Source: Ruminococcus sp.
Lineage (GTDB): Bacteria > Bacillota > Clostridia > Oscillospirales > Ruminococcaceae
DNA: 58,312 nt
NCBI GenBank assembly: GCA_017960805.1
Contig: JAGCYM010000103.1
Location: forward strand, 1 to 58,312
Direction: 5' to 3'
Below are positions 1-58,312 of this stretch, one piece after another; positions within the stretch are counted from its first letter, which is position 1, and every line of letters starts with the position of its first letter. The translations under genes were made by a program, and so were the position numbers. The notes below the pieces were generated by a model. The model did no database searches and was not told the origin of the DNA. It worked only from the letters and a program-made list of their open reading frames with translations.

Positions 1-766
1 AGAATTGCCGAAAAAACGCCAGAAAATTCGCTGCAAAAGCATTGAAATCGTGAGGGACAAACAAGTTTTCAACATCTTTGTGCAATAATTCCATACACTG
101 ACCAATTGCCAGTTTTTCGGGAAGAACTACTCCTCCAACCGAAACTCTCATAAGCACTTCTACGTGGTTCCCGGCAGCTGCGAACATTCGTTTCACTTGG
201 TGATATTTTCCTTCATTAATTTCTATAAAAGCCAGTTTTTCGGAACTTTCAACATTGCACACCTTTGCAGGCAAACATTGATAACCATCTAACAATGTTA
301 TGCCGTTTGCAAATAAATCAATATATTTACTTTGAAACGGATTGGCAAGTTTCACAATGTATATTTTGGGTATATGTTTCTTTGGAGATAGCATACGATG
401 TGCTAGTTCTCCGTCATCTGTAATAAGAAGAGCACCAAGAGAATCTTTATCAAGTCTACCAGCAGGAAACAAATTTTTTGTACGCCATTCTGGTGGAATA
501 AGTTCCATGACTGTCGGCCCGTCATGTTCGTCGGTGGAGCATACATATCCGTCAGGCTTGTTAAGCAAAAGATATTTGAAGCGGTCAGGTTTTATAATAT
601 TTCCTAATACTTCAACGGTATCTCTTTCGGGATCTATCTTGGTATCTGCTTTTTTTACTATAATATTGTTGACTCGTATATGTCCTTTACTTGCGAGTTC
701 TTTTATTCTACTTCGTGTGAACTCTCCACGTTCAGAAATAAATTTGTCAAGTCTTGTTTGCGGCAT
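1..766 (-). CDS. RsuA/RluB-family pseudouridine synthase (3' end outside window)
   Basis: Likely converts a specific uridine in rRNA to pseudouridine. Read from the ATG at 764-766, which follows a TTGGAGG ribosome binding site, the frame stays open to base 1, giving about 255 residues, so only the extreme C-terminus is missing. The first ~60 residues form an S4 RNA-binding domain (starts MPQTRLDKFISERGE). The catalytic motif AGRLDKDSLGALL carries the nucleophilic Asp, and the C-terminal family motif GKYHQVKRMFAAAGNHV is present. Size fits RsuA (~240 aa). The exact target (16S or 23S) cannot be told from the sequence. It is divergent from the DUF4830 gene. Confidence 0.9.
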   Translation of the reverse strand, partial: MPQTRLDKFISERGEFTRSRIKELASKGHIRVNNIIVKKADTKIDPERDTVEVLGNIIKPDRFKYLLLNKPDGYVCSTDEHDGPTVMELIPPEWRTKNLFPAGRLDKDSLGALLITDDGELAHRMLSPKKHIPKIYIVKLANPFQSKYIDLFANGITLLDGYQCLPAKVCNVESSEKLAFIEINEGKYHQVKRMFAAAGNHVEVLMRVSVGGVVLPEKLAIGQCMELLHKDVENLFVPHDFNAFAANFLAFFRQF

Positions 767-840
767 TTTTACCTCCAAGGAATAAATTGTCGGATTGTGT
801 GAATAATAATTATTAAATGAAAAATGAGCGGGGGGGTTCT

Positions 841-1272
841 ATGTCTAAGAAAAAAATGATTGTTTTAGTTATTGCAGCATTATTGCTTGCGATTGTTATT
901 TTTATCTTTCCAGACAATAAAAAAGAAGATGTCATACCATTAGGTGCTCATGTCGATGCTTCAACAGTTGGAAGAAGAATAGATTATTTTGCATCACATG
1001 GATGGGATGTTGAGGAAATAGCTGAAAAAAGGATTACAATCCCGATTAATTATAATCAAGGATATGAGCAATATGTCCGGTTGCAGGATAAGCAGGGGCT
1101 TCCGCTTAGGGAATATGCTGGTAGAAGTGCGAAACTATATGTTTATGATGTAAAAAATTACAGCCCCGAAAGCCGAAAAATGCTTGCGGAACTGTTAGTT
1201 TGTGACGACACAGCCATCGCTTCGATGGTATATAGCGAGGATGGTGGCAATCTTCGCCTTGCTGTTACTTGA
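841..1272 (+). CDS. DUF4830-like membrane-anchored protein
   Basis: About 143 residues. An N-terminal hydrophobic segment (MIVLVIAALLLAIVIFIF, residues ~6-23) is followed by an extracytoplasmic domain. The pattern of a DYFASHGWDVEE stretch, YNQGYEQYVRLQDKQGLPL, then a Gly-rich NLRLAV end resembles DUF4830, a family of unknown function in Firmicutes. I place the start at 841 because a G-rich Shine-Dalgarno-like run (GCGGGGGGG) sits just upstream; an in-frame ATG at 817 has no obvious ribosome binding site. The last 8 bases overlap the 3' end of the convergent membrane-protein gene. Confidence 0.75.
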   Translation: MSKKKMIVLVIAALLLAIVIFIFPDNKKEDVIPLGAHVDASTVGRRIDYFASHGWDVEEIAEKRITIPINYNQGYEQYVRLQDKQGLPLREYAGRSAKLYVYDVKNYSPESRKMLAELLVCDDTAIASMVYSEDGGNLRLAVT

Positions 1273-1636
1273 ATGGCTTTAAAAGATTGCCAATTACAGG
1301 GATTTTTAAAGCATACCCTTTCCAAGCGCCAATAACAAGGAAAGCAATAAGAGCTATGGTAAATAGGTTCAGAAGAGTGCCGACAAAGTTGAATGGTGGG
1401 TCAAGCATCAATAAAATACCACTAATAGCTTCAAGTATTGAAAATAGAATCAACCAGCATAGTGACTGATTTGAATGGAATTTGCAGAAGTCAGAGTTTT
1501 TATCTATTGCAAAAGGAAGCCAGAATAGTATTGGCACGATGTATGGTATAATAACATATAGTTCGTATTTCCTCATATCTGAACCAAATTTTACTTGTTC
1601 TTCGTCATCATTAAATTTATCGAAAAGACTATCCAT
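1265..1636 (-). CDS. DUF4870/Tic20-like small membrane protein
   Basis: 123 residues with about three predicted membrane segments: residues ~28-45 (YVIIPYIVPILFWLPFAI), ~60-80 and ~88-108. The order of an acidic cytoplasmic N-terminus, a KFHSNQSLCWLILFSI segment and a final GAWKGYALKIPVIGNLL is typical of the DUF4870/YtzF-Tic20-like proteins. No catalytic motif is visible and the function is unknown. The start overlaps the end of nrdR by 8 bases, suggesting translational coupling. The 3' end overlaps the convergent DUF4830 gene. Confidence 0.75.
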   Translation of the reverse strand: MDSLFDKFNDDEEQVKFGSDMRKYELYVIIPYIVPILFWLPFAIDKNSDFCKFHSNQSLCWLILFSILEAISGILLMLDPPFNFVGTLLNLFTIALIAFLVIGAWKGYALKIPVIGNLLKPFK

Positions 1637-2096
1637 TTAGTTCTTCTTTCCTTTCTCGTTCAACTTCATTGATTACTTCAATGAAGCTGTTGATGTCAGT
1701 GAAGTCTTCATAGACAGAAGCGAATCTTATGTATGCAATTGGATCTATTTCGCGAAGACGGTTAAGTACAAGTTCGCCGATTTCCTTTGATCGAGCCACG
1801 CTCTTAAGTGCGTTTGCAAAATAATTCTCAACATAGTCTGCTATTTCGTTGACAACATTAATGGATATCGGGCGTTTGCCAATAGCGTTATATACACCGG
1901 TAATAAGCTTTTTGCGGTCAAATTCTTCGTAGCTACCACTTCTTTTTTCAACCATAAGAAGTGGCTTTTCAACCTCTTCAAAAGTTGTGAATCTAGCACC
2001 ACAGTTAATACATTCTCTTCTGCGCTTAATCTTATCGTCCTTCGGACGTGAGTCTATGACTTTTGAATCTGGGAAACTGCAGTATGGACATTTCAT
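1629..2096 (-). CDS. nrdR: Transcriptional repressor NrdR
   Basis: 155 residues, the normal size for NrdR, the ATP/dATP-sensing repressor of ribonucleotide reductase genes. The N-terminal zinc ribbon has CPYC (residues 3-6) and CINC (~31-34). It is followed by RRRECINCGARFTTFEEVE and an ATP-cone domain (KRSGSYEEFDRKKL onward, ~50-140). It overlaps the upstream TIM-barrel gene by 4 bases (ATGA type) and the downstream DUF4870-like gene by 8, so the three are one operon. No NrdR-regulated nrd gene is in the window. Confidence 0.97.
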   Translation of the reverse strand: MKCPYCSFPDSKVIDSRPKDDKIKRRRECINCGARFTTFEEVEKPLLMVEKRSGSYEEFDRKKLITGVYNAIGKRPISINVVNEIADYVENYFANALKSVARSKEIGELVLNRLREIDPIAYIRFASVYEDFTDINSFIEVINEVERERKEELNG

Positions 2097-2899
2097 TTTT
2101 CTGCCTCCTGTTCATAATGTTCTGTCATATTAACAAGTACATTGTAGCTTGATATAAGATCACTGATACCATTGAATCCGCTTCTGTACAGTTCGAGAAT
2201 TACATTAGCATTTGGATTTAATGTGTTTAGTTTGTCAAAGAATTGTCTGAATCTGAATCTTCCTTTTCCGATAAGCAAACAGTCGCCTAGTTCTCCGTTA
2301 TCACTGATATGAATATGTTCTGTACGACTTCCTGCTGCATCGAGGAAAGTGAATGGGTTTTCATTAGCGCGTATAGCTTGTTTTGTATCAAGTACAAAAG
2401 AAAATTCGTTTCCTAGCATTCCTGAAACTTCTCTTACAAATGCAGAAGAACCGCTTCTGCAACGAGAGACATTCTCGAGTGCGACCTTTACGCCGAATTC
2501 CTGCCCAAGTCTGTAAAGTCGGGAGTAGCGTTCACAGAATAATTCAGTGGGTTGATTTGCTTTACTACCATGAAGAACAAAGATGTCAGCTCCAACTATG
2601 TTCATAAAACGGAAGTACAATTTGTGGTACTCAATAGCGTCTTCAAAACGCCTTTCATAGTCAGAGAAAAACATAAGCTGTTCAATCTCGCAGGTAAATG
2701 GATGTAATGCGCAACACTTCATGTCAAAGCGTTTCAGCATATTTGCCACATTGTAAGCATAACTTTTTTTTAATTCGGAGTGAGTATTTATAAATATTTC
2801 TAGGTTGGCAACTCCGTTTACAGCTAATCGGTAGATGCTTTCCTCAAGCAGCTCAGGATATAGGCATGCAGTCGAAACGCCTGCCTGCATAAGGTTCAC
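2093..2899 (-). CDS. TIM-barrel sugar phosphate isomerase/epimerase-like protein
   Basis: 268 residues of the AP-endonuclease-2/xylose-isomerase-like TIM barrel fold. Putative metal ligands typical of the superfamily are visible in order: His in VLHGSKAN, Glu in VALENVSRC, Asp in FVLDTKQA, His in HIHISDNG and Glu in VILELY. No signal peptide, so it is presumably cytoplasmic. The substrate cannot be inferred. It heads a three-gene operon with nrdR and a small membrane protein and is preceded by a good sigma-A promoter and the ribosome binding site GGAGG. Confidence 0.8.
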   Translation of the reverse strand: MNLMQAGVSTACLYPELLEESIYRLAVNGVANLEIFINTHSELKKSYAYNVANMLKRFDMKCCALHPFTCEIEQLMFFSDYERRFEDAIEYHKLYFRFMNIVGADIFVLHGSKANQPTELFCERYSRLYRLGQEFGVKVALENVSRCRSGSSAFVREVSGMLGNEFSFVLDTKQAIRANENPFTFLDAAGSRTEHIHISDNGELGDCLLIGKGRFRFRQFFDKLNTLNPNANVILELYRSGFNGISDLISSYNVLVNMTEHYEQEAEK

Positions 2900-2947
2900 C
2901 TCCGAATTGTATCCGATAAAGAAATCGGTAATGATAATCTATAATTA

Positions 2948-2975
2948 ATTATATCATTTTTCGGCGAGTTGTCAA
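2948..2975 (-). promoter_or_regulatory. Sigma-A promoter for the TIM-barrel/nrdR operon
   Basis: On the minus strand TTGACA (2970-2975) is followed after 16 bases by TATAAT (2948-2953). It lies about 50 bases upstream of the start codon at 2899. Confidence 0.8.
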
Positions 2976-3017
2976 TATATATTGTGAAAAAACAGCTTTA
3001 CGACTAAATATAGTACA

Positions 3018-3866
3018 TTAGAAAAGGGCTTGAACATCGGAAAAGCTTAAAGATGGATGGAGTGCAAGATTTATACTAAATGCAATGAGTTGGGAAGCAC
3101 GTTCTGTTAAGCGATCTATGTCTCGTGGAGTTACGAGCATATTTGGAATATCTGCCTCTACGTCCACATTTGTTAGGTTTCGAATAATTGTATGCATATC
3201 AACAACTGTTGGGACTCCAACAGCTATAACGGGAACGCCTAGAAAATCTTTTGAAAGTTCTTTTCTAGAATTTGAGACGCCGCTTCCTGGGGATATGCCA
3301 CTATCACAGATTTGTATAGTTGTTCCGAGACGGCTAACATCTGAGCAGGCAAGCGCATCCGCAGCAATGACTGCAGATGGTTTAATTTCGTTACATATTG
3401 CACGGATAAGTTCAGCAGTTTCTATGCCAGTTTGGCCCATGACACCACCAGCTACAGAACTGACACGTCGAAGATCTGAAAGGAAGCTAGTCTCGCTATC
3501 AGTTATTTCTTCCAGCAAATGACGGGTTGCAAGGACTTTTTCTGCTATACGAGGGCCAATTGCATCTGGTGTTATATCACGGTTACCAAGTCCAACTACG
3601 AGTACTTCGCCTTCTGGAATTAGCTTGCGGAATTCCTCTGCAAGTTCTTTAACCATATTCTCATATTCATCAGAGAAGTGGCTCAGATTTCCGCTCTCCA
3701 GGGTGATGTATTTGCCCATACCTTTTCCAAGAGAATTTCGAAAACTATCATCTGAGATTATTATTTCCGTAATATCAAATACTTTACCACGATTGGAAAT
3801 AGTTACACCTGCAGGGAGTGAATCGATTTTGACTTGCTCGACAGCGAGATCTGATCTAAAATTCAT
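3018..3866 (-). CDS. gpr: GPR endopeptidase (germination protease)
   Basis: 282 residues, aspartic peptidase family A25. GPR degrades small acid-soluble spore proteins during germination. Hallmarks are the N-terminal NFRSDLAVE, the block VVGLGNRDITPDAIGPR and VIAADALACSDVSRLG with GISPGSGVSNSRKELS. The start ATG (3864-3866) has a GGAGG site at about 3874. It is divergent from rpsT, a common arrangement in spore-forming Firmicutes. A forespore sigma-G promoter would be expected but I could not identify one with confidence. Its presence, with spo0A at 14.7 kb, implies sporulation capacity or its recent loss. Confidence 0.95.
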   Translation of the reverse strand: MNFRSDLAVEQVKIDSLPAGVTISNRGKVFDITEIIISDDSFRNSLGKGMGKYITLESGNLSHFSDEYENMVKELAEEFRKLIPEGEVLVVGLGNRDITPDAIGPRIAEKVLATRHLLEEITDSETSFLSDLRRVSSVAGGVMGQTGIETAELIRAICNEIKPSAVIAADALACSDVSRLGTTIQICDSGISPGSGVSNSRKELSKDFLGVPVIAVGVPTVVDMHTIIRNLTNVDVEADIPNMLVTPRDIDRLTERASQLIAFSINLALHPSLSFSDVQALF

Positions 3867-3941
3867 GTTATGCCTCCAGAAAGTTGTGCATGTTGCTCTG
3901 AAACTTGCGCTAATTGTCTGCTTATTGCTCTAATTTGCCTA

Positions 3942-3970
3942 TTGCTTTTTTTCTTTGGAAATGATATAAT
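3942..3970 (+). promoter_or_regulatory. Sigma-A promoter of rpsT
   Basis: TTGCTT (3942-3947), 17-base spacer, perfect TATAAT (3965-3970). It leaves a leader of about 110 nt before the rpsT start. Confidence 0.8.
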
Positions 3971-3986
3971 ATTTACTGTCTCAGTA

Positions 3987-4030
3987 GGGGAACTGTGCGT
4001 TGCAGTCCCCGCACATACGTAGATCGTATG
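3987..4030 (+). promoter_or_regulatory. Two-hairpin 5' leader of rpsT
   Basis: GGGG-A-ACTG pairs with CAGTCCCC (3987-4010, one bulged A). It is followed four bases later by CATACG/CGTATG (4014-4030) with a 5-nt loop. These sit in the untranslated leader between the promoter and the ribosome binding site at ~4075. Ribosomal protein leaders often mediate autoregulation, but that role here is inference. Confidence 0.5.
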
Positions 4031-4090
4031 ATTATTATATGAAAAAGACTGCGGTTTATCCGTGGACATATTACAGGAGGTGTAAACAAA

Positions 4091-4351
4091 ATGCCAAATA
4101 TTAAATCTGCAAAGAAGAGAGTAAAGGTTAACGCAACTAAGGCAGCTGCTAACAAGTCAAGAAAGTCTAATCTTAAGACTGTTATTAAGAAGGCTGATAT
4201 TGCATGCACAACAGGTGCTGCTGATAAGGCAGAGGCTATTAGAGTAGCTATCAAGAAGGTTGATCAGGCTTGCGCACACGGTCTTATGCATAAGAACAAG
4301 GCTGCAAGAAAGAAGTCACAGCTCGCTAAGAAGCTTAACGCAGCTGACTAA
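4091..4351 (+). CDS. rpsT: 30S ribosomal protein S20
   Basis: 86 residues, normal length for S20, which binds 16S rRNA early in 30S assembly. The N-terminus MPNIKSAKKRVKVNATKAA is the family signature, and the whole protein is Lys/Ala-rich and helical (KNKAARKKSQLAKKLN at the end). A strong AGGAGG site (~4076) precedes the ATG. It is monocistronic, with its own promoter, a structured leader and a rho-independent terminator 30 bases after the stop. Confidence 0.98.
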   Translation: MPNIKSAKKRVKVNATKAAANKSRKSNLKTVIKKADIACTTGAADKAEAIRVAIKKVDQACAHGLMHKNKAARKKSQLAKKLNAAD

Positions 4352-4379
4352 GCCTTATACGATATATAATAAAAATGCC

Positions 4380-4413
4380 CCCCTGTGTATCTCACAACAC
4401 AGGGGATTTTTTT
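4380..4413 (+). terminator. Rho-independent terminator of rpsT
   Basis: Perfect 9-bp stem CCCCTGTGT/ACACAGGGG (4380-4388/4397-4405) followed by ATTTTTTT. Confidence 0.9.
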
Positions 4414-4429
4414 GTTTAACAGCTGGTCG

Positions 4430-4525
4430 TCAGTCTATCCACACTACGCATTGTTCCGTTGTGTAGCTGAATGAATCTGTTTTTTCGCGTGTATTCTTTT
4501 TTACAAGTATGCCGTTCTCTTCAAG
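4430..4525 (-). pseudogene. Possible coding remnant
   Basis: A 31-codon open stretch on the minus strand (LEENGILVKKNTREKTDSF... ending VVWID) with protein-like composition. It is bounded upstream by an in-frame stop and has no start codon or ribosome binding site. It lies just downstream of the frameshifted secreted-protein gene. I do not recognise the family. It may be the tail of a decayed gene or chance. Confidence 0.25.
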
Positions 4526-4555
4526 TCAAGAATACTTTGTCTCGCAGGTCACTGT

Positions 4556-4912
4556 CTAAGTGTCAGTATCTACGTTTATATTGACGTCGAACGTCTGTCT
4601 GTCCCAGTTGTTCTGATGGGATATGCTGACAATCAGTGGTTCTTCTGTCGACGAATCAGTTATGATTATGCTGTATTTTCCATATTTATAAGCGCGGAAT
4701 GATACATTTGCGGTATTGTTGTCCTTTATGCGAACTTTTCCCGAGTGTCCTTCGGAATTCTGTGACAGGTCAAAGCTGTTCTCGTTGAGGTTGCAGGCAC
4801 TGACGTTTACCGAAAGTTGTATCGTGCCCTTAACCCTGCTGAACGGATACAGGCGGCAGCCGATAGCGTTTGGCGTAAATTCAAGTATCACAAGTACGAT
4901 GAACATTGTCAA
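4556..4912 (-). CDS. Small secreted/anchored hypothetical protein, apparently frameshifted at its 5' end
   Basis: The 118-residue frame from a TTG at 4912 begins inside a hydrophobic segment (MFIVLVILEF) and continues into a Ser/Asn/Thr-rich beta-strand domain (about 90 residues) that I do not recognise. The natural translation start lies upstream: a promoter (4985-5014), an AAAGGAGG site (4957-4964) and ATG at 4947-4949. That ATG reads ATG AAA AAA GAC and stops after 22 codons. Removing one A from the A6 run (4941-4946) would join it in frame as MKKTIKWGCIAILTM, a textbook signal anchor. So this is either a disrupted gene, a slippage-controlled gene or a one-base sequence error. Confidence 0.6.
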   Translation of the reverse strand: MTMFIVLVILEFTPNAIGCRLYPFSRVKGTIQLSVNVSACNLNENSFDLSQNSEGHSGKVRIKDNNTANVSFRAYKYGKYSIIITDSSTEEPLIVSISHQNNWDRQTFDVNINVDTDT

Positions 4913-4984
4913 TATTGCTATGCATCCCCATTTTATAGTCTTTTTTCATCTGATTTCCTCCTTTATGTCAAAAACGGCAATATC

Positions 4985-5014
4985 ATTGTAACATATTTGA
5001 GGGAAAAAGGTCAA
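4985..5014 (-). promoter_or_regulatory. Sigma-A promoter for the small secreted-protein gene
   Basis: Minus strand TTGACC (5009-5014), 18-base spacer, TACAAT (4985-4990), about 36 bases before the ATG at 4949. Confidence 0.65.
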
Positions 5015-5046
5015 TTATCTGAATAATTTGGCATTTCTTCGCATAT

Positions 5047-5073
5047 AAAAAAGACGGCTGTGTTTGCCGTCTT
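5047..5073 (-). terminator. Rho-independent terminator of the dnaX-ybaB-recR operon
   Basis: 8-bp stem AAGACGGC/GCCGTCTT (5051-5058/5066-5073) directly after the recR stop, followed on the minus strand by a run of T. Confidence 0.85.
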
Positions 5074-5074
5074 C

Positions 5075-5677
5075 TTACATATTATTTCGGTTTTCTAGAG
5101 CCTTGTATAGTGTTACTTCATCGGCATATTCAAGAATACCGCCAACAGGAAGTCCGAACGCTAGGCGAGATACCTTTATTCCAAGTGGTTTGAGTAATCC
5201 TGCTACGTATAAAGCTGTTGCATCACCCTCCACTGTAGGATTGGTGGCCATAATAACTTCATAAACCCCACCGTTTGCAACACGCGTAAGGAGTTCTTTA
5301 ATACGAAGTTTCTCGGGGGTTATGCCGTCCATAGGAGAAAGAAGACCGTGAAGAACATGGTAAACACCGTTATACTCTCTGGTACGTTCAAATGCGGTTA
5401 CGTCTTTGGGGCCTTCAACTACGCATATAACACTTTTGTCGCGCTCGTCATCATCACATATAGGACATATTTCGCGTTCAGTTAGATTTTGGCAGATATT
5501 GCAACAACGCACATTCTTCTTTGCATTGATCAGCGCCTGAGCGAATTCTTCCACATCATTTTCGTTCATTGACATAACATGGTATGCGAGGCGCTGAGCT
5601 GATTTCATGCCTATACCTGGCAGAGACGCAAATTTTTCTGCTAGAATTACCAACGGAAGAGCGTTATGGTCTGGCAT
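5075..5677 (-). CDS. recR: Recombination mediator RecR
   Basis: 200 residues, the full length of RecR, which acts with RecO/RecF in loading RecA at gaps. In order: a helix-hairpin-helix region (LASLPGIGMKSAQRLAYH, ~12-30), a Cys4 zinc finger (CCNIC...CPIC, ~58-75) and a Toprim domain (VICVVEGPKDVTAFE, then MATNPTVEGDATALY). It lies 5 bases after ybaB and ends at a terminator, the conserved dnaX-ybaB-recR arrangement. Confidence 0.97.
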   Translation of the reverse strand: MPDHNALPLVILAEKFASLPGIGMKSAQRLAYHVMSMNENDVEEFAQALINAKKNVRCCNICQNLTEREICPICDDDERDKSVICVVEGPKDVTAFERTREYNGVYHVLHGLLSPMDGITPEKLRIKELLTRVANGGVYEVIMATNPTVEGDATALYVAGLLKPLGIKVSRLAFGLPVGGILEYADEVTLYKALENRNNM

Positions 5678-5682
5678 TGCTA

Positions 5683-6033
5683 TTAGAAAAGACCAGGAAG
5701 TGAAACGCCGCCAGTGATCTTGCTCATTTCGGTTTCAGTAGTAGTTTCGATGTTGTTTACTGCTTCGTTGATAGCACTGATTATAAGATCCTGAAGCATC
5801 TCAATGTCTTCGGGATCGACTACCTCAGGCTTGAGGTTTAGGGATTTGATGATTTTTTTGCCTGAAAGAGTAACTTCAACGGCACCACCGCCTGCAGTTG
5901 CAGTAAAATCACGAGCTTCGATATCTTCTTGTAAAGCGGTGATTTCATCCTGCATCTTTTGTGCCTGTTTTATCATCTGGTTCATGTTCTGGGCGCCGCC
6001 GCCACCGATATTCTTAGGTATTCTTGCTTTCAT
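5683..6033 (-). CDS. YbaB/EbfC family nucleoid-associated protein
   Basis: 116 residues. A short Gly-rich lead (IGGGGAQNMNQM) precedes the helical KQAQKMQDEITALQEDIE and the conserved beta-core EVTLSGKKIIKSLNLKPEVVDPED with a C-terminal helix. The family forms DNA-binding dimers. The start has an AAGGAGA site. It sits between dnaX and recR as in most bacteria. Confidence 0.95.
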   Translation of the reverse strand: MKARIPKNIGGGGAQNMNQMIKQAQKMQDEITALQEDIEARDFTATAGGGAVEVTLSGKKIIKSLNLKPEVVDPEDIEMLQDLIISAINEAVNNIETTTETEMSKITGGVSLPGLF

Positions 6034-6097
6034 AATTAAATCTCCTTTTGATTTTTATAGTTATAGAACCTGTTCGCATAGAAAAATAAGCAATATT

Positions 6098-7729
6098 TTA
6101 TGCGGATGGGTTCGAGTTATCAACAGCTGTTTCGATGCTGCTGTTAATGGCTTTTTGAATGAGTTGTTCCGCAAGATTTTTGGTCTCTTCAACTGATGTA
6201 GTACAACGTGCAGTAAGTCGGTATTTTTGTCCGAGGATATTATAAATTGCGCGTCCTAATGAGACTGCATTTTCTTTATTGCTTTTGAAAAGTTGAATAA
6301 AGAAATTATTGGGTGTGAATATGCAAAATACATTGCCTTTTGTTGCTGCAGTTGAGCCTTCCAAGCTTCCCGCGACCGATGGATTGAGCTTACGGAATTC
6401 TTCCATTATCTCTTCCCATCTGTCACATGGAGTTAGTTCATCTTCTTTAACAGTGTTAATATCTACCTTTGAGTCGGGTGTAGGTTCGCTGTCCGCTGCT
6501 GGACTGGAAGCAGTAAATATTTCACGGGTATTGCGTGTTTTATAAGAAGATTGATATCCTCCTTGCGGAATTGCGCTGAGTTTGTCTTCCAACTGTTTTA
6601 TTTTATCATATATTTCTGAATTGTCAATAGCGGGAATAGAATTTGTTGTTTTTCCGCATACTTTAATAAGCGACATTTCAAATTCAACTCGTTTGTTTAG
6701 CACTTTCATCATTCTTTCACGACATGCTTGAAGTGCTTCTATACGAATCATTATGTCATTGAGTTCTGATTTTTCTGCAACTTTTTTAAGGCGCTCATAC
6801 TCTTCAGGAGTGCAAATGATTATTTCAGCTGCATTTTCTGGAGAAGCTTTGATGAGCATGATATTACGAAGCTGTAATATCAATTCTTCACAAAGATTGG
6901 TTAGATCTTTGGACATGTTGTAGAGCTTGTCCGTGACTGCAAGTGCAGCAGGAGCGTTAGAATCTGTGATTGCTTCAAGAATACTGTAAAGGCTATCTCT
7001 TCCAGCTATTCCAGCAGTATTTGATACAGCTGTAGCATCGATTTTCTCAGTCGTGACCGAGCACTGGTCTAGAAGTGATACTGCATCTCGCATTCCGCCG
7101 TCAGCTATCTTTGCTATCATATCTGCACCGTCTTCGGTAAGATCAATGTCTTCCTGTGAAGCTATGTACATTAATCTGGCAGATATGTCCTTTTGTTTGA
7201 TTCGGCGAAAATCATATCTTTGACAACGGGATGTTATAGTTGCTGGAACTTTGTGGATTTCCGTAGTTGCGAGAATAAACTTGACATACTCTGGTGGTTC
7301 TTCCATTATTTTTAGCAGTGCGTTGAACGCCTGCATTGACAGCATATGTACCTCGTCAATGATGTAAACTTTATACTTGCATCTTTCTGGAGAATAAATA
7401 GCACCTTCACGTAAATCACGGATATCGCCGACGCCATTATTTGAAGCAGCGTCTATTTCAATAATGTCTGTTAGTGCGCCATCATCAGCGTCCTTACATA
7501 TGTCACATACCAAGCAGGGACTTCCGTCTTTCATATTTGGACAGTTTACAGCTTTTGCAAGTATTCGCGCACACGTGGTTTTTCCAGTTCCTCGAGATCC
7601 TGTAAAAAGGTATGCGTGAGCTGTCTTATCACTTTTTATCTGATTTTTTAATGTTTCTGTTATGTGCTGCTGGGAGATAACGTCGTCGAACGTGAGCGGT
7701 CTCCACTTTCGGTAAAGCGCTTTATACAT
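6098..7729 (-). CDS. dnaX: DNA polymerase III subunit gamma/tau
   Basis: 543 residues, the clamp-loader ATPase of the replisome. Visible features are Walker A GSRGTGKTTC (~44-53), a zinc-binding cluster CPNMKDGSPCLVCDIC, Walker B/DExx IIDEVHML, sensor 1 LATTEIHKVP and the SRC motif TITSRCQRYDF with the Arg finger. The C-terminal ~180 residues are a low-conservation tau-like tail. I see no obvious slippery heptamer with a strong downstream hairpin, so a separate gamma form is not predicted. It is cotranscribed with ybaB and recR. Confidence 0.97.
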   Translation of the reverse strand: MYKALYRKWRPLTFDDVISQQHITETLKNQIKSDKTAHAYLFTGSRGTGKTTCARILAKAVNCPNMKDGSPCLVCDICKDADDGALTDIIEIDAASNNGVGDIRDLREGAIYSPERCKYKVYIIDEVHMLSMQAFNALLKIMEEPPEYVKFILATTEIHKVPATITSRCQRYDFRRIKQKDISARLMYIASQEDIDLTEDGADMIAKIADGGMRDAVSLLDQCSVTTEKIDATAVSNTAGIAGRDSLYSILEAITDSNAPAALAVTDKLYNMSKDLTNLCEELILQLRNIMLIKASPENAAEIIICTPEEYERLKKVAEKSELNDIMIRIEALQACRERMMKVLNKRVEFEMSLIKVCGKTTNSIPAIDNSEIYDKIKQLEDKLSAIPQGGYQSSYKTRNTREIFTASSPAADSEPTPDSKVDINTVKEDELTPCDRWEEIMEEFRKLNPSVAGSLEGSTAATKGNVFCIFTPNNFFIQLFKSNKENAVSLGRAIYNILGQKYRLTARCTTSVEETKNLAEQLIQKAINSSIETAVDNSNPSA

Positions 7730-7746
7730 TGTATCTCCCTCCTAGT

Positions 7747-8646
7747 TTACATTGTATCACTGCTGATTTTTTTTAGTCTGCGGTCTGTTTCTTTTTCGAG
7801 AATTATAGCATTTAAGATGCGTCTGTAGTATTCAGTAAATCCTTTTGGATCTTTTATGTGGTTTAGCAGAGCCTCTCGATATAGACGCTCACCTTCGTTA
7901 ATCTCGCCAAGCATAACCTGAGCGATTGCTGCTCCTCCATATGCTTCAGCTAGTGACAGACGTTTTGAAATTGAACGATTATACCATTTCAGAGCCTCTT
8001 CGGGTTCGTTTCGGTCAAGATACATTCTTCCGATGTCGTTATATACAAGGTTGCGGAACGGACTAGTTTCGTCTTCAAGGACTTCATTGTAAAGGTTGAG
8101 TGCTTCATTTGTATCTCCGTTTGCACCGGAACACCTTGCACGAAGAAATGGCAGTATACTATTATCAAATCCTTGTTCAGCAGCTTTTTCATAGCATATT
8201 AGAGCGTTTGGGAAATAGCGTAGTTGGTCGTAGCATCTTGCTGTGTAGAAGCTTACAAGAGCTTTTTCGCTTTCAGTCAAGCTATCATCGTACTCGGATC
8301 CGAGTAATCTGAATTCATCCAGAGAAGCGTTGACCCTGCGATTAAAGTGAAGCTCAAGCGCATGACTGAAAATTCGGCATTTTTTGCTTAAACCAACAAA
8401 ATTCTTTCCAACTATGTCCTGATCGTATTTATGATAACCTGCCACTAATTTATGGAACATCATCAATGATATTGAAATAATATGAAGAGCAACCAGTACA
8501 TATAGCCATATTACTGCAGATAATTCAACACGTAGCAATTCTGCCGCAATGACAGTTATATAGAATAATATCATACAGAGAAGGGAACCTATTGGAGCCG
8601 CTTGTATTGCGGCATCGGCAAGTCTGCCGAAAAAAGTCTTTACCAC
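7747..8646 (-). CDS. Membrane-anchored tetratricopeptide-repeat protein
   Basis: 299 residues. Two N-terminal membrane segments (residues ~17-37 and ~41-62) precede a cytoplasmic helical domain. This contains TPR-like units, for example ALICYEKAAEQGF, ALNLYNEVLEDETSPF, ALKWYNRSISKRLSLAEAYGG and ERLYREALLNHI. The start is a GTG at 8644-8646 with AAGGCGG about nine bases upstream. It lies between the SRP RNA and dnaX with only 17 bases to dnaX, so it is probably in the dnaX operon. Partner proteins are unknown. Confidence 0.8.
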   Translation of the reverse strand: MVKTFFGRLADAAIQAAPIGSLLCMILFYITVIAAELLRVELSAVIWLYVLVALHIISISLMMFHKLVAGYHKYDQDIVGKNFVGLSKKCRIFSHALELHFNRRVNASLDEFRLLGSEYDDSLTESEKALVSFYTARCYDQLRYFPNALICYEKAAEQGFDNSILPFLRARCSGANGDTNEALNLYNEVLEDETSPFRNLVYNDIGRMYLDRNEPEEALKWYNRSISKRLSLAEAYGGAAIAQVMLGEINEGERLYREALLNHIKDPKGFTEYYRRILNAIILEKETDRRLKKISSDTM

Positions 8647-8663
8647 TTTTCATGACCGCCTTG

Positions 8664-8797
8664 AAAAAAATTCCGGAACATAGATGTGCAGGCTGGCTGC
8701 GGCACACGAGACGATCCGCTTAATGCTGCTCGGTCTCCCGCCTGACATGGTTCACGGTGTCTTGTTGCACAGGGCCCGCACATCTATATTTCGGAAT
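8664..8797 (-). ncRNA. ffs: Small (4.5S-type) signal recognition particle RNA
   Basis: The minus strand carries the SRP apical domain: UCAGG (8741-8745), CGG-GAGA-CCG stem and GNRA tetraloop (8731-8740), then AGCAGC (8725-8730). These are the Ffh-binding symmetric and asymmetric loops. The ends pair as AUAGAUGUGC/GCACAUCUAU (8680-8689/8778-8787), extended by AATTCCG/CGGAATT, and the 3' side runs into seven T (8664-8670) forming a terminator. A paired core of about 108 nt indicates the short bacterial form without an Alu domain. GC content is clearly higher than in the flanks. Confidence 0.92.
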
Positions 8798-8834
8798 TTC
8801 CTTTATTATAGTAGCGTTTCACACGCTACATATT

Positions 8835-8863
8835 ATTTTACCACATCGCTGTGGTGTTGTCAA
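8835..8863 (-). promoter_or_regulatory. Sigma-A promoter of the SRP RNA
   Basis: Consensus TTGACA (8858-8863), 17-base spacer, TAAAAT (8835-8840). The spacer contains the inverted repeat CCACA-GCGA-TGTGG. Just downstream lies a hairpin GTAGCG/CGCTAC (8811-8829) and then TATAAT, which could be a second -10. Confidence 0.8.
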
Positions 8864-8923
8864 GAGTTATTTTGAGGGCTTAAAAAACGCGGTTACTTGC
8901 CGGAAAATGCCGAAAAAAGCTAT

Positions 8924-8952
8924 TTGATTTTTTTGGCGGGCTGTGATATAAT
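8924..8952 (+). promoter_or_regulatory. Sigma-A promoter of the GH95-GH26-HAD operon
   Basis: TTGATT (8924-8929), 17-base spacer, TATAAT (8947-8952), 34 bases before the GH95 start. No obvious operator or cre-like site could be assigned. Confidence 0.75.
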
Positions 8953-8986
8953 AATAAGATAGATTATATAGCGATAGGAGTATTTT

Positions 8987-11305
8987 ATGGCAACAGAAAC
9001 GTTATTGAGCTACAAGCAGCCTGCTGACGATTTCAACAGTGCTTTACCGGTGGGCAATGGACGTATTGGTGGAATGATATACGGAAGAGCTGAAAATGAG
9101 CTTATAGGATTAAACGAGGATTCTATCTGGTCTGGAGGGCTGCGTCATCGTGTTAATCCGGATGCACAAGAAGGTGTTTCAGAAGTACGTAAGCTTATTT
9201 TCGATGGTGAGATTTCAGCAGCAGAGAAGCTTGCGTTTGAAAAGCTCCAGGGAGTAACACCTAACATGCGTCACTATATGCCGTTAGGTGATTTAAGTAT
9301 CCATTGCTGTATCAGTGGCAAACCTAAAGAATACTCTCGCACCCTTGATCTTTCTACAGCTGTATCACATGTCAGATTTAATGCAAATGGAATAGGATAT
9401 ACCCGCAGTGTATTTGTTTCAGCACCGGATGAGGTTATGGTTATTGATATACACTCTGACACTCCCAAAAGTGTTTCACTTGAGGTGTCGATAGATGGCA
9501 GAGACGATTATTATGATGATAATCGTCCATGCGGTGAAAACATGATTTTATACACAGGTGGAACAGGCAGCAGAGACGGTATTTTCTTTGCGGCTTGTCT
9601 TGGTGCTAAGGCAGAAGGAGGAGAGATACGAACTGTTGGAGGAAAGATAGTTGTAAAGAATGCAGATTCTGTTATGATAATACTCTCAGCAAGAACAAGC
9701 TTTTACACCGAGAACTACATTGAGTCTGCGCAGATAGATACTGAGATGGCTCTTCAGTGCGGATTTGATGAGTTATATTTTCGTCATGTGTGTGATTATA
9801 AGGCCCTTTTTGATAGAACAGAACTCTCTCTTAATGACAACAGCGGAGAAAATCTTGAACGTCATTCCACTGATGAAAGAATATCTCGTTTAAAGGGTGA
9901 CGAGCTGGATAGCACAGATTGTGAGCGTCTTATTCATGATAACAAATTGATTGAGCTTTATTTCAACTATGGTAGGTATCTAATGATATCTGCGAGTCGT
10001 CCAGCGACTCAGCCAATGAATCTCCAAGGTATATGGAATCGTGATATGTGGCCTGCATGGGGAAGTAAGTATACAATAAATGTTAACACTGAAATGAATT
10101 ACTGGTGTGCTGAGAACTGTAATCTCTCGGAGTGCCATCTTCCTTTATTTGATTTGCTTGAGAGAGTATATGAAAATGGCAGGAAGGTTGCAAAGGAAAT
10201 GTATGGCATAGAGCGAGGCTTTGTTTGTCATCATAATACTGATATCTGGGGCGATTGTGCACCGGTGGATTTATGGATGCCTGCAACTATATGGCCAACA
10301 GGCGGAGCTTGGCTTGCGCTACATATCTTTGAACATTATGAATATACTCTTGATAAGGAATTTTTGGCTGAAAAATATCACATTTTAAAGGGTGCAGCAG
10401 AGTTTATGGCTGATTTCCTTGTCGAGGACAATGAAGGTAGACTTGTAACCTGTCCGTCTGTTTCACCTGAAAATACTTACCTCACGGCCTCAGGAACACG
10501 AGGATGTCTTTGTGCGGGTCCTTCAATGGATTCAGAGATAATAATAGTTCTTTTTAATGATGTAATCAAAGCAACAGAGATCCTTGATAGAGATAAGGAA
10601 TTTGCCGATAAGCTATCGAACATGCTTAATAGACTTCCTCAGCCTGAAATAGGAAAATATGGACAGATAAAGGAATGGGCGGTTGACTATGATGAAGTTG
10701 AAATAGGCCACCGTCACATCTCACAGCTTTTCGCATTGCATCCTGCAGATCTAATAACTCCAGTAAAAACTCCTAAACTTGCTGACGCAGCAAGAGCTAC
10801 ACTTGTTCGCAGACTTATCCATGGCGGTGGACATACAGGGTGGAGTTGTGCGTGGATTGCTAATATGTGGGCTCGCCTTTATGATGGAAGAATGGTTTAT
10901 GAAAACCTCAAAAAACTGTTGTGTCACTCTACAAATCCTAATTTGCTTGATACACATCCTCCATTCCAGATTGATGGAAATTTTGGTGGCGTATCTGCCA
11001 TTGCAGAGGCACTTTTGCAAAGCATATCAGGAGAATTGATACTTCTCCCTGCTCTTCCGGATCAGTGGCGTGAAGGAAGTGTACGCGGATTACGAGGGAA
11101 AGGTGCTTTTGGAGTTGATTTGAAATGGAGTGACTGTAAGCTTGTTTCTGCAGTAATAACATCAGACAGAGGCGGTGAATGCAGACTTCGCGCCAACTGT
11201 GTAGTAAGTATAACTTGTGAGGGAGAGTCTGTTGCTTCACGTATTGAAAATGGAGTTATAATATTCGAAACTGAAGCGGGAAGAAAATATAATGTTAAGG
11301 CTTGA
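8987..11305 (+). CDS. GH95 family alpha-L-fucosidase
   Basis: 772 residues without a signal peptide, so predicted cytoplasmic. The N-terminal beta-sandwich begins with LPVGNGRIGGMIYGR and NEDSIWSGG, followed by an (alpha/alpha)6 catalytic barrel and a C-terminal beta domain. The GH95 catalytic set is present by motif: N365 and N367 in INVNTEMNYW, the acid E495 in SVSPEN and D663 in FQIDGNFGG. The family removes terminal alpha-1,2-L-fucose (or alpha-L-galactose) by inversion. The ATG has a GGAG site, and the gene heads an operon with a GH26 lipoprotein and a HAD-like protein. Confidence 0.92.
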   Translation: MATETLLSYKQPADDFNSALPVGNGRIGGMIYGRAENELIGLNEDSIWSGGLRHRVNPDAQEGVSEVRKLIFDGEISAAEKLAFEKLQGVTPNMRHYMPLGDLSIHCCISGKPKEYSRTLDLSTAVSHVRFNANGIGYTRSVFVSAPDEVMVIDIHSDTPKSVSLEVSIDGRDDYYDDNRPCGENMILYTGGTGSRDGIFFAACLGAKAEGGEIRTVGGKIVVKNADSVMIILSARTSFYTENYIESAQIDTEMALQCGFDELYFRHVCDYKALFDRTELSLNDNSGENLERHSTDERISRLKGDELDSTDCERLIHDNKLIELYFNYGRYLMISASRPATQPMNLQGIWNRDMWPAWGSKYTINVNTEMNYWCAENCNLSECHLPLFDLLERVYENGRKVAKEMYGIERGFVCHHNTDIWGDCAPVDLWMPATIWPTGGAWLALHIFEHYEYTLDKEFLAEKYHILKGAAEFMADFLVEDNEGRLVTCPSVSPENTYLTASGTRGCLCAGPSMDSEIIIVLFNDVIKATEILDRDKEFADKLSNMLNRLPQPEIGKYGQIKEWAVDYDEVEIGHRHISQLFALHPADLITPVKTPKLADAARATLVRRLIHGGGHTGWSCAWIANMWARLYDGRMVYENLKKLLCHSTNPNLLDTHPPFQIDGNFGGVSAIAEALLQSISGELILLPALPDQWREGSVRGLRGKGAFGVDLKWSDCKLVSAVITSDRGGECRLRANCVVSITCEGESVASRIENGVIIFETEAGRKYNVKA

Positions 11306-11337
11306 ATCCTGACAACGTAGTTTAGAGGAGGCAATAC

Positions 11338-13167
11338 ATGAACATTCATAAGTTGACTGCGCTTACAGCGGCGATTGCTTTGATCGCAACTTGCACGGTC
11401 TCATGCAAAAAAAAGGATAAAAACGATGATGGTAAAAGTGAACCTGTTACCGATATCTATGGCAATATAGAGGACGAAACAGTTGAGACTTATCCAGATT
11501 ACCCTATTTCATATCCTATAATAGAAAAGAAGGACACTGGAGATGTATATGAAGCCGAGGATGCTAAACTAAGCAAGGGATTAAAGATTGTAAGCAATCC
11601 AAAGGAAGAGACTACTGATAAAGATGGGAACAAGGTTAAGTCAGAGGCTGCTACTCAGCCAACCACTAAATTTGATCCAACAGTTAAACCAGAAACACTT
11701 ATAGAGAATTATAGTGGCGAAGGATATGTAAGTGGATTTAAGTCCGATGGAAGTGCAAGTGTTGTATTTACAGTAGATGCTCCAAGCAATCAGCATTATG
11801 ATCTTTCTTTCAGCATTGCTGCTGATAGATTTGTTAATTGTGATGTTCTTGTCAACAATACAGAAATAACAGTTTTTAAAACAATGAGTGACAGTGAGTT
11901 CACATTAATAACACTTTATGGAGTCTTTTTAACCAAAGGCAAGTCAGAGATAGAGATTCGTCCACATGGTGAAATTGACCTTGACTATCTTAAAATGACA
12001 AATAATACATCTCTAAGCAATATAAAATATGATGCCGAAGGCGATCTTTCAAATAAAGAAGCAGGTAAGTCTGCAAAGGAACTTATGGATTTCATGACAG
12101 AATCCTACGGAAAGTATGTGTTAACCGGTCAGTATGCATCGAGTGAAAAAAATGAGGAATTGGAACTGATTTATCGCACTACCGGAAAATATCCCGCAAT
12201 ACGTTTTTCTGCTCTTCATACGAATGGAAAAACGTTTGATAGTTCCTTTAGAGATATCGATGCATGTGCAGATTGGTATCGAAAAGGAGGCGTTGTTGGG
12301 TTGATGTGGTATTGGGAAGCTCCGTCTAAGGGAAAACCATCTGTATATACTAAGGAAACTGATTTTAAACTCTCTGATGCTAAAACCGATATTGACATTG
12401 CAGAGATGACGCAGGAGGAAATACGAGGCTTGTTTGGAGAGGGCAAAATATCTGAACAATGTTATGGACTGATCCTAGATCTAGATAATATGGCTGGTCA
12501 ATTAACTTCTCTAAAGAATAAGGGAGTTCCTGTATTATGGAGGCCTCTTCATGAAGGCTACGGGGACTGGTTCTGGTGGGGAGCAAGCGGCGTTGAAGAT
12601 TATAAGTGGCTCTGGGAACTTATGTATCGCCGTTATACAAACTATTTTGAACTTGATAATCTCATTTGGATATGGAATGGTCAGAGTGAGAGCACTCTTG
12701 TTAATAAGAGTACGTTTGACATTGCCTCACTTGATATCTACCTCGAAGACAATAAAGATTACGGAAGTCGTTATGAGCAATTCCTGGCTCTTCAGAATAT
12801 AGTTGGAAAAGACAAACTGATAGCACTAAGTGAATGCAGTACTGTTCCGGATATTGATGCATCATTCCGTGATAATGCTGTATGGTCATTCTTCGGCTTG
12901 TGGTATGGCAAGTACATACGTGACAACAACGGAGAGTATTCTGAAAAATATACAAGCAAGGAGGCTCTTATTCGCACATACAATTCCGATGGGGCGCTTA
13001 CTCTTGATGAATACATAAAGCTTCGCGGAGGAGAAAAACTGATTCCTGAATACGGTGACGAAAAGCCTACTACTGTGACATCAACAGCTACAGTATCTTC
13101 TTCTGATGACACAGGCACCACAGCTTCTTCTGAAAGCACTGAGACGACAAATATTTCTTCGGACTGA
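11338..13167 (+). CDS. GH26 beta-mannanase lipoprotein with CBM35-like module
   Basis: 609 residues. A lipoprotein signal ends in the lipobox TVSC (Cys23). A linker is followed by a CBM35-like beta-sandwich (~62-220; VYEAEDAKL, YSGEGYVSGF, then DLDYLKMTN) and a GH26 barrel (~235-540). The likely catalytic residues are acid/base E406 in WRPLHEGYGDWFWWG and nucleophile E499 in ALSECS. A Ser/Thr-rich tail closes the protein. It should act on beta-mannan at the outer face of the membrane. It follows the GH95 gene by 32 bases in one operon, suggesting joint use of plant hemicellulose. Confidence 0.9.
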   Translation: MNIHKLTALTAAIALIATCTVSCKKKDKNDDGKSEPVTDIYGNIEDETVETYPDYPISYPIIEKKDTGDVYEAEDAKLSKGLKIVSNPKEETTDKDGNKVKSEAATQPTTKFDPTVKPETLIENYSGEGYVSGFKSDGSASVVFTVDAPSNQHYDLSFSIAADRFVNCDVLVNNTEITVFKTMSDSEFTLITLYGVFLTKGKSEIEIRPHGEIDLDYLKMTNNTSLSNIKYDAEGDLSNKEAGKSAKELMDFMTESYGKYVLTGQYASSEKNEELELIYRTTGKYPAIRFSALHTNGKTFDSSFRDIDACADWYRKGGVVGLMWYWEAPSKGKPSVYTKETDFKLSDAKTDIDIAEMTQEEIRGLFGEGKISEQCYGLILDLDNMAGQLTSLKNKGVPVLWRPLHEGYGDWFWWGASGVEDYKWLWELMYRRYTNYFELDNLIWIWNGQSESTLVNKSTFDIASLDIYLEDNKDYGSRYEQFLALQNIVGKDKLIALSECSTVPDIDASFRDNAVWSFFGLWYGKYIRDNNGEYSEKYTSKEALIRTYNSDGALTLDEYIKLRGGEKLIPEYGDEKPTTVTSTATVSSSDDTGTTASSESTETTNISSD

Positions 13168-13183
13168 ATTAAGGAGGTGCGTT

Positions 13184-14494
13184 ATGGAAAAACAATTTAA
13201 ACCGCGTATCGCCCTGACCAGAGAGCAATTAGAACTGAGGCAGAAGATGCTCTCTGAAGTATCAAAATCAGATTATTCAGCTGTCAGCTTTCGTTTGACA
13301 GGAACACTTACAGCAACAGCATTCTCAGAATTTGAGGATATATTTATGCTTATGGAAGATGATTTCCGTGGATTAACGACTGTTAGGAAATCATTTAAGG
13401 AACTCAGAGTTGCTGCGGCCGAAGAAGCGGAGAAGAAATTCTGCAATTCTGGCGGAGCAACTGTTGGACGGATTTATGATATTCTTGCCAAAAGTGCTAA
13501 ACTTACACCGTTTGGAAAAGATAAGCTCATGAAGCGTGAATGTGAGCTTTCAGTTCATTTTACTCTGGTAAGAAGTCTAGGCAAGGAACTATTTGATGAA
13601 GCAAAGCGCACAAAAAAGAAGATTATTATTGTTGCTGACACCATATATCCTCGGAATGTTATAGTGAGGATTCTAAGTGCATGTGGGTATGAAGAGGCTG
13701 ATGAGCTTGTTGTCCCATCTGAATTAAAAGGCGATGTTACAGATCATAAAGCGATATATGATGCTATAATTGCAAAGGCTAAGGTGTCTCCAGCCAAACT
13801 GCTACATATTGGCGGAGACGTTGAAGCAGATGTTGAAATCCCAATAATGAACGGCTCAAAAGCTCTTCTTCTTTCAGGAACCATACCTCTTATGGTAAAG
13901 TCGGGTAGACTTCGTGGTTATGTTCAGGCAAAGCATGTATATGACTATGATGAGCCTGAATATCTTGCACTGCATGGGATTTTTGGGTTATATGCATCTT
14001 ATATGTTTGATGTGCCAATGAGCAAGAGTGCACAGAGTGATTTTTGTTCAAGTGAGTACATGCTTGGTTTTATTGTAGGTGGATCAGTGGCTGCTGCAGG
14101 AATACATCCAAGGGATAAGCGGCAGTCAATGCTTCTTGCGTTATTGTCAGATAGTACTGAATCAAAAAAAGGTATGGAAGATATGGACAGATTGTTCCAT
14201 TTCCACTTTGATGGCCATCTTGAAAAATATGGATATAAGGATTGTGATATGCCCCTTCAATTTTTATCAGAACATAGTGCTGTTGGAGACAGGGCGATGC
14301 TTCAGAGCAGGCTTGATCCGGCTGATTTTGCAGAATGGACCGAAGGAACTAAAGAACCTCAGCTAGCGCCGGTACGAGCAAGGACTCTCAAGCGAAGCTT
14401 TACAGCTAAAATTGCCGACAAAATGTTTCCTCCAGGGACAAAAGTGCGCAATATAGCTGATGGTATGCTCGTAAAGATGAAGGGTGGCAAATAA
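13184..14494 (+). CDS. HAD-like protein lacking catalytic motif I aspartates
   Basis: 436 residues from the ATG at 13184, which has a perfect AAGGAGG site; an upstream in-frame extension overlapping GH26 is unlikely. The protein aligns with large HAD-family proteins (cap region LRVAAAEEAEKKF...GRIYDIL, then KKIIIVADTIYPRNVI, LLHIGGDVEADVE). The normal SFDIFDT motif I reads SFRLTGT, with R37 and G40 in place of the nucleophile and acid/base Asp. Motif IV HIGDNxxSD reads HIGGDVEAD. Residues ~215-436 have no obvious second domain. It is probably non-catalytic: a binding or regulatory protein in the fucosidase/mannanase operon. Confidence 0.7.
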   Translation: MEKQFKPRIALTREQLELRQKMLSEVSKSDYSAVSFRLTGTLTATAFSEFEDIFMLMEDDFRGLTTVRKSFKELRVAAAEEAEKKFCNSGGATVGRIYDILAKSAKLTPFGKDKLMKRECELSVHFTLVRSLGKELFDEAKRTKKKIIIVADTIYPRNVIVRILSACGYEEADELVVPSELKGDVTDHKAIYDAIIAKAKVSPAKLLHIGGDVEADVEIPIMNGSKALLLSGTIPLMVKSGRLRGYVQAKHVYDYDEPEYLALHGIFGLYASYMFDVPMSKSAQSDFCSSEYMLGFIVGGSVAAAGIHPRDKRQSMLLALLSDSTESKKGMEDMDRLFHFHFDGHLEKYGYKDCDMPLQFLSEHSAVGDRAMLQSRLDPADFAEWTEGTKEPQLAPVRARTLKRSFTAKIADKMFPPGTKVRNIADGMLVKMKGGK

Positions 14495-14626
14495 TGATAG
14501 TCAGCCTGCTGATATTTAGAAAAAACAACTTATTGTGAGGAAAAACGACAAATCCGGAATATCGCGACCATTTTCATTAGTTTATGATAAAACTATACCA
14601 AAACTGACATTTTTCATTGTTGCTCA

Positions 14627-14654
14627 TTGAACTCTTTCTGTGATAAGATAGAAT
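14627..14654 (+). promoter_or_regulatory. Probable sigma-A promoter of spo0A
   Basis: TTGAAC (14627-14632), 16-base spacer, TAGAAT (14649-14654), 46 bases before the spo0A start. No perfect 0A box (TGTCGAA) was seen in the 206-base spacer. Confidence 0.5.
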
Positions 14655-14700
14655 CGTTGAATAAAAAATAAAACGGCCTATAAAGCAGGAGGAAAAAAAC

Positions 14701-15468
14701 ATGAACAACAAAATAAAAGTATTAATAGGTGATGATTCTGCAGGAACAGGTGTCAGCCTTGCGAATAAGCTTCGCGAAAAGGGAATGTATGCCTATACTC
14801 GCAGGAAGGATTGTGGAGTAATAGTCGATTCTATCCGGAATGATCCGCCAGATGTTGCGGTATTGGATATAACTGCTGAGAACGGTGATGCCGTCACTAT
14901 AATGAAAAAAGTTAGAGAACTTGGAGTGAAATGTCCGGCATTTATTATTACGTCTGCATTTGACAATGAATTTATAGAACGTCAGGTAATGGATAATGGC
15001 GCAGCTAAATTTCTCTTGAAGCCATATGATGCGGATGATTTAGTTGGTGCTATAAGTTCTGCTCTCGGAGATAGAGCAAACAGTTTAAGTGATGATATGG
15101 AGGTAGTAATAACTGATATTATTCATCAATTAGGAGTACCTGCACATATAAAAGGATACCACTATCTTCGCACAGCAATTCTATATTCAATAGAGGACAA
15201 GGAGCTTCTCGATAGTGTAACAAAACTTCTTTATCCAACCGTTGCAGGTATTTATGACACGACCTCGTCAAGGGTTGAGAGAGCTATACGTCACGCTATT
15301 GAGATAGCTTGGGACAGAGGAAACGTAGATACTCTAAATTCGTTCTTTGGCTATACCGTTGATACGAGCAAGGGTAAGCCTACTAATTCAGAATTTATAG
15401 CGCTTATAACGGACAAGCTTCGCCTAAGATATAAAGCTGCTCTTCGGAGGGCTCAGGTTCAGGCTTGA
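14701..15468 (+). CDS. spo0A: Sporulation master regulator Spo0A
   Basis: 255 residues. A receiver domain (1-~120) has the acidic pair D11-D12, phosphoacceptor D56 in VAVLDIT and K in LLKPYDADD. The C-terminal Spo0A DNA-binding domain is unmistakable: [20 protein letters not shown], then [19 protein letters not shown] and [12 protein letters not shown]. The start has an AGGAGG site. The usual spoIVB neighbour is absent. Upstream is the HAD-like gene and 29 bases downstream a flavin reductase. Together with gpr this argues for a sporulation programme. Confidence 0.95.
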
Positions 15469-15497
15469 CGTTTGCGCCAAAACAAGGAGGAAATACC

Positions 15498-16007
15498 ATG
15501 TCTTTCAAGAAAATCAATCTTTCAGAGCTTCAGTTTAATCCGTTTTCCAAGATAGGGAAGGAGTGGATGCTTCTTACAGGAGGAAAAATGGATAGTTTTA
15601 ACACCATGACGGCTTCATGGGGGCAGCTTGGTGTCCTGTGGAACAAGAATGTACTGACTTGTTACATACGTCCTAACAGATATACTTATGGTTTTATTGA
15701 GGATGGAGATACATTTACTGCTTCGTTTTACGGGGAAGAGTACCGCAAGGCTTTGTCATTCTGTGGATCACATTCCGGAAGAGATTGTGACAAGGTTAAA
15801 GAAGCAGGGTTAACGCCGATTGATTTCGAAGGAAACGTTGCATTTGCTGAAGCGGGTCTTGTACTTGTGTGCCGCAAATTGTACAGCTATGATCTGCAAA
15901 AAAGTGGCTTTTTAACAGATGATGGTATTCCTGAACAGTTCTTTAGTTCTGATCCTTATCATCGCGCATACATTTCTGAGATTATTGGTGTATACATTCA
16001 AGAATAA
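15498..16007 (+). CDS. Flavin reductase-like FMN-binding protein
   Basis: 169 residues with the split-barrel flavin reductase fold: KEWMLLTGGKMDSFNTMTASWG, VLWNKNVLTCYIRPNRYT and FTASFYGEEYRKALSFCGSHSGRDCDK are the family pattern for FMN binding. No partner oxygenase is present. I chose the ATG at 15498 because AAGGAGG lies eight bases upstream; an in-frame extension to 15465 would overlap spo0A. It is likely cotranscribed with spo0A and ends at a shared terminator. Confidence 0.85.
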   Translation: MSFKKINLSELQFNPFSKIGKEWMLLTGGKMDSFNTMTASWGQLGVLWNKNVLTCYIRPNRYTYGFIEDGDTFTASFYGEEYRKALSFCGSHSGRDCDKVKEAGLTPIDFEGNVAFAEAGLVLVCRKLYSYDLQKSGFLTDDGIPEQFFSSDPYHRAYISEIIGVYIQE

Positions 16008-16012
16008 TAAAA

Positions 16013-16057
16013 CGCGTCTCCGAATCAACAAAACCGTTGTTTCGGAGACGCATTTTT
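16013..16057 (+). terminator. Bidirectional terminator after the flavin reductase
   Basis: Long stem GCGTCTCCGAA/TTCGGAGACGC (16014-16024/16041-16051, with additional inner pairing CAAC/GTTG) followed by ATTTTT. The minus side faces the end of the convergent LRR gene. Confidence 0.85.
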
Positions 16058-16059
16058 AC

Positions 16060-17445
16060 TTAGTCTTTATCTTTTTTTGTTTCTTGGGTTTCCGCAGAGT
16101 CGTCTAGAATTTTTTCGTAGTTCTCCTCTTCGATACGTTCTTTTTCAGCTTTCTTTTTTGATGAAGAAGCGCCTTTTTTACCTTTGGCCATGAGTATTAT
16201 TGCAAGTACGATTACAGCTAAAAGCAATGCGACTGAAATAATAATGAAAGCATAACGCTTAAGATTTTTGTCAATATAACTGTAGTCTACTTTGCTAGAC
16301 TTAGCATAACTCTCTCCAGCGCTTCCTGTAAATACACTCATATTAAAAGACTTGATAGCTGAGTATTCTTCATTGTCTAAGAGTTCAAACCCGAAAGCGT
16401 GGGCACTGATATTATTTACACTTTTGGGTATGATGACCTGTTCGAGTTTAGAACAGTCTAGGAATGCGCCCTCTCCGATAGTTGATACTCCTTCAGGGAT
16501 GATTACTTTTGACAATGACTTACAACCGAGGAATGCACCATCTCCAATGGAATCCAGTGTCACCGGGAATTCAACTGATTCGAGTGAATTACAATATTTA
16601 AATGCAATGGGTGCTATGTTGGTTAAGCCAGCTGAAAAATCAATACTCTTTAAACCTGTGCAATAGCTGAATGCGCTTTCTCCGATATCAGTAACGGAAG
16701 ATGGAAGATAAAGTCCATTTATATTTACACAAACGGAAAATGCACCAGGTTCGATGTATTTAACTTCATTCTTAATGTAAACATCGCCAGTTAATGCAGT
16801 TGATGCTCGATAGATGTTTTGTTTGTTGCTGTTATAGAGTATTCCATCTTCAAAAACAAAAGCACTGCATTTGGATGAGTCTATGTCAGTTATACTACTA
16901 CATTGCGCAAATGCCATGGGTCCAATTGAACCAAGTTCTCCAGGAAGTTTGACACTTTTAAGCAACGAACAATTATAAAATGCATAATTCCCTATGGAGT
17001 TGACCTTATCAGGTATTTCAATAGATTCTAAGTGGGTACATCCCATGAATGTACAGTTTTTTAGTTCAGTGATTCGGCTTGGAAGTGTGATCTTTTCAAG
17101 TGAGGTGCAACCAATAAAAGCATTTTCTCCAATACTTGTAATGGTATCTGGGATAGTAAGCTCTTCGATGAAGTGACAGTTTTGAAATGCATTGTCTGCT
17201 ATTGCTGTTACAGCATATCCGTTTCGTATTTCAGGAACAGTTGTGAGAATTGATGTTGGATCACACTCGGTTATAGTATAGGTTCCGTTTATAAGTTCGT
17301 ATGTGAAACTACCATCATGGAGTGATTCTCCTACCTCAGCATTATCAACGACTGAAAAGGCGGGTAAACTGTTGATAGTGCACGAAAATATAACTGAGCA
17401 CAAGGCAACTGCGGTGAGTTTAGTTATCCTCTTCGTCAGAATCAT
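16060..17445 (-). CDS. BspA-like leucine-rich-repeat surface protein, membrane anchored
   Basis: 461 residues. A signal peptide (1-~33) is followed by about ten LRR_5 (BspA/Treponema type) repeats of ~23 residues between ~60 and 340, such as IGENAFIGCTSLEKITLP and IGDGAFLGCKSLSKVIIP. A single membrane segment (FIIISVALLLAVIVLAIILM) and a Lys/Glu-rich cytoplasmic tail follow. The family mediates adhesion or protein binding at the cell surface. Its start overlaps the end of the upstream LRR gene by 26 bases, with GAGGAGG at ~17455, so the pair is translationally linked. Confidence 0.88.
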   Translation of the reverse strand: MILTKRITKLTAVALCSVIFSCTINSLPAFSVVDNAEVGESLHDGSFTYELINGTYTITECDPTSILTTVPEIRNGYAVTAIADNAFQNCHFIEELTIPDTITSIGENAFIGCTSLEKITLPSRITELKNCTFMGCTHLESIEIPDKVNSIGNYAFYNCSLLKSVKLPGELGSIGPMAFAQCSSITDIDSSKCSAFVFEDGILYNSNKQNIYRASTALTGDVYIKNEVKYIEPGAFSVCVNINGLYLPSSVTDIGESAFSYCTGLKSIDFSAGLTNIAPIAFKYCNSLESVEFPVTLDSIGDGAFLGCKSLSKVIIPEGVSTIGEGAFLDCSKLEQVIIPKSVNNISAHAFGFELLDNEEYSAIKSFNMSVFTGSAGESYAKSSKVDYSYIDKNLKRYAFIIISVALLLAVIVLAIILMAKGKKGASSSKKKAEKERIEEENYEKILDDSAETQETKKDKD

Positions 17446-19516
17446 TATTATCCTCCTCTATTTTGGTTTTGGAGTCTTTATCTTCTGCTTCCTTTTTCTT
17501 TGCTGAAGATTTCTTTTCTGTATTAGTGAGATTTTTTTTCTTCTTCATGTTCTTTCCTGTTGCGAAACCTATTATAGCTAATACAACGGCTGCAATAGCA
17601 CCGATTATAAAATATAAAAAACCTCTATTAACATTAGCATCAGCAACGCCGATTGTATTGGTAACAACATTTATTCCGCAAGCCTTTGCGTACTGATATG
17701 CTGTTGAATCCTTATCAGTATATATTGTGTAATCATTAATAACTGAGTATGGTTCAGATGCGCTAGACATACCGCTTTGAATATTGACGGCAAGCTGTTC
17801 ATCATATAAAAAACCAAAAGCGTAGTCACCTATAGTATCAAGCTTGCTTCCAAGACGAACACTTTTTAGTTCAGGGCAAGCAAAGAAAGCGCAGTATCCA
17901 ACAGATTCGAGATCTTTTGAGAATTTAACCTTGTTCAGTTTATCACAGGTTTCAAAAGCATAGTTTTCGATTATGGTAACTTTAGGAAGATCAACTTCTT
18001 CAAGTGTTGCATTACCACAGAACGCAGAAATACTAATCTTTTCGACGCTGTCAGGTGCTTTGAATATCTTGTCATGCTTACCACGAGGGTATACAAGAAG
18101 TGCTTTCTTATCCCGATCATACAACACACCATTTTCTGAAGAAAATGCACCGCCATCGCCGTCTGATACCGTTATTTCTTCAAGCTCTGTACAGTCTACA
18201 AAGGGCTCTGTTCCTTCAATGGTCTCACAGCTGCCTGGAATAGTGAGCTTTTTAAGTTTAGAAGAGAACATATTCTCACCAATAGTCTTTATTCCTTCAG
18301 ATAGAATTATTTCTGAAGCTTCATTGGTTGAAAAAGCACCTTTGTACAAACCAACTATTTTGTGACCATCCATTTCATCGGGAACCGTTATCACATCATC
18401 CATAGATACACAGAAAGTGATATATGCATTACCGTCTATCAGTGCGTACTCATAGTCCTCGAAAGCATATTTTTCCAGTTTGTTGTATTCTTCTTCTGCT
18501 TCTGCAACACTAACAGATTTGAAGGTGAAATTATTGGTATAGCCATATTCTGTATCACTGTCAGAGCAATATTGCTGAGCTGCAGAACCAGGAGTGCCAA
18601 TAATTACAAAGTCACTATTCATCACTTCGTTTTCATCATATCCGAATGCGCAGTACCCAATTTCTGTAACTGAAGAGGGGATAGTTACTTGTGTAAGAGC
18701 AGTTCCGGCGAAAGCACTTTGACCAATATATATTGTTTTTGGGGGGAGCTCAACTTCGGAAAGTTTGGAACAAGTGTAGAAAGCAGCAAGACTGATATTT
18801 ACAGTTGAGTCAGAGAACTTGACAGATTTAAGCGAAATATCATTTATGAAAGCCATTACATCAATATTTTCAATAGAAGTATTGCTCATGTCGATTTCTT
18901 CAAGGAACTGGCAGAAACTGAACGAATGACGTCCAATAGTGTTCAGTGAGCTGGGGAGTGTTATTTTCTTAAGTCTTGATTCTGCAAGTCCGGCTACACC
19001 TATTTCTGTTATTCCGTCAGGAATAACATAACTCTCGCGCTCACTTGAAGCGGGATAATGTATGAGCTTTGTCATATCTTTTGAGAAGAGCACACCGTCT
19101 TTTGAACAGTAATTTTTATTTTCTGAGGATACTTCTATCTCTGTTAGATTGAGACATGATGAGAAAGGATTATCAGTTGAAATGTATTCAATACCTTCAG
19201 GAATAACGATTTTTGTTGCATGACTTCCAAGGAAAGCATCTGTAGCGAGTTCGGTAACAGGTTTGCCTCCAAGAGTGTCAGGAATGGTTATTTCCTTATC
19301 CTCTAAGGTATTTCCGATTATTGTAACATTACCGTTGGAATCAACAGTATATCTGAATCCAGCTTCTTCTCCTTCTAATTCTTCAGAGTCAGTTTCATCA
19401 GCTATTGAGGTGTTTCCATCATCAGTAGCATATCCCGACATTACTGGAACCGCAGTATTTCCAAGACATATCAGAAGTCCCGTTAAAAATGCTGCGAGTT
19501 TTTTACGATCCATCAT
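17420..19516 (-). CDS. BspA-like leucine-rich-repeat surface protein, larger paralogue
   Basis: 698 residues from the ATG at 19514-19516 (GAGAGGG just upstream; an in-frame extension to 19546 lacks a site). Signal peptide 1-~30, then two blocks of BspA-type LRR_5 repeats separated by an irregular segment (~residues 290-390). Each block contains the LLVYPRG/LIHYPAS-type insertion typical of these proteins. It ends in a transmembrane helix (FLYFIIGAIAAVVLAIIGFA) and a ~45-residue KKK/EED cytoplasmic tail, like its downstream neighbour. Confidence 0.88.
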   Translation of the reverse strand: MMDRKKLAAFLTGLLICLGNTAVPVMSGYATDDGNTSIADETDSEELEGEEAGFRYTVDSNGNVTIIGNTLEDKEITIPDTLGGKPVTELATDAFLGSHATKIVIPEGIEYISTDNPFSSCLNLTEIEVSSENKNYCSKDGVLFSKDMTKLIHYPASSERESYVIPDGITEIGVAGLAESRLKKITLPSSLNTIGRHSFSFCQFLEEIDMSNTSIENIDVMAFINDISLKSVKFSDSTVNISLAAFYTCSKLSEVELPPKTIYIGQSAFAGTALTQVTIPSSVTEIGYCAFGYDENEVMNSDFVIIGTPGSAAQQYCSDSDTEYGYTNNFTFKSVSVAEAEEEYNKLEKYAFEDYEYALIDGNAYITFCVSMDDVITVPDEMDGHKIVGLYKGAFSTNEASEIILSEGIKTIGENMFSSKLKKLTIPGSCETIEGTEPFVDCTELEEITVSDGDGGAFSSENGVLYDRDKKALLVYPRGKHDKIFKAPDSVEKISISAFCGNATLEEVDLPKVTIIENYAFETCDKLNKVKFSKDLESVGYCAFFACPELKSVRLGSKLDTIGDYAFGFLYDEQLAVNIQSGMSSASEPYSVINDYTIYTDKDSTAYQYAKACGINVVTNTIGVADANVNRGFLYFIIGAIAAVVLAIIGFATGKNMKKKKNLTNTEKKSSAKKKEAEDKDSKTKIEEDNNDSDEEDN

Positions 19517-19689
19517 TTTTTCCCTCTCTTTATTGCAAAATAGCAAAATTACGCTTTATACATTATACCACAATGATATTTGGAATGCAACGTATTTCAC
19601 ATATATTTCCATATTAACACATGATTATCACCTCAGGTGGAAATAAGAATTCTTCGCTTTTGATGCTGAAGTTGCAATTGTTGTCAGGG

Positions 19690-19718
19690 TTGTATTCTGG
19701 CTTCAAATATGCTATAAT
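19690..19718 (+). promoter_or_regulatory. Sigma-A promoter of the AEC transporter
   Basis: TTGTAT (19690-19695), 17-base spacer, TATAAT (19713-19718), 33 bases before the ATG at 19751. Confidence 0.65.
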
Positions 19719-19750
19719 TTGGTTTGATAACTCGAAGAAAGAATGATGAT

Positions 19751-20704
19751 ATGTTTTTAGATGACCTTCGTTTTAGTCTTAATGCTACCGTGCCTGTTTT
19801 TCTTATGATGGTGTTTGGCTATTTCTGTCGTAGGATAGGTTTACTTGATGAGCACACTACAACTAAGATAAACAGATTTACATTTCGAGCCCTTCTGCCA
19901 GCATTACTTTTCGCTGATCTTTCAAAGTCGGATTTCCGTTCTGTTTGGGATTCAAAATTCGTTTTTTTCTGTATTGGTGTTACTGTTCTTAGTATTTCTG
20001 TTGCAAGTGTCTATTCTTTGCTTCACAAAGACAAAGCTGAAAGAGGAGAAATAATACAAGCTTCCTATCGAAGTAGTGCGGCCGTGCTGGGCATAGCCTT
20101 TGTGAAAAACATATATGGTGATTCACTCATGGCGGCACTCATGGTATTAGGTACTGTTCCGTTGTATAATATAGCTGCGGTAACAGTATTGTCGATGACC
20201 TCGCCAGAAAGAAAAAAGAATCAAAAGAGCACATTGGTTTTAGACACAATTAAGGGTATAATTACTAATCCGATAATACTTGGTATTATTGTTGGTATGG
20301 TTTGGTCTGTGCTGAGGATACCTCAACCGATAATACTTGAAAGGTCAGTGTCGTATCTAGCAAATATGGCAACACCGCTCTCACTTATTGCTTTAGGCGC
20401 TTCATTCCATACGAGTGAAGCAAAAGGAAGAATTCGTGTTACAGTAGGTATTGTGTTTATCAAGCTTGTTCTTTTCTGTGCGGCATTCCTTCCGGCAGCT
20501 ATTTATCTAGGATTCCGTGGTGAGAAACTCACTGCTATATTGGTAATGTTAGGTAGTGCCACAACCGGAAGCTGTTTTGTAATGGCAAAAAACCTTGGCC
20601 ATAAGGGCGCAATTACAGCGTTTGCGGTAATGCTTTCTACGCTTTGTAGCGCTTTTACGCTTACGACATGGCTATTTCTGCTAAAAAGATTGGAATATAT
20701 ATAA
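19751..20704 (+). CDS. AEC family (auxin efflux carrier-like) transporter
   Basis: 317 residues with about ten membrane segments in two five-helix halves. The first half opens with LNATVPVFLMMVFGYFCRRIGLLDEHTTTKINRF, diagnostic of the family, and the second half contains MATPLSLIALGASF. Members export small organic anions such as malate; the substrate here is unknown. A TTG at 19724 would add nine residues, but the ATG at 19751 matches family starts better. It is monocistronic. Confidence 0.88.
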   Translation: MFLDDLRFSLNATVPVFLMMVFGYFCRRIGLLDEHTTTKINRFTFRALLPALLFADLSKSDFRSVWDSKFVFFCIGVTVLSISVASVYSLLHKDKAERGEIIQASYRSSAAVLGIAFVKNIYGDSLMAALMVLGTVPLYNIAAVTVLSMTSPERKKNQKSTLVLDTIKGIITNPIILGIIVGMVWSVLRIPQPIILERSVSYLANMATPLSLIALGASFHTSEAKGRIRVTVGIVFIKLVLFCAAFLPAAIYLGFRGEKLTAILVMLGSATTGSCFVMAKNLGHKGAITAFAVMLSTLCSAFTLTTWLFLLKRLEYI

Positions 20705-20710
20705 TAAATG

Positions 20711-20741
20711 AAAAAAGTCCCAAAGCATCGCCTTGGGACTT
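20711..20741 (-). terminator. Terminator of the M23-dockerin gene
   Basis: Stem AAGTCCCAA/TTGGGACTT (20715-20723/20733-20741) with a T6 run on the minus strand. The plus side lacks a T run, so it serves mainly the minus-strand gene. Confidence 0.8.
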
Positions 20742-20746
20742 AACTA

Positions 20747-22087
20747 TTACGACTGAGGTTCTGCTGGATTGCTCTTTGAGATTTCCTCAACAAGCTTTTT
20801 ACGCATAATAATCATATCGAATGTATCCACGTTTTTGTCAGTATTCATGTCAGCAGAAATATATTGGATTTCTGTGAACTGAGCTCCTCCTAGAAGGTAG
20901 TTCTGCAGTACAACTGCATCAGAAATGCTGATTTTTCCGTCAGCGTTTAGATCTCCGGCAACTATATTGCTTTTGCCCATTGTAAACACTGAGTCGATAA
21001 GTGTGAATTTTTTTCCATTTGTATCTTCGGCTTCAATTCGGTAGATGTATGTTCCTTCAGGTAGTTTGTTGAATAAGATGTGACTATCAAAATAGCCTGA
21101 GAGATTGTATTTTGAAGCATTTGGTGTAGCTTCAGTTACCTGAACTCCATTTGTACCATCTTTGTTGTATACTCCACCCCATACTTTAGTGATTGGGAGA
21201 TTAGATGTGATTATCCCTCTTACTCCAAAAGCCGTACCGAGAGTCATCGATTCATTAGGAACTGTAGCATCTGATATTGTCATACCTGATTCAATGTCCT
21301 TGACCTTCTCAAGGTAGTCCATTGAACTATAACCCGATATGCCATTGAATTCAACATGAGCCCATTTTCCGTTTCCTTTTGTTACAGTTACCTGTGAACC
21401 TGCTGGAATCTGGCCTAAAGCAGCTGTATCGGAACTGTGTCCAGCTCTGATGTAAAGGAATGTTACAACATTTTTTGTTGTATAAATACCTGCGTAGTCA
21501 GCAGTGCAATCACATACAGGTAAGGTAGCTTCTGCGGTAGCATTTGGATTCTTGATTGCTGTTCCATCATAAGTGAAATAGGTCAACGGATCATAGTATG
21601 TTCTGCAAGGCCAACCACTCAGAAGTTTATCGCATATACCGAAGTGGAGATGATTTCCACTTGATTGTCCTGTACTGCCAACGTGACCTATGACTTCTCC
21701 GCCTGATACGGATTTGCCGGCAGTAACATCAACGGATGAACAATGTGCATAAAAAGTGTAAATGCCCAGATCTTCATGATAGAGGATTATCATATTGCCA
21801 TATGCATCCATCCAGTCGGCTGAAATACATGTTCCAGGATAAACAGCGACGATATTAGCACCGTAATCTGCTTCAATATCAATTGCGTTGTGATAACCAG
21901 AAGCATCATATTCATTTCTGAGAGGATTAAAATATGTTGTAATATTCTGGAATGATTTATCGAGCGGCCAGACTGCTGAAATAGCATCTGCCGCAAATGA
22001 ACTTCTTGAGTTTATACAGTTAGGAACAGCAAAAACAAGCATAACAGCAAGCAATATTGCTGTTGCTTTCTTAATTATTTTGTCCAT
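20747..22087 (-). CDS. Secreted M23 (LytM) peptidase with SH3 and dockerin modules
   Basis: 446 residues. A signal peptide (1-~33) is followed by an M23 metallopeptidase domain (~40-175) with zinc and catalytic residues H66, D70 (GYHNAIDI), H115 (FYAH) and H146/H148 (NHLHFG). Then come an SH3-like wall-binding domain (~205-262; LYIRAGHSSDTA, GYSSMDYL) and a ~100-residue beta domain. A C-terminal dockerin (378-~435) has two calcium loops, DLNADGKISISD and DMNTDKNVDTFD. It likely cleaves peptidoglycan peptide bridges while docked on a cohesin. No substrate was assigned. Confidence 0.9.
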   Translation of the reverse strand: MDKIIKKATAILLAVMLVFAVPNCINSRSSFAADAISAVWPLDKSFQNITTYFNPLRNEYDASGYHNAIDIEADYGANIVAVYPGTCISADWMDAYGNMIILYHEDLGIYTFYAHCSSVDVTAGKSVSGGEVIGHVGSTGQSSGNHLHFGICDKLLSGWPCRTYYDPLTYFTYDGTAIKNPNATAEATLPVCDCTADYAGIYTTKNVVTFLYIRAGHSSDTAALGQIPAGSQVTVTKGNGKWAHVEFNGISGYSSMDYLEKVKDIESGMTISDATVPNESMTLGTAFGVRGIITSNLPITKVWGGVYNKDGTNGVQVTEATPNASKYNLSGYFDSHILFNKLPEGTYIYRIEAEDTNGKKFTLIDSVFTMGKSNIVAGDLNADGKISISDAVVLQNYLLGGAQFTEIQYISADMNTDKNVDTFDMIIMRKKLVEEISKSNPAEPQS

Positions 22088-22170
22088 TATATAAAAGCTC
22101 CTTGGCTGAATTTTCCCCTTAATGCAGTGACTTTGAATTCGAGATATTTTTTAGTGCCACCACAAGTAGT

Positions 22171-22199
22171 ATGATAGCATATTTCATCACGAATGTCAA
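22171..22199 (-). promoter_or_regulatory. Sigma-A promoter of the M23-dockerin gene
   Basis: Consensus TTGACA (22194-22199), 17-base spacer, TATCAT (22171-22176), leaving an ~80-nt leader before the start at 22087. Confidence 0.8.
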
Positions 22200-22280
22200 A
22201 CTCAGAACTCTGATTATGGTCATACGAACACGAATATCCCGTTATTGTACAAAAACCAAACGCAAGTTTTGTCTATAATG

Positions 22281-22312
22281 GAGAAAAAAAGGACAGCTTG
22301 AAAGCTGTCCTT
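22281..22312 (-). terminator. Terminator of the GH43 gene
   Basis: Stem GGACAGC/GCTGTCC with loop TTGAAA (22291-22310), flanked by A7 on the plus strand, i.e. T7 on the minus strand. Confidence 0.85.
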
Positions 22313-22325
22313 GATAGGTTGGGGA

Positions 22326-23825
22326 TTAAGCGAAGAAGAGTTCTTTTATTTCTATGTTGTCAGTACCTTTGAAGCGGATAGTAACATCGAATCTTTCTTT
22401 ATCTGCTGTAGCAGGAACTGATATATCAGTCCAGATATCAGAAGGTGAAATCGTTGCTGTTTGACCATTAATCTCAACACATCCAGCACCGTTTCCACGG
22501 TAAGAGATACCTATTCGTCCTGCATTTCCAGAGAAATATCTGAATCGTATGAGTGTGCCATCAGCCACTTCACTGATGAAGCGTTCGGTGTAATGTTCTA
22601 TTCCTCTTTCCTCAGGGCTTGCAGACTTGTCGGTTTTTCCAAGAGTACGATGGTTAACATTAGGGAAGCTTTCGGTGAATATCTTGTTTGAACCATGAGG
22701 CATATGACCATTTGTAATATGGCAAGCGATAGTTGCGGGATAGCGCCCTTCGGCTTTTAGAGGACTTCCGTTAAGCCCACAGCTTGAAATCTCAACTTGT
22801 TTTATGCTTCCATCAGGAGCAATAGTTATTGGTTCTGCACAGGCTTGTCGGCTGTAGTCAGATTTATGTGTGAGACGATGGTAGAATACATACCATTGAC
22901 CGTTTATCTCAATGATACTGCCGTGTGTTGTACCGGTCATGTTCATTCTGGTATCGTCATTGACTCCGTTTACACCAATGTCACCATTAGAAACGATCGT
23001 GCCTCCAAAAACAAAATCTTTGTCAGGTGAAGTGCTGACTGCATAGCAAAGCTCGTGATTTTTTTGTGAAGAGTAGATAAAATAGTATTTATCGCCAACT
23101 TTTCGCATAGAACTTGCTTCGAAGAATTCGTGTCCTCCGAAGTCGGATTCATATGGAATGATGTGATGTGGTTCTCCCTTTACAGTGAGCATGTCATCTT
23201 CAAGAGTCACAACAGCAGGGCCGTTAACATTGTCCGGTGTTGAGAGAATTTCATCACGGGTCTTGTCAAATCGGTCCATGACTTCAGCCATCTTGTTTTC
23301 GTCCGCAGCAAGTTCCGAATTGCTTTCATCCATATATTGTGTGCCATAATAGATTCGAATAGTTCCATCGTCATTAAAAGCACAGGGATCAAAGCAGACA
23401 TACTTTTTCATGGGAGTGCCATCTGGATAGTGAACGTAGCCTAAATATTCATATCTTCCGGCGGGTTCGTCGCAAACAGCGACGCTGATCGGACCATAAT
23501 ATCCCCCATAACCAAAATCACCAGACATACAGTAGTATAAGTAGTACCTTCCGTCGTTGCCTTTTACGACGTCTGGAGCATACATATATGGTCTGTCTTT
23601 GTAGTCCGGATCTTGTTCAGCCTTATAGATTACTCCATCACAACGCCAGTCAGAGAGGTCGTCAACTGGTGCGGAATAAACGGTGTAATCACCCATACAA
23701 AATGTTCTTCCGCCTTCGAAGTCGTGGGAGCCATAGAGGTAAACTCTGTCGCCGAAGATGTGAGGTTCACCATCGGGTATATAGGCGTCCTGAGGCAGGA
23801 ATGGATTAAAAACCTGCTTTTTCAT
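22326..23825 (-). CDS. GH43 family glycoside hydrolase, predicted cytoplasmic
   Basis: 499 residues, no signal peptide. A five-bladed beta-propeller GH43 domain (~1-350) starts FNPFLPQDAYIPDGEPH with the general base D18. The probable pKa-modulating Asp is D146 in CFDPCAF and the acid is E236 in FFEASS. A C-terminal beta-sandwich (~385-499) resembles CBM6. GH43 enzymes remove alpha-L-arabinose or beta-xylose units; the subfamily cannot be fixed from sequence alone. AAGGAGAAAC precedes the ATG. Confidence 0.88.
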   Translation of the reverse strand: MKKQVFNPFLPQDAYIPDGEPHIFGDRVYLYGSHDFEGGRTFCMGDYTVYSAPVDDLSDWRCDGVIYKAEQDPDYKDRPYMYAPDVVKGNDGRYYLYYCMSGDFGYGGYYGPISVAVCDEPAGRYEYLGYVHYPDGTPMKKYVCFDPCAFNDDGTIRIYYGTQYMDESNSELAADENKMAEVMDRFDKTRDEILSTPDNVNGPAVVTLEDDMLTVKGEPHHIIPYESDFGGHEFFEASSMRKVGDKYYFIYSSQKNHELCYAVSTSPDKDFVFGGTIVSNGDIGVNGVNDDTRMNMTGTTHGSIIEINGQWYVFYHRLTHKSDYSRQACAEPITIAPDGSIKQVEISSCGLNGSPLKAEGRYPATIACHITNGHMPHGSNKIFTESFPNVNHRTLGKTDKSASPEERGIEHYTERFISEVADGTLIRFRYFSGNAGRIGISYRGNGAGCVEINGQTATISPSDIWTDISVPATADKERFDVTIRFKGTDNIEIKELFFA

Positions 23826-23864
23826 ATGTTTCTCCTTTGCGATATTGTTTTTTTAACATATTAT

Positions 23865-23890
23865 AAAAATGGGCGGAAACAATCCCGCCC
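23865..23890 (-). terminator. Terminator of glmM
   Basis: Stem GGGCGG/CCGCCC (23871-23876/23885-23890) followed on the minus strand by ATTTTTAT. It lies 28 bases beyond the glmM stop and before the GH43 leader. Confidence 0.8.
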
Positions 23891-23917
23891 AATATTTGTC
23901 ATAGTATTATCGCTAAT

Positions 23918-25303
23918 TTAGACTGTGTGACCGTTAGATTTTATAACGTCAACAACGCTGTTCACATATTTACGGCAGGTAGCCTCGTCTTCTGCCTCAA
24001 CCATAACACGAACAAGAGGTTCTGTACCGCTTTCGCGTACGAGAATACGTCCTGTTGATCCTAATTCTTCACTAACTTTTGCAACTATAGCCTGGACATC
24101 AGGATCAGACTGAGCAGCTTTTTTATCCTTTACGCGGACATTTTCAAGTACCTGTGGGTAAACAATAAAGGGCGCAGCAAGTTCACTGAGTTTTTTCTCA
24201 CGTGACATGATAACCTGCATCATCTTGAGGCTAGTGAGAATTCCATCACCGGTGGAAGCGTACTTAGAAAAGATGATATGTCCAGACTGTTCACCGCCGA
24301 GGCAGCAACCATGTTCCTTCATATACTCATAAACATATTTGTCACCAACCGCAGTTTTGGCGTAATTGATACCTATTTCATCAAAAGCCTTGAAGAGTCC
24401 AAAGTTGGACATTATAGTAGCGACAACGGTGTTGTTAACGAGTTTTCCGCGCTCTTTCATATATCTGCCGTAGATATAGAGAATATGATCACCTGATATG
24501 AGGTTGCCCTTTTCATCCACGCAGAGACAACGATCTGCATCACCGTCGTAAGCAAATCCGACGTCACAGCCATTTTCTACAACGTATTTCTGAAGAACTT
24601 CTATATGTGTGGAGCCAGCATTGTCATTGATATTAGTGCCGTTGGGCGCAGCATTAATAACATATGTGTCAGCTCCAAGAGCGTCAAATACAGCTTTTGC
24701 AATATTCCATGATGCGCCGTTTGCACAGTCGAGAGCTACTTTTACACCTCTGAATGAATACATTCCGAGGGAAATAAGGTATCCGATGTAGCGGTTTCTT
24801 CCAGCTACATAATCAACGGATCTTCCGATTTTATCTCCTGTTGCGAACGGGAGTTCCTTCCAATCTTGTCCAAACGCATTCAGATTTCCGTCGAGATAAG
24901 CTTCAACGAGATTAATAACCTCGTCTTCCATCTTTTCTCCATTGCCGTTTATGAGCTTCAAACCATTGTCATGATAAGGATTATGACTAGCTGAAATCAT
25001 AACTGCACAGTCGAAACTGTCAACACGAGAAATATATGCAACAGAAGGCGTGGTAGTAACATGAAGAAGATAAGCGTCAGCTCCTGATGCGGTAAGTCCG
25101 CCAACGAGCGAGTACTCAAACATGTAACTTGAAAGACGAGTATCTTTTCCTATAACTATTCGTGCAGGAGTATTATCGCCCTTACGGCGTTTTAATTCTC
25201 CGTAGTACCATCCTATGAAGCGTCCAACTTTGAATGCGTGGTCAGCTGTGAGGTTCTCGTTTGCAGTGCCTCTAAATCCATCTGTTCCAAAATACTTTCC
25301 CAT
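23918..25303 (-). CDS. glmM: Phosphoglucosamine mutase (intact copy)
   Basis: 461 residues from the ATG at 25301-25303 (AAAGGAGAC upstream). Interconverts glucosamine-6-P and glucosamine-1-P for peptidoglycan synthesis. All four active loops are canonical: TDGFRG at the N-terminus, phosphoserine loop SASHNPYHDNG, metal loop DGDADR, sugar loop GGEQSGH and phosphate loop RESGTEP. It has its own promoter and terminator. A second, degenerate homologue lies at 46972-48336. A general phosphohexomutase role cannot be excluded. Confidence 0.92.
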   Translation of the reverse strand: MGKYFGTDGFRGTANENLTADHAFKVGRFIGWYYGELKRRKGDNTPARIVIGKDTRLSSYMFEYSLVGGLTASGADAYLLHVTTTPSVAYISRVDSFDCAVMISASHNPYHDNGLKLINGNGEKMEDEVINLVEAYLDGNLNAFGQDWKELPFATGDKIGRSVDYVAGRNRYIGYLISLGMYSFRGVKVALDCANGASWNIAKAVFDALGADTYVINAAPNGTNINDNAGSTHIEVLQKYVVENGCDVGFAYDGDADRCLCVDEKGNLISGDHILYIYGRYMKERGKLVNNTVVATIMSNFGLFKAFDEIGINYAKTAVGDKYVYEYMKEHGCCLGGEQSGHIIFSKYASTGDGILTSLKMMQVIMSREKKLSELAAPFIVYPQVLENVRVKDKKAAQSDPDVQAIVAKVSEELGSTGRILVRESGTEPLVRVMVEAEDEATCRKYVNSVVDVIKSNGHTV

Positions 25304-25365
25304 AACTGTCTCCTTTAAGAATACATCGATTATGCGACACTGCTGCACTATTCTATTGTGATTAG

Positions 25366-25395
25366 ATTATATCACACATAATAATATGCAGTCAA
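25366..25395 (-). promoter_or_regulatory. Sigma-A promoter of glmM
   Basis: TTGACT (25390-25395), 18-base spacer, TATAAT (25366-25371), about 63 bases upstream of the start. Confidence 0.75.
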
Positions 25396-25445
25396 TATCA
25401 TTTGTTGCTGAAAACAATTGCTTCCTTACTGATAATTGCGGACTT

Positions 25446-25715
25446 TCAGCGTATTTCGAAGCTGTAGTCTCCATGCAGAGGGAGTGCATTAACACTCATA
25501 TTCTCTATTCGTACAAAAGTGCCTTTTTCAATAGTAAGTATCATATCATCAATGGCTTTTTCTGTGCCTTCCGCTTCCATTTCAACAGAGCCGTCGAAGT
25601 TGTTTTTTACCCATCCAGATACTCCGTATGTTTGTGCAGCGTAGAACGCTCTGTAGCGGAATCCTACACCTTGAACCGAACCATAGAATATAATATGTTT
25701 ACGCACCTTATTCAT
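25446..25715 (-). CDS. acyP: Acylphosphatase
   Basis: 89 residues, full length for this family, which hydrolyses acyl phosphates. The catalytic Arg20 in GSVQGVGFRYR and Asn38 in GWVKNNFDGSVE are present. The ATG has only a weak AAAGAAG site. It is transcribed away from the divergent hrcA operon. Confidence 0.93.
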   Translation of the reverse strand: MNKVRKHIIFYGSVQGVGFRYRAFYAAQTYGVSGWVKNNFDGSVEMEAEGTEKAIDDMILTIEKGTFVRIENMSVNALPLHGDYSFEIR

Positions 25716-25853
25716 GCATTGATCGACTTCTTTCGAAAAACTTACACATTGAATAGTATATCACTTATGTGTTTGAAAGTCAATGGCAAATGTACAAAAC
25801 CGGAAATTATTGCCGATTACGATTGTGCGAAACGACGAAAATGAATAAAATCC

Positions 25854-25882
25854 TTGACAATGGTCAATAATAGTGGTAAATT
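25854..25882 (+). promoter_or_regulatory. Sigma-A promoter of the hrcA-dnaJ heat-shock operon
   Basis: TTGACA (25854-25859), 17-base spacer, TAAATT (25877-25882), immediately upstream of the CIRCE repeat. Confidence 0.8.
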
Positions 25883-25886
25883 TATA

Positions 25887-25913
25887 TTAGCACTCAAGGA
25901 TGCAGAGTGCTAA
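25887..25913 (+). promoter_or_regulatory. CIRCE operator (HrcA binding site)
   Basis: Perfect TTAGCACTC-N9-GAGTGCTAA inverted repeat at the transcription start region of hrcA. HrcA bound here represses the operon until heat stress, and GroEL assists HrcA folding. Confidence 0.97.
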
Positions 25914-25949
25914 ACGAGTCGGAGGACATATCCGATATAAAGAAAGGTT

Positions 25950-27005
25950 GTGTTTTTCGTGGACGACAGAAAGCTGAAAGTTCTTGCTGCTGTGGTTGAC
26001 GAATATATCAGAACCGGCGAGCCAGTCGGCTCAAAGACCATTTCTCAGCTAGAACATATCAAAGCCTCGTCAGCTACTATCAGAAACGATATGGCTGTAC
26101 TGGAACAGCTCGGCTACTTAGAACAACCGCATACATCAGCGGGAAGGATACCTACGTATCTCGGTTACAGATTATATATTGACGAGCTTATGACGCTCCC
26201 CGAGCTATCGGATGAGGAAAAGAAAATGCTCGACGAGAGACTGGGTGATGAAGATACTCCTGAAGAATTGCTGGTTCAGAATGCCGCAGCTGCTCTTACG
26301 GAATTGACACAGTGTGCTGCAGTGGTCACGAATTCGGCTCCGCGGTTTTCGGTAATTTCGAAGGTTGAGGTAATACCTACAGGAAAGCGATTATATGTTA
26401 TTCTTTTGATAACATCAAGCGGCAGTATTAAGAATAAAGCATGCCGTCTTGAATTTGATCTCAGTCACGAACAGCTTGACTTCTTTACAAAATATATAGA
26501 TGAGAATCTCAGTGGCATATCAGTTGATGAGCTGTCTGAGGAAATGCTGGATAAGATGATTGCTGCCGTATCGGCATATATGGTTACTCTTTCACCGCTC
26601 GTTAAGGGAATTTGTGAACTCTCAGCTGATTTAAAGCATCAGGAGTTGACAGTAAGCGGAGGAGAAAAGCTTCTCTCATGCAGTGACCTTGATAAGATGG
26701 AGGTAGTAAGATTTATAGAGCATAAGCATGAGCTTACTGATCTGCTTGAAGATACTTTTAGTGGTATCCAGGTTAAGTTTGGAGCTGGTGGCAATTTTGC
26801 TATTGGTAACTCGAGCATGATAGTCTCGAAGTACCGTCGAAATGGTGAGGATGTAGGTTCTCTCGGTATAATAGGACCGATGAGAGTTGACTATAGAAAG
26901 ATAATTCCCTACATTGAATACCTGACAGGAAAGATTTCTGACCTTATGTCAGGTGATGATGACAATACCGTTACGAATGCGGATGTAATTCCACCGCAGA
27001 CGTAG
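25950..27005 (+). CDS. hrcA: Heat-inducible transcription repressor HrcA
   Basis: 351 residues. A winged helix (~1-80; EPVGSKTISQ, SSATIRNDMAVLEQLGYLEQPHTSAGRIPT) is followed by the HrcA effector domain. GTG codons at 25950 and 25959 are both possible starts; the second matches usual HrcA N-termini (VDDRKLKVL) and is 11 bases from AGAAAGG. It autoregulates through the CIRCE site 37 bases upstream and is followed after 16 bases by grpE. Confidence 0.97.
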   Translation: MFFVDDRKLKVLAAVVDEYIRTGEPVGSKTISQLEHIKASSATIRNDMAVLEQLGYLEQPHTSAGRIPTYLGYRLYIDELMTLPELSDEEKKMLDERLGDEDTPEELLVQNAAAALTELTQCAAVVTNSAPRFSVISKVEVIPTGKRLYVILLITSSGSIKNKACRLEFDLSHEQLDFFTKYIDENLSGISVDELSEEMLDKMIAAVSAYMVTLSPLVKGICELSADLKHQELTVSGGEKLLSCSDLDKMEVVRFIEHKHELTDLLEDTFSGIQVKFGAGGNFAIGNSSMIVSKYRRNGEDVGSLGIIGPMRVDYRKIIPYIEYLTGKISDLMSGDDDNTVTNADVIPPQT

Positions 27006-27021
27006 AAAGGAGCAGACACCC

Positions 27022-27594
27022 ATGGAAGATAAAATCATTGACAATGAGCTTCCGGATGAGGAGTTATTGGAAGAGGAGATCGCCGAGGAAATCGACGATG
27101 TCGATACAGAGCTTGAGGATGAGGATGATGCAGCAAGTGAGTATAACGATAGCGCTGCACAGTATGCTGAACTCGAGGATGCGCTTTCAGAAGCAAATGA
27201 TAAATACTTAAGACTGTTTGCAGAGTATGACAATTACAGAAAGCGAACAGCAAGAGAAAAAGCAGATACGTATTCAAATGCTGCTGCTAAGTGTATTGAA
27301 ACATTGCTTCCTGTTATTGATAGTTTTGAACGATCGCTCGAAGCTGAGTGTAGTGATGACAATTTTAAGAATGGTATGAGCATGATATTTGGTCAGATGA
27401 AGGACTTTTTAACAAAGATGAATGTTACGGAGATAGAAGCTCTCGGAGCAGAATTTGATCCGAATTTCCACAATGCAATACAGCAACTTGAGGATACTGA
27501 TTACGCAAGCAATCATGTATGTCAGGTATTCCAAAAGGGATATATGCTTGGCGACAAGCTAATACGTCCGGCAATGGTAGCCGTTGCGGTATAG
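27022..27594 (+). CDS. grpE: Nucleotide exchange factor GrpE
   Basis: 190 residues. A strongly acidic N-terminus (DEELLEEEIAEEIDDVD) precedes the long coiled coil (NDKYLRLFAEYDNYRKRTAREK) and the C-terminal beta domain with FDPNFHNAIQQ and VFQKGYMLGDKLIRPAMVAVA. It releases ADP from DnaK. GAAAGGAGC site; 16 bases after hrcA. Confidence 0.97.
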   Translation: MEDKIIDNELPDEELLEEEIAEEIDDVDTELEDEDDAASEYNDSAAQYAELEDALSEANDKYLRLFAEYDNYRKRTAREKADTYSNAAAKCIETLLPVIDSFERSLEAECSDDNFKNGMSMIFGQMKDFLTKMNVTEIEALGAEFDPNFHNAIQQLEDTDYASNHVCQVFQKGYMLGDKLIRPAMVAVAV

Positions 27595-27636
27595 CCGTAT
27601 AGAACAGGTTATCACAATTATTAAACACATCAATCA

Positions 27637-27674
27637 GTCCGTATCACGGACGCTATCAGTAAAACGCTGACAGC
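27637..27674 (+). promoter_or_regulatory. Tandem hairpins in the grpE-dnaK spacer
   Basis: GTCCGT/ACGGAC (27637-27651, 3-nt loop) followed at once by an 8-bp stem with one mismatch (27652-27659/27667-27674). There is no T run, so an mRNA processing or stability element is more likely than a terminator. No second CIRCE is present. Confidence 0.5.
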
Positions 27675-27698
27675 TTTATATTTTAGGAGGAAATAATT

Positions 27699-29549
27699 AT
27701 GGGAAAGATAATTGGTATCGATCTTGGTACAACAAACTCGTGCGTAGCTGTTATGGAGGGTGGTAACGCAGTTGTTATCCCTAACAGTGAAGGTGCAAGA
27801 ACCACACCATCTGTTGTTGCTTTCACAAACAATGGTGAGCGTCTTGTAGGACAGGTAGCAAAGAGACAGGCTATCACAAACCACGACAGAACAGTCTCTT
27901 CCATCAAGAGACATATGGGTTCCAATTATAAGGTATCAATCGATGGAAAGAACTATACTCCTCAGGAAATCTCTGCTATGATACTTCAGAAGCTTAAAGC
28001 AGATGCAGAGGCATACCTTGGAGAGACCGTTACAGAGGCAGTTATCACAGTTCCTGCTTACTTTACAGACTCACAGAGACAGGCTACAAAGGATGCTGGT
28101 CAGATAGCTGGTCTTAATGTTAGACGTATCATCAATGAGCCAACTGCTGCAGCTCTTTCATATGGTATAGATAAGGAAGAGGAACAGACCGTAATGGTTT
28201 ACGATCTTGGTGGTGGTACTTTTGATGTATCCATTATTGAGATGGGTGAGGATGTTCAGCAGGTACTTGCTACAGCTGGTAACAATCGTCTTGGTGGTGA
28301 TGATTTTGATCAGCGTATTATCAACTGGATAGTTGATGAGTTCAAGAAGTCTGACGGAGTTGATCTTTCTCAGGATAAGATGGCAGCTCAGAGACTTAAG
28401 GACGCTGCTGAGAAGGCTAAAATTGAGCTTTCTTCAACAACTACATCAAATATCAACATTCCTTTTATTACTGTAGATGCATCAGGTACTCCTAAGCATC
28501 TTGACCTTACACTAACACAGGCTAAGTTTAACGAACTTACAGCTGATCTTGTTGAATCTACAATGGGACCTGTAAGACAGGCTTTAAGTGACAGCGGACT
28601 TCAGATTTCTGAAATTAATAAAGTTCTTATGGTTGGTGGTTCTTCAAGAATTCCAGCTGTACAGGAAGCTGTTAAGAAGCTTATCGGAAAAGATCCATTC
28701 AAGGGGATCAATCCTGATGAATGTGTAGCTCTTGGCGCTGCTTACCAGGGCGGTGTTCTTGGCGGTGATGTAAAGAATGGTCTGCTCCTTCTTGATGTAA
28801 CTCCACTTTCACTCGGTATCGAGACAGCAGGTGGTGTTTGTACAAGAATGATTGAAAGAAATACAACTATCCCGACAAAGAAGTCACAGATATTCTCAAC
28901 TTATTCTGATAATCAGCCTGCAGTTGACATCAACGTTCTTCAGGGTGAAAGAGAATTCGCTAGAGATAACAAGCAACTTGGAACATTCCGTCTTGATGGT
29001 ATCGCTCCTGCTCCTAGAGGAATCCCACAGATTGAGGTTACATTCGACATCGACCAGAATGGTATCGTTCATGTATCTGCTAAGGATCTTGGAACAGGTA
29101 AGGAGCAGAATATTACTATTACTTCTTCCACAAATATGTCCAAGGATGATATTGATAAGGCTGTTAAGGAAGCTGAACAGTATGCTGCAGAGGACAAGAA
29201 GCGTCGTGAGCAGGTAGATAATAAGAACGAGGCAGAGAATCTTGTATTCCAGTGTGAAAAGGCTCTCGCTGATTTTGGCGACAAGGTTTCTGCAGATGAA
29301 AAGGCAGATATCGAAGCTAAGGCTTCAGCTCTTCGTTCTGCAATCGCAGCTGATAACAACGATGAGATAAAATCCCTTAAGGAAGATCTCCAGAAGTCCT
29401 TCTATGATTTATCTGCAAAGATCTATCAGCAGGCTAATCCTAATGGCGGTGGTATAGATCCATCACAGTTTGCTAATATGGGTGGAGAAGCAGATACAAG
29501 TAGCTCAAATGATGACGGAGTAGTTGACGCTGACTTTACAGAGGTATGA
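27699..29549 (+). CDS. dnaK: Molecular chaperone DnaK (Hsp70)
   Basis: 616 residues. The N-terminal ATPase opens [21 protein letters not shown], with [30 protein letters not shown] and [14 protein letters not shown]. The linker [15 protein letters not shown] leads to the substrate-binding domain and helical lid, and the protein ends in an acidic [12 protein letters not shown] tail. AGGAGG site at ~27684. It is in the HrcA-controlled operon. Confidence 0.99.
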
Positions 29550-29555
29550 TAATCA

Positions 29556-29729
29556 ATGAGTCAGGGAACAAAAAACATTATTAAATATGCGCTTATTATA
29601 GCGGCTTTTGGAGTTGCTATATGGTTGGGCCTTAAATGGTTTGGCGGAATTGCTAATGATAATGTTGGTGATTATGACGGTGGCCGTTCACAAGGCGAGC
29701 AAATCGTTGAAAATCAGCTTGCTGGCTAA
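29556..29729 (+). CDS. Small single-pass membrane protein (57 aa)
   Basis: Short ORF starting six bases after the dnaK stop: MSQGTKNIIKYALIIAAFG..., with one membrane helix (~residues 9-30) and a short acidic, Gly-rich outer end. The overlapping GAGG in the dnaK terminal codons may serve as ribosome binding site. Its position, initiation context and clean hydrophobic profile support a real gene cotranscribed with dnaK. I do not recognise the family. Confidence 0.6.
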   Translation: MSQGTKNIIKYALIIAAFGVAIWLGLKWFGGIANDNVGDYDGGRSQGEQIVENQLAG

Positions 29730-29737
29730 TTAAAAAT

Positions 29738-29765
29738 TTTAGGGCGAAGAATCCTTCGCCCTAAA
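29738..29765 (+). other. Strong hairpin between the small membrane gene and the lipoprotein gene
   Basis: Perfect 12-bp stem TTTAGGGCGAAG/CTTCGCCCTAAA with a 4-nt loop. On the plus strand there is no T run after it, so it may be a weak terminator, attenuator or 3'-end stabiliser separating the hrcA-grpE-dnaK message from the lipoprotein-dnaJ part. Confidence 0.6.
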
Positions 29766-29789
29766 GGCATATATAAAGATGTGATAAAA

Positions 29790-30644
29790 ATGAATAATGT
29801 GTATGTACCACTTTTGTTTGCAGCAGCTCTCACTTTGTCTGGATGCAGTCGGTCAGCGGCTGTTATATCTGGAAATGATGCTATTGTTCCTGTGACAGAG
29901 CCATCAAGTTCAACAAGCATCAATACTGCTGACAGTATTCGAAAGATGGCTGAAGAAAGTAAAATGCACGCTGCTGATATTGCGGATAGAAAAGCTGATG
30001 ACCTTTCAGAGGAAGCTGTTTCCACGTATTTCAACCTTATGAAATATGCATCCAATTTTCTCGGAAGTAAATCATATAGTCTTTATGATTTCCGAAAAAC
30101 AGACAGTGGGTACTATGTAAAAATAGTACTGGATGATTACATAGCATCAGGAGACGATGAAAATGCTCCAATAATGATATCAAGTGATTTTGGTGGCTAT
30201 CGTCTTAAAAGCGGACTTGCTGGATTTGTTTATTCTCGGGAATGGACACAATCCTTAATAGATGAGGTTTATGAAAGTTATCCAACTTATCATCTCAATA
30301 CCTATAGTCTCGAATCGGATAACGAGTATCTCTCGATAGACCGTGGAGAGGAAACATATAATCTTGGAAATATAGGCAGGGAGTTGATGGCAGGCACATG
30401 GTCGGTTAATATGATCTTACCTGTTGGAACGGAAAAGCCTGAGTTTGAGCGTGCGTATGCAGAAATTGAACCCATCCTTAAAAAGTATTCAGTCAATCAG
30501 CTAACGGTTGTAGTTCCTGATAGTAAAGAATCATATGACCGAATGTTGAGTGATGAGAAAATAACTGGCAATTGTTACTTCGACAACGACACGGGAATTG
30601 ACTGGCGAGATATTTACGGTTCAGACAGCGAAAATGCGACTTGA
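29790..30644 (+). CDS. Hypothetical lipoprotein within the dnaK-dnaJ interval
   Basis: 284 residues from the ATG at 29790. The signal peptide ends in the lipobox LSGC (Cys ~18). The mature part is soluble, mixed alpha/beta, rich in Tyr/Ser/Asp, with no motif I recognise. It lies between dnaK and dnaJ, 20 bases before dnaJ, so it is probably heat-regulated. A GTG nine bases upstream is a less likely start. Confidence 0.75.
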   Translation: MNNVYVPLLFAAALTLSGCSRSAAVISGNDAIVPVTEPSSSTSINTADSIRKMAEESKMHAADIADRKADDLSEEAVSTYFNLMKYASNFLGSKSYSLYDFRKTDSGYYVKIVLDDYIASGDDENAPIMISSDFGGYRLKSGLAGFVYSREWTQSLIDEVYESYPTYHLNTYSLESDNEYLSIDRGEETYNLGNIGRELMAGTWSVNMILPVGTEKPEFERAYAEIEPILKKYSVNQLTVVVPDSKESYDRMLSDEKITGNCYFDNDTGIDWRDIYGSDSENAT

Positions 30645-30664
30645 ATCAGAACGGAGAATAGAAT

Positions 30665-31813
30665 ATGGCTGAAAAAAGAGATTATTATGAAGTCCTTGGT
30701 ATTCAAAAAGGTGCTTCAGAGGACGAAATTAAAAAAGCCTTCCGTAAGAAGGCAAGAGAGAATCACCCTGATCTCCATCCTGATGACCCTTCCTACGTTG
30801 AGAAGTTCCAGGAGATAAATGAAGCTAATGAGGTACTATCAGATCCTGAAAAACGTGCAAAGTATGATCAGTTCGGTCATGCAGGAGTTGATCCCAATTA
30901 TGGCGGAGCTGGTGGAATGGACGGCTTTGGCGGTTTCGGTGATATGGGTGATATCCTTGAGAGTATATTTGGTGGTTTTGGCGGTTTTGGCGGTGGTTCT
31001 TCTCGCTCAAATGCAAATGCTCCAAGACGAGGTTCGGATATCCAGGAAGCTGTTACTATTAACTTTATGGATGCATGTAATGGAAAGAAGCAGGATATCA
31101 AACTTTTCAGAATGGCAGTTTGTGAGAGCTGTCATGGAACAGGTGCTGATTCTGGAACATCGGCTGAAATTTGTCCAGATTGTCAGGGAAGAGGTAGCAT
31201 AAAGGCTACACAGCGCACACCGTTTGGAGCCATATCATCAACTAAGCCTTGTCCTCATTGTGGAGGAAAAGGAAAGATAGTTAAGAATCCCTGTGCAAAA
31301 TGCCGTGGTGTGGGCAGGGTTAGAGTTCAGAAAACAGTAACTGTCGACATTCCTGCAGGTATAGATGACGGACAGACAATTCGTCTTAGCGGGCAGGGTG
31401 ACTGCGGCATTAACGGAGGCCCGGCAGGTGATCTTCTCCTTGGTATATCAGTCAGAAATCATCCGCTTTTTACTCGTGAGGGTTACGATATACATTGTGA
31501 CATACCGGTTACGTATATGGAAGCTGTTCTTGGCGCAGACATCACTGTTCCTACAATCGACGGTGATGTAAGATACAGCATAAGCGAAGGAACACAGAAT
31601 GGAACAGTATTCCGTCTTAAGGGTAAGGGAATTAAGAAAGTTAACCGTCCAGAGCGAGGAAATCAATATGTTAAGATATATGTTGAAGTTCCGAAGAATC
31701 TTTCGAAAAAACAGAAAGACCTGCTTCGTTCATTTGAAGCATCATTGACTGATAAGAATTATTCTAAGAGACAGAGTTTCTTTGAGAAAATCAAAGAAAA
31801 GTTTGATTTTTAA
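30665..31813 (+). CDS. dnaJ: Co-chaperone DnaJ (Hsp40)
   Basis: 382 residues. J domain with HPD at 34-36, Gly/Phe-rich linker (FGGFGDMGD, FGGFGGFGGG), then four zinc motifs CESCHGTG, CPDCQGRG, CPHCGGKG and CAKCRGVG. The C-terminal substrate-binding domain contains VDIPAGIDDGQTIRLSGQG. Full length. Last gene of the heat-shock operon, before a terminator. Confidence 0.99.
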   Translation: MAEKRDYYEVLGIQKGASEDEIKKAFRKKARENHPDLHPDDPSYVEKFQEINEANEVLSDPEKRAKYDQFGHAGVDPNYGGAGGMDGFGGFGDMGDILESIFGGFGGFGGGSSRSNANAPRRGSDIQEAVTINFMDACNGKKQDIKLFRMAVCESCHGTGADSGTSAEICPDCQGRGSIKATQRTPFGAISSTKPCPHCGGKGKIVKNPCAKCRGVGRVRVQKTVTVDIPAGIDDGQTIRLSGQGDCGINGGPAGDLLLGISVRNHPLFTREGYDIHCDIPVTYMEAVLGADITVPTIDGDVRYSISEGTQNGTVFRLKGKGIKKVNRPERGNQYVKIYVEVPKNLSKKQKDLLRSFEASLTDKNYSKRQSFFEKIKEKFDF

Positions 31814-31838
31814 GTTATCATTAATCACAATATAACAA

Positions 31839-31871
31839 AAAGGGTACACATCAAAGTTGTGTACCCTTTTC
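31839..31871 (+). terminator. Bidirectional terminator after dnaJ
   Basis: Stem AAAAGGGTACACA/TGTGTACCCTTTT with a 7-nt loop, T-rich on both sides. It serves dnaJ and the convergent DUF4190-like gene. Its GGGTACA core recurs at 33318-33346. Confidence 0.85.
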
Positions 31872-31893
31872 TGTACGTATTTCTTTTCAATAA

Positions 31894-32334
31894 TTAAGCA
31901 AAGAATGTGATGAAGCCGCCGTTGAGACCTTCCTGGAATCCTTCCATGAAGCTGTTTGTGAATGCCTCGCTGCTACCTGTTGCGATGTTGATGATAACTG
32001 TGATGATGTAAATAACAATACCAACAGCACCAATGATTATACCTGCAAGAGCCATTCCTTGACCGCCGCAATTTTTCTTCTTAGCGAGTATACCTGTAAC
32101 GATAGCAGCTATGTCACCAATAAGACCTAAACAGCAGCAGCAACTAAAGAGAAGACCTACAATACCGCAAACAAGAGATACGATAGAGAGTGTCTTAGGC
32201 TCTTCAGGTGCGCCTGAATATGCGTCATATCCTGAACTGTAAGTGTCAGTAGTTGAATAAGATGTGTCTGTGTAGCCTGTGCTTGATGAAGTATCATTAG
32301 TATCAGGCATACCTGTGTTGAAATTGTCTTCCAT
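31894..32334 (-). CDS. DUF4190-like membrane protein (copy 1)
   Basis: 146 residues from the ATG at 32332-32334 (TTTGGAGG eight bases upstream). A disordered Ser/Thr/Tyr/Asp-rich N-terminus (~50 residues) precedes two membrane hairpin segments. The first contains a CCCCL run and the second LAGIIIGAVGIVIYIITVIINI, separated by the basic AKKKNCGGQGM loop. This layout is typical of DUF4190-type proteins; function unknown. First of five related genes in an alternating series with DUF2752. Confidence 0.75.
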   Translation of the reverse strand: MEDNFNTGMPDTNDTSSSTGYTDTSYSTTDTYSSGYDAYSGAPEEPKTLSIVSLVCGIVGLLFSCCCCLGLIGDIAAIVTGILAKKKNCGGQGMALAGIIIGAVGIVIYIITVIINIATGSSEAFTNSFMEGFQEGLNGGFITFFA

Positions 32335-32353
32335 AAAGCTTTCCTCCAAAAAA

Positions 32354-32397
32354 ATAATTACAGTAATTATGTTATCATATTATTTCCGATTTGTCAA
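32354..32397 (-). promoter_or_regulatory. Sigma-A promoter with overlapping palindrome, DUF4190-like copy 1
   Basis: Minus-strand TTGACA (32392-32397), 17-base spacer, TAACAT (32369-32374). Immediately downstream, 32354-32370 is the perfect inverted repeat ATAATTAC-A-GTAATTAT covering the transcription start, a plausible operator. Confidence 0.65.
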
Positions 32398-32415
32398 TAG
32401 AATGTCAAACATTTT

Positions 32416-32820
32416 TTAAAAGATGGCAGGAGGTGCTAGTTCCGGTATTATATTGCGAAGCACAAAAAATAATGCATATGCTATGATTATCGGCATCCAG
32501 AACCACATAGATCGAGGAACTATTCTAAGTTTTTTTCCAAGCAAATCGGCTATAAGTTCTATGTAGAAACCAATAGGCACTATTATGATAAATGGGAGAT
32601 CAGGATTACATCTAAGAGCACTCCAGATTCTTCCATGTAAAAGATGGTTGACAGCACGGGTATTTCCACATCCAGGGCATAATAAACCAGTAAGTTTATT
32701 AAAGATACATGGGAAATAATGACCAACTGGCATAATATAGTCACGGAGTAAAAAAAGTGTGACTAGAACTAGCGGAGCGCCCAGTGCGATAAATAGTTTT
32801 AATCTTTTATTAAGAGTCAT
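32416..32820 (-). CDS. DUF2752 membrane protein (copy 1)
   Basis: 134 residues. Membrane segments at ~9-27, ~72-92 and ~105-123 flank the diagnostic DUF2752 motif LLCPGCGNTRAVNHLLHG with its Cys pair (CPGC). The family is small and uncharacterised, and the Cys pair suggests metal or redox chemistry (inference). Its start lacks a strong Shine-Dalgarno. Close relative of the protein at 33352-33753. Confidence 0.85.
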   Translation of the reverse strand: MTLNKRLKLFIALGAPLVLVTLFLLRDYIMPVGHYFPCIFNKLTGLLCPGCGNTRAVNHLLHGRIWSALRCNPDLPFIIIVPIGFYIELIADLLGKKLRIVPRSMWFWMPIIIAYALFFVLRNIIPELAPPAIF

Positions 32821-32865
32821 TTGATTTTCTTTATTTTGGTTAATACAAGCATACTATTTAGGTGT

Positions 32866-33288
32866 TCAATAGTAAGTGTGATTGCTTGTGGATGTGTCTG
32901 ATAATAATGAAATAATGAATATTACTAAGAAGAACAGCAGAATAATAAGGAAGATTGCTATCGATATACTTCCACATATTATGCCGGCTATCCCCATACC
33001 TCGGCCATTTTGATTAGTCTTTGACTTAATCTGAAAAATACCGGTTACGATAGCAGCAATAGCGAAAGGCATGTTAAATCCTAGAGTGCAGCAACTGGTA
33101 ACTATTGCAACTACAAGAGAAACGATTCCTAAAATCATAGAGACTATTCCGAGTGGGTTTGTTCTATTCGGAGGAGGATAAGCACCATAGTTAAATTCGT
33201 TGTAGTATGGCTGCTGATAATAATTCTGTGATGGTGGCGACTGTACAGAGTTTTCTGAATTATAGGGGGGATTGTTTTCGTAATTCAT
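32866..33288 (-). CDS. DUF4190-like membrane protein (copy 2)
   Basis: 140 residues. A Pro/Asn/Tyr/Gln-rich disordered N-terminus (NPPYNSENSVQSPPSQNYYQ) precedes NPLGIVSMILGIVSLVVAIV and a second hydrophobic segment after KSKTNQNGRGMGIAGIICG. The same plan as copies 1 and 3 but with a different low-complexity head. GGAGG upstream of the ATG. 45 bases upstream of DUF2752 copy 1. Confidence 0.75.
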   Translation of the reverse strand: MNYENNPPYNSENSVQSPPSQNYYQQPYYNEFNYGAYPPPNRTNPLGIVSMILGIVSLVVAIVTSCCTLGFNMPFAIAAIVTGIFQIKSKTNQNGRGMGIAGIICGSISIAIFLIILLFFLVIFIISLLSDTSTSNHTYY

Positions 33289-33317
33289 TTTAATTCCTCC
33301 TAAAATAAGAATTGTAG

Positions 33318-33346
33318 AAAGGGTACACCTAGAAGATGTACCCTTT
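33318..33346 (-). terminator. Hairpin/terminator after DUF2752 copy 2
   Basis: 10-bp stem AAAGGGTACA/TGTACCCTTT with a 9-nt loop. The stem closely resembles the dnaJ terminator at 31839-31871, which suggests duplication of the cassette including its terminator. The T run is short on the minus side. Confidence 0.55.
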
Positions 33347-33351
33347 TATAC

Positions 33352-33753
33352 TTATGAAAGTGGTGCTAGTACAGGAAAAAAGTTACGCAGCACATAGAAT
33401 ATCATCAGCACAATTAGAATTGCGGTCCAGAAGATAAAATTCCGCGGCATGAACCTTATCTTTTTTCCAAACACATCGAAAGCAAGTTCAGTATAGAAGC
33501 CGAGGCCTGTTAGTGTTAGGAGAATTATGATAGGGTTATTTCTGAATGATACTATAGGATGTAGATTTAACAATGCTTTAACTGCTCTTGTGTTTCCGCA
33601 GCCAGGGCAGTGTAAACCTGTCGTCTCATGGAATATACAAGGCCCTAAAAATTTGCTTAAGGACATTATCTGATTCCTGAAAAGAAATGCAACTAAAAGC
33701 AATACGGGGACGCCTATAAGTACAGCTAACTTTATCCGTTTGGTTTTATCCAT
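33352..33753 (-). CDS. DUF2752 membrane protein (copy 2)
   Basis: 133 residues from the ATG at 33751-33753, 13 bases after the stop of the upstream gene; a 20-residue in-frame extension would overlap that gene. The core GLHCPGCGNTRAVKALL matches copy 1, with membrane segments at ~9-26, ~73-93 and ~104-123. Overall the two proteins are clearly paralogous along their length (shared FGKKIRFMPR-F-FW end pattern). No strong ribosome binding site, so translation may be coupled. Confidence 0.85.
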   Translation of the reverse strand: MDKTKRIKLAVLIGVPVLLLVAFLFRNQIMSLSKFLGPCIFHETTGLHCPGCGNTRAVKALLNLHPIVSFRNNPIIILLTLTGLGFYTELAFDVFGKKIRFMPRNFIFWTAILIVLMIFYVLRNFFPVLAPLS

Positions 33754-33766
33754 TTTAATAGATGGA

Positions 33767-34492
33767 TTAAGAATTAAAGGACTTGGTAAGTGATGAAGCA
33801 GTACCTGTTGCAAGGCTGATAATCATCCAAATAACCCAAACGAGACCTGCAGCAACAGCGACTCCACCCATGATGATACCAGCAAGAGCCATACCCTGTC
33901 CTTCACAGTTTTTCTTCTTTGCAAGAATACCAGTAACGAGAGCAGCAATACCAAAAATAAGGTTTGGAGCACCTGTGCAGCAACAACTGAGAAGTGTTGC
34001 AAGAATAGCAACGATACCGCAAACGAGAGATACTATAGAGAGTACTTTGCTACCGCCTGCAGCAGGCGCACCACCATAAATAGCATCTGGAGATATAGCC
34101 TTCTCAGCGGAATCTGTAGCATTACCAAATGCTTCACTTACTGTATCAGCGACTTTTTCTCCGAAAGTATCAGCTGCATCGCCAGCAGCATTAACAACAT
34201 CAGCGACTTTGTCACCGAGAGAAGCGTTTGCATCAGCAGCTTCGCCTGAAACAACATCAGCAACCTTGTCACCAAAATCGTCAGCAGCTTCGCCAGCAGC
34301 ATCAACAACACCAGTAACAGTATCAACTACCTTATCACTTACATTTTCTGCGGCGTCGCCGAATGATTCAACTTTTTCGGCAACCTTATCAGCTATTGTA
34401 TCTGCGCCTTCCTGAGCAGCATCTGCAACTGCCTCAGCAGCATTGTTAACTTCCTCGGGAACGCCTGTGGGATTGAGCTTATTGTCTTCCAT
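33767..34492 (-). CDS. DUF4190-like membrane protein with amphipathic repeat region (copy 3)
   Basis: 241 residues from the ATG at 34490-34492 (TTTGGAGG upstream). Residues ~10-135 are an Ala/Asp/Val-rich amphipathic helical region with near-repeats FGDKVADVV, LGDKVADVV and FGEKVADTV, resembling apolipoprotein/LEA-type repeats. It is followed by the DUF4190-like membrane module (KVLSIVSLVCGIVAILATLLSCC, AKKKNCEGQGMALAGIIMGG). The membrane module is nearly identical in plan to copy 1. Confidence 0.78.
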   Translation of the reverse strand: MEDNKLNPTGVPEEVNNAAEAVADAAQEGADTIADKVAEKVESFGDAAENVSDKVVDTVTGVVDAAGEAADDFGDKVADVVSGEAADANASLGDKVADVVNAAGDAADTFGEKVADTVSEAFGNATDSAEKAISPDAIYGGAPAAGGSKVLSIVSLVCGIVAILATLLSCCCTGAPNLIFGIAALVTGILAKKKNCEGQGMALAGIIMGGVAVAAGLVWVIWMIISLATGTASSLTKSFNS

Positions 34493-34528
34493 AGTGTTTT
34501 CCTCCAAAAATATAAAAAGTATAGCTAT

Positions 34529-34557
34529 ATGATATCATATTAAAACAATAAAGTCAA
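34529..34557 (-). promoter_or_regulatory. Sigma-A promoter of the DUF4190-like copy 3 / DUF2752 copy 2 unit
   Basis: TTGACT (34552-34557), 17-base spacer, TATCAT (34529-34534), about 37 bases before the start at 34492. Confidence 0.75.
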
Positions 34558-34673
34558 TACATTATTTCACACATTCGTCACAATTACCGTATTTTTCAAG
34601 CTTTTTTGACCTTTTTATATTTTATAGTTGTGGAAAGTTGTTGGTTAGTAGAAAAAATAGTATCAAAACTATC

Positions 34674-34712
34674 TCAAAAAACGCATAGACTGGTTATAAT
34701 CAGCCTATGCGT
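34674..34712 (-). terminator. Terminator after the cohesin-like lipoprotein gene
   Basis: Stem ACGCATAG-x-CTG/CAG-x-CTATGCGT (34681-34692/34701-34712) followed on the minus strand by a T-rich run. It closes the long minus-strand stretch that includes clpE. Confidence 0.85.
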
Positions 34713-34749
34713 TGTAATAATATGTTTAGTAATATTTATCTAATAATTC

Positions 34750-35409
34750 TTAGACAACTGTTATGCTTCCTCCGGTCCAGTTCTCAAAGGCGTATTTTTC
34801 AAGCGACAGATCATCTGCACTGTTTCTGAACATATCTTCACGTGCTTCATCTGGTGGCATATAATATATTCCAATTGGATATACAGTCCCTTTCTTTGCC
34901 TTTTCAGGGACTTTGAAGAAGAACTTCACAATTTCACCATCTCCACCCATATCACCTTCAAAGATTTCAGTGAAAAATAAGCAGCCAAGATGATTGGATG
35001 TTAGTTCTTCAGGAAGCTGATTAACCCAAAGCATTCCAACCGATCCTGAAGAGTGTTTTGAAGCGGCACCGAGTTCATACGAAATCCGATTATTTGCCGG
35101 ATCATCCATAACACATTCTAAGTCTTCTCCAAATGTTACATGAATGCCACACATAGTCCAGTTCTTGTGTGCGCCACTTACGATCAAAGATATTTCGGCT
35201 GTTTCTCCTGGAGCAGCTTCAACATTTGAAAACATAAGTTTAGGTCCTTCAACAGCTGCAACTACACTATCGCTGTAAGCTCCTGTTGGTGAAGGCGTTG
35301 AATCCTTTTCTGTAGATCCTGGTGATGAGTTTGTGGAATTACCGCAGGATGCTGACAAAACAAGCATTGCCGTAGTCGTTGCAATGGCAATTAGTTTTTT
35401 TAAGTTCAT
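34750..35409 (-). CDS. Cohesin-like lipoprotein
   Basis: 219 residues. Lipoprotein signal with lipobox LSASC (Cys22), a Ser/Pro/Thr linker (~23-50), then a ~165-residue beta-sandwich. This starts PKLMFSNVEAAPGETAEISLIV and has MCGIHVTFGEDLECV and a final GTVYPIGIYY strand. The order of strands and the PGETAEISLIVSG opening resemble cohesin modules of Ruminococcus. Identity is by pattern only, and another Ig-like carbohydrate or protein-binding domain is possible. The ATG overlaps the clpE stop (ATGA), so the two are translationally coupled. Confidence 0.6.
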   Translation of the reverse strand: MNLKKLIAIATTTAMLVLSASCGNSTNSSPGSTEKDSTPSPTGAYSDSVVAAVEGPKLMFSNVEAAPGETAEISLIVSGAHKNWTMCGIHVTFGEDLECVMDDPANNRISYELGAASKHSSGSVGMLWVNQLPEELTSNHLGCLFFTEIFEGDMGGDGEIVKFFFKVPEKAKKGTVYPIGIYYMPPDEAREDMFRNSADDLSLEKYAFENWTGGSITVV

Positions 35410-37718
35410 TCTTCCGTTTGCTCCTTTTTCTTTCCTGAAACAGTTATGTTATCCCCATCAACAGATATGCTAATTTCATCTATATTTGACGAGTTGGTGA
35501 TTATCATTTCTGCAACTTTGTCTTCAACATCCTGACGGATTACACGACGTATATCACGTGCACCATATGGTTTGCCGAAAGATTTCTCAGCAATGAGTTT
35601 AAGTGCCTGATCATCATAAGATACTGAAATGTTTTTCTCTGCAAGAGGTTCTTTCATTTCGTCTAGCATGAGAGCTGCTATATGTGCAAAATCCTCTTTG
35701 GTTAACTGTTTGAATACAACTACTTCATCGATACGACTAATGAATTCAGGACGAAGGAATTCACGTAGTCCTTTCATCGCCTTGTCGCGGGAGATCTCAT
35801 TTTCAGTACGGTTGAAACCAACACCGACACTCTTATCTGTTGAGCCTGCGTTAGAAGTCATGCAGATTATTGTATTTTCAAAGTTGATGTTTCTTCCTTG
35901 TGCGTCATCAATATGTCCTTCATCCAATATTTGCATGAGAATATTCATAACATCAGGATGAGCTTTTTCAATTTCGTCGAACAAGATTACTGAATAAGGT
36001 TTACGGCGAACTTTTTCAGTAAGTTGACCTGCTTCATCATATCCTACATATCCGGGAGGAGATCCTATCATTCTGGCAACAGAATGCTTCTCCATATATT
36101 CTGTCATATCAAGTCGGATAAGAGGTTCTGTCGAGTCGAACAGTTCCTCAGAAAGTGCTTTAACAAGCTCAGTTTTGCCGACACCTGTCGGTCCAACAAA
36201 AATAAATGATGCAGGTCTTCTGCGTTTATTGAGCTGTACTCTTGTTCGTTTGATTGCGCGAGTTAGTACTTCAACTGCTTCATCCTGTCCAAGTACACGT
36301 TTCTTTAATGCATTCTCAAGTTTGGTTATCTTGAGGAATTCTGTTTCTGCAATTTTGCTTGCAGGGATACCTGTCCAAAGTTCAACTACTTTTGTAATAT
36401 CTTCTTCAGTGACCTGAACATTTTCAGCTTTTTCCTTTAGTTGTGCCGCGTCATCACGAGCGTGAATAAGCTTTCCTTTTACCTCAGCGAGAGCTTGATA
36501 ATCTGGTTCATTCTGCTCTGACAGGGTAGTCTCCATTCCTTCAAGCACACTGATTTCTTTGATTTTCTTAGCATATTCAGCTATCTCAGGTGAGCGGATA
36601 TTTGCATGAGCACAACCTTCGTCCATGAGGTCAATAGCCTTATCAGGAAGGAATCTGTCAGTTATATATCTTTCGGAAAGTACCGCACAAACCCTTATAA
36701 GGTAATCAGAGATATGAACTTTATGATAGTCTTCATAGTATTTCTTGATACCAAGGAGAACATTTACAGTATCTTCTATAGTAGGTTCTGTAACCGTTAC
36801 AGGCTGAAAACGACGTTCTAATGCAGAGTCTTTTTCAATGTACTTTCTGTATTCTCCGAATGTTGTAGCTCCGATTACCTGAACCTCTCCTCGTGAGAGT
36901 GCCGGTTTAAGAATGTTTGCAGCGTTCATCGAGCCTTCAGAGTCCCCTGCACCTACAAGATTGTGTACTTCGTCAATGAAAAGAATAATATTTCCTTCTC
37001 TTTTGACTTCATCCACAAGTCCTTTGACACGGCTTTCAAACTGGCCACGGAACTGTGTTCCAGCAACAAGTGCAGTAAGGTCGAGGAGATAGAGCTTCTT
37101 GTCTGCAAGGTTCAGCGGAACATCGCCCTCATTGATTCTCTGTGCTATTCCTTCTGCAATTGCAGTTTTGCCGACGCCAGGTTCACCGATAAGGCACGGA
37201 TTGTTCTTTGTTCTGCGAGACAAAATCTGAACAACTCGTGCTATTTCTTTGTCTCTGCCGATTATTCGGTCAAGCTGACCGTCAGCAGCTTTCTGCGACA
37301 GATTTGTACAATAACTTCCAAGGAACTTGAGTTCTTTCTTTTTTTCTTTCTTTTCAGTTTTTTCTCTTCCGAACAGTCCTTTTTTTCTAGGTTTCTCTTC
37401 ACTATCCGGGAGCGTTGAATCAACGTCTTTATCCTCTGAACTGTTCTCTTCTCCGAACATATTTGAGATGAAGTCCGGCATTATTCCCTGCCCTCCCATC
37501 TCAAAAGAGTCGCCGTCCAGCATTCCCATCATCTGATCAGAAAGCTGGTCGATTTCTTCGTCAGTAATACCAAGTTTTTCCATATATTCAGCAACCTGCG
37601 GAATTTTTCTTTCTCTAGCACAGGCGAGGCAAAGGCCTTCATTCTTTTTTTCATTTCCCTGTACAGAGGTAATGAATACGACAGCAGGTCGTTTTTTGCA
37701 ATTGCTGCACATTATCAT
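35406..37718 (-). CDS. clpE: ClpE-like AAA+ unfoldase with N-terminal zinc finger
   Basis: 770 residues. The N-terminal Cys4 zinc finger C4-C7/C30-C33 is typical of ClpE. Next come a linker, a first AAA+ domain (Walker [26 protein letters not shown]), a coiled middle segment and a second AAA+ domain ([24 protein letters not shown]). The Clp C-terminal domain ends the protein. It should feed substrates to ClpP, although I did not check for an IGF-type loop. A strong AGGAGG site selects the first ATG. No CtsR-type operator or ctsR-mcsAB genes are adjacent. Confidence 0.9.
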
Positions 37719-37752
37719 AGGATGTTCCTCCTGTTAAGATGGTTAAACACAC

Positions 37753-38649
37753 TTAGAGTGATGATACGAAAGTGTAGAAGTATTTAAAAATAATAGATTT
37801 ATCAATAACACTATTGTTGAAAAAGAGCATCTCGTCACTTCCCATGATAGCCCATATTCGTATTAGTGCTGCGGCTACAGTAACAAACAAGCCACCTTTG
37901 ATGATACCGATGATTCCTCCGCAAATATGTGCGCCAGCATCGATTTTTGTATCGTCTCTGGACATATATTGCTTCAGTATCAGATATATCATAATTGCTG
38001 CTGCAACGAAAAGAAGTAGGAAGCCGATGAGCTTGTAAATTGTTACAAATGCAGGCGCTGTATAGTGGTCAGCAATATATTTTGCGGCAGGAGTGCGATC
38101 TTCTCTGTCTGTAATAAGAGGAGCAAGTTCCTGCATACCACTACTGTCACTTCGGATTTCCTTTGCTGCGGTTTCAGCAGCGTACTTATTAACATTTTGT
38201 GAGACAATGTCACGAATGACAACAGCATATCCTTCGTGAACAAGACTTATAACTTCTTCATCCTCTGCAATTCGACGGCCATTAATGTTGTTTATATACT
38301 TCACAAGTTCTTCGTCAATATTCTTTTCTCCTCCGAAAATAGATGTAAGTTTTTCAGGATTTACACGAAGTGAATATCCAAGCGATTCAAGATAGGAAGC
38401 ATATTTATTAACGAAAGTGTCTGATTTAAGAGATCTGTCGATGTTGTTTATACAACTGCTTCTCATTGTGTTTTGGTAAAGAGTTTCAGCGGTACTACTG
38501 CTAATTCCAAGAGCTAAGGCAAGTGCTATACCATAGCCTACAGTAGTAATCGCAGCTTTAATAGTTCCTTTTTTGCTTGACAAAAAAATGCAGACTAGAG
38601 TTATCGCAATTGCGATAACATCATAGAACCACCAGAATTGATTTCCCAT
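37753..38649 (-). CDS. CvpA-family membrane protein
   Basis: 298 residues. It opens with the CvpA-type pair of helices (DVIAIAITLVCIFLSSKKGTIKAA...). A ~120-residue extracytoplasmic helical region follows, and then two more membrane segments (~210-230 and ~245-270) with the conserved CGGIIGIIKGGLFV. CvpA proteins are linked to colicin V production and envelope maintenance; here the role is unknown. The start codon lies 8 bases after a perfect 11-bp hairpin that separates it from its Shine-Dalgarno sequence (38658-38697). Confidence 0.75.
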   Translation of the reverse strand: MGNQFWWFYDVIAIAITLVCIFLSSKKGTIKAAITTVGYGIALALALGISSSTAETLYQNTMRSSCINNIDRSLKSDTFVNKYASYLESLGYSLRVNPEKLTSIFGGEKNIDEELVKYINNINGRRIAEDEEVISLVHEGYAVVIRDIVSQNVNKYAAETAAKEIRSDSSGMQELAPLITDREDRTPAAKYIADHYTAPAFVTIYKLIGFLLLFVAAAIMIYLILKQYMSRDDTKIDAGAHICGGIIGIIKGGLFVTVAAALIRIWAIMGSDEMLFFNNSVIDKSIIFKYFYTFVSSL

Positions 38650-38657
38650 GTTTTCAT

Positions 38658-38697
38658 GTGTACAGGTTGAAAACGAACCTGTACACCCTCCCTTCGG
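38658..38697 (-). promoter_or_regulatory. Shine-Dalgarno/hairpin element of the cvpA-like gene
   Basis: Reading the minus strand: AAGGGAGG, then at once the perfect hairpin GTGTACAGGTT/AACCTGTACAC (7-nt loop), then 8 bases and ATG (38649). Without folding the Shine-Dalgarno is about 38 bases from the start; with folding it is at normal distance. There is no T run, so it is not a terminator. Confidence 0.7.
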
Positions 38698-38704
38698 ACA
38701 TTAA

Positions 38705-39871
38705 TCAACTTTCGTAGTTGATTCTGTCAATTTTATTATAGCTTTTCAGAAATACATAATTGTCGCTTCTCGTGAAGCCAGTATATGAATCATTTATATT
38801 AGCTGTTGAACGTAGTTTGCCCTTGAAATCATATGCTAGGACAGCATCTTTCTTCATAACATATGCAAGGCCATCTTCAACTTTGACATCAATAAGAGGC
38901 GTGTCAAATTCAATTATTATTGGCTCGGAGTTGCCATCATTGAAAAGTGCCATTTCATATCTTCTTCTGTCGTCGCTGTTTATTATTACAGCAGATTGTC
39001 CTTCTTCGCTTGAGCCACCAGCAAAATCTCCCTCATAACGATAGAAGGAGGTTATTTGTCCTTTGTTGTCAACATAACCGCATGCGTCAATGCCTAAAAC
39101 GAATGCGCCCTCTTCATAGTTGTATACATCAAGGCCTAATGTATCAAGTCCGGGAGAGTTCCATTTTTCTTTATCTTCAGTGAAACTTGCTTTCTGCACA
39201 GATGTGACAAGTGATCCGTTTTCAGCATAGAAGTAACTGATAACAAAACCTTTGCTTCCTTCTTCGAAGCTGATATCGTTTACTCTCTCAACGCATTTTC
39301 TGTGGTATATCATTTTGCCTTTTCGATCATAGACGATTATTTCACAGTCATAGTTTTCAGAAGTTGTTACTACTGCCGCATACCCTTCTTTGCTAAGTCT
39401 TGCAAACATTATATTCTTATCAAGCTTGTTCATATACAGAAGGCCTGATTTGTCTTCAACACTAAATTCGGTTCCGCCACTTTCAAATAAGAGAACCCTT
39501 CCGTTTACCGCTTCCATTACAGCATTTGAAAGTGCATGCTGGCGCCGTTTTATTTCTCCGCCTTCCTCGTTATAGAAGTATATGTAGGCGTCACTCATAA
39601 CAATGACATTTTCATTTGAGCAACTTAATTGATATTGGGCACCTCCATTTATTTCGATTGGGAAATTGCCTTCTGCGAGACGTCCGTCATTAACTATAGT
39701 TTTATACTGCGTACCAAGTCCTCGTAATTTTGGAAGCCATAGCTCCTGAGTTAAGAAGAGTGAAACGCCTAATATAGCAACGGCCAGTATTATAAGAAGT
39801 TTTGTTAACCGTTTCCTTCGTTTGTCCCTGTTTTTCTGCTCAACGATATCGTTGGCGTCATACATTGGCAT
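38705..39871 (-). CDS. DUF5711 family membrane-anchored beta-propeller protein
   Basis: 388 residues. A short basic cytoplasmic N-terminus (NRDKRRKRLTK), one membrane helix (LLIILAVAILGVSLFLT, ~25-42) and an external domain of repeated short beta strands (YIYFYNEEGGEIKR, IIVYDRKGKMIYHR, AVLAYDFKGKLRST) typical of a propeller. This matches DUF5711, of unknown function. AAGGAGG upstream of the ATG. It lies between truA and the cvpA-like gene in one transcription unit. Confidence 0.8.
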   Translation of the reverse strand: MPMYDANDIVEQKNRDKRRKRLTKLLIILAVAILGVSLFLTQELWLPKLRGLGTQYKTIVNDGRLAEGNFPIEINGGAQYQLSCSNENVIVMSDAYIYFYNEEGGEIKRRQHALSNAVMEAVNGRVLLFESGGTEFSVEDKSGLLYMNKLDKNIMFARLSKEGYAAVVTTSENYDCEIIVYDRKGKMIYHRKCVERVNDISFEEGSKGFVISYFYAENGSLVTSVQKASFTEDKEKWNSPGLDTLGLDVYNYEEGAFVLGIDACGYVDNKGQITSFYRYEGDFAGGSSEEGQSAVIINSDDRRRYEMALFNDGNSEPIIIEFDTPLIDVKVEDGLAYVMKKDAVLAYDFKGKLRSTANINDSYTGFTRSDNYVFLKSYNKIDRINYES

Positions 39872-39907
39872 TGTGCTGCCTCCTTTTGTTCTAACTATCC
39901 CTATGCT

Positions 39908-40669
39908 TTATCTGTTTGAGTGGAGTTCTTCTTCAGAGTAGTATACCTTGTTGAGGTACAGTCCGTGTGCCATTGCAGTTCTGCCTGCCTGAAGACGGTC
40001 TTTGGCAGCTAGAATCCTAGGCATATCATCAGGCTCTATTTTGCCTTCGTTGATATCCAGCAGCGTACCTGCTATTATCCTAATCATATTATACAGAAAA
40101 CCATCACCTTTTACAAGCATTATCACGGAATCACCATTATTTTCTATTTCAAGGGAATAAATTGTGCGCACTGTTGTTGATACGTTTGTACAGTCGGCAC
40201 AAAACGACGCGAAATCGTGAGTTCCGACGAGGTGTGATGCGGCTAAGCGCGCTTTTTCCACATCAAATCGCCGTCTGTAATGAAAGGCAAGATCTGATGC
40301 AAAAGGATTTTTGGATTCGCGACAGTGCATCTTATAAACATACTCTTTTCCTTTGCAATCGTATCTAGCGTGAAAATCAAGCGGTACGTCTTCGCAACTA
40401 AGAATTGAGATATCATCTGGTAGTTCTCCATTTACACCTCGACAGAATCCAAGTGTTCGGATACTACTTTCTGTCTTAACATTGAAACAGAAGTTATTTG
40501 CGTGAACCCCAGTATCTGTTCTTGAACATCCTATAATGGTTACTTGTTCATTAAGTACTTTGGATACGGCTTTTTCAAGTACTTCCTGTATGGTAACGGC
40601 ATTAGCTTGCCGCTGAAAACCATGATATTTAGTTCCGCGGTAAGCGGTCATTACCTTTAGATTTCTCAT
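39908..40669 (-). CDS. truA: tRNA pseudouridine synthase A
   Basis: 253 residues. Forms pseudouridine at tRNA positions 38-40. The motif GCSRTDTGVHA carries the catalytic Asp52, with YRGTKYHGFQRQ near the N-terminus and FLYNMIRIIAGTLLDI near the C-terminus. The ATG overlaps the yfhO stop by 4 bases. In many Firmicutes truA follows ecfT directly; here yfhO is inserted. Confidence 0.97.
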   Translation of the reverse strand: MRNLKVMTAYRGTKYHGFQRQANAVTIQEVLEKAVSKVLNEQVTIIGCSRTDTGVHANNFCFNVKTESSIRTLGFCRGVNGELPDDISILSCEDVPLDFHARYDCKGKEYVYKMHCRESKNPFASDLAFHYRRRFDVEKARLAASHLVGTHDFASFCADCTNVSTTVRTIYSLEIENNGDSVIMLVKGDGFLYNMIRIIAGTLLDINEGKIEPDDMPRILAAKDRLQAGRTAMAHGLYLNKVYYSEEELHSNR

Positions 40670-43431
40670 TCTGTAACATCTTCCGTTTCGTTATTGCTGA
40701 CATTTTGAATAATGGCTGTAGGTGTTGCTTTCTTGTGCTTTTTTCTTGCATTTCCAGCAACAACTAAAAGAATAAATAGAAATGTTGCTGAAATACTTAT
40801 AATTATCCCTTTTCCGAGACCGTCTGGGAAATATTTTAGTTCGATTTCGTGTTCGCCTGGTCCTATTTCTGCACCTAACATAGCGTCGAAAATCTTTGTT
40901 GTTGAAACTTTTTTACCATCAACGTAAATGCTCCAACCTCTCTCATATGGTATCGACAGGTAAAGAATTCCACGTCTTTTAACATTGATAATACCTTTTA
41001 TTTTTGTATCTGAAAACTCGGTGAGTTCAAGCTGTTCATCTGCGAGTTCGGAATATGCCTTGTTAAAGGCTTCCTCATTGAGTGCATAAACTTGAACAGT
41101 GAAAGCGCCAGCTGCCCGGTCTTCTTCAAAATTAAGAGTTGCTTCAAAAGTGCTTCCTTCTTGACCGTTGCCCATCGGGAATACTATAGGATAGTCGTCG
41201 GCAGAGATTCCACTGTCTGCGATCTGCCCGTCACATTTTACATCTATGGTTTCTGCGGGGCCGTTCTTGGCATAGCCATATAGATAAGCACCCTCGACTC
41301 CGTCATAGATTAAGGTTGCAGATGCTTTTTCTTTTTGATCAGTAACATCAAAAGAGAACGTGCCAAAGTCGGTCTTTTGTCCTTCAGCATTGTTAAAAGT
41401 GTAATCGTGTATAGGCTGTCTTGTGAAGATTCCCTGCTTTGTTCCCGTTGCGAGCGTTACTATATCATTCTGGAATTCAAATGGATTATCAGCTGCAGCA
41501 AGTTCTAGTTTAAGAATATTGCTGTTCATCATAAAGCCGATAGACATAGGATACTTGCTTCTGTAAAGATGCGAGTTGTCGGCTTCGGCAATTTCCATAA
41601 GAGACATTGCACTGTTGTTAAGTGCTCCGCTCTTGGAAATGATATAATTAATTCCCAACAGATCATTGACCATTGGAGTGGAATTTCGATAGTAATATCG
41701 GTTTCCTGCTTCAGAGGCATATAGTCCCAGCTTACGGAAATATTTTGTTACTGATACGTTAGCCATAGATGAGAACTGTGATACTCCATTATAGCCATAA
41801 GTTGCACCGTCGTTGAGAGTATATGTACTGGTCATCTCAACACGTGAGAATGGACTGTAATCGTCTTCACGCATAACACCTAAGAGTGCTTGCACATTCT
41901 TATTCAGGTAAGGATATGAAGTGTAGCTTGAAGCTCCTACAGTCTTGACACCGATAATAGTGTTGCTAGTAAGCTCAGCGATTACTGCAGCAGCCAGAGC
42001 AGCATTTATAACATTTAAGCGGACGGAATTGTTCTTGAACGGAAAGATCTTTCCTGCTATGAACACAAGCAGATATGCTCCGGTAATAAAAACAGAAGCG
42101 CGGAATGCTCCGTCAAATGAAAAGCCCGCATCTGTCTTCATCGATTTCCACACATTAAGTCCAAAGATAAACGCAGGTGCGAGGACAAGTAAGACTAATT
42201 GATATATTTTAATTCCTTTTGCGGTCATTACATCGTACGCACGGTACGCTGCGGCGACAAGCAAAAAACAGAATATGAAAGCGAATCTATACGGTATCTG
42301 ATTTGTTGCATGGAAGCCGTGCCAGATAAAGTTAAGCACGTTAAGATTGCAGCTTACAAATATTAGTACGAGAAGTGAAGAAATGGATATTTTCTCACGT
42401 ATCTTGATTCCGGCAGAGAAGAGGAAGACTCCAAATAGCACTACAGCAAGCATACCACACGCAAAATTAGGTAATCCTTCTTTCTTTGCTGGTTCGCTGT
42501 ATGATATGAGATTGGCTAGGATGTCATACCATTTTTCGTACCACTTTAAAGTTTGTGGAAACTGGTTGTTTATACTGTAAGTGAGTTTAAGTCCCTCATA
42601 TGCAGGGATCAGAATAAAAGCGCCTAGAGCGATGCCGATTACGGATGAACGGATTATCAGCCATAGCTTTATAAAAAAATCCTTTATTCCTTTACATTCT
42701 ATAACCGCTATTGCAAAGAAGACGAAAAGAGTGAATACGCATGTAAAATAACCAATGTAGTAATTTGAAATGAGTGAAAATGCAAGAGAAAGAGTATAGA
42801 GCATCCACTTTTTTTCTCTGCAGAGTGCGACAATACCTGTCATTACGAGCGGGAACAGCGCAATAGTGTCAAACCACATAACATTCCAGTAGTAGCCGAG
42901 CATGTAGCTACAAAGAGCAAACATTGTTGAAAAGACTACTATTGAGAAATCTTTGCGTTTATATGTATATCTTAAAAAGCAACTGAAAAAAGCTCCGGCA
43001 AATCCTATTTTTGCAATTAGAATATATGTCAGTGCATCTCTGGTTGCTGAGTTGCTGCAGAAAATCGACAGCAGATTAAGTGGACTAGCTTCATAATAGG
43101 AAATGAGTGAAAGAAAATTAGTACCCATTCCGTTCTGCCAGGAGTACAGGAAAGATCCGCCGGTTCTAAGTTTTTCGCTTACTACCCGAAAAAACGGGTA
43201 GTACTGGTGCCATAGATCGACAACAAGCATCTGATTATTGCCGAACGGGTGGATTCCTTTTTGGCCGAAGCCAACCAGCATAAGTACGGATGGTATTATA
43301 AAGGCGAGCGCAAAATACAGCACACCTTTTTCAATTAGTATTTTTCCTGCCTTACTTTTCCTGAATCTTTCAAAATAGATAGTTACAGGTTTTTTTATCT
43401 TTCGTTTCATTTTTGTTTTTTTGTTGTTCAT
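40666..43431 (-). CDS. yfhO: YfhO family membrane protein (GT-C-like)
   Basis: 921 residues with about 13 membrane segments. The N-terminal portion has FIIPSVLMLVGFGQKGIHPFGNNQML and DLWHQYYPFF, characteristic of YfhO, with the acidic residue of the GT-C fold expected in that loop. A large external region (~500-880) contains the family block SIPYERGWSIYVDGKKV. The last helix is LGKGIIISISATFLFILLVV. In Bacillus YfhO acts in glycosylation of lipoteichoic acid; the role here is by family. It overlaps truA by 4 bases and follows ecfT by 4. Confidence 0.9.
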   Translation of the reverse strand: MNNKKTKMKRKIKKPVTIYFERFRKSKAGKILIEKGVLYFALAFIIPSVLMLVGFGQKGIHPFGNNQMLVVDLWHQYYPFFRVVSEKLRTGGSFLYSWQNGMGTNFLSLISYYEASPLNLLSIFCSNSATRDALTYILIAKIGFAGAFFSCFLRYTYKRKDFSIVVFSTMFALCSYMLGYYWNVMWFDTIALFPLVMTGIVALCREKKWMLYTLSLAFSLISNYYIGYFTCVFTLFVFFAIAVIECKGIKDFFIKLWLIIRSSVIGIALGAFILIPAYEGLKLTYSINNQFPQTLKWYEKWYDILANLISYSEPAKKEGLPNFACGMLAVVLFGVFLFSAGIKIREKISISSLLVLIFVSCNLNVLNFIWHGFHATNQIPYRFAFIFCFLLVAAAYRAYDVMTAKGIKIYQLVLLVLAPAFIFGLNVWKSMKTDAGFSFDGAFRASVFITGAYLLVFIAGKIFPFKNNSVRLNVINAALAAAVIAELTSNTIIGVKTVGASSYTSYPYLNKNVQALLGVMREDDYSPFSRVEMTSTYTLNDGATYGYNGVSQFSSMANVSVTKYFRKLGLYASEAGNRYYYRNSTPMVNDLLGINYIISKSGALNNSAMSLMEIAEADNSHLYRSKYPMSIGFMMNSNILKLELAAADNPFEFQNDIVTLATGTKQGIFTRQPIHDYTFNNAEGQKTDFGTFSFDVTDQKEKASATLIYDGVEGAYLYGYAKNGPAETIDVKCDGQIADSGISADDYPIVFPMGNGQEGSTFEATLNFEEDRAAGAFTVQVYALNEEAFNKAYSELADEQLELTEFSDTKIKGIINVKRRGILYLSIPYERGWSIYVDGKKVSTTKIFDAMLGAEIGPGEHEIELKYFPDGLGKGIIISISATFLFILLVVAGNARKKHKKATPTAIIQNVSNNETEDVTE

Positions 43432-43435
43432 ACTA

Positions 43436-44254
43436 TTATTTCATCAAATGTTTGAAAACGATACTTACAGTTATAGCCGCTGCATAAAAAAAGATTGTTA
43501 TTATCAGCGCTACGATGTCGCGAGTGGAAGTTTTGAGTTGTCTAAGTCTAGTACGTCCTTCTCCACCATTGTAGCATCGGCATTCCATAGCTGTTGCGAG
43601 TTCATCGGCGCGGCGGAAAGACGAAATAAACAGTGGGACAAGAATTGATATCATGTTCTTTGCTCTTGTTAAGAAGCTTCCGGTATCAATTTCGGCTCCT
43701 CTTGCTTTCTGGGCTGACATTATTTTGTCGGTTTCTTCAATAAGTGTTGGTACGAAACGTAGTGCTATTGACATCATCATTGCCAGTTCATGCACGGGGA
43801 ATTTAAGTAGTTTAAGCGGCGAGAGCAGGCGTTCTATAGCGTCAGTCAATGTTATAGGAGAGGTGGTATATGTCAGAAGTGAACTACCCATAATAAGCAG
43901 AACAATTCTTATTATCATGAAGACACTTATGTTAATACCTCCGGAGGTTATCTTTAAAAATTTCCATTTAAAAAAAACATCTCCGCTGTCAACAAGCAGT
44001 ATGTTAAGTAATGCTGTTATAAGAAGAAATGGAAGAAGGGGCTTAACGCTCTTCCAGAACATTTTCAATGGTATACGTGATAGAAATATTGCTATCAATG
44101 TATATATAGCTCCTACAGCTAGGCACACCACATTGCTTCCGGTGAATAGCATAAGGATGTATATTAGTGTGATGACTATCTTGAAGCGAGGATCGAGTCT
44201 GTGTATTATGCTGTTACCAGGGAAATACTGTCCTATGGTCACATCTCTCAGCAT
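43436..44254 (-). CDS. ecfT: ECF transporter T component
   Basis: 272 residues, six or so membrane segments. The two Ala-Arg-Gly-type coupling motifs that contact the ATPases are visible (QKARGAEID at ~165-173 and an ECRCYNGGEGR site at ~220). The start overlaps ecfA2 by 7 bases. No S component is next to the module, so it probably serves several scattered substrate-binding subunits (group II arrangement). Confidence 0.93.
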   Translation of the reverse strand: MLRDVTIGQYFPGNSIIHRLDPRFKIVITLIYILMLFTGSNVVCLAVGAIYTLIAIFLSRIPLKMFWKSVKPLLPFLLITALLNILLVDSGDVFFKWKFLKITSGGINISVFMIIRIVLLIMGSSLLTYTTSPITLTDAIERLLSPLKLLKFPVHELAMMMSIALRFVPTLIEETDKIMSAQKARGAEIDTGSFLTRAKNMISILVPLFISSFRRADELATAMECRCYNGGEGRTRLRQLKTSTRDIVALIITIFFYAAAITVSIVFKHLMK

Positions 44255-45120
44255 AGCTTAGCACCTGCCTTTCCTTGCAGATGCTTCAAAAGGAGATCAC
44301 GTGCATAAGGAACGGTAAATACTTCCTTTCCAAAGTCTAACCCCTGTTTTTTCAATTCCATAAAAACTTTAGTTATCTGTGGTACGTCGAGACCTATTTC
44401 AGATATCTCATCTGCTCTACCAAATACTTTTTCGGTATCATCATAGCAGAATAGCTTTGCCTTGTTCATGACAAGTATCTTGTCAGCGAATCCAGCAATG
44501 TCCTCCATGCTGTGAGAAACAATTAGTATAGTATTCTTTTTGCGTTCATGATATTGTTTTATGTGTGAGAGTATCTTGTCTCTGCCGGCTGGATCAAGGC
44601 CTGCCGTAGGTTCATCTAAAATGAGTACTTTAGGCTCCATAGCCATTACACCAGCGATAGCCACGCGGCGTTTCTGTCCGCCAGAGAGATCAAACGGTGA
44701 GCGTTTTAGGAGTTCTTCTTTTAGTCCTATATCATGTGCTGTTTCAAGAACTCGACGCTTTATTTCTTTTTCGTCCAATCCCATATTGCGAGGCCCGAAT
44801 GCGATATCTTTAAACACTGTTTCTTCAAATATCTGGTACTCAGGGTACTGGAATACAAGTCCAACCTGAAAACGGACATCACGGATTTTTTTCTTATCTG
44901 CCCATATATCCTGTCCGTCCAGCAATACCTGACCGGATGTGGGCTTGAGCAGACCATTGAAATGTTGTATGAGCGTGGATTTTCCTGAGCCTGTGTGACC
45001 CATCACGCCTACCATTTCTCCCTCTTCAATTTTAAGGTCTACGTGGTCGACAGCCGTTTTTTCAAATGGCGAGCCGATACTGTAGGTATATGTGAGTTGA
45101 CGGGTCTCAAGAATTGCCAA
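44248..45120 (-). CDS. ecfA2: ECF transporter ATPase A2
   Basis: 290 residues. Walker A GHTGSGKST (~40-48), Q-loop VFQYPEYQIFE, signature LSGGQKRRVAIAG, Walker B VLILDEPTAGLDP and switch His IVSHSM. The C-terminal domain carries EIGLDVPQITKVFMELKKQG, the A-subunit dimer motif shared with ecfA1. Energises vitamin or metal uptake with EcfA1 and EcfT. Confidence 0.94.
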   Translation of the reverse strand: MAILETRQLTYTYSIGSPFEKTAVDHVDLKIEEGEMVGVMGHTGSGKSTLIQHFNGLLKPTSGQVLLDGQDIWADKKKIRDVRFQVGLVFQYPEYQIFEETVFKDIAFGPRNMGLDEKEIKRRVLETAHDIGLKEELLKRSPFDLSGGQKRRVAIAGVMAMEPKVLILDEPTAGLDPAGRDKILSHIKQYHERKKNTILIVSHSMEDIAGFADKILVMNKAKLFCYDDTEKVFGRADEISEIGLDVPQITKVFMELKKQGLDFGKEVFTVPYARDLLLKHLQGKAGAKLC

Positions 45121-45157
45121 TAAAATCGCTCCTTAATCAATTGTAACTATTAGTTAA

Positions 45158-46006
45158 TTATGCCTGAAAAAGATGTTGTATAGCTTCGACACACTCTTCT
45201 TCAGTGATTATGTCATTGGGGACGTTGTAGCCAGCTTTACGAAGTTCCCAAGCGAGTTCTGTGACTTGTGGCACGTCAAGACCAATTTCCATTACCTGCT
45301 CGACGTGTGAGAAAACTTCACGAGGTGTATCATCAAGGGCAACTGTGCCTTTGTCCATGACGACTATGCGGTCGCATTGCGCTGCCTCATCCATATAATG
45401 TGTTATCAGAACCATCGTTATGCCCTGCTCTCGGTTCATCTTTCTTATCGTAGCCATGACTTCTCTTCTTCCTTGCGGGTCGAGCATAGCAGTTGGTTCG
45501 TCGAGGATTATGCATTTTGGCCGCATGGCAATTATGCCCGCGATGGCAATACGCTGTTTCTGTCCGCCAGATAGCTGGCTTGGAGAGTGCTGGCGGTAGT
45601 CATACATATTTACTGCTTTTAGCGATTCGTCAACGCGCCTTCTCATCTCCTCATATGGTACGCCTAGGTTCTCGAGCGCAAAAGCAACATCTTCTTCGAC
45701 TACGGATGATACTATCTGGTTGTCAGGATTCTGAAAGACCATTCCCGCACGTTGCCGAAGTTCAAAAAGCTGCGATTCGTCTGCGGTGTCTATTCCATCA
45801 ACGATTACTTTGCCCTCTGTCGGAAGCAGTATTGCGTTGATGTGCTTGGCAAGCGTGGATTTTCCGGAGCCGTTGTGCCCGAGCACTGCCACGAATTCGC
45901 CTTCTTTTATTGTAAGGTCGATGCCCTTCAGCACCTCCACGGGATCGGTGTCACCGTCAGACGGGTAACTGAAGTGCAGATTACTTATCTCGATTATGTT
46001 TTTCAT
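45158..46006 (-). CDS. ecfA1: ECF transporter ATPase A1
   Basis: 282 residues. Walker A GHNGSGKST, Q-loop VFQNPDNQIVS (the NPDNQ sequence typical of EcfA1), signature LSGGQKQRIAIAG, Walker B IILDEPTAMLDP and switch ITHYMDEA. The C-terminal MEIGLDVPQVTELAWELRKAG matches the partner motif of ecfA2. It is 37 bases upstream of ecfA2. Confidence 0.94.
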   Translation of the reverse strand: MKNIIEISNLHFSYPSDGDTDPVEVLKGIDLTIKEGEFVAVLGHNGSGKSTLAKHINAILLPTEGKVIVDGIDTADESQLFELRQRAGMVFQNPDNQIVSSVVEEDVAFALENLGVPYEEMRRRVDESLKAVNMYDYRQHSPSQLSGGQKQRIAIAGIIAMRPKCIILDEPTAMLDPQGRREVMATIRKMNREQGITMVLITHYMDEAAQCDRIVVMDKGTVALDDTPREVFSHVEQVMEIGLDVPQVTELAWELRKAGYNVPNDIITEEECVEAIQHLFQA

Positions 46007-46095
46007 ATTATTCCTCTGTTTGGACTTGTAGATGCTTTTTTGTCATTCTTCTCACTTTTCTGTATGGAATACAGTGGTTGGAGTCCTTTAGAGTG

Positions 46096-46959
46096 TCATT
46101 TCTGCCAGATAGCCGTAGATCCGCAGGGAAGGGCCATTCCTGTGGAATGCACGGGAAGCCCTATTTCGTCAAAGCTGACGCTACCCCCAAAGCGCTCTGT
46201 CAGTACGCTACCAAGTATATACCCCATTACCGAGGGCGAAAGTCCGGTGGTATAGCTGTTTATTAGGAAGAAGAGCGGCTTGTCTGAGAGCACACCAGAG
46301 CAGAGCTTTACTAGGTCGTAAACACAATCCTCAAGTTTCCAAACTTCACCACCAGGACCTCTTCCATAACTTGGAGGATCCATAATAACAGCGTCATACT
46401 TTCTTTCGCGTCGTATCTCTCGAGCAATGAATTTTTCACAGTCATCTACTATCCACCGAATCGGCTTATCAGAAAGTCCTGAAGCAGCGGCGTTGTCTCG
46501 TGCCCATTGAACCATGCCTTTCGAAGCATCAACATGGCAGACATTAGCGCCCGCCTCTGCGCAGGCAAGAGTAGCTCCTCCGGTGTATGCAAAAAGGTTC
46601 AGGACGTTTATATCACGTCCTGCTCCTCGAATTTTCTCTGCCATAAAATCCCAGTTTACAGCTTGTTCTGGGAACAGACCAGTGTGTTTGAAGCCTGTGG
46701 GACGTATATTGAATGTAAGCGCTCCATAACTGATTTTCCAACTTTCAGGGAGGCGCTTATGAAACTCCCATTCTCCTCCGCCTTTGTTTGAGCGGTGATA
46801 GTGACCATCTGCATTTTTCCACAGAGGATCGGCTTTATTTGTTTTCCATATTATCTGAGGGTCTGGTCTTACTAGTGAAATCTTCCCCCATTTTTCAAGC
46901 TTTTCGCCGTCGGACGTATCAAGTATTATATAGTCCTTCCAGTTATTTGCAGTCCTCAA
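46096..46959 (-). CDS. Class I SAM-dependent rRNA methyltransferase (RlmI/RlmK-like)
   Basis: 287 residues. The SAM-binding motif NLFAYTGGATLACAEAGA, the acidic VCHVDASKGMVQWA and the catalytic-site motif VIMDPPSYGRGP place it with RlmI-type 23S rRNA cytosine methyltransferases. The usual N-terminal PUA domain is absent; instead there is a short beta region (~1-100). The target site is unknown. It follows the degenerate GlmM homologue by 12 bases. Confidence 0.85.
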   Translation of the reverse strand: MRTANNWKDYIILDTSDGEKLEKWGKISLVRPDPQIIWKTNKADPLWKNADGHYHRSNKGGGEWEFHKRLPESWKISYGALTFNIRPTGFKHTGLFPEQAVNWDFMAEKIRGAGRDINVLNLFAYTGGATLACAEAGANVCHVDASKGMVQWARDNAAASGLSDKPIRWIVDDCEKFIAREIRRERKYDAVIMDPPSYGRGPGGEVWKLEDCVYDLVKLCSGVLSDKPLFFLINSYTTGLSPSVMGYILGSVLTERFGGSVSFDEIGLPVHSTGMALPCGSTAIWQK

Positions 46960-46971
46960 TTTAAATACTCC

Positions 46972-48336
46972 TTAATGTGGATGTTGTAGCGTCAGACGCT
47001 CTTTTATAGTATCGGCGATTTGTAATGCCATCGTATTTATTGTAGAGAAATCTCTGCCTTCTATCATAATACGTATTACCGGCTCAATTCCTACTTCGCG
47101 AACGACAACTCTTCCTTCCTCTCCGAGTATTCCTTCGAACTCGTCGATTATTCCGGTTACAGCACGATCATTTTTCCATACTTCGCGGAAGCGTTTGTCA
47201 ATAGGAACATTCAGCATAACTTGTGGACACTTTTCAATAACAGCTGATAGTTCGCTGAGTTTCTTTTCTGAGCGTTTAAGGGCTGAGAGAAGGCGTATAC
47301 CCGTTAACTGTCCATCAGCAGATGGAGCCAGATCAGGAAATAACAGATGTCCTGCAGAATCGCCTCCGAGGCTGAATCCACATTCAAGCATCCGACGAAT
47401 CATGCTTCTTTCTCCGGGGGATGAAGCTGATGTCCCGATTCCGTTTGAGCGAGCGAACTGAAGAAGGCCAAGATTGTTTGCCTGTGTAAATAAAATAGAA
47501 TTGTTGTTAAGAGTTTCTCGCTCTTTCATGTCTTTTGCGCAGATAGCAACAATCATATCGCCGTCGACAATACCGCCGTTTTCATCAACAGCAAGGCATC
47601 GTTCTGCCGCTCCATCAAAAGCGATTCCGCAACTGCATTTATTCTCGACTACTATTCGCATAAGATGGTCGATATGTGTACTGCCGCAATCCTTGTTTAT
47701 GTTTGCCCCGTCAGGAGTATTTCCTGTGAGAACAATCTCTGCACCAAGAGCAGTGAATATTTCTTTTGCCGTTGCAGAAGCGCAACCATTAGCACAGTCA
47801 ATGGCAATCTTTAATCCTTTAAGATCTGCATCAGCTATCTCTTTGATATGGGTGATGTATTTTTCGTTTGCTTTATCGGTAAATGTGAGCTTTCCATAAT
47901 TCTTGCGCGGAATAGGGACTATTTCTCCAGGCGCATCAAGAATAAGTCTCTCTATTTCTTCTTCGCGGTCATCGCTGAGTCGGTGACCAGAAGATGAGAA
48001 AAGCTTGATGCCACTGAATTCCGCATTAATATGCGAGGCGGTTACCATTATGCCTCCGTTAGCTTCAGTTTCTTTTACAAGCCAAGCTAGCGCAGGAGTA
48101 GGTGTCTCGCCTATGAGTTCTGCATTTGCGCCGGCAGAGCATATTCCTGCACATAAAGCTGCAGCTATTGAATCAGAGGAGCTTCGTGTATCCATTCCTA
48201 AGAGAATCCTTGTTGTTTCAGAATTATGCCCCGCGAGAACTACTGCAGCTGCACGTCCAATCTGTAGTGCAAGTTCGCATGTCAGTTCAGTAACAGCTAT
48301 GCCACGCATGCCGTCTCTTCCAAAGAGTCTTCCCAT
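46972..48336 (-). CDS. Degenerate phosphoglucosamine mutase paralogue (probable pseudo-enzyme)
   Basis: 454 residues, full length and without stops, clearly homologous to GlmM from MGRLFGRDGMRG to the end. The phosphoserine is kept (S101, TASHINAE), but the loop's Asn-Pro is Ile-Asn. The metal loop DGDADR is DGAAER (D243 and D245 positions lost), the sugar loop GGEQSGH is GGDSAGH and the phosphate loop RxSGTEP is REVGIEP. All four differences sit in otherwise invariant sites. It is probably inactive as a mutase and may bind sugar phosphates or partner GlmM. AGGAGG precedes the ATG. Confidence 0.82.
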   Translation of the reverse strand: MGRLFGRDGMRGIAVTELTCELALQIGRAAAVVLAGHNSETTRILLGMDTRSSSDSIAAALCAGICSAGANAELIGETPTPALAWLVKETEANGGIMVTASHINAEFSGIKLFSSSGHRLSDDREEEIERLILDAPGEIVPIPRKNYGKLTFTDKANEKYITHIKEIADADLKGLKIAIDCANGCASATAKEIFTALGAEIVLTGNTPDGANINKDCGSTHIDHLMRIVVENKCSCGIAFDGAAERCLAVDENGGIVDGDMIVAICAKDMKERETLNNNSILFTQANNLGLLQFARSNGIGTSASSPGERSMIRRMLECGFSLGGDSAGHLLFPDLAPSADGQLTGIRLLSALKRSEKKLSELSAVIEKCPQVMLNVPIDKRFREVWKNDRAVTGIIDEFEGILGEEGRVVVREVGIEPVIRIMIEGRDFSTINTMALQIADTIKERLTLQHPH

Positions 48337-48372
48337 TATTGCTCCTCCTTTCTATAGGATACGTTAATAATT

Positions 48373-48894
48373 CTATTTTTTTATAGCATAAATTGCTAAT
48401 GGTTTGCGGTTTTTTGATAATTCTTCCAACGAGTCAGCATATCTGATAGTATTACAGTTATTATATCTGTTGTATATTTTTATTCTGTTTCCTTCTCTTG
48501 TGCAGAAGACTGTATGTATGGAGGAGAAGAATGGTTTGCCGGTCCAAAAGGAGACTATGAAAGCAGGTGTATCACCTATCTCCTTGACACGTTCATAATT
48601 AGCGCCGAATTTACGCAGAGCCTTACCAAGTCGAAAAACATTACAGCCAAATGTACCCAATAAAACTCGGTATTTCTCGAGAAAAAACGCAACCTCTTGG
48701 AGTGGCTGCGGTTTCCCAACATATCGAAGAGCATTGTATACTGAAATGACTTCACATCCATTAAAGCTCATTTGAAAAAGCCCGAACTTCAGTTTAGACA
48801 CGTCCCCCATGCCTTGGCCGTTTATCATCTGGTCGCTAAGGTTGCATTTGAGGTTGTGTTCATAATTGAATTTACGTGTAGTCTGTATTTTCAT
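48373..48894 (-). CDS. Putative C39-like cysteine-peptidase-fold protein
   Basis: 173 residues, no signal peptide. The sequence has the C39/papain-like order: Cys47 in FNGCEVISVYNALR, a helical PLQEVAFFLEKYRVLLGTFGCN segment, a His127 in SSIHTVFC and Asn142 in IYNRYNN. This suggests a Cys-His-Asn triad. Activity and substrate are inference. It is cotranscribed with ruvB (16 bases downstream) and the degenerate GlmM gene (36 bases upstream of its start). Confidence 0.55.
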   Translation of the reverse strand: MKIQTTRKFNYEHNLKCNLSDQMINGQGMGDVSKLKFGLFQMSFNGCEVISVYNALRYVGKPQPLQEVAFFLEKYRVLLGTFGCNVFRLGKALRKFGANYERVKEIGDTPAFIVSFWTGKPFFSSIHTVFCTREGNRIKIYNRYNNCNTIRYADSLEELSKNRKPLAIYAIKK

Positions 48895-48910
48895 AGCGTT
48901 AATATTGGGG

Positions 48911-49972
48911 TCAGAATGTTAACTGACCTTCATCCGTACTGGCGGAATTGATCTCAGGCGGAACAATTCCTAGATGTTCATAAGCAAGACGAGTTGCAAC
49001 TCGTCCGCGTGGAGTTCTTCCAAGGAATCCGAGTTGCATAAGAAATGGTTCACAGATATCCTCAAGAGTAACTGATTCTTCACCTATTGCAGAGGCGAGG
49101 GTTTCTAGTCCTACTGGACCGCCGCCGTAACCCTTGATTATCATTTGAAGCATGCGTCTGTCAAGACTGTCAAGGCCCAAATTGTCTATTTCAAGTCGGC
49201 TTAGTGCAATCGAAGCTATTTCTCTGGTTATCTGTCCGTCTCCCATTACGTCGGCAAAATCGCGAACACGTTTGAGAAGACGGTTTGCTATACGCGGAGT
49301 GCCTCTCGCCCTTCCTGCAATTTCGGCAGCTCCATCTATGTCACAAGGAATACAGAGAATCATTGCACTTCTGCGGACTATGTCTGTGAGCTGTTCTGTT
49401 GTGTAGAGTTCTAGGCGCTCAATGACGCCAAAACGGTCTCGCAGAGGAGCCGAGAGTTGTCCGGCTCTTGTCGTTGCTCCGATGAGTGTGAATGGTTTCA
49501 GGTCCATACGTATAGAACGTGCGGAAGGCCCTTTTCCAATTATTATGTCAATCACTCTGTCTTCGAGTGCGGGATAGAGTATTTCCTCGACAGAACGTGA
49601 GAGCCGATGTATTTCGTCAATGAACAGAACATCATTATCATTGAGACTTGTGAGTAGAGAAACAAGATCACCGGGTTTTTCAATAGCTGGGCCTGTCGTT
49701 ACACGAAGATTGACACCTAATTCATGAGCGATTATTGATGAAAGTGTGGTTTTTCCGAGACCGGGAGGTCCGTATAAAAGAACGTGGTCAAGGGGTTCGC
49801 CGCGCTTCTTGGCGGCTTCGATATAAATAGCAATCTTTTCCTTAACTTTGTCTTGTCCAATGTATTCATGCAGATTCTGTGGTCGGAGGGAGATTTCGAT
49901 ATCACCGTCATCTTGGGTAACCTCAGGAGATATTACTCTTGGGGCAAATTCCATTTCTTCCGTTTCTATCAT
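48911..49972 (-). CDS. ruvB: Holliday junction branch-migration ATPase RuvB
   Basis: 353 residues. Walker [16 protein letters not shown], Walker [12 protein letters not shown], sensor and Arg finger region [20 protein letters not shown], and the C-terminal winged helix ending [21 protein letters not shown]. Drives branch migration with RuvA. The start follows GGAGG. ruvA and ruvC lie upstream, but an SseB-like gene is inserted between ruvA and ruvB. Confidence 0.98.
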
Positions 49973-50008
49973 CTCTGATCTCCTCCTTCCGTTAGTTTTT
50001 TCTGTATT

Positions 50009-50740
50009 TTATCTCTCAAAATAGCGTTTCTTGCGGACGTAGAATGGTTCTACTGTTCCAGCAGCTTTCTTTCCCATGTCCTGCTCAAAACTGATGAAGC
50101 AAAGATGCTCATTTGCTTTTACAGTCTTTGAGAGATATTTTGACAGTGGGACAAACAATTTTCTTGTACTTCCCATCATATCAAGAACGATAAGTATCTG
50201 TGGCCTTTCGCAGCCTTTGATCATCTCCATTATATATGCACGATCAACATTTGGCTGCTTTGACAGGAATTTTGAGGCTGCCTTTGTAATATGTGATACG
50301 GAATGTTCACATGGACGGTAGCTAATCGTATCCGCTTCATTATAGGAGATTGCTTTGATTTTAAGGTTGCGGGCAATCATGAGAATACTTTTGATTTCCT
50401 GTGAAGAAAACTCCTTACCGTATGAGTTGGGATTGAGAACGGCAGAAACAGACTGTATAAGGTCAAAAAGTCTCAGGCAGTTAATCTTATAACAGTCAAC
50501 ATATCTCTTTGCAAACTGCTGGAGTGAGCGATAGCTTGTAAAAAATGGAATAAAAATATCGCCGTTTGGATTTTGTGTGGTTATCAGTTCAAGCTGGATG
50601 CCACCCTCTTCTCTGCTTCTGTCCTCTTTAACAGGGTTCTTGCAGATTACGTACACGTCACTCTTTATCAGTGTCTGTAAGAAGAGTGAACGTTTTGACG
50701 GGTCTTTGATGGCAGCTTTTAGTAACTCGTCAAGATTCAT
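50009..50740 (-). CDS. SseB-like protein
   Basis: 243 residues. An N-terminal SseB-type domain (~1-125; ELLKAAIKDPSKRSLFLQTLIKSDVYVIC, then IPFFTSYRSLQQFAK) is followed by a C-terminal domain (~135-243) matching the SseB C-terminal module (SKQPNVDRAYIMEMIKG, ILIVLDMMG). The family was linked to enhanced serine sensitivity in E. coli; the mechanism is unknown. It sits between ruvA and ruvB, 34 bases after ruvA. Confidence 0.75.
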   Translation of the reverse strand: MNLDELLKAAIKDPSKRSLFLQTLIKSDVYVICKNPVKEDRSREEGGIQLELITTQNPNGDIFIPFFTSYRSLQQFAKRYVDCYKINCLRLFDLIQSVSAVLNPNSYGKEFSSQEIKSILMIARNLKIKAISYNEADTISYRPCEHSVSHITKAASKFLSKQPNVDRAYIMEMIKGCERPQILIVLDMMGSTRKLFVPLSKYLSKTVKANEHLCFISFEQDMGKKAAGTVEPFYVRKKRYFER

Positions 50741-50773
50741 GATAGATCTTTCCTTTCGTATGTTTTTGTATGA

Positions 50774-51397
50774 TTATCGCATATTCTTTGCGTTCATTAT
50801 TCTGAGTGTTTCTTTTATCATATCCTGTGTTGATAGTGATTGATCAAGTTTTCCTAGTATCGGAGCGACCTCTCCCTGTGTATACCCAAGCACCATAAGT
50901 GCTTCGAGAGCTTCAGTAACTGCTGTAGAAACTGTTCCGTTTGAAGTTGCTGAAAAACTTGCAGCATCACTTGCAACAGAACCGCCGATAGACTCTGCAG
51001 ACATCTTGTCTTTGAGTTCAAGAACTATTCTTTGTGCTGTTTTAGCTCCGATTCCTTTTGTCCGTGTAAACGCTTTGCTGTCACCTGAAGCAACAGTGAA
51101 TGCGAACTGTTCAGGACTCATATCTGAAAGAATTGATGTTGCTGCTTTGGGGCCAACACCGGTTACTGATATGAGCAGACGGAAGCAACTGAGTTCCTGT
51201 AGCGTTGCAAATCCAAACAGATCAACAACATCTTCTCTGACATAGAGATGAGTATATACAGTAACCTCACTTCCTGTTTCACCCAACTTGGATACGGTAT
51301 TATATGATGTTTTACAGCCGTAGCCAACTCCGCCGCATTCTACGACAACGAAGCCAAGCTCTTTAAGCGCTAGCTTGCCGCGCAGACTGTATATCAT
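50774..51397 (-). CDS. ruvA: Holliday junction DNA helicase subunit RuvA
   Basis: 207 residues. An N-terminal OB fold (MIYSLRGKL, GVGYGCKTSY) is followed by two helix-hairpin-helix motifs (LISVTGVGPKAATSIL and RTKGIGAKTAQRIVLELKDK) and, after a Ser/Ala linker, the C-terminal RuvB-binding domain (ALMVLGYTQGEVAPIL). GGAGG site before ATG. Confidence 0.98.
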   Translation of the reverse strand: MIYSLRGKLALKELGFVVVECGGVGYGCKTSYNTVSKLGETGSEVTVYTHLYVREDVVDLFGFATLQELSCFRLLISVTGVGPKAATSILSDMSPEQFAFTVASGDSKAFTRTKGIGAKTAQRIVLELKDKMSAESIGGSVASDAASFSATSNGTVSTAVTEALEALMVLGYTQGEVAPILGKLDQSLSTQDMIKETLRIMNAKNMR

Positions 51398-51414
51398 TGT
51401 GATCTCCTCCTAGG

Positions 51415-51900
51415 TCATCCCCATCGTGTAGAATGGCCGTGACAAATAGCTATTGCAAGTGCGTCCGCAGCATCATCAGGCTTTGGAATCTGAGCAAGTC
51501 CAAGAAGCTGACGTGTCATTTCCATGACCTGTTTTTTCTCAGCTTTTCCATAACCGACAACAGCAGACTTTACCTGTAATGGTGTATATTCAAATATTGG
51601 TATGCCGCGCTCAGCCGCAGACAGTACAGTGACTCCTCTTGCCTGTGCGACATCAATTCCTGTTTTTTGGTTAGTGTTGAAGTAGAGTTTTTCGATTGCC
51701 ATACATTCTGGAGCGTATTTCTCAAAAATAAATTCCATATCGTGGTGAATGGACTTTAGTCTCTCTGGGAACGGAGTGCCTGCCTCGGTGAGGATAGCAC
51801 CATATTCCACAGGAGTGAAGTGGAGTCCATCATAATCGAGAACGCCGAAACCAACAATGGCATATCCGGGGTCGACGCCTAAAATACGTACTTTATTCAC
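51415..51900 (-). CDS. ruvC: Holliday junction resolvase RuvC
   Basis: 161 residues from a GTG at 51898-51900, selected because AGGAAGG lies five bases upstream; a TTG further up would add seven residues. The RNase-H-like active-site carboxylates are D10 (ILGVDPGYA), E in AIEKLYFN, and the Asp pair in PDDAADALAIAICHG. First gene of the ruv cluster. Confidence 0.97.
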   Translation of the reverse strand: MNKVRILGVDPGYAIVGFGVLDYDGLHFTPVEYGAILTEAGTPFPERLKSIHHDMEFIFEKYAPECMAIEKLYFNTNQKTGIDVAQARGVTVLSAAERGIPIFEYTPLQVKSAVVGYGKAEKKQVMEMTRQLLGLAQIPKPDDAADALAIAICHGHSTRWG

Positions 51901-52227
51901 AAATACCTTCCTGTGTTTCAAAAAATGAGTGCTTTGAGCAATAGCTTACAGAAACATCATTTTATTGATTTTCTGCGTATAGCCACACTGCTTCATAATA
52001 TACTTTATTATTATACCATATACTTGATACGTTTTGCAACATTTTATACAATTTTATTTTGTTTTGACTAATTGAATGTGAGAGGTGAGAAAACGGCATA
52101 TTTAGAGGCATTTTTACTATCCCTACGTATGCTCAGAAAAAAAGTGATTGAATTTGATAAAAGCTAGATGCTGATTGTTTAAATAGCTTAAAACAGCCAA
52201 AACAGCTTTTTCGAGGCTTCGGATTTG
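51901..52227. other. AT-rich intergenic region between ruvC and pheA
   Basis: A 401-base gap between divergent genes. It holds the ruvC promoter on the minus strand and the pheA promoter on the plus strand (both listed). I found no ORF, tRNA, riboswitch or leader peptide that I could support in the middle, and no T-box or aromatic-amino-acid leader. Confidence 0.6.
52010..52039 (-). promoter_or_regulatory. Probable sigma-A promoter of the ruvC unit
   Basis: TTGCAA (52034-52039), 18-base spacer, TATAAT (52010-52015) on the minus strand, ~110 bases before the ruvC start. No LexA-type box was seen. Confidence 0.6.
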
Positions 52228-52256
52228 TTGACATTTAAATTGATGTGTGATAGAAT
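52228..52256 (+). promoter_or_regulatory. Sigma-A promoter of pheA-metH
   Basis: TTGACA (52228-52233), 17-base spacer, TAGAAT (52251-52256). The leader to the ATG at 52302 is only ~40 bases, leaving no room for a large riboswitch. Confidence 0.85.
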
Positions 52257-52301
52257 TATATAATGGATAATTGTGAGTTAAAGAGCTTTTGGAGGTATAA
52301 G

Positions 52302-53423
52302 ATGGATATTCAGCAACTTCGTGACAGTATTGATGACATTGATGGAGAAATACTTAAACTGTTTTTAAAACGAATGGCTGTTTGCCGTGATGTAGCAGAG
52401 TATAAAAGGCAGCATAATATGCAGGTTTTTCAAGGTGGTCGCGAACAGCAGATTATTGACAGAATCCGTGTCCTAACAGGAGACAAAGAATTAGAGGCTG
52501 GGACTGCTGCATTGTTTACATCAATAATGGATATCAGCAAAATACTTCAGAACAGAAAGCTTTTGGCCGACAGTCCGGATTATGCGTTCACTGAACCTGA
52601 TTTTACTGGAGCAAACCGAATAGGATGTCAAGGGACTTCCGGTGCAAATTCTGAAACCGCTACGAAAAGAATTTTTGGTGATAAACAGCCGATTTTTTAT
52701 AAAACATTCGAGGATGTATTTGCTGCTGTACAGTCTGGTGAGCTTGATTATGGTGTGCTTCCTGTTCATAACTCAACAGCTGGTAGCGTTAATAGTACAT
52801 ATGATCTTATGGCTAAATACAGCGTGTACACTGTCAAAGAAGTATGCGTTGAAATCAATCACTGTTTGGCAGCAAAAGCTGATGTTTCTGAATCTGAACT
52901 GACTATGGTATACTCGCATCCACAAGCTATCGCTCAGTGCTGTGATTATTTAACAGCTCATGGGTTGAAAACAGCTGAATATGGAAATACAGCGACTGCA
53001 GCAGCTATGGTTGCAGAGAGCAATTCAGATGAAAGAATTGCAGCAATTTGTTCTGTGGATTGTGCAGAAAAGCTTGGACTTCATATTATTGCTCGTGATA
53101 TAACTGATTGTGCTCTTAATCGAACACGTTTTGTGTGCATAACACGTGATCTTCAGGTATCACCTGAATCTGATGCAATTTCTGTAATGTTAAAAATACC
53201 GCATACTGAGGGAAGTCTATATCGACTGCTTACTAAATTTTATGTTAATGGAATGAATTTGCTTCGCATTGAAAGCCGTCCTATCAAAGATGGAAGTTTT
53301 GATGTTATGTTTTATCTTGATTTCAGTGGCAGAATTGACGATCCTAGCGTTAAGGCTTTGATGAACGATCTTGTTGAAAACCTTGAATATTTCAGGTTCC
53401 TTGGAACTTTTAAGAGTGAATAA
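52302..53423 (+). CDS. pheA: Bifunctional chorismate mutase / prephenate dehydratase
   Basis: 373 residues from the ATG at 52302 (TTTGGAGG upstream). An AroQ-type chorismate mutase (~1-90; LRDSIDDIDGEILKLFLKRMAVCRDVAEYK) is followed by a prephenate dehydratase domain (~105-285; GCQGTSGANSETA, LDYGVLPVHNSTAGSVN, then NRTRFVCI with the TRF motif). A C-terminal ACT domain (~295-370) has IPHTEGSLYRLLTKFYVNGMNLLRIESRP and should give phenylalanine feedback. Cotranscribed with metH 18 bases downstream. Confidence 0.96.
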   Translation: MDIQQLRDSIDDIDGEILKLFLKRMAVCRDVAEYKRQHNMQVFQGGREQQIIDRIRVLTGDKELEAGTAALFTSIMDISKILQNRKLLADSPDYAFTEPDFTGANRIGCQGTSGANSETATKRIFGDKQPIFYKTFEDVFAAVQSGELDYGVLPVHNSTAGSVNSTYDLMAKYSVYTVKEVCVEINHCLAAKADVSESELTMVYSHPQAIAQCCDYLTAHGLKTAEYGNTATAAAMVAESNSDERIAAICSVDCAEKLGLHIIARDITDCALNRTRFVCITRDLQVSPESDAISVMLKIPHTEGSLYRLLTKFYVNGMNLLRIESRPIKDGSFDVMFYLDFSGRIDDPSVKALMNDLVENLEYFRFLGTFKSE

Positions 53424-53440
53424 TAACGGAGGAGTAAGCT

Positions 53441-55813
53441 ATGTCCGAGAAACTAAATCAACTGCTTGAAGAAAACAGTTTTGTTTTTCTTGACGGCGGA
53501 ATGGGCACCATGTTACAGGCAGCGGGCTTAGGAACTGATCATGTGCCTGAGTTGCTTAATATTACTCAACCTGATGCAATAATATCAATACATTCGCAAT
53601 ATGTAGATAGTGGCGCTGATATTATTTACTCAAATACCTTTGGTGCAAATAGATATAAACTTAGTGAAAGCGGATATACAGTCGAAAAAGTGATATCATC
53701 GGGTATTTCAAATGCAAAAAAAGCTGCTGCAGGAAAAGCACTTGTTGCACTTGATATAGGCCCAATTGGTCAGCTGCTCGAACCTTCAGGCACTCTCAGT
53801 TTTGAGGATGCGTATTCCTGTTTTCGAGAGATAGTACTTGCCGGAAGTGAAGCGGATGTTATAGTAATTGAAACAATGACCGATCTGTATGAGGTGAAAG
53901 CTGCTGTTCTTGCAGCGAAGGAGAATTCTGATAAGCCGATTATGGTTACGATGACCTTTGAAGAGAATATGCGTACATTTACAGGCGTTTCTGCAGAATG
54001 TATGGTTGCTGTTCTTGAAGGATTAGGGGTAGATGCATTAGGTGTAAATTGCTCTCTTGGGCCGGAAGAGCTATATCCGGTTATTGAAAAAATATGCAGT
54101 CTAACAATACTACCGGTTATCGCTAAACCCAATGCAGGCCTTCCAGATCCTGTTACAAATAAGTTCAATGTCGGGCCAGAAGATTTCGCGGCAAGTGCAA
54201 AAAAGTTGGCAGGAGCCGGAGTAAAGATATTTGGTGGTTGCTGCGGAACTACACCTTCACATATATCGGCCGTTATTTCAGAACTTGAAGACTGTGAATA
54301 CAATCCACAGGATGTCAAGAGTGTGAGCTTAGCATGTTCTGCTGTGAATTGTGTAACTATTGACCAGCCAAGAGTTATAGGCGAGAGAATAAACCCAACG
54401 GGAAAGAAACGATTTAAGGAAGCGCTTCTTGCACATGATATTGATTACATTCTTGGCCAAGCTATTGAACAGATCCATGCTGGTGCAGAGATACTGGATG
54501 TGAATGTCGGTTTGCCCGGAATAGATGAAAAGGCTATGATGGTAACTGCTGTCAAAGCAATACAAAGTGTGTGTGATACGCCACTTCAGCTTGATTCTAC
54601 GATACCAGAAGTTCTTGAAGCAGGATTGAGAGTTTATAATGGAAAGCCAATCGTCAATTCCGTAAACGGAGAGGATGATTCATTAGATACGATACTTCCT
54701 ATAGTAAAAAAATATGGTGCTTCAGTAGTTGGACTTACGCTTGATAAGGGAGGAATCCCTAAAACAGCCGATGGTAGATTTGCTATTGCTAAAAAGATAC
54801 TTGAACGTGCAATGTCTTATGGTATTCCAAAGGAAGATGTTTTCATTGACTGCCTAACACTTACCGCTTCTGCGGAACAGGATGGAGTAATGGAGACAAT
54901 AAACGCTCTTCATCGCGTTAAGACAGAGCTCGGACTTCATACAGTTCTTGGAGTTTCAAATATTTCATTCGGACTTCCAAACCGAGAACTTATAACACGC
55001 ACATTCCTAACGATGGCTCTTCACAGCGGACTTGATCTTCCGATTATTAATCCAAACATAGACTCAATAATCGGAGCTGTTCGTGCTTATAGGCTTCTTG
55101 CTGGAATAGATCGTGATTCTGCTGAATTTATTTCAGTATATGCTGAAGGCGATGCTGCTCCGAAAACTGTTTCTGTAACTGCTGATAAAGGAATGCCTGA
55201 TCTCATTTACTCTGTAGGGAACGGGTTAAAGGCAGATGCAGTTAAAGCAGCTGAGGAGCTGCTAAAAACTACTGATGCAATGGACATAATTAACAACTAT
55301 CTTATTCCCGCTCTTGATTCAGCAGGTGAGAAATTTGAAAAGGGAAAGATATTTCTTCCTCAGCTTATTCTTACGGCAGGAGCCGCACAGGCTTGCTTTG
55401 AAGTTATCAAGGACAGAATAGCTTTGACTAATGGTAAGACTGTTTCAAAAGGGAAGGTTGTTCTTGCTACAGTAAAGGGCGATATACATGATATCGGAAA
55501 AAATATAGTAAAAGTCCTCCTTGACAGCTATGGTTTCACAGTTATTGACCTTGGGAAAGATGTTGAGCCTCAGGTTATCGTGGATGCTGCAATAGAGAAT
55601 CAAGTAAGTCTGGTGGGCTTATCCGCTCTTATGACTACAACTCTTGGATCTATGGAAGAAACTATCCGTCTCCTGAATGAACAGTATCCCGAATGCAAAA
55701 CTGTAGTCGGCGGAGCGGTGCTGACTGCTTCATATGCTGAGCAGATACATGCAGATTATTATGCTAAAGATGCAAAACAGTCTGTAGACGTTGCTGCAAA
55801 GGTCTATTCTTAA
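53441..55813 (+). CDS. metH: Cobalamin-dependent methionine synthase, form lacking the reactivation domain
   Basis: 790 residues. Homocysteine-binding domain (~1-285) with zinc ligands C204 (GVNCSLG) and C267/C268 (GGCCGTT); methyltetrahydrofolate-binding domain (~310-570; RVIGERINPTGKK); B12 cap (~575-665); and B12 Rossmann domain with DIHDIG (681-686) and SALMTTTLGSMEETI. The C-terminal AdoMet-binding reactivation domain of E. coli MetH (1227 aa) is missing, as in many clostridia. Reactivation would need a separate protein not seen here. Ends at a terminator. Confidence 0.95.
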   Translation: MSEKLNQLLEENSFVFLDGGMGTMLQAAGLGTDHVPELLNITQPDAIISIHSQYVDSGADIIYSNTFGANRYKLSESGYTVEKVISSGISNAKKAAAGKALVALDIGPIGQLLEPSGTLSFEDAYSCFREIVLAGSEADVIVIETMTDLYEVKAAVLAAKENSDKPIMVTMTFEENMRTFTGVSAECMVAVLEGLGVDALGVNCSLGPEELYPVIEKICSLTILPVIAKPNAGLPDPVTNKFNVGPEDFAASAKKLAGAGVKIFGGCCGTTPSHISAVISELEDCEYNPQDVKSVSLACSAVNCVTIDQPRVIGERINPTGKKRFKEALLAHDIDYILGQAIEQIHAGAEILDVNVGLPGIDEKAMMVTAVKAIQSVCDTPLQLDSTIPEVLEAGLRVYNGKPIVNSVNGEDDSLDTILPIVKKYGASVVGLTLDKGGIPKTADGRFAIAKKILERAMSYGIPKEDVFIDCLTLTASAEQDGVMETINALHRVKTELGLHTVLGVSNISFGLPNRELITRTFLTMALHSGLDLPIINPNIDSIIGAVRAYRLLAGIDRDSAEFISVYAEGDAAPKTVSVTADKGMPDLIYSVGNGLKADAVKAAEELLKTTDAMDIINNYLIPALDSAGEKFEKGKIFLPQLILTAGAAQACFEVIKDRIALTNGKTVSKGKVVLATVKGDIHDIGKNIVKVLLDSYGFTVIDLGKDVEPQVIVDAAIENQVSLVGLSALMTTTLGSMEETIRLLNEQYPECKTVVGGAVLTASYAEQIHADYYAKDAKQSVDVAAKVYS

Positions 55814-55816
55814 ATT

Positions 55817-55853
55817 AAAAGTCAGCCCATAATGATTAAGGGCTGACTTTTTT
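55817..55853 (+). terminator. Terminator of pheA-metH
   Basis: Stem AAAAGTCAGCCC/GGGCTGACTTTT (55817-55828/55840-55851) ending in T6. Confidence 0.9.
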
Positions 55854-55869
55854 GAAGGGAGAGAATAAT

Positions 55870-56406
55870 GTGGGTGCTCCAGTTTTAGTGACAGAAAGAT
55901 TAGTTTTAAAGCCGATGAGTACAGAGTATCTTGTATCGACACACGAATATGCTTCTGATTCTGAGAACTGTAAGTATATGTTGTTTCTTCCTAATGAAAC
56001 GATTGATGAAACACTTGAGTATCTAACAGATGCCGAAAAAGAAGCGGCGAAAGAATATCCCTCATATTATGAAATGGCGATTTTTTATAATGGATTTCAT
56101 GTAGGTGCAGTAAGTCTGTATATCAGTGATGAGCGTGACAGTGCAGAAATGGGATGGACACTCAATAAGCGTTATCATGGTATGGGAATAGCAAGGGAAG
56201 CGGCGAGAGCTTTATTGCAGTTTGCTGCTGAAAAACTTGGGATACGACGTTTTGTTGCTCATTGTGATTCGGAGAACATGGCATCACGTCGTGTAATGGA
56301 GAAGCTTGGAATGACGCTTGAGGGAGAGTACAGTGGCAGGCGAAATAAGCTGTCTACAAAAGAAAGCAATGAAAGTATGTTCATTCTGAAATTAGATCCA
56401 GATTAA
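55870..56406 (+). CDS. GNAT family N-acetyltransferase (RimJ/RimL type)
   Basis: 178 residues from a GTG at 55870 (AAGGGAG eight bases upstream). The N-terminus TERLVLKPMSTEYL, the acetyl-CoA loop RYHGMGIAREAARALLQFA and the C-terminal NMASRRVMEKLGMTLEGEYSGRRN fit RimJ/RimL-like acetyltransferases, which acetylate protein N-termini or small molecules. The substrate is unknown. The terminator of metH ends only 17 bases upstream, so it either has a promoter I cannot see or depends on read-through. Confidence 0.88.
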   Translation: MGAPVLVTERLVLKPMSTEYLVSTHEYASDSENCKYMLFLPNETIDETLEYLTDAEKEAAKEYPSYYEMAIFYNGFHVGAVSLYISDERDSAEMGWTLNKRYHGMGIAREAARALLQFAAEKLGIRRFVAHCDSENMASRRVMEKLGMTLEGEYSGRRNKLSTKESNESMFILKLDPD

Positions 56407-56450
56407 TTTGTTGGATTTCATTTTTAATAAATTAAAAGGCGGGTGATTAT

Positions 56451-57131
56451 TTGAATGCGAAAATAGCAATCATTGAGGATGAGCCTGATATACGTCGTAT
56501 TTTGTGTGATTTCCTTTTAAAAAATGGATGTACGGTCAGTGAAGCAGCTGATGGTTTAACTGCGTTGAAACTTCTTACTGAGGATCAGTTTGATCTAATT
56601 CTTATGGACTTGATGCTGCCGAAAATCAGCGGAGAAAGACTAATTGCAGAGTTGAGAACTCATTCAGATACCCCTGTAATAGTAATATCAGCACGCTCAA
56701 TGCTGGAAACAAGGCTAGAAGTATTGCGCTTAGGCGCTGACGATTATATACTCAAACCGTTTGATCTTAATGAGGTACTCGTTAGGATGGAAGTAGTTCT
56801 ACGAAGAACCGGTTCAGCTAATCCTTCTGAGACAATAACGATTGGTGGTTTATCAATATATCCTGCCGAAAACCGAGCTTGCTGGAAAGATAAACCACTG
56901 TCTCTAACAGCAAAGGAATTTCAACTTTTACTATTGTTTATGGAACATCCTCAGAAAGTTTACTCAAAGGCTAATCTATATGAATCGGTATGGAACGAAG
57001 AATACTGCTATGAAGACAATACGGTCAGTGTTCATGTCAGCAATTTGCGCTCGAAGTTGAAAAAAGCTTCGGGACAAGATCTTATTGAGACTGTTTGGGG
57101 AATTGGATACAAGATGAAGGAGGAGAAATAG
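56451..57131 (+). CDS. OmpR-family response regulator
   Basis: 226 residues from a TTG start (GGCGGG upstream). Receiver domain with E9-D10, phosphoacceptor D53 (LILMDLMLPK) and K in YILKPFD. The C-terminal winged-helix trans_reg_C domain has LTAKEFQLLLLFMEHPQKVYSK and TVWGIGYKM. Its stop overlaps the GTG of the histidine kinase gene by one base. Confidence 0.95.
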   Translation: MNAKIAIIEDEPDIRRILCDFLLKNGCTVSEAADGLTALKLLTEDQFDLILMDLMLPKISGERLIAELRTHSDTPVIVISARSMLETRLEVLRLGADDYILKPFDLNEVLVRMEVVLRRTGSANPSETITIGGLSIYPAENRACWKDKPLSLTAKEFQLLLLFMEHPQKVYSKANLYESVWNEEYCYEDNTVSVHVSNLRSKLKKASGQDLIETVWGIGYKMKEEK

Positions 57132-58045
57132 TGGAAGGTTATTTACTCATTTTCTTCATATTTATTTGTTTGTTATTAATTGCTTACATTTTAGCAATAA
57201 AAGTGCAAATACGTTTTATTTGTCGTGACCTAAAACAGAATCTTGATCCGTCGTATGACAGGCAACTGTCTGTTGCGCTTTTTGATAAAAGTTTGAATTC
57301 ACTTGCAGTAGCGATTAATCATATCCTTGATGATCAGCGAAGACTCAAACGTGAAGTGGTTCGTTCGGAAAACAACTTGAAGCAATCGGTTTCAGATATT
57401 GCCCATGATCTTCGTACGCCAATGACTGTTATCAAAGGCAATCTTCAAATGCTTTCTCAAGAAGAGCATATTTCTGAGCATGGCAGGGAGTACCTGACAA
57501 TTTGTCGCGAAAAGGCTGACAAGTTAAAGGAGATGGCGGATGCATTCTTTGAACTTACGATTCTTGAGAGCAGTGATGTATCAGCTGAAATTCAGCAAGT
57601 GAATCTTACCAAAGTTCTTATGCAATTCCTTGCGGACAGTGAAGCAACAATACGGTTGCATGGGCTTGAACCACAAATCGTATTTCCCGAAAAGACTGTC
57701 TATATCCGAGCTGATGAACATATGTTAACACGTATGCTTGAGAATGTACTAAATAATATTCTCAAGTATGCGCAAGGTACTTTTCGTCTCGAAATACAAC
57801 AGGGTGAAGAAGAATGTACAGTATCTTTTTCGAATCCTGTCCGTGAAGGAGAGATGCCGGACACACAGATGATGTTTGAGAGAAGTTATCGAGCTGACGC
57901 TTCAAGAAGCGGAGGTAGTGCGGGACTTGGGCTATTTATAGTCCGTCTTCTTGCGGAAAGACAGAATGCAAAGGTTGAAGCTGAATCTGAAAGAGGAGTT
58001 CTGACACTAAATATGAAATTTACAACCAAAAGGAGCATACAATAA
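57131..58045 (+). CDS. Sensor histidine kinase with a single N-terminal membrane helix
   Basis: 304 residues from a GTG at 57131 (AAGGAGG upstream). One hydrophobic segment (~5-24), no extracellular loop, then a short cytoplasmic region and the H-box SDIAHDLRTPM with H92. The N box (VLNNILKYA) and G box (GGSAGLGLFIVRLL) are present. The lack of an external sensor resembles kinases that sense through a partner ABC transporter or membrane stress. No such partner is visible, because a broken TnpB element follows. Confidence 0.92.
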   Translation: MEGYLLIFFIFICLLLIAYILAIKVQIRFICRDLKQNLDPSYDRQLSVALFDKSLNSLAVAINHILDDQRRLKREVVRSENNLKQSVSDIAHDLRTPMTVIKGNLQMLSQEEHISEHGREYLTICREKADKLKEMADAFFELTILESSDVSAEIQQVNLTKVLMQFLADSEATIRLHGLEPQIVFPEKTVYIRADEHMLTRMLENVLNNILKYAQGTFRLEIQQGEEECTVSFSNPVREGEMPDTQMMFERSYRADASRSGGSAGLGLFIVRLLAERQNAKVEAESERGVLTLNMKFTTKRSIQ

Positions 58046-58076
58046 TCGGCTCAACGACAGGTATTTAACCTCTTTT

Positions 58077-58118
58077 CGCTAGAAGTCTCCGGCCTCTACA
58101 GGTGGGAGATGAATAGCG
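58077..58118 (+). repeat. IS605-type end or omega-RNA-like hairpin
   Basis: Extended imperfect hairpin: CGCTA/TAGCG, an internal GAA/GAA loop, TCTCC/GGGAGA and GGCCT/AGGT around CTAC. The AGAAGTCTCC...GGGAGATGAA layout recalls the 3' scaffold hairpin at the right end of IS200/IS605 tnpB elements. Confidence 0.45.
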
Positions 58119-58152
58119 CTCCTATTTACTAAATATAGTTGTTCAAAACAAT

Positions 58153-58312
58153 ATGATAAAGCTGCCTAAAGTAGGACATGTAAAAATGAATCAGCATCGT
58201 GCAATTCCCGAAAACTACATTTTGAAATCTGTAACTGTAATCCAGGAACCTAGTGGAAAGTATTATGCAAGCATACTGTTCGAGTATGAAAATCAAGTAC
58301 CCGAAGTAAAGC
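58153..58312 (+). pseudogene. TnpB (IS605 OrfB) internal fragment, truncated at 5' end and by window edge
   Basis: Open frame beginning MIKLPKVGHVKMNQHRAIP, then SVTVIQEPSGKYYASILFEYE, matches the central part of TnpB RNA-guided nucleases (the start of the OrfB RuvC-like region, normally ~150 residues in). The N-terminal half is not present upstream: the frame reaches a stop at 58114. The 3' part lies beyond the window, so the RuvC catalytic residues cannot be checked. It reads as an eroded or rearranged insertion element next to the two-component genes. Confidence 0.75.

Follow-up and report, generated by a model that had tools for sequence, protein, structure and literature searches.

Cell-wall synthesis hinges on the supply of UDP-GlcNAc. 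In Bacillus, Staphylococcus and Lactococcus the enzyme GlmM has a second role as regulator of the diadenylate cyclase CdaA. Apart from CdaA, GlmM has to our knowledge been treated as a single-purpose enzyme. According to excerpts of two studies, GlmM acts as an inhibitor of CdaA in both B. subtilis and S. aureus, the CdaA-GlmM interface belongs to domain 2, and removal of domain 4 does not abolish the inhibition (PMC8573169, PMC6368335). PGM5 (aciculin) is, again going by excerpts, an inactive vertebrate phosphoglucomutase with structural or binding roles, its substrate binding being intact by crystal structure (PMC7761743, PMC5570346). Here we describe a GlmM of the Ruminococcaceae with changes in all active-site loops. 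Sequence comparison makes it likely that a xenologue which spread horizontally displaced an essential GlmM, and that the old protein was retained as a non-catalytic pseudoenzyme.

The window, i.e. the whole stretch of 58,312 nucleotides that was analysed, carries two GlmM genes. A GlmM that lies at the ruvB locus, or an orthologue of it, is called “native” here, and “type B” is the kind of GlmM found at window positions 23918-25303. The genus of the window is referred to as g1, and genomes G148-G163 were counted with it because they grouped with G019 and G135 in marker trees. The relevant features are as follows.

23918..25303, minus strand: type B GlmM of 461 aa with canonical loops, presumably a working mutase (TIGR01455, 534.5 bits)
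43436..46006, minus strand: genes which we take to be ecfA1, ecfA2 and ecfT, conserved downstream and marking the ancestral locus (gene order)
46096..46959, minus strand: SAM-dependent methyltransferase (PF10672), ancestral downstream neighbour of glmM
46972..48336, minus strand: altered native GlmM, probable pseudoenzyme, 454 aa, at the ancestral glmM locus
47080..47100, minus strand: phosphate loop REVGIEP (canonical RxSGTEP), codons 413-419
47176..47178, minus strand: W387 in domain IV, codon 387; Trp in 66/66 altered full-length copies examined
47347..47367, minus strand: sugar loop GGDSAGH (canonical GGEQSGH), codons 324-330
47599..47616, minus strand: metal loop DGAAER (canonical DGDADR), codons 241-246
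48025..48042, minus strand: loop 1 TASHIN, codons 99-104; S101 and H102 retained, I-N in place of the canonical N103-P104 or N-S
48373..48894, minus strand: gene of a presumably C39-like protein between ruvB and glmM, seen only in the window's clade g1
48911..49972, minus strand: ruvB, ancestral upstream neighbour (gene order)

The altered gene starts with ATG and runs through 454 codons without an internal stop (ORF translation); the loop positions were checked as well, and the full-length frame with four altered loops that the original prediction described is thereby borne out. So is its canonical GlmM 22 kb away (23918-25303, minus strand), which reads SASHNP, DGDADR, GGEQSGH and RESGTEP at the corresponding places. 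The catalytic serine, S101, and R413 are present in the altered protein, and of the three aspartates of the metal site the second is replaced by Ala and the third by Glu. Further motif changes are FGTDG to FGRDG (T7R), G(K/R)DTR to GMDTR, VGDRY to PGERS, and K119R. All four PGM_PMM domains (I-IV; PF02878, PF02879, PF02880, PF00408) scored over their Pfam cut-offs, and the glmM equivalog profile TIGR01455 gave 441.1 bits, below its curated cut-off of 447.55. An AlphaFold model built with 33 related sequences as input reached a mean pLDDT of 87.6 and a pTM of 0.86, with low-confidence stretches at about residues 11-20, 101-110 and 211-220, active-site loops among them. The best solved matches to this model in Foldseek were the GlmM structures of S. 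aureus and B. anthracis (TM 0.91-0.92). The four-domain architecture and the fold of GlmM are predicted to be retained. Among 184 distinct full-length GlmM proteins, 158 are unchanged at 17 key sites, so that the altered loops are not a matter of chance; 26 carry at least one change, and removal of L131 (cut by a contig edge only) and L050 (a single change) leaves 24 altered proteins.

Gene order around the altered copy is ruvC-ruvA-(SseB)-ruvB-C39-like-glmM-methyltransferase-ecfA1-ecfA2-ecfT (L033-L047, G019, G135 and G163, as far as the stretches reach). Most relatives examined that have one canonical GlmM carry it in the same position, ruvB-glmM-methyltransferase-ecf, without the C39-like gene. 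Since this order matches the canonical glmM locus of relatives, the altered gene is the old, vertically inherited GlmM at its ancestral locus, and the canonical copy is probably a newcomer or xenologue. This inverts the earlier framing, in which the altered gene was a paralogue of the canonical GlmM. Identity of the altered protein to 100 canonical natives is 37.5-53.7% (median 45.8%), and to the canonical GlmM of the same genome 36%; synteny and identity together reject a fresh duplicate. The earlier description of the neighbours holds for the methyltransferase and for the presence of a small protein. The latter is presumed to be C39-like on account of Cys, His and Asn candidate residues that do not vary over the 19 sequences aligned; it had no NCBIfam or Pfam match at default threshold (with E up to 10, one weak and different match). 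The gene was not seen at the native locus of G044, G096, G106, G108 and G090 in the stretches compared.

To place the window in its family, 148 genomes were searched, of which 134 had a match at 1e-20 and 131 yielded a GlmM sequence. A canonical native alone was found in 96/131, an altered native plus a canonical second copy in eight, and an altered native alone in one (G108); a full-length canonical native together with type B occurred in none of the 131. In 20 genomes the canonical copy lay on a stretch without ruvB or methyltransferase (a mixture of type B and of natives whose stretches are short or rearranged), four genomes had only partial copies, G084 had two canonical-loop copies, neither of them type B and one cut by a contig edge, and G004 had a tandem GlmM pair. 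On the G004 stretch (L130) the whole block glmM-methyltransferase-ecfA1-ecfA2 is tandemly repeated, and the second glmM frame has 349 aa. G060, G072, G076 and G178 gave no GlmM-grade match at the thresholds used, and GlmU is found in G060 and G178. G097, a genome without an ordinary GlmM match, encodes a phosphohexomutase with a 509-aa frame (L255, G097:C44:143705-145087; 168 bits to glmM) adjoining a GlmU-like frame (G097:C44:145095-145832), a possible candidate for a non-orthologous GlmM. A Ruminococcus-type ruv-glmM-ecf locus was also seen in a sequence titled Alistipes sp. (L041, JAMPAJ010000001.1), probably a mislabelled MAG.

Altered natives recur in the whole genera g1, g44, g96 and g108 and in G071, G106 and G090, and the carriers include the isolates Ruminococcus flavefaciens YRD2003 and MC2020. 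At least five altered copies (G154, G149, G186, G187 and G192) score over the TIGR01455 cut-off, a warning to annotation by this equivalog. A tree from seven neighbouring marker genes of 65 genomes, built by a quick method and with gaps in some rows, holds the altered genera together and sets canonical natives among them: G117 stands with g108 (95*), and G206 and G201, the latter scored canonical in the marker-tree tests, lie inside g44 (100*). Constraining the 27 altered rows to one clade was rejected (p-AU 5e-44), and parsimony gave eight changes. The alteration arose several times independently, the marker tree rejecting a single origin; the recurrence that the original prediction had proposed to look for was thus found, with altered loops common to orthologues and arising anew in several lineages. 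A midpoint-drawn GlmM tree put most altered copies together at the base, which we took for long-branch attraction, and that tree was left unused.

Type B stands apart as a clade with strong support, within which near and far genera are interleaved, many inner forks of the tree being unresolved. This pattern probably reflects horizontal spread; an old paralogue with many losses may be the alternative. In the profile search, type B scored over the TIGR01455 cut-off in 18/19 genomes with a g1-type altered copy and was not found in the remaining one, the 1.6-Mb MAG G158. Genus searches gave both copies in 19/21 genomes of g44 (G205 and G206 have a canonical native alone) and in 8/11 of g96 (type B only in G188, the altered copy only in G191 and G193). 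Genus g44 also holds intermediates: besides G205 and G206, G201 combines type B with a native changed at positions 119, 309 and 330 out of 23 listed sites, and the other 18 genomes have type B and a heavily altered native. G201 is an early stage of native alteration. An independent-pairs test of type B against alteration found five supported pairs, of which a mean of 4.6 agreed in direction and none ran opposite, with a median p of 0.06, a suggestive link between the presence of type B and alteration of the native. Displacement by type B does not cover every case, since altered copies without a type B found occur in genus g108, G191 and G193.

The same counts bear on the idea that the altered protein works only together with type B, say as one subunit of a heterodimer. 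Co-occurrence in 18/19 genomes of the g1 clade, 8/11 of g96 and 19/21 of g44 would fit such a pair. In g108, however, 18/21 genomes have the altered GlmM only (three have none at 1e-40) and a GlmM over the TIGR01455 cut-off was found in 0/21, no type B was found in G191 or G193, and type B occurs without any native where the native has been deleted. Moreover, several native domain I residues kept in altered copies, which we take to lie in a dimer interface, differ in type B. We regard an obligate partnership as very improbable, and the earlier suggestion of a “partner of GlmM” is disfavoured by the same altered copies in g108 (18/21), G191 and G193, where a canonical GlmM was not found. GlmU was present in 8/8 g108 genomes tested, so that GlcN-1-P should come from another source there.

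Of the 111 columns whose conservation in canonical natives reaches 95%, 30 have been lost by three or more of the four altered genera. By our own assignment about 20 of these 30 lie in active-site loops, including T7, D8, R11, S101, N103, D245, D309, E326, S328, H330, S415, T417 and E418. Across 61 altered copies in five sets, R413 is kept in 61 (G090, outside the five sets, lacks it), S101 in 37, and Asp at position 245 in none. S101 is kept in 18/18 g1-clade copies and absent from 16/16 copies of g108 and 8/27 of g44 and g96. Trp387 is the residue never lost in altered copies (61/61, plus G044, G071, G090, G106 and G108); this is no proof of a binding site. The same Trp is found in 29/30 near natives (as defined below), 2/70 far natives and 0/25 type B proteins, and G205 and G206 have Phe.

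Could the altered cleft still be catalytic, doing without the classical magnesium site and serving, for example, as mutase or phosphatase for a different sugar phosphate? The g1 copies give this reading some footing: 16 g1 orthologues keep S101, R11 and R413, and D245E, E326D, D309E and K119R are uniform, a pattern more suggestive of redesign than of random loss; with M286A and G340A, these replacements are fixed or nearly so in g1. Because S101, R11, K111 and mostly H330 are kept, presumably the last three as acid/base residues, some chemistry may remain in the g1 copies. Yet g1 retains one metal aspartate out of three, Asp245 is missing throughout the 61 altered copies, and the g108, g44 and g96 copies that lack the nucleophile cannot use the known chemistry. 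A redesigned enzyme is in our judgement unlikely, and we prefer the reading of a pseudoenzyme, the altered GlmM having lost residues needed for catalysis and being under purifying selection.

Evidence for this selection comes from pooled closest pairs (Nei-Gojobori), with dN/dS of 0.089 in g1 (17 pairs), 0.157 for the single pair G135/G163, 0.070 in g44 (7), 0.039 in g96 (4) and 0.119 in g108 (21), compared to 0.033 in type B (24). Wider pairs had medians of 0.087 (g1), 0.157 (g44), 0.049 (g96) and 0.278 (g108, range 0.03-0.50). Canonical natives gave 0.31 (21 closest pairs) and a median of 0.37 (459 of 4950 pairs), values judged saturated and therefore no clean baseline, so that altered and canonical natives are not comparable in this respect. 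Since pooled closest-pair dN/dS is 0.04-0.16, the altered copies are under purifying selection, although constraint on the altered gene in g1 is two to three times below that on type B. Selection for a changed role, as originally proposed, is supported by these values, which are far below the dN/dS of one that would have pointed to decay, and by loops that are altered in common among orthologues. Slow decay of a redundant gene could draw on the deletion of the native in G139 and in far clades and on the frameshifted MAG copy L047 (G162). Against the low dN/dS, the full-length frames across genera and the fixed new residues, decay is extremely improbable.

The remaining constraint is unevenly distributed over the altered protein. 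In altered copies domain IV shows an identity excess over domains I-III in 12/12 genus-by-divergence bins (medians of +0.02 to +0.17), in contrast to canonical natives and type B, where the excess is negative in 6/6 bins (-0.01 to -0.16). Within g1, dN/dS of domain IV is 0.065 (0.078 in type B) and that of domains I-III is 0.070-0.128 (0.021-0.029 in type B); domain IV thus holds its constraint in g1 while domains I-III relax. In g44 and g96 the lowest dN/dS belongs to a domain other than IV, and in the pair G135/G163 domain IV has the highest value. Near-clade canonical natives did not exceed far ones in the constraint on domain IV, and a second function before displacement is therefore unsupported by that comparison.

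The native gene met two fates. We call near clade the 56-genome branch holding all altered lineages (G071 was placed by a later marker tree), and far the rest. With type B present, the native is gone and ruvB abuts the methyltransferase in far G066, G141, G031, G054, G007 and G043 and in near G139. Six near lineages with type B (g1, g44, g96, G071, G090 and G106) keep the altered gene and one has deleted it, against deletion in 6/6 far lineages (Fisher p 0.005, or 0.015 with the sister genomes G066 and G141 merged; the contrast was drawn after seeing the data, and G094, with type B and ruvB outside the stretch, was left out). Far genus g31 had the native only in 6/11 genomes, type B without native in 5/11 and both in 0/11 at a threshold of 1e-60, at which a very decayed native could escape. 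In G030 (L280, 2352-3522) about 1.2 kb with two short non-GlmM frames lies between ruvB and the methyltransferase, and glmM is missing there. As a tentative explanation, to which we give somewhat less than even weight, GlmM of the Ruminococcus clade would have a non-catalytic function apart from CdaA that relies on domain IV. Freed by the xenologue, it would repeatedly become a pseudoenzyme, and sister clades without this function would delete it. If true, this amounts to a natural experiment separating the catalysis of an essential enzyme from its second job.

Regulation of CdaA, the reading we first favoured, was dropped after the contact residues were found missing on both partners. CdaA itself is there to be regulated: it was found in 27/27 and 24/24 genomes tested (23 of the 24 over the cut-off). 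However, it is also present where the native GlmM has been deleted, and the interface is in domain 2, whereas altered copies keep their constraint in domain IV. Placed by HMMER alignments, the B. subtilis GlmM contacts D151, E154 and D195 (as named in excerpts of PMC8573169) are F, K and A in the altered GlmM. They are not conserved as acids in the canonical natives of the family either, and the residue corresponding to CdaA R126 in the window's genome, located by its distance ahead of the DGA motif, is T. Neither the acidic domain 2 contacts nor the CdaA Arg126 expected with a CdaA-inhibiting GlmM were thus found, and a retained CdaA regulator is quite improbable.

Under the displacement and pseudoenzyme reading, GlmM of a distant lineage (type B) would have spread through the family, probably horizontally, and taken over GlcN-1-P production. 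The old GlmM stayed in its original place; its metal site, sugar-specificity loop and phosphate loop are gone, and purifying selection has held it, probably as a non-catalytic protein. Folded in four domains, it would have in its remodelled cleft a binding site for a sugar phosphate or for phosphate, and would report this ligand to a partner or hold a complex together, domain IV being the constrained part. Its role is probably that of a sugar-phosphate-binding regulator or scaffold; the sugar-phosphate sensor of the original prediction may be right. That a gutted GlmM has been kept under selection again and again, after its mutase role passed to another copy, points to a second function, which could be tracked down by genetics.

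Titles and abstract openings among the matches listed in the literature, largely open-access, report no retained altered GlmM. The altered protein is like GlmM (TIGR01455, alpha-D-phosphohexomutase superfamily) in predicted fold, four Pfam domains, ancestral locus, S101 and R413, and unlike it in the changed metal, sugar and phosphate loops and the score below the equivalog cut-off. The inhibition of CdaA/DacA by GlmM, as far as the excerpts go, is a precedent for a non-catalytic second function of a bacterial GlmM (PMC8573169, PMC6368335). In that system, however, one protein does both jobs, and in the window's lineage neither partner has kept the contact residues. PGM5 comes nearest as a precedent: it and the altered GlmM are superfamily members with differences in active-site loops, PGM5 inactive and the altered GlmM probably so. 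In contrast to the altered GlmM, PGM5 is a vertebrate protein with far less altered loops; the altered GlmM is a displaced gene, and its alteration recurs independently.
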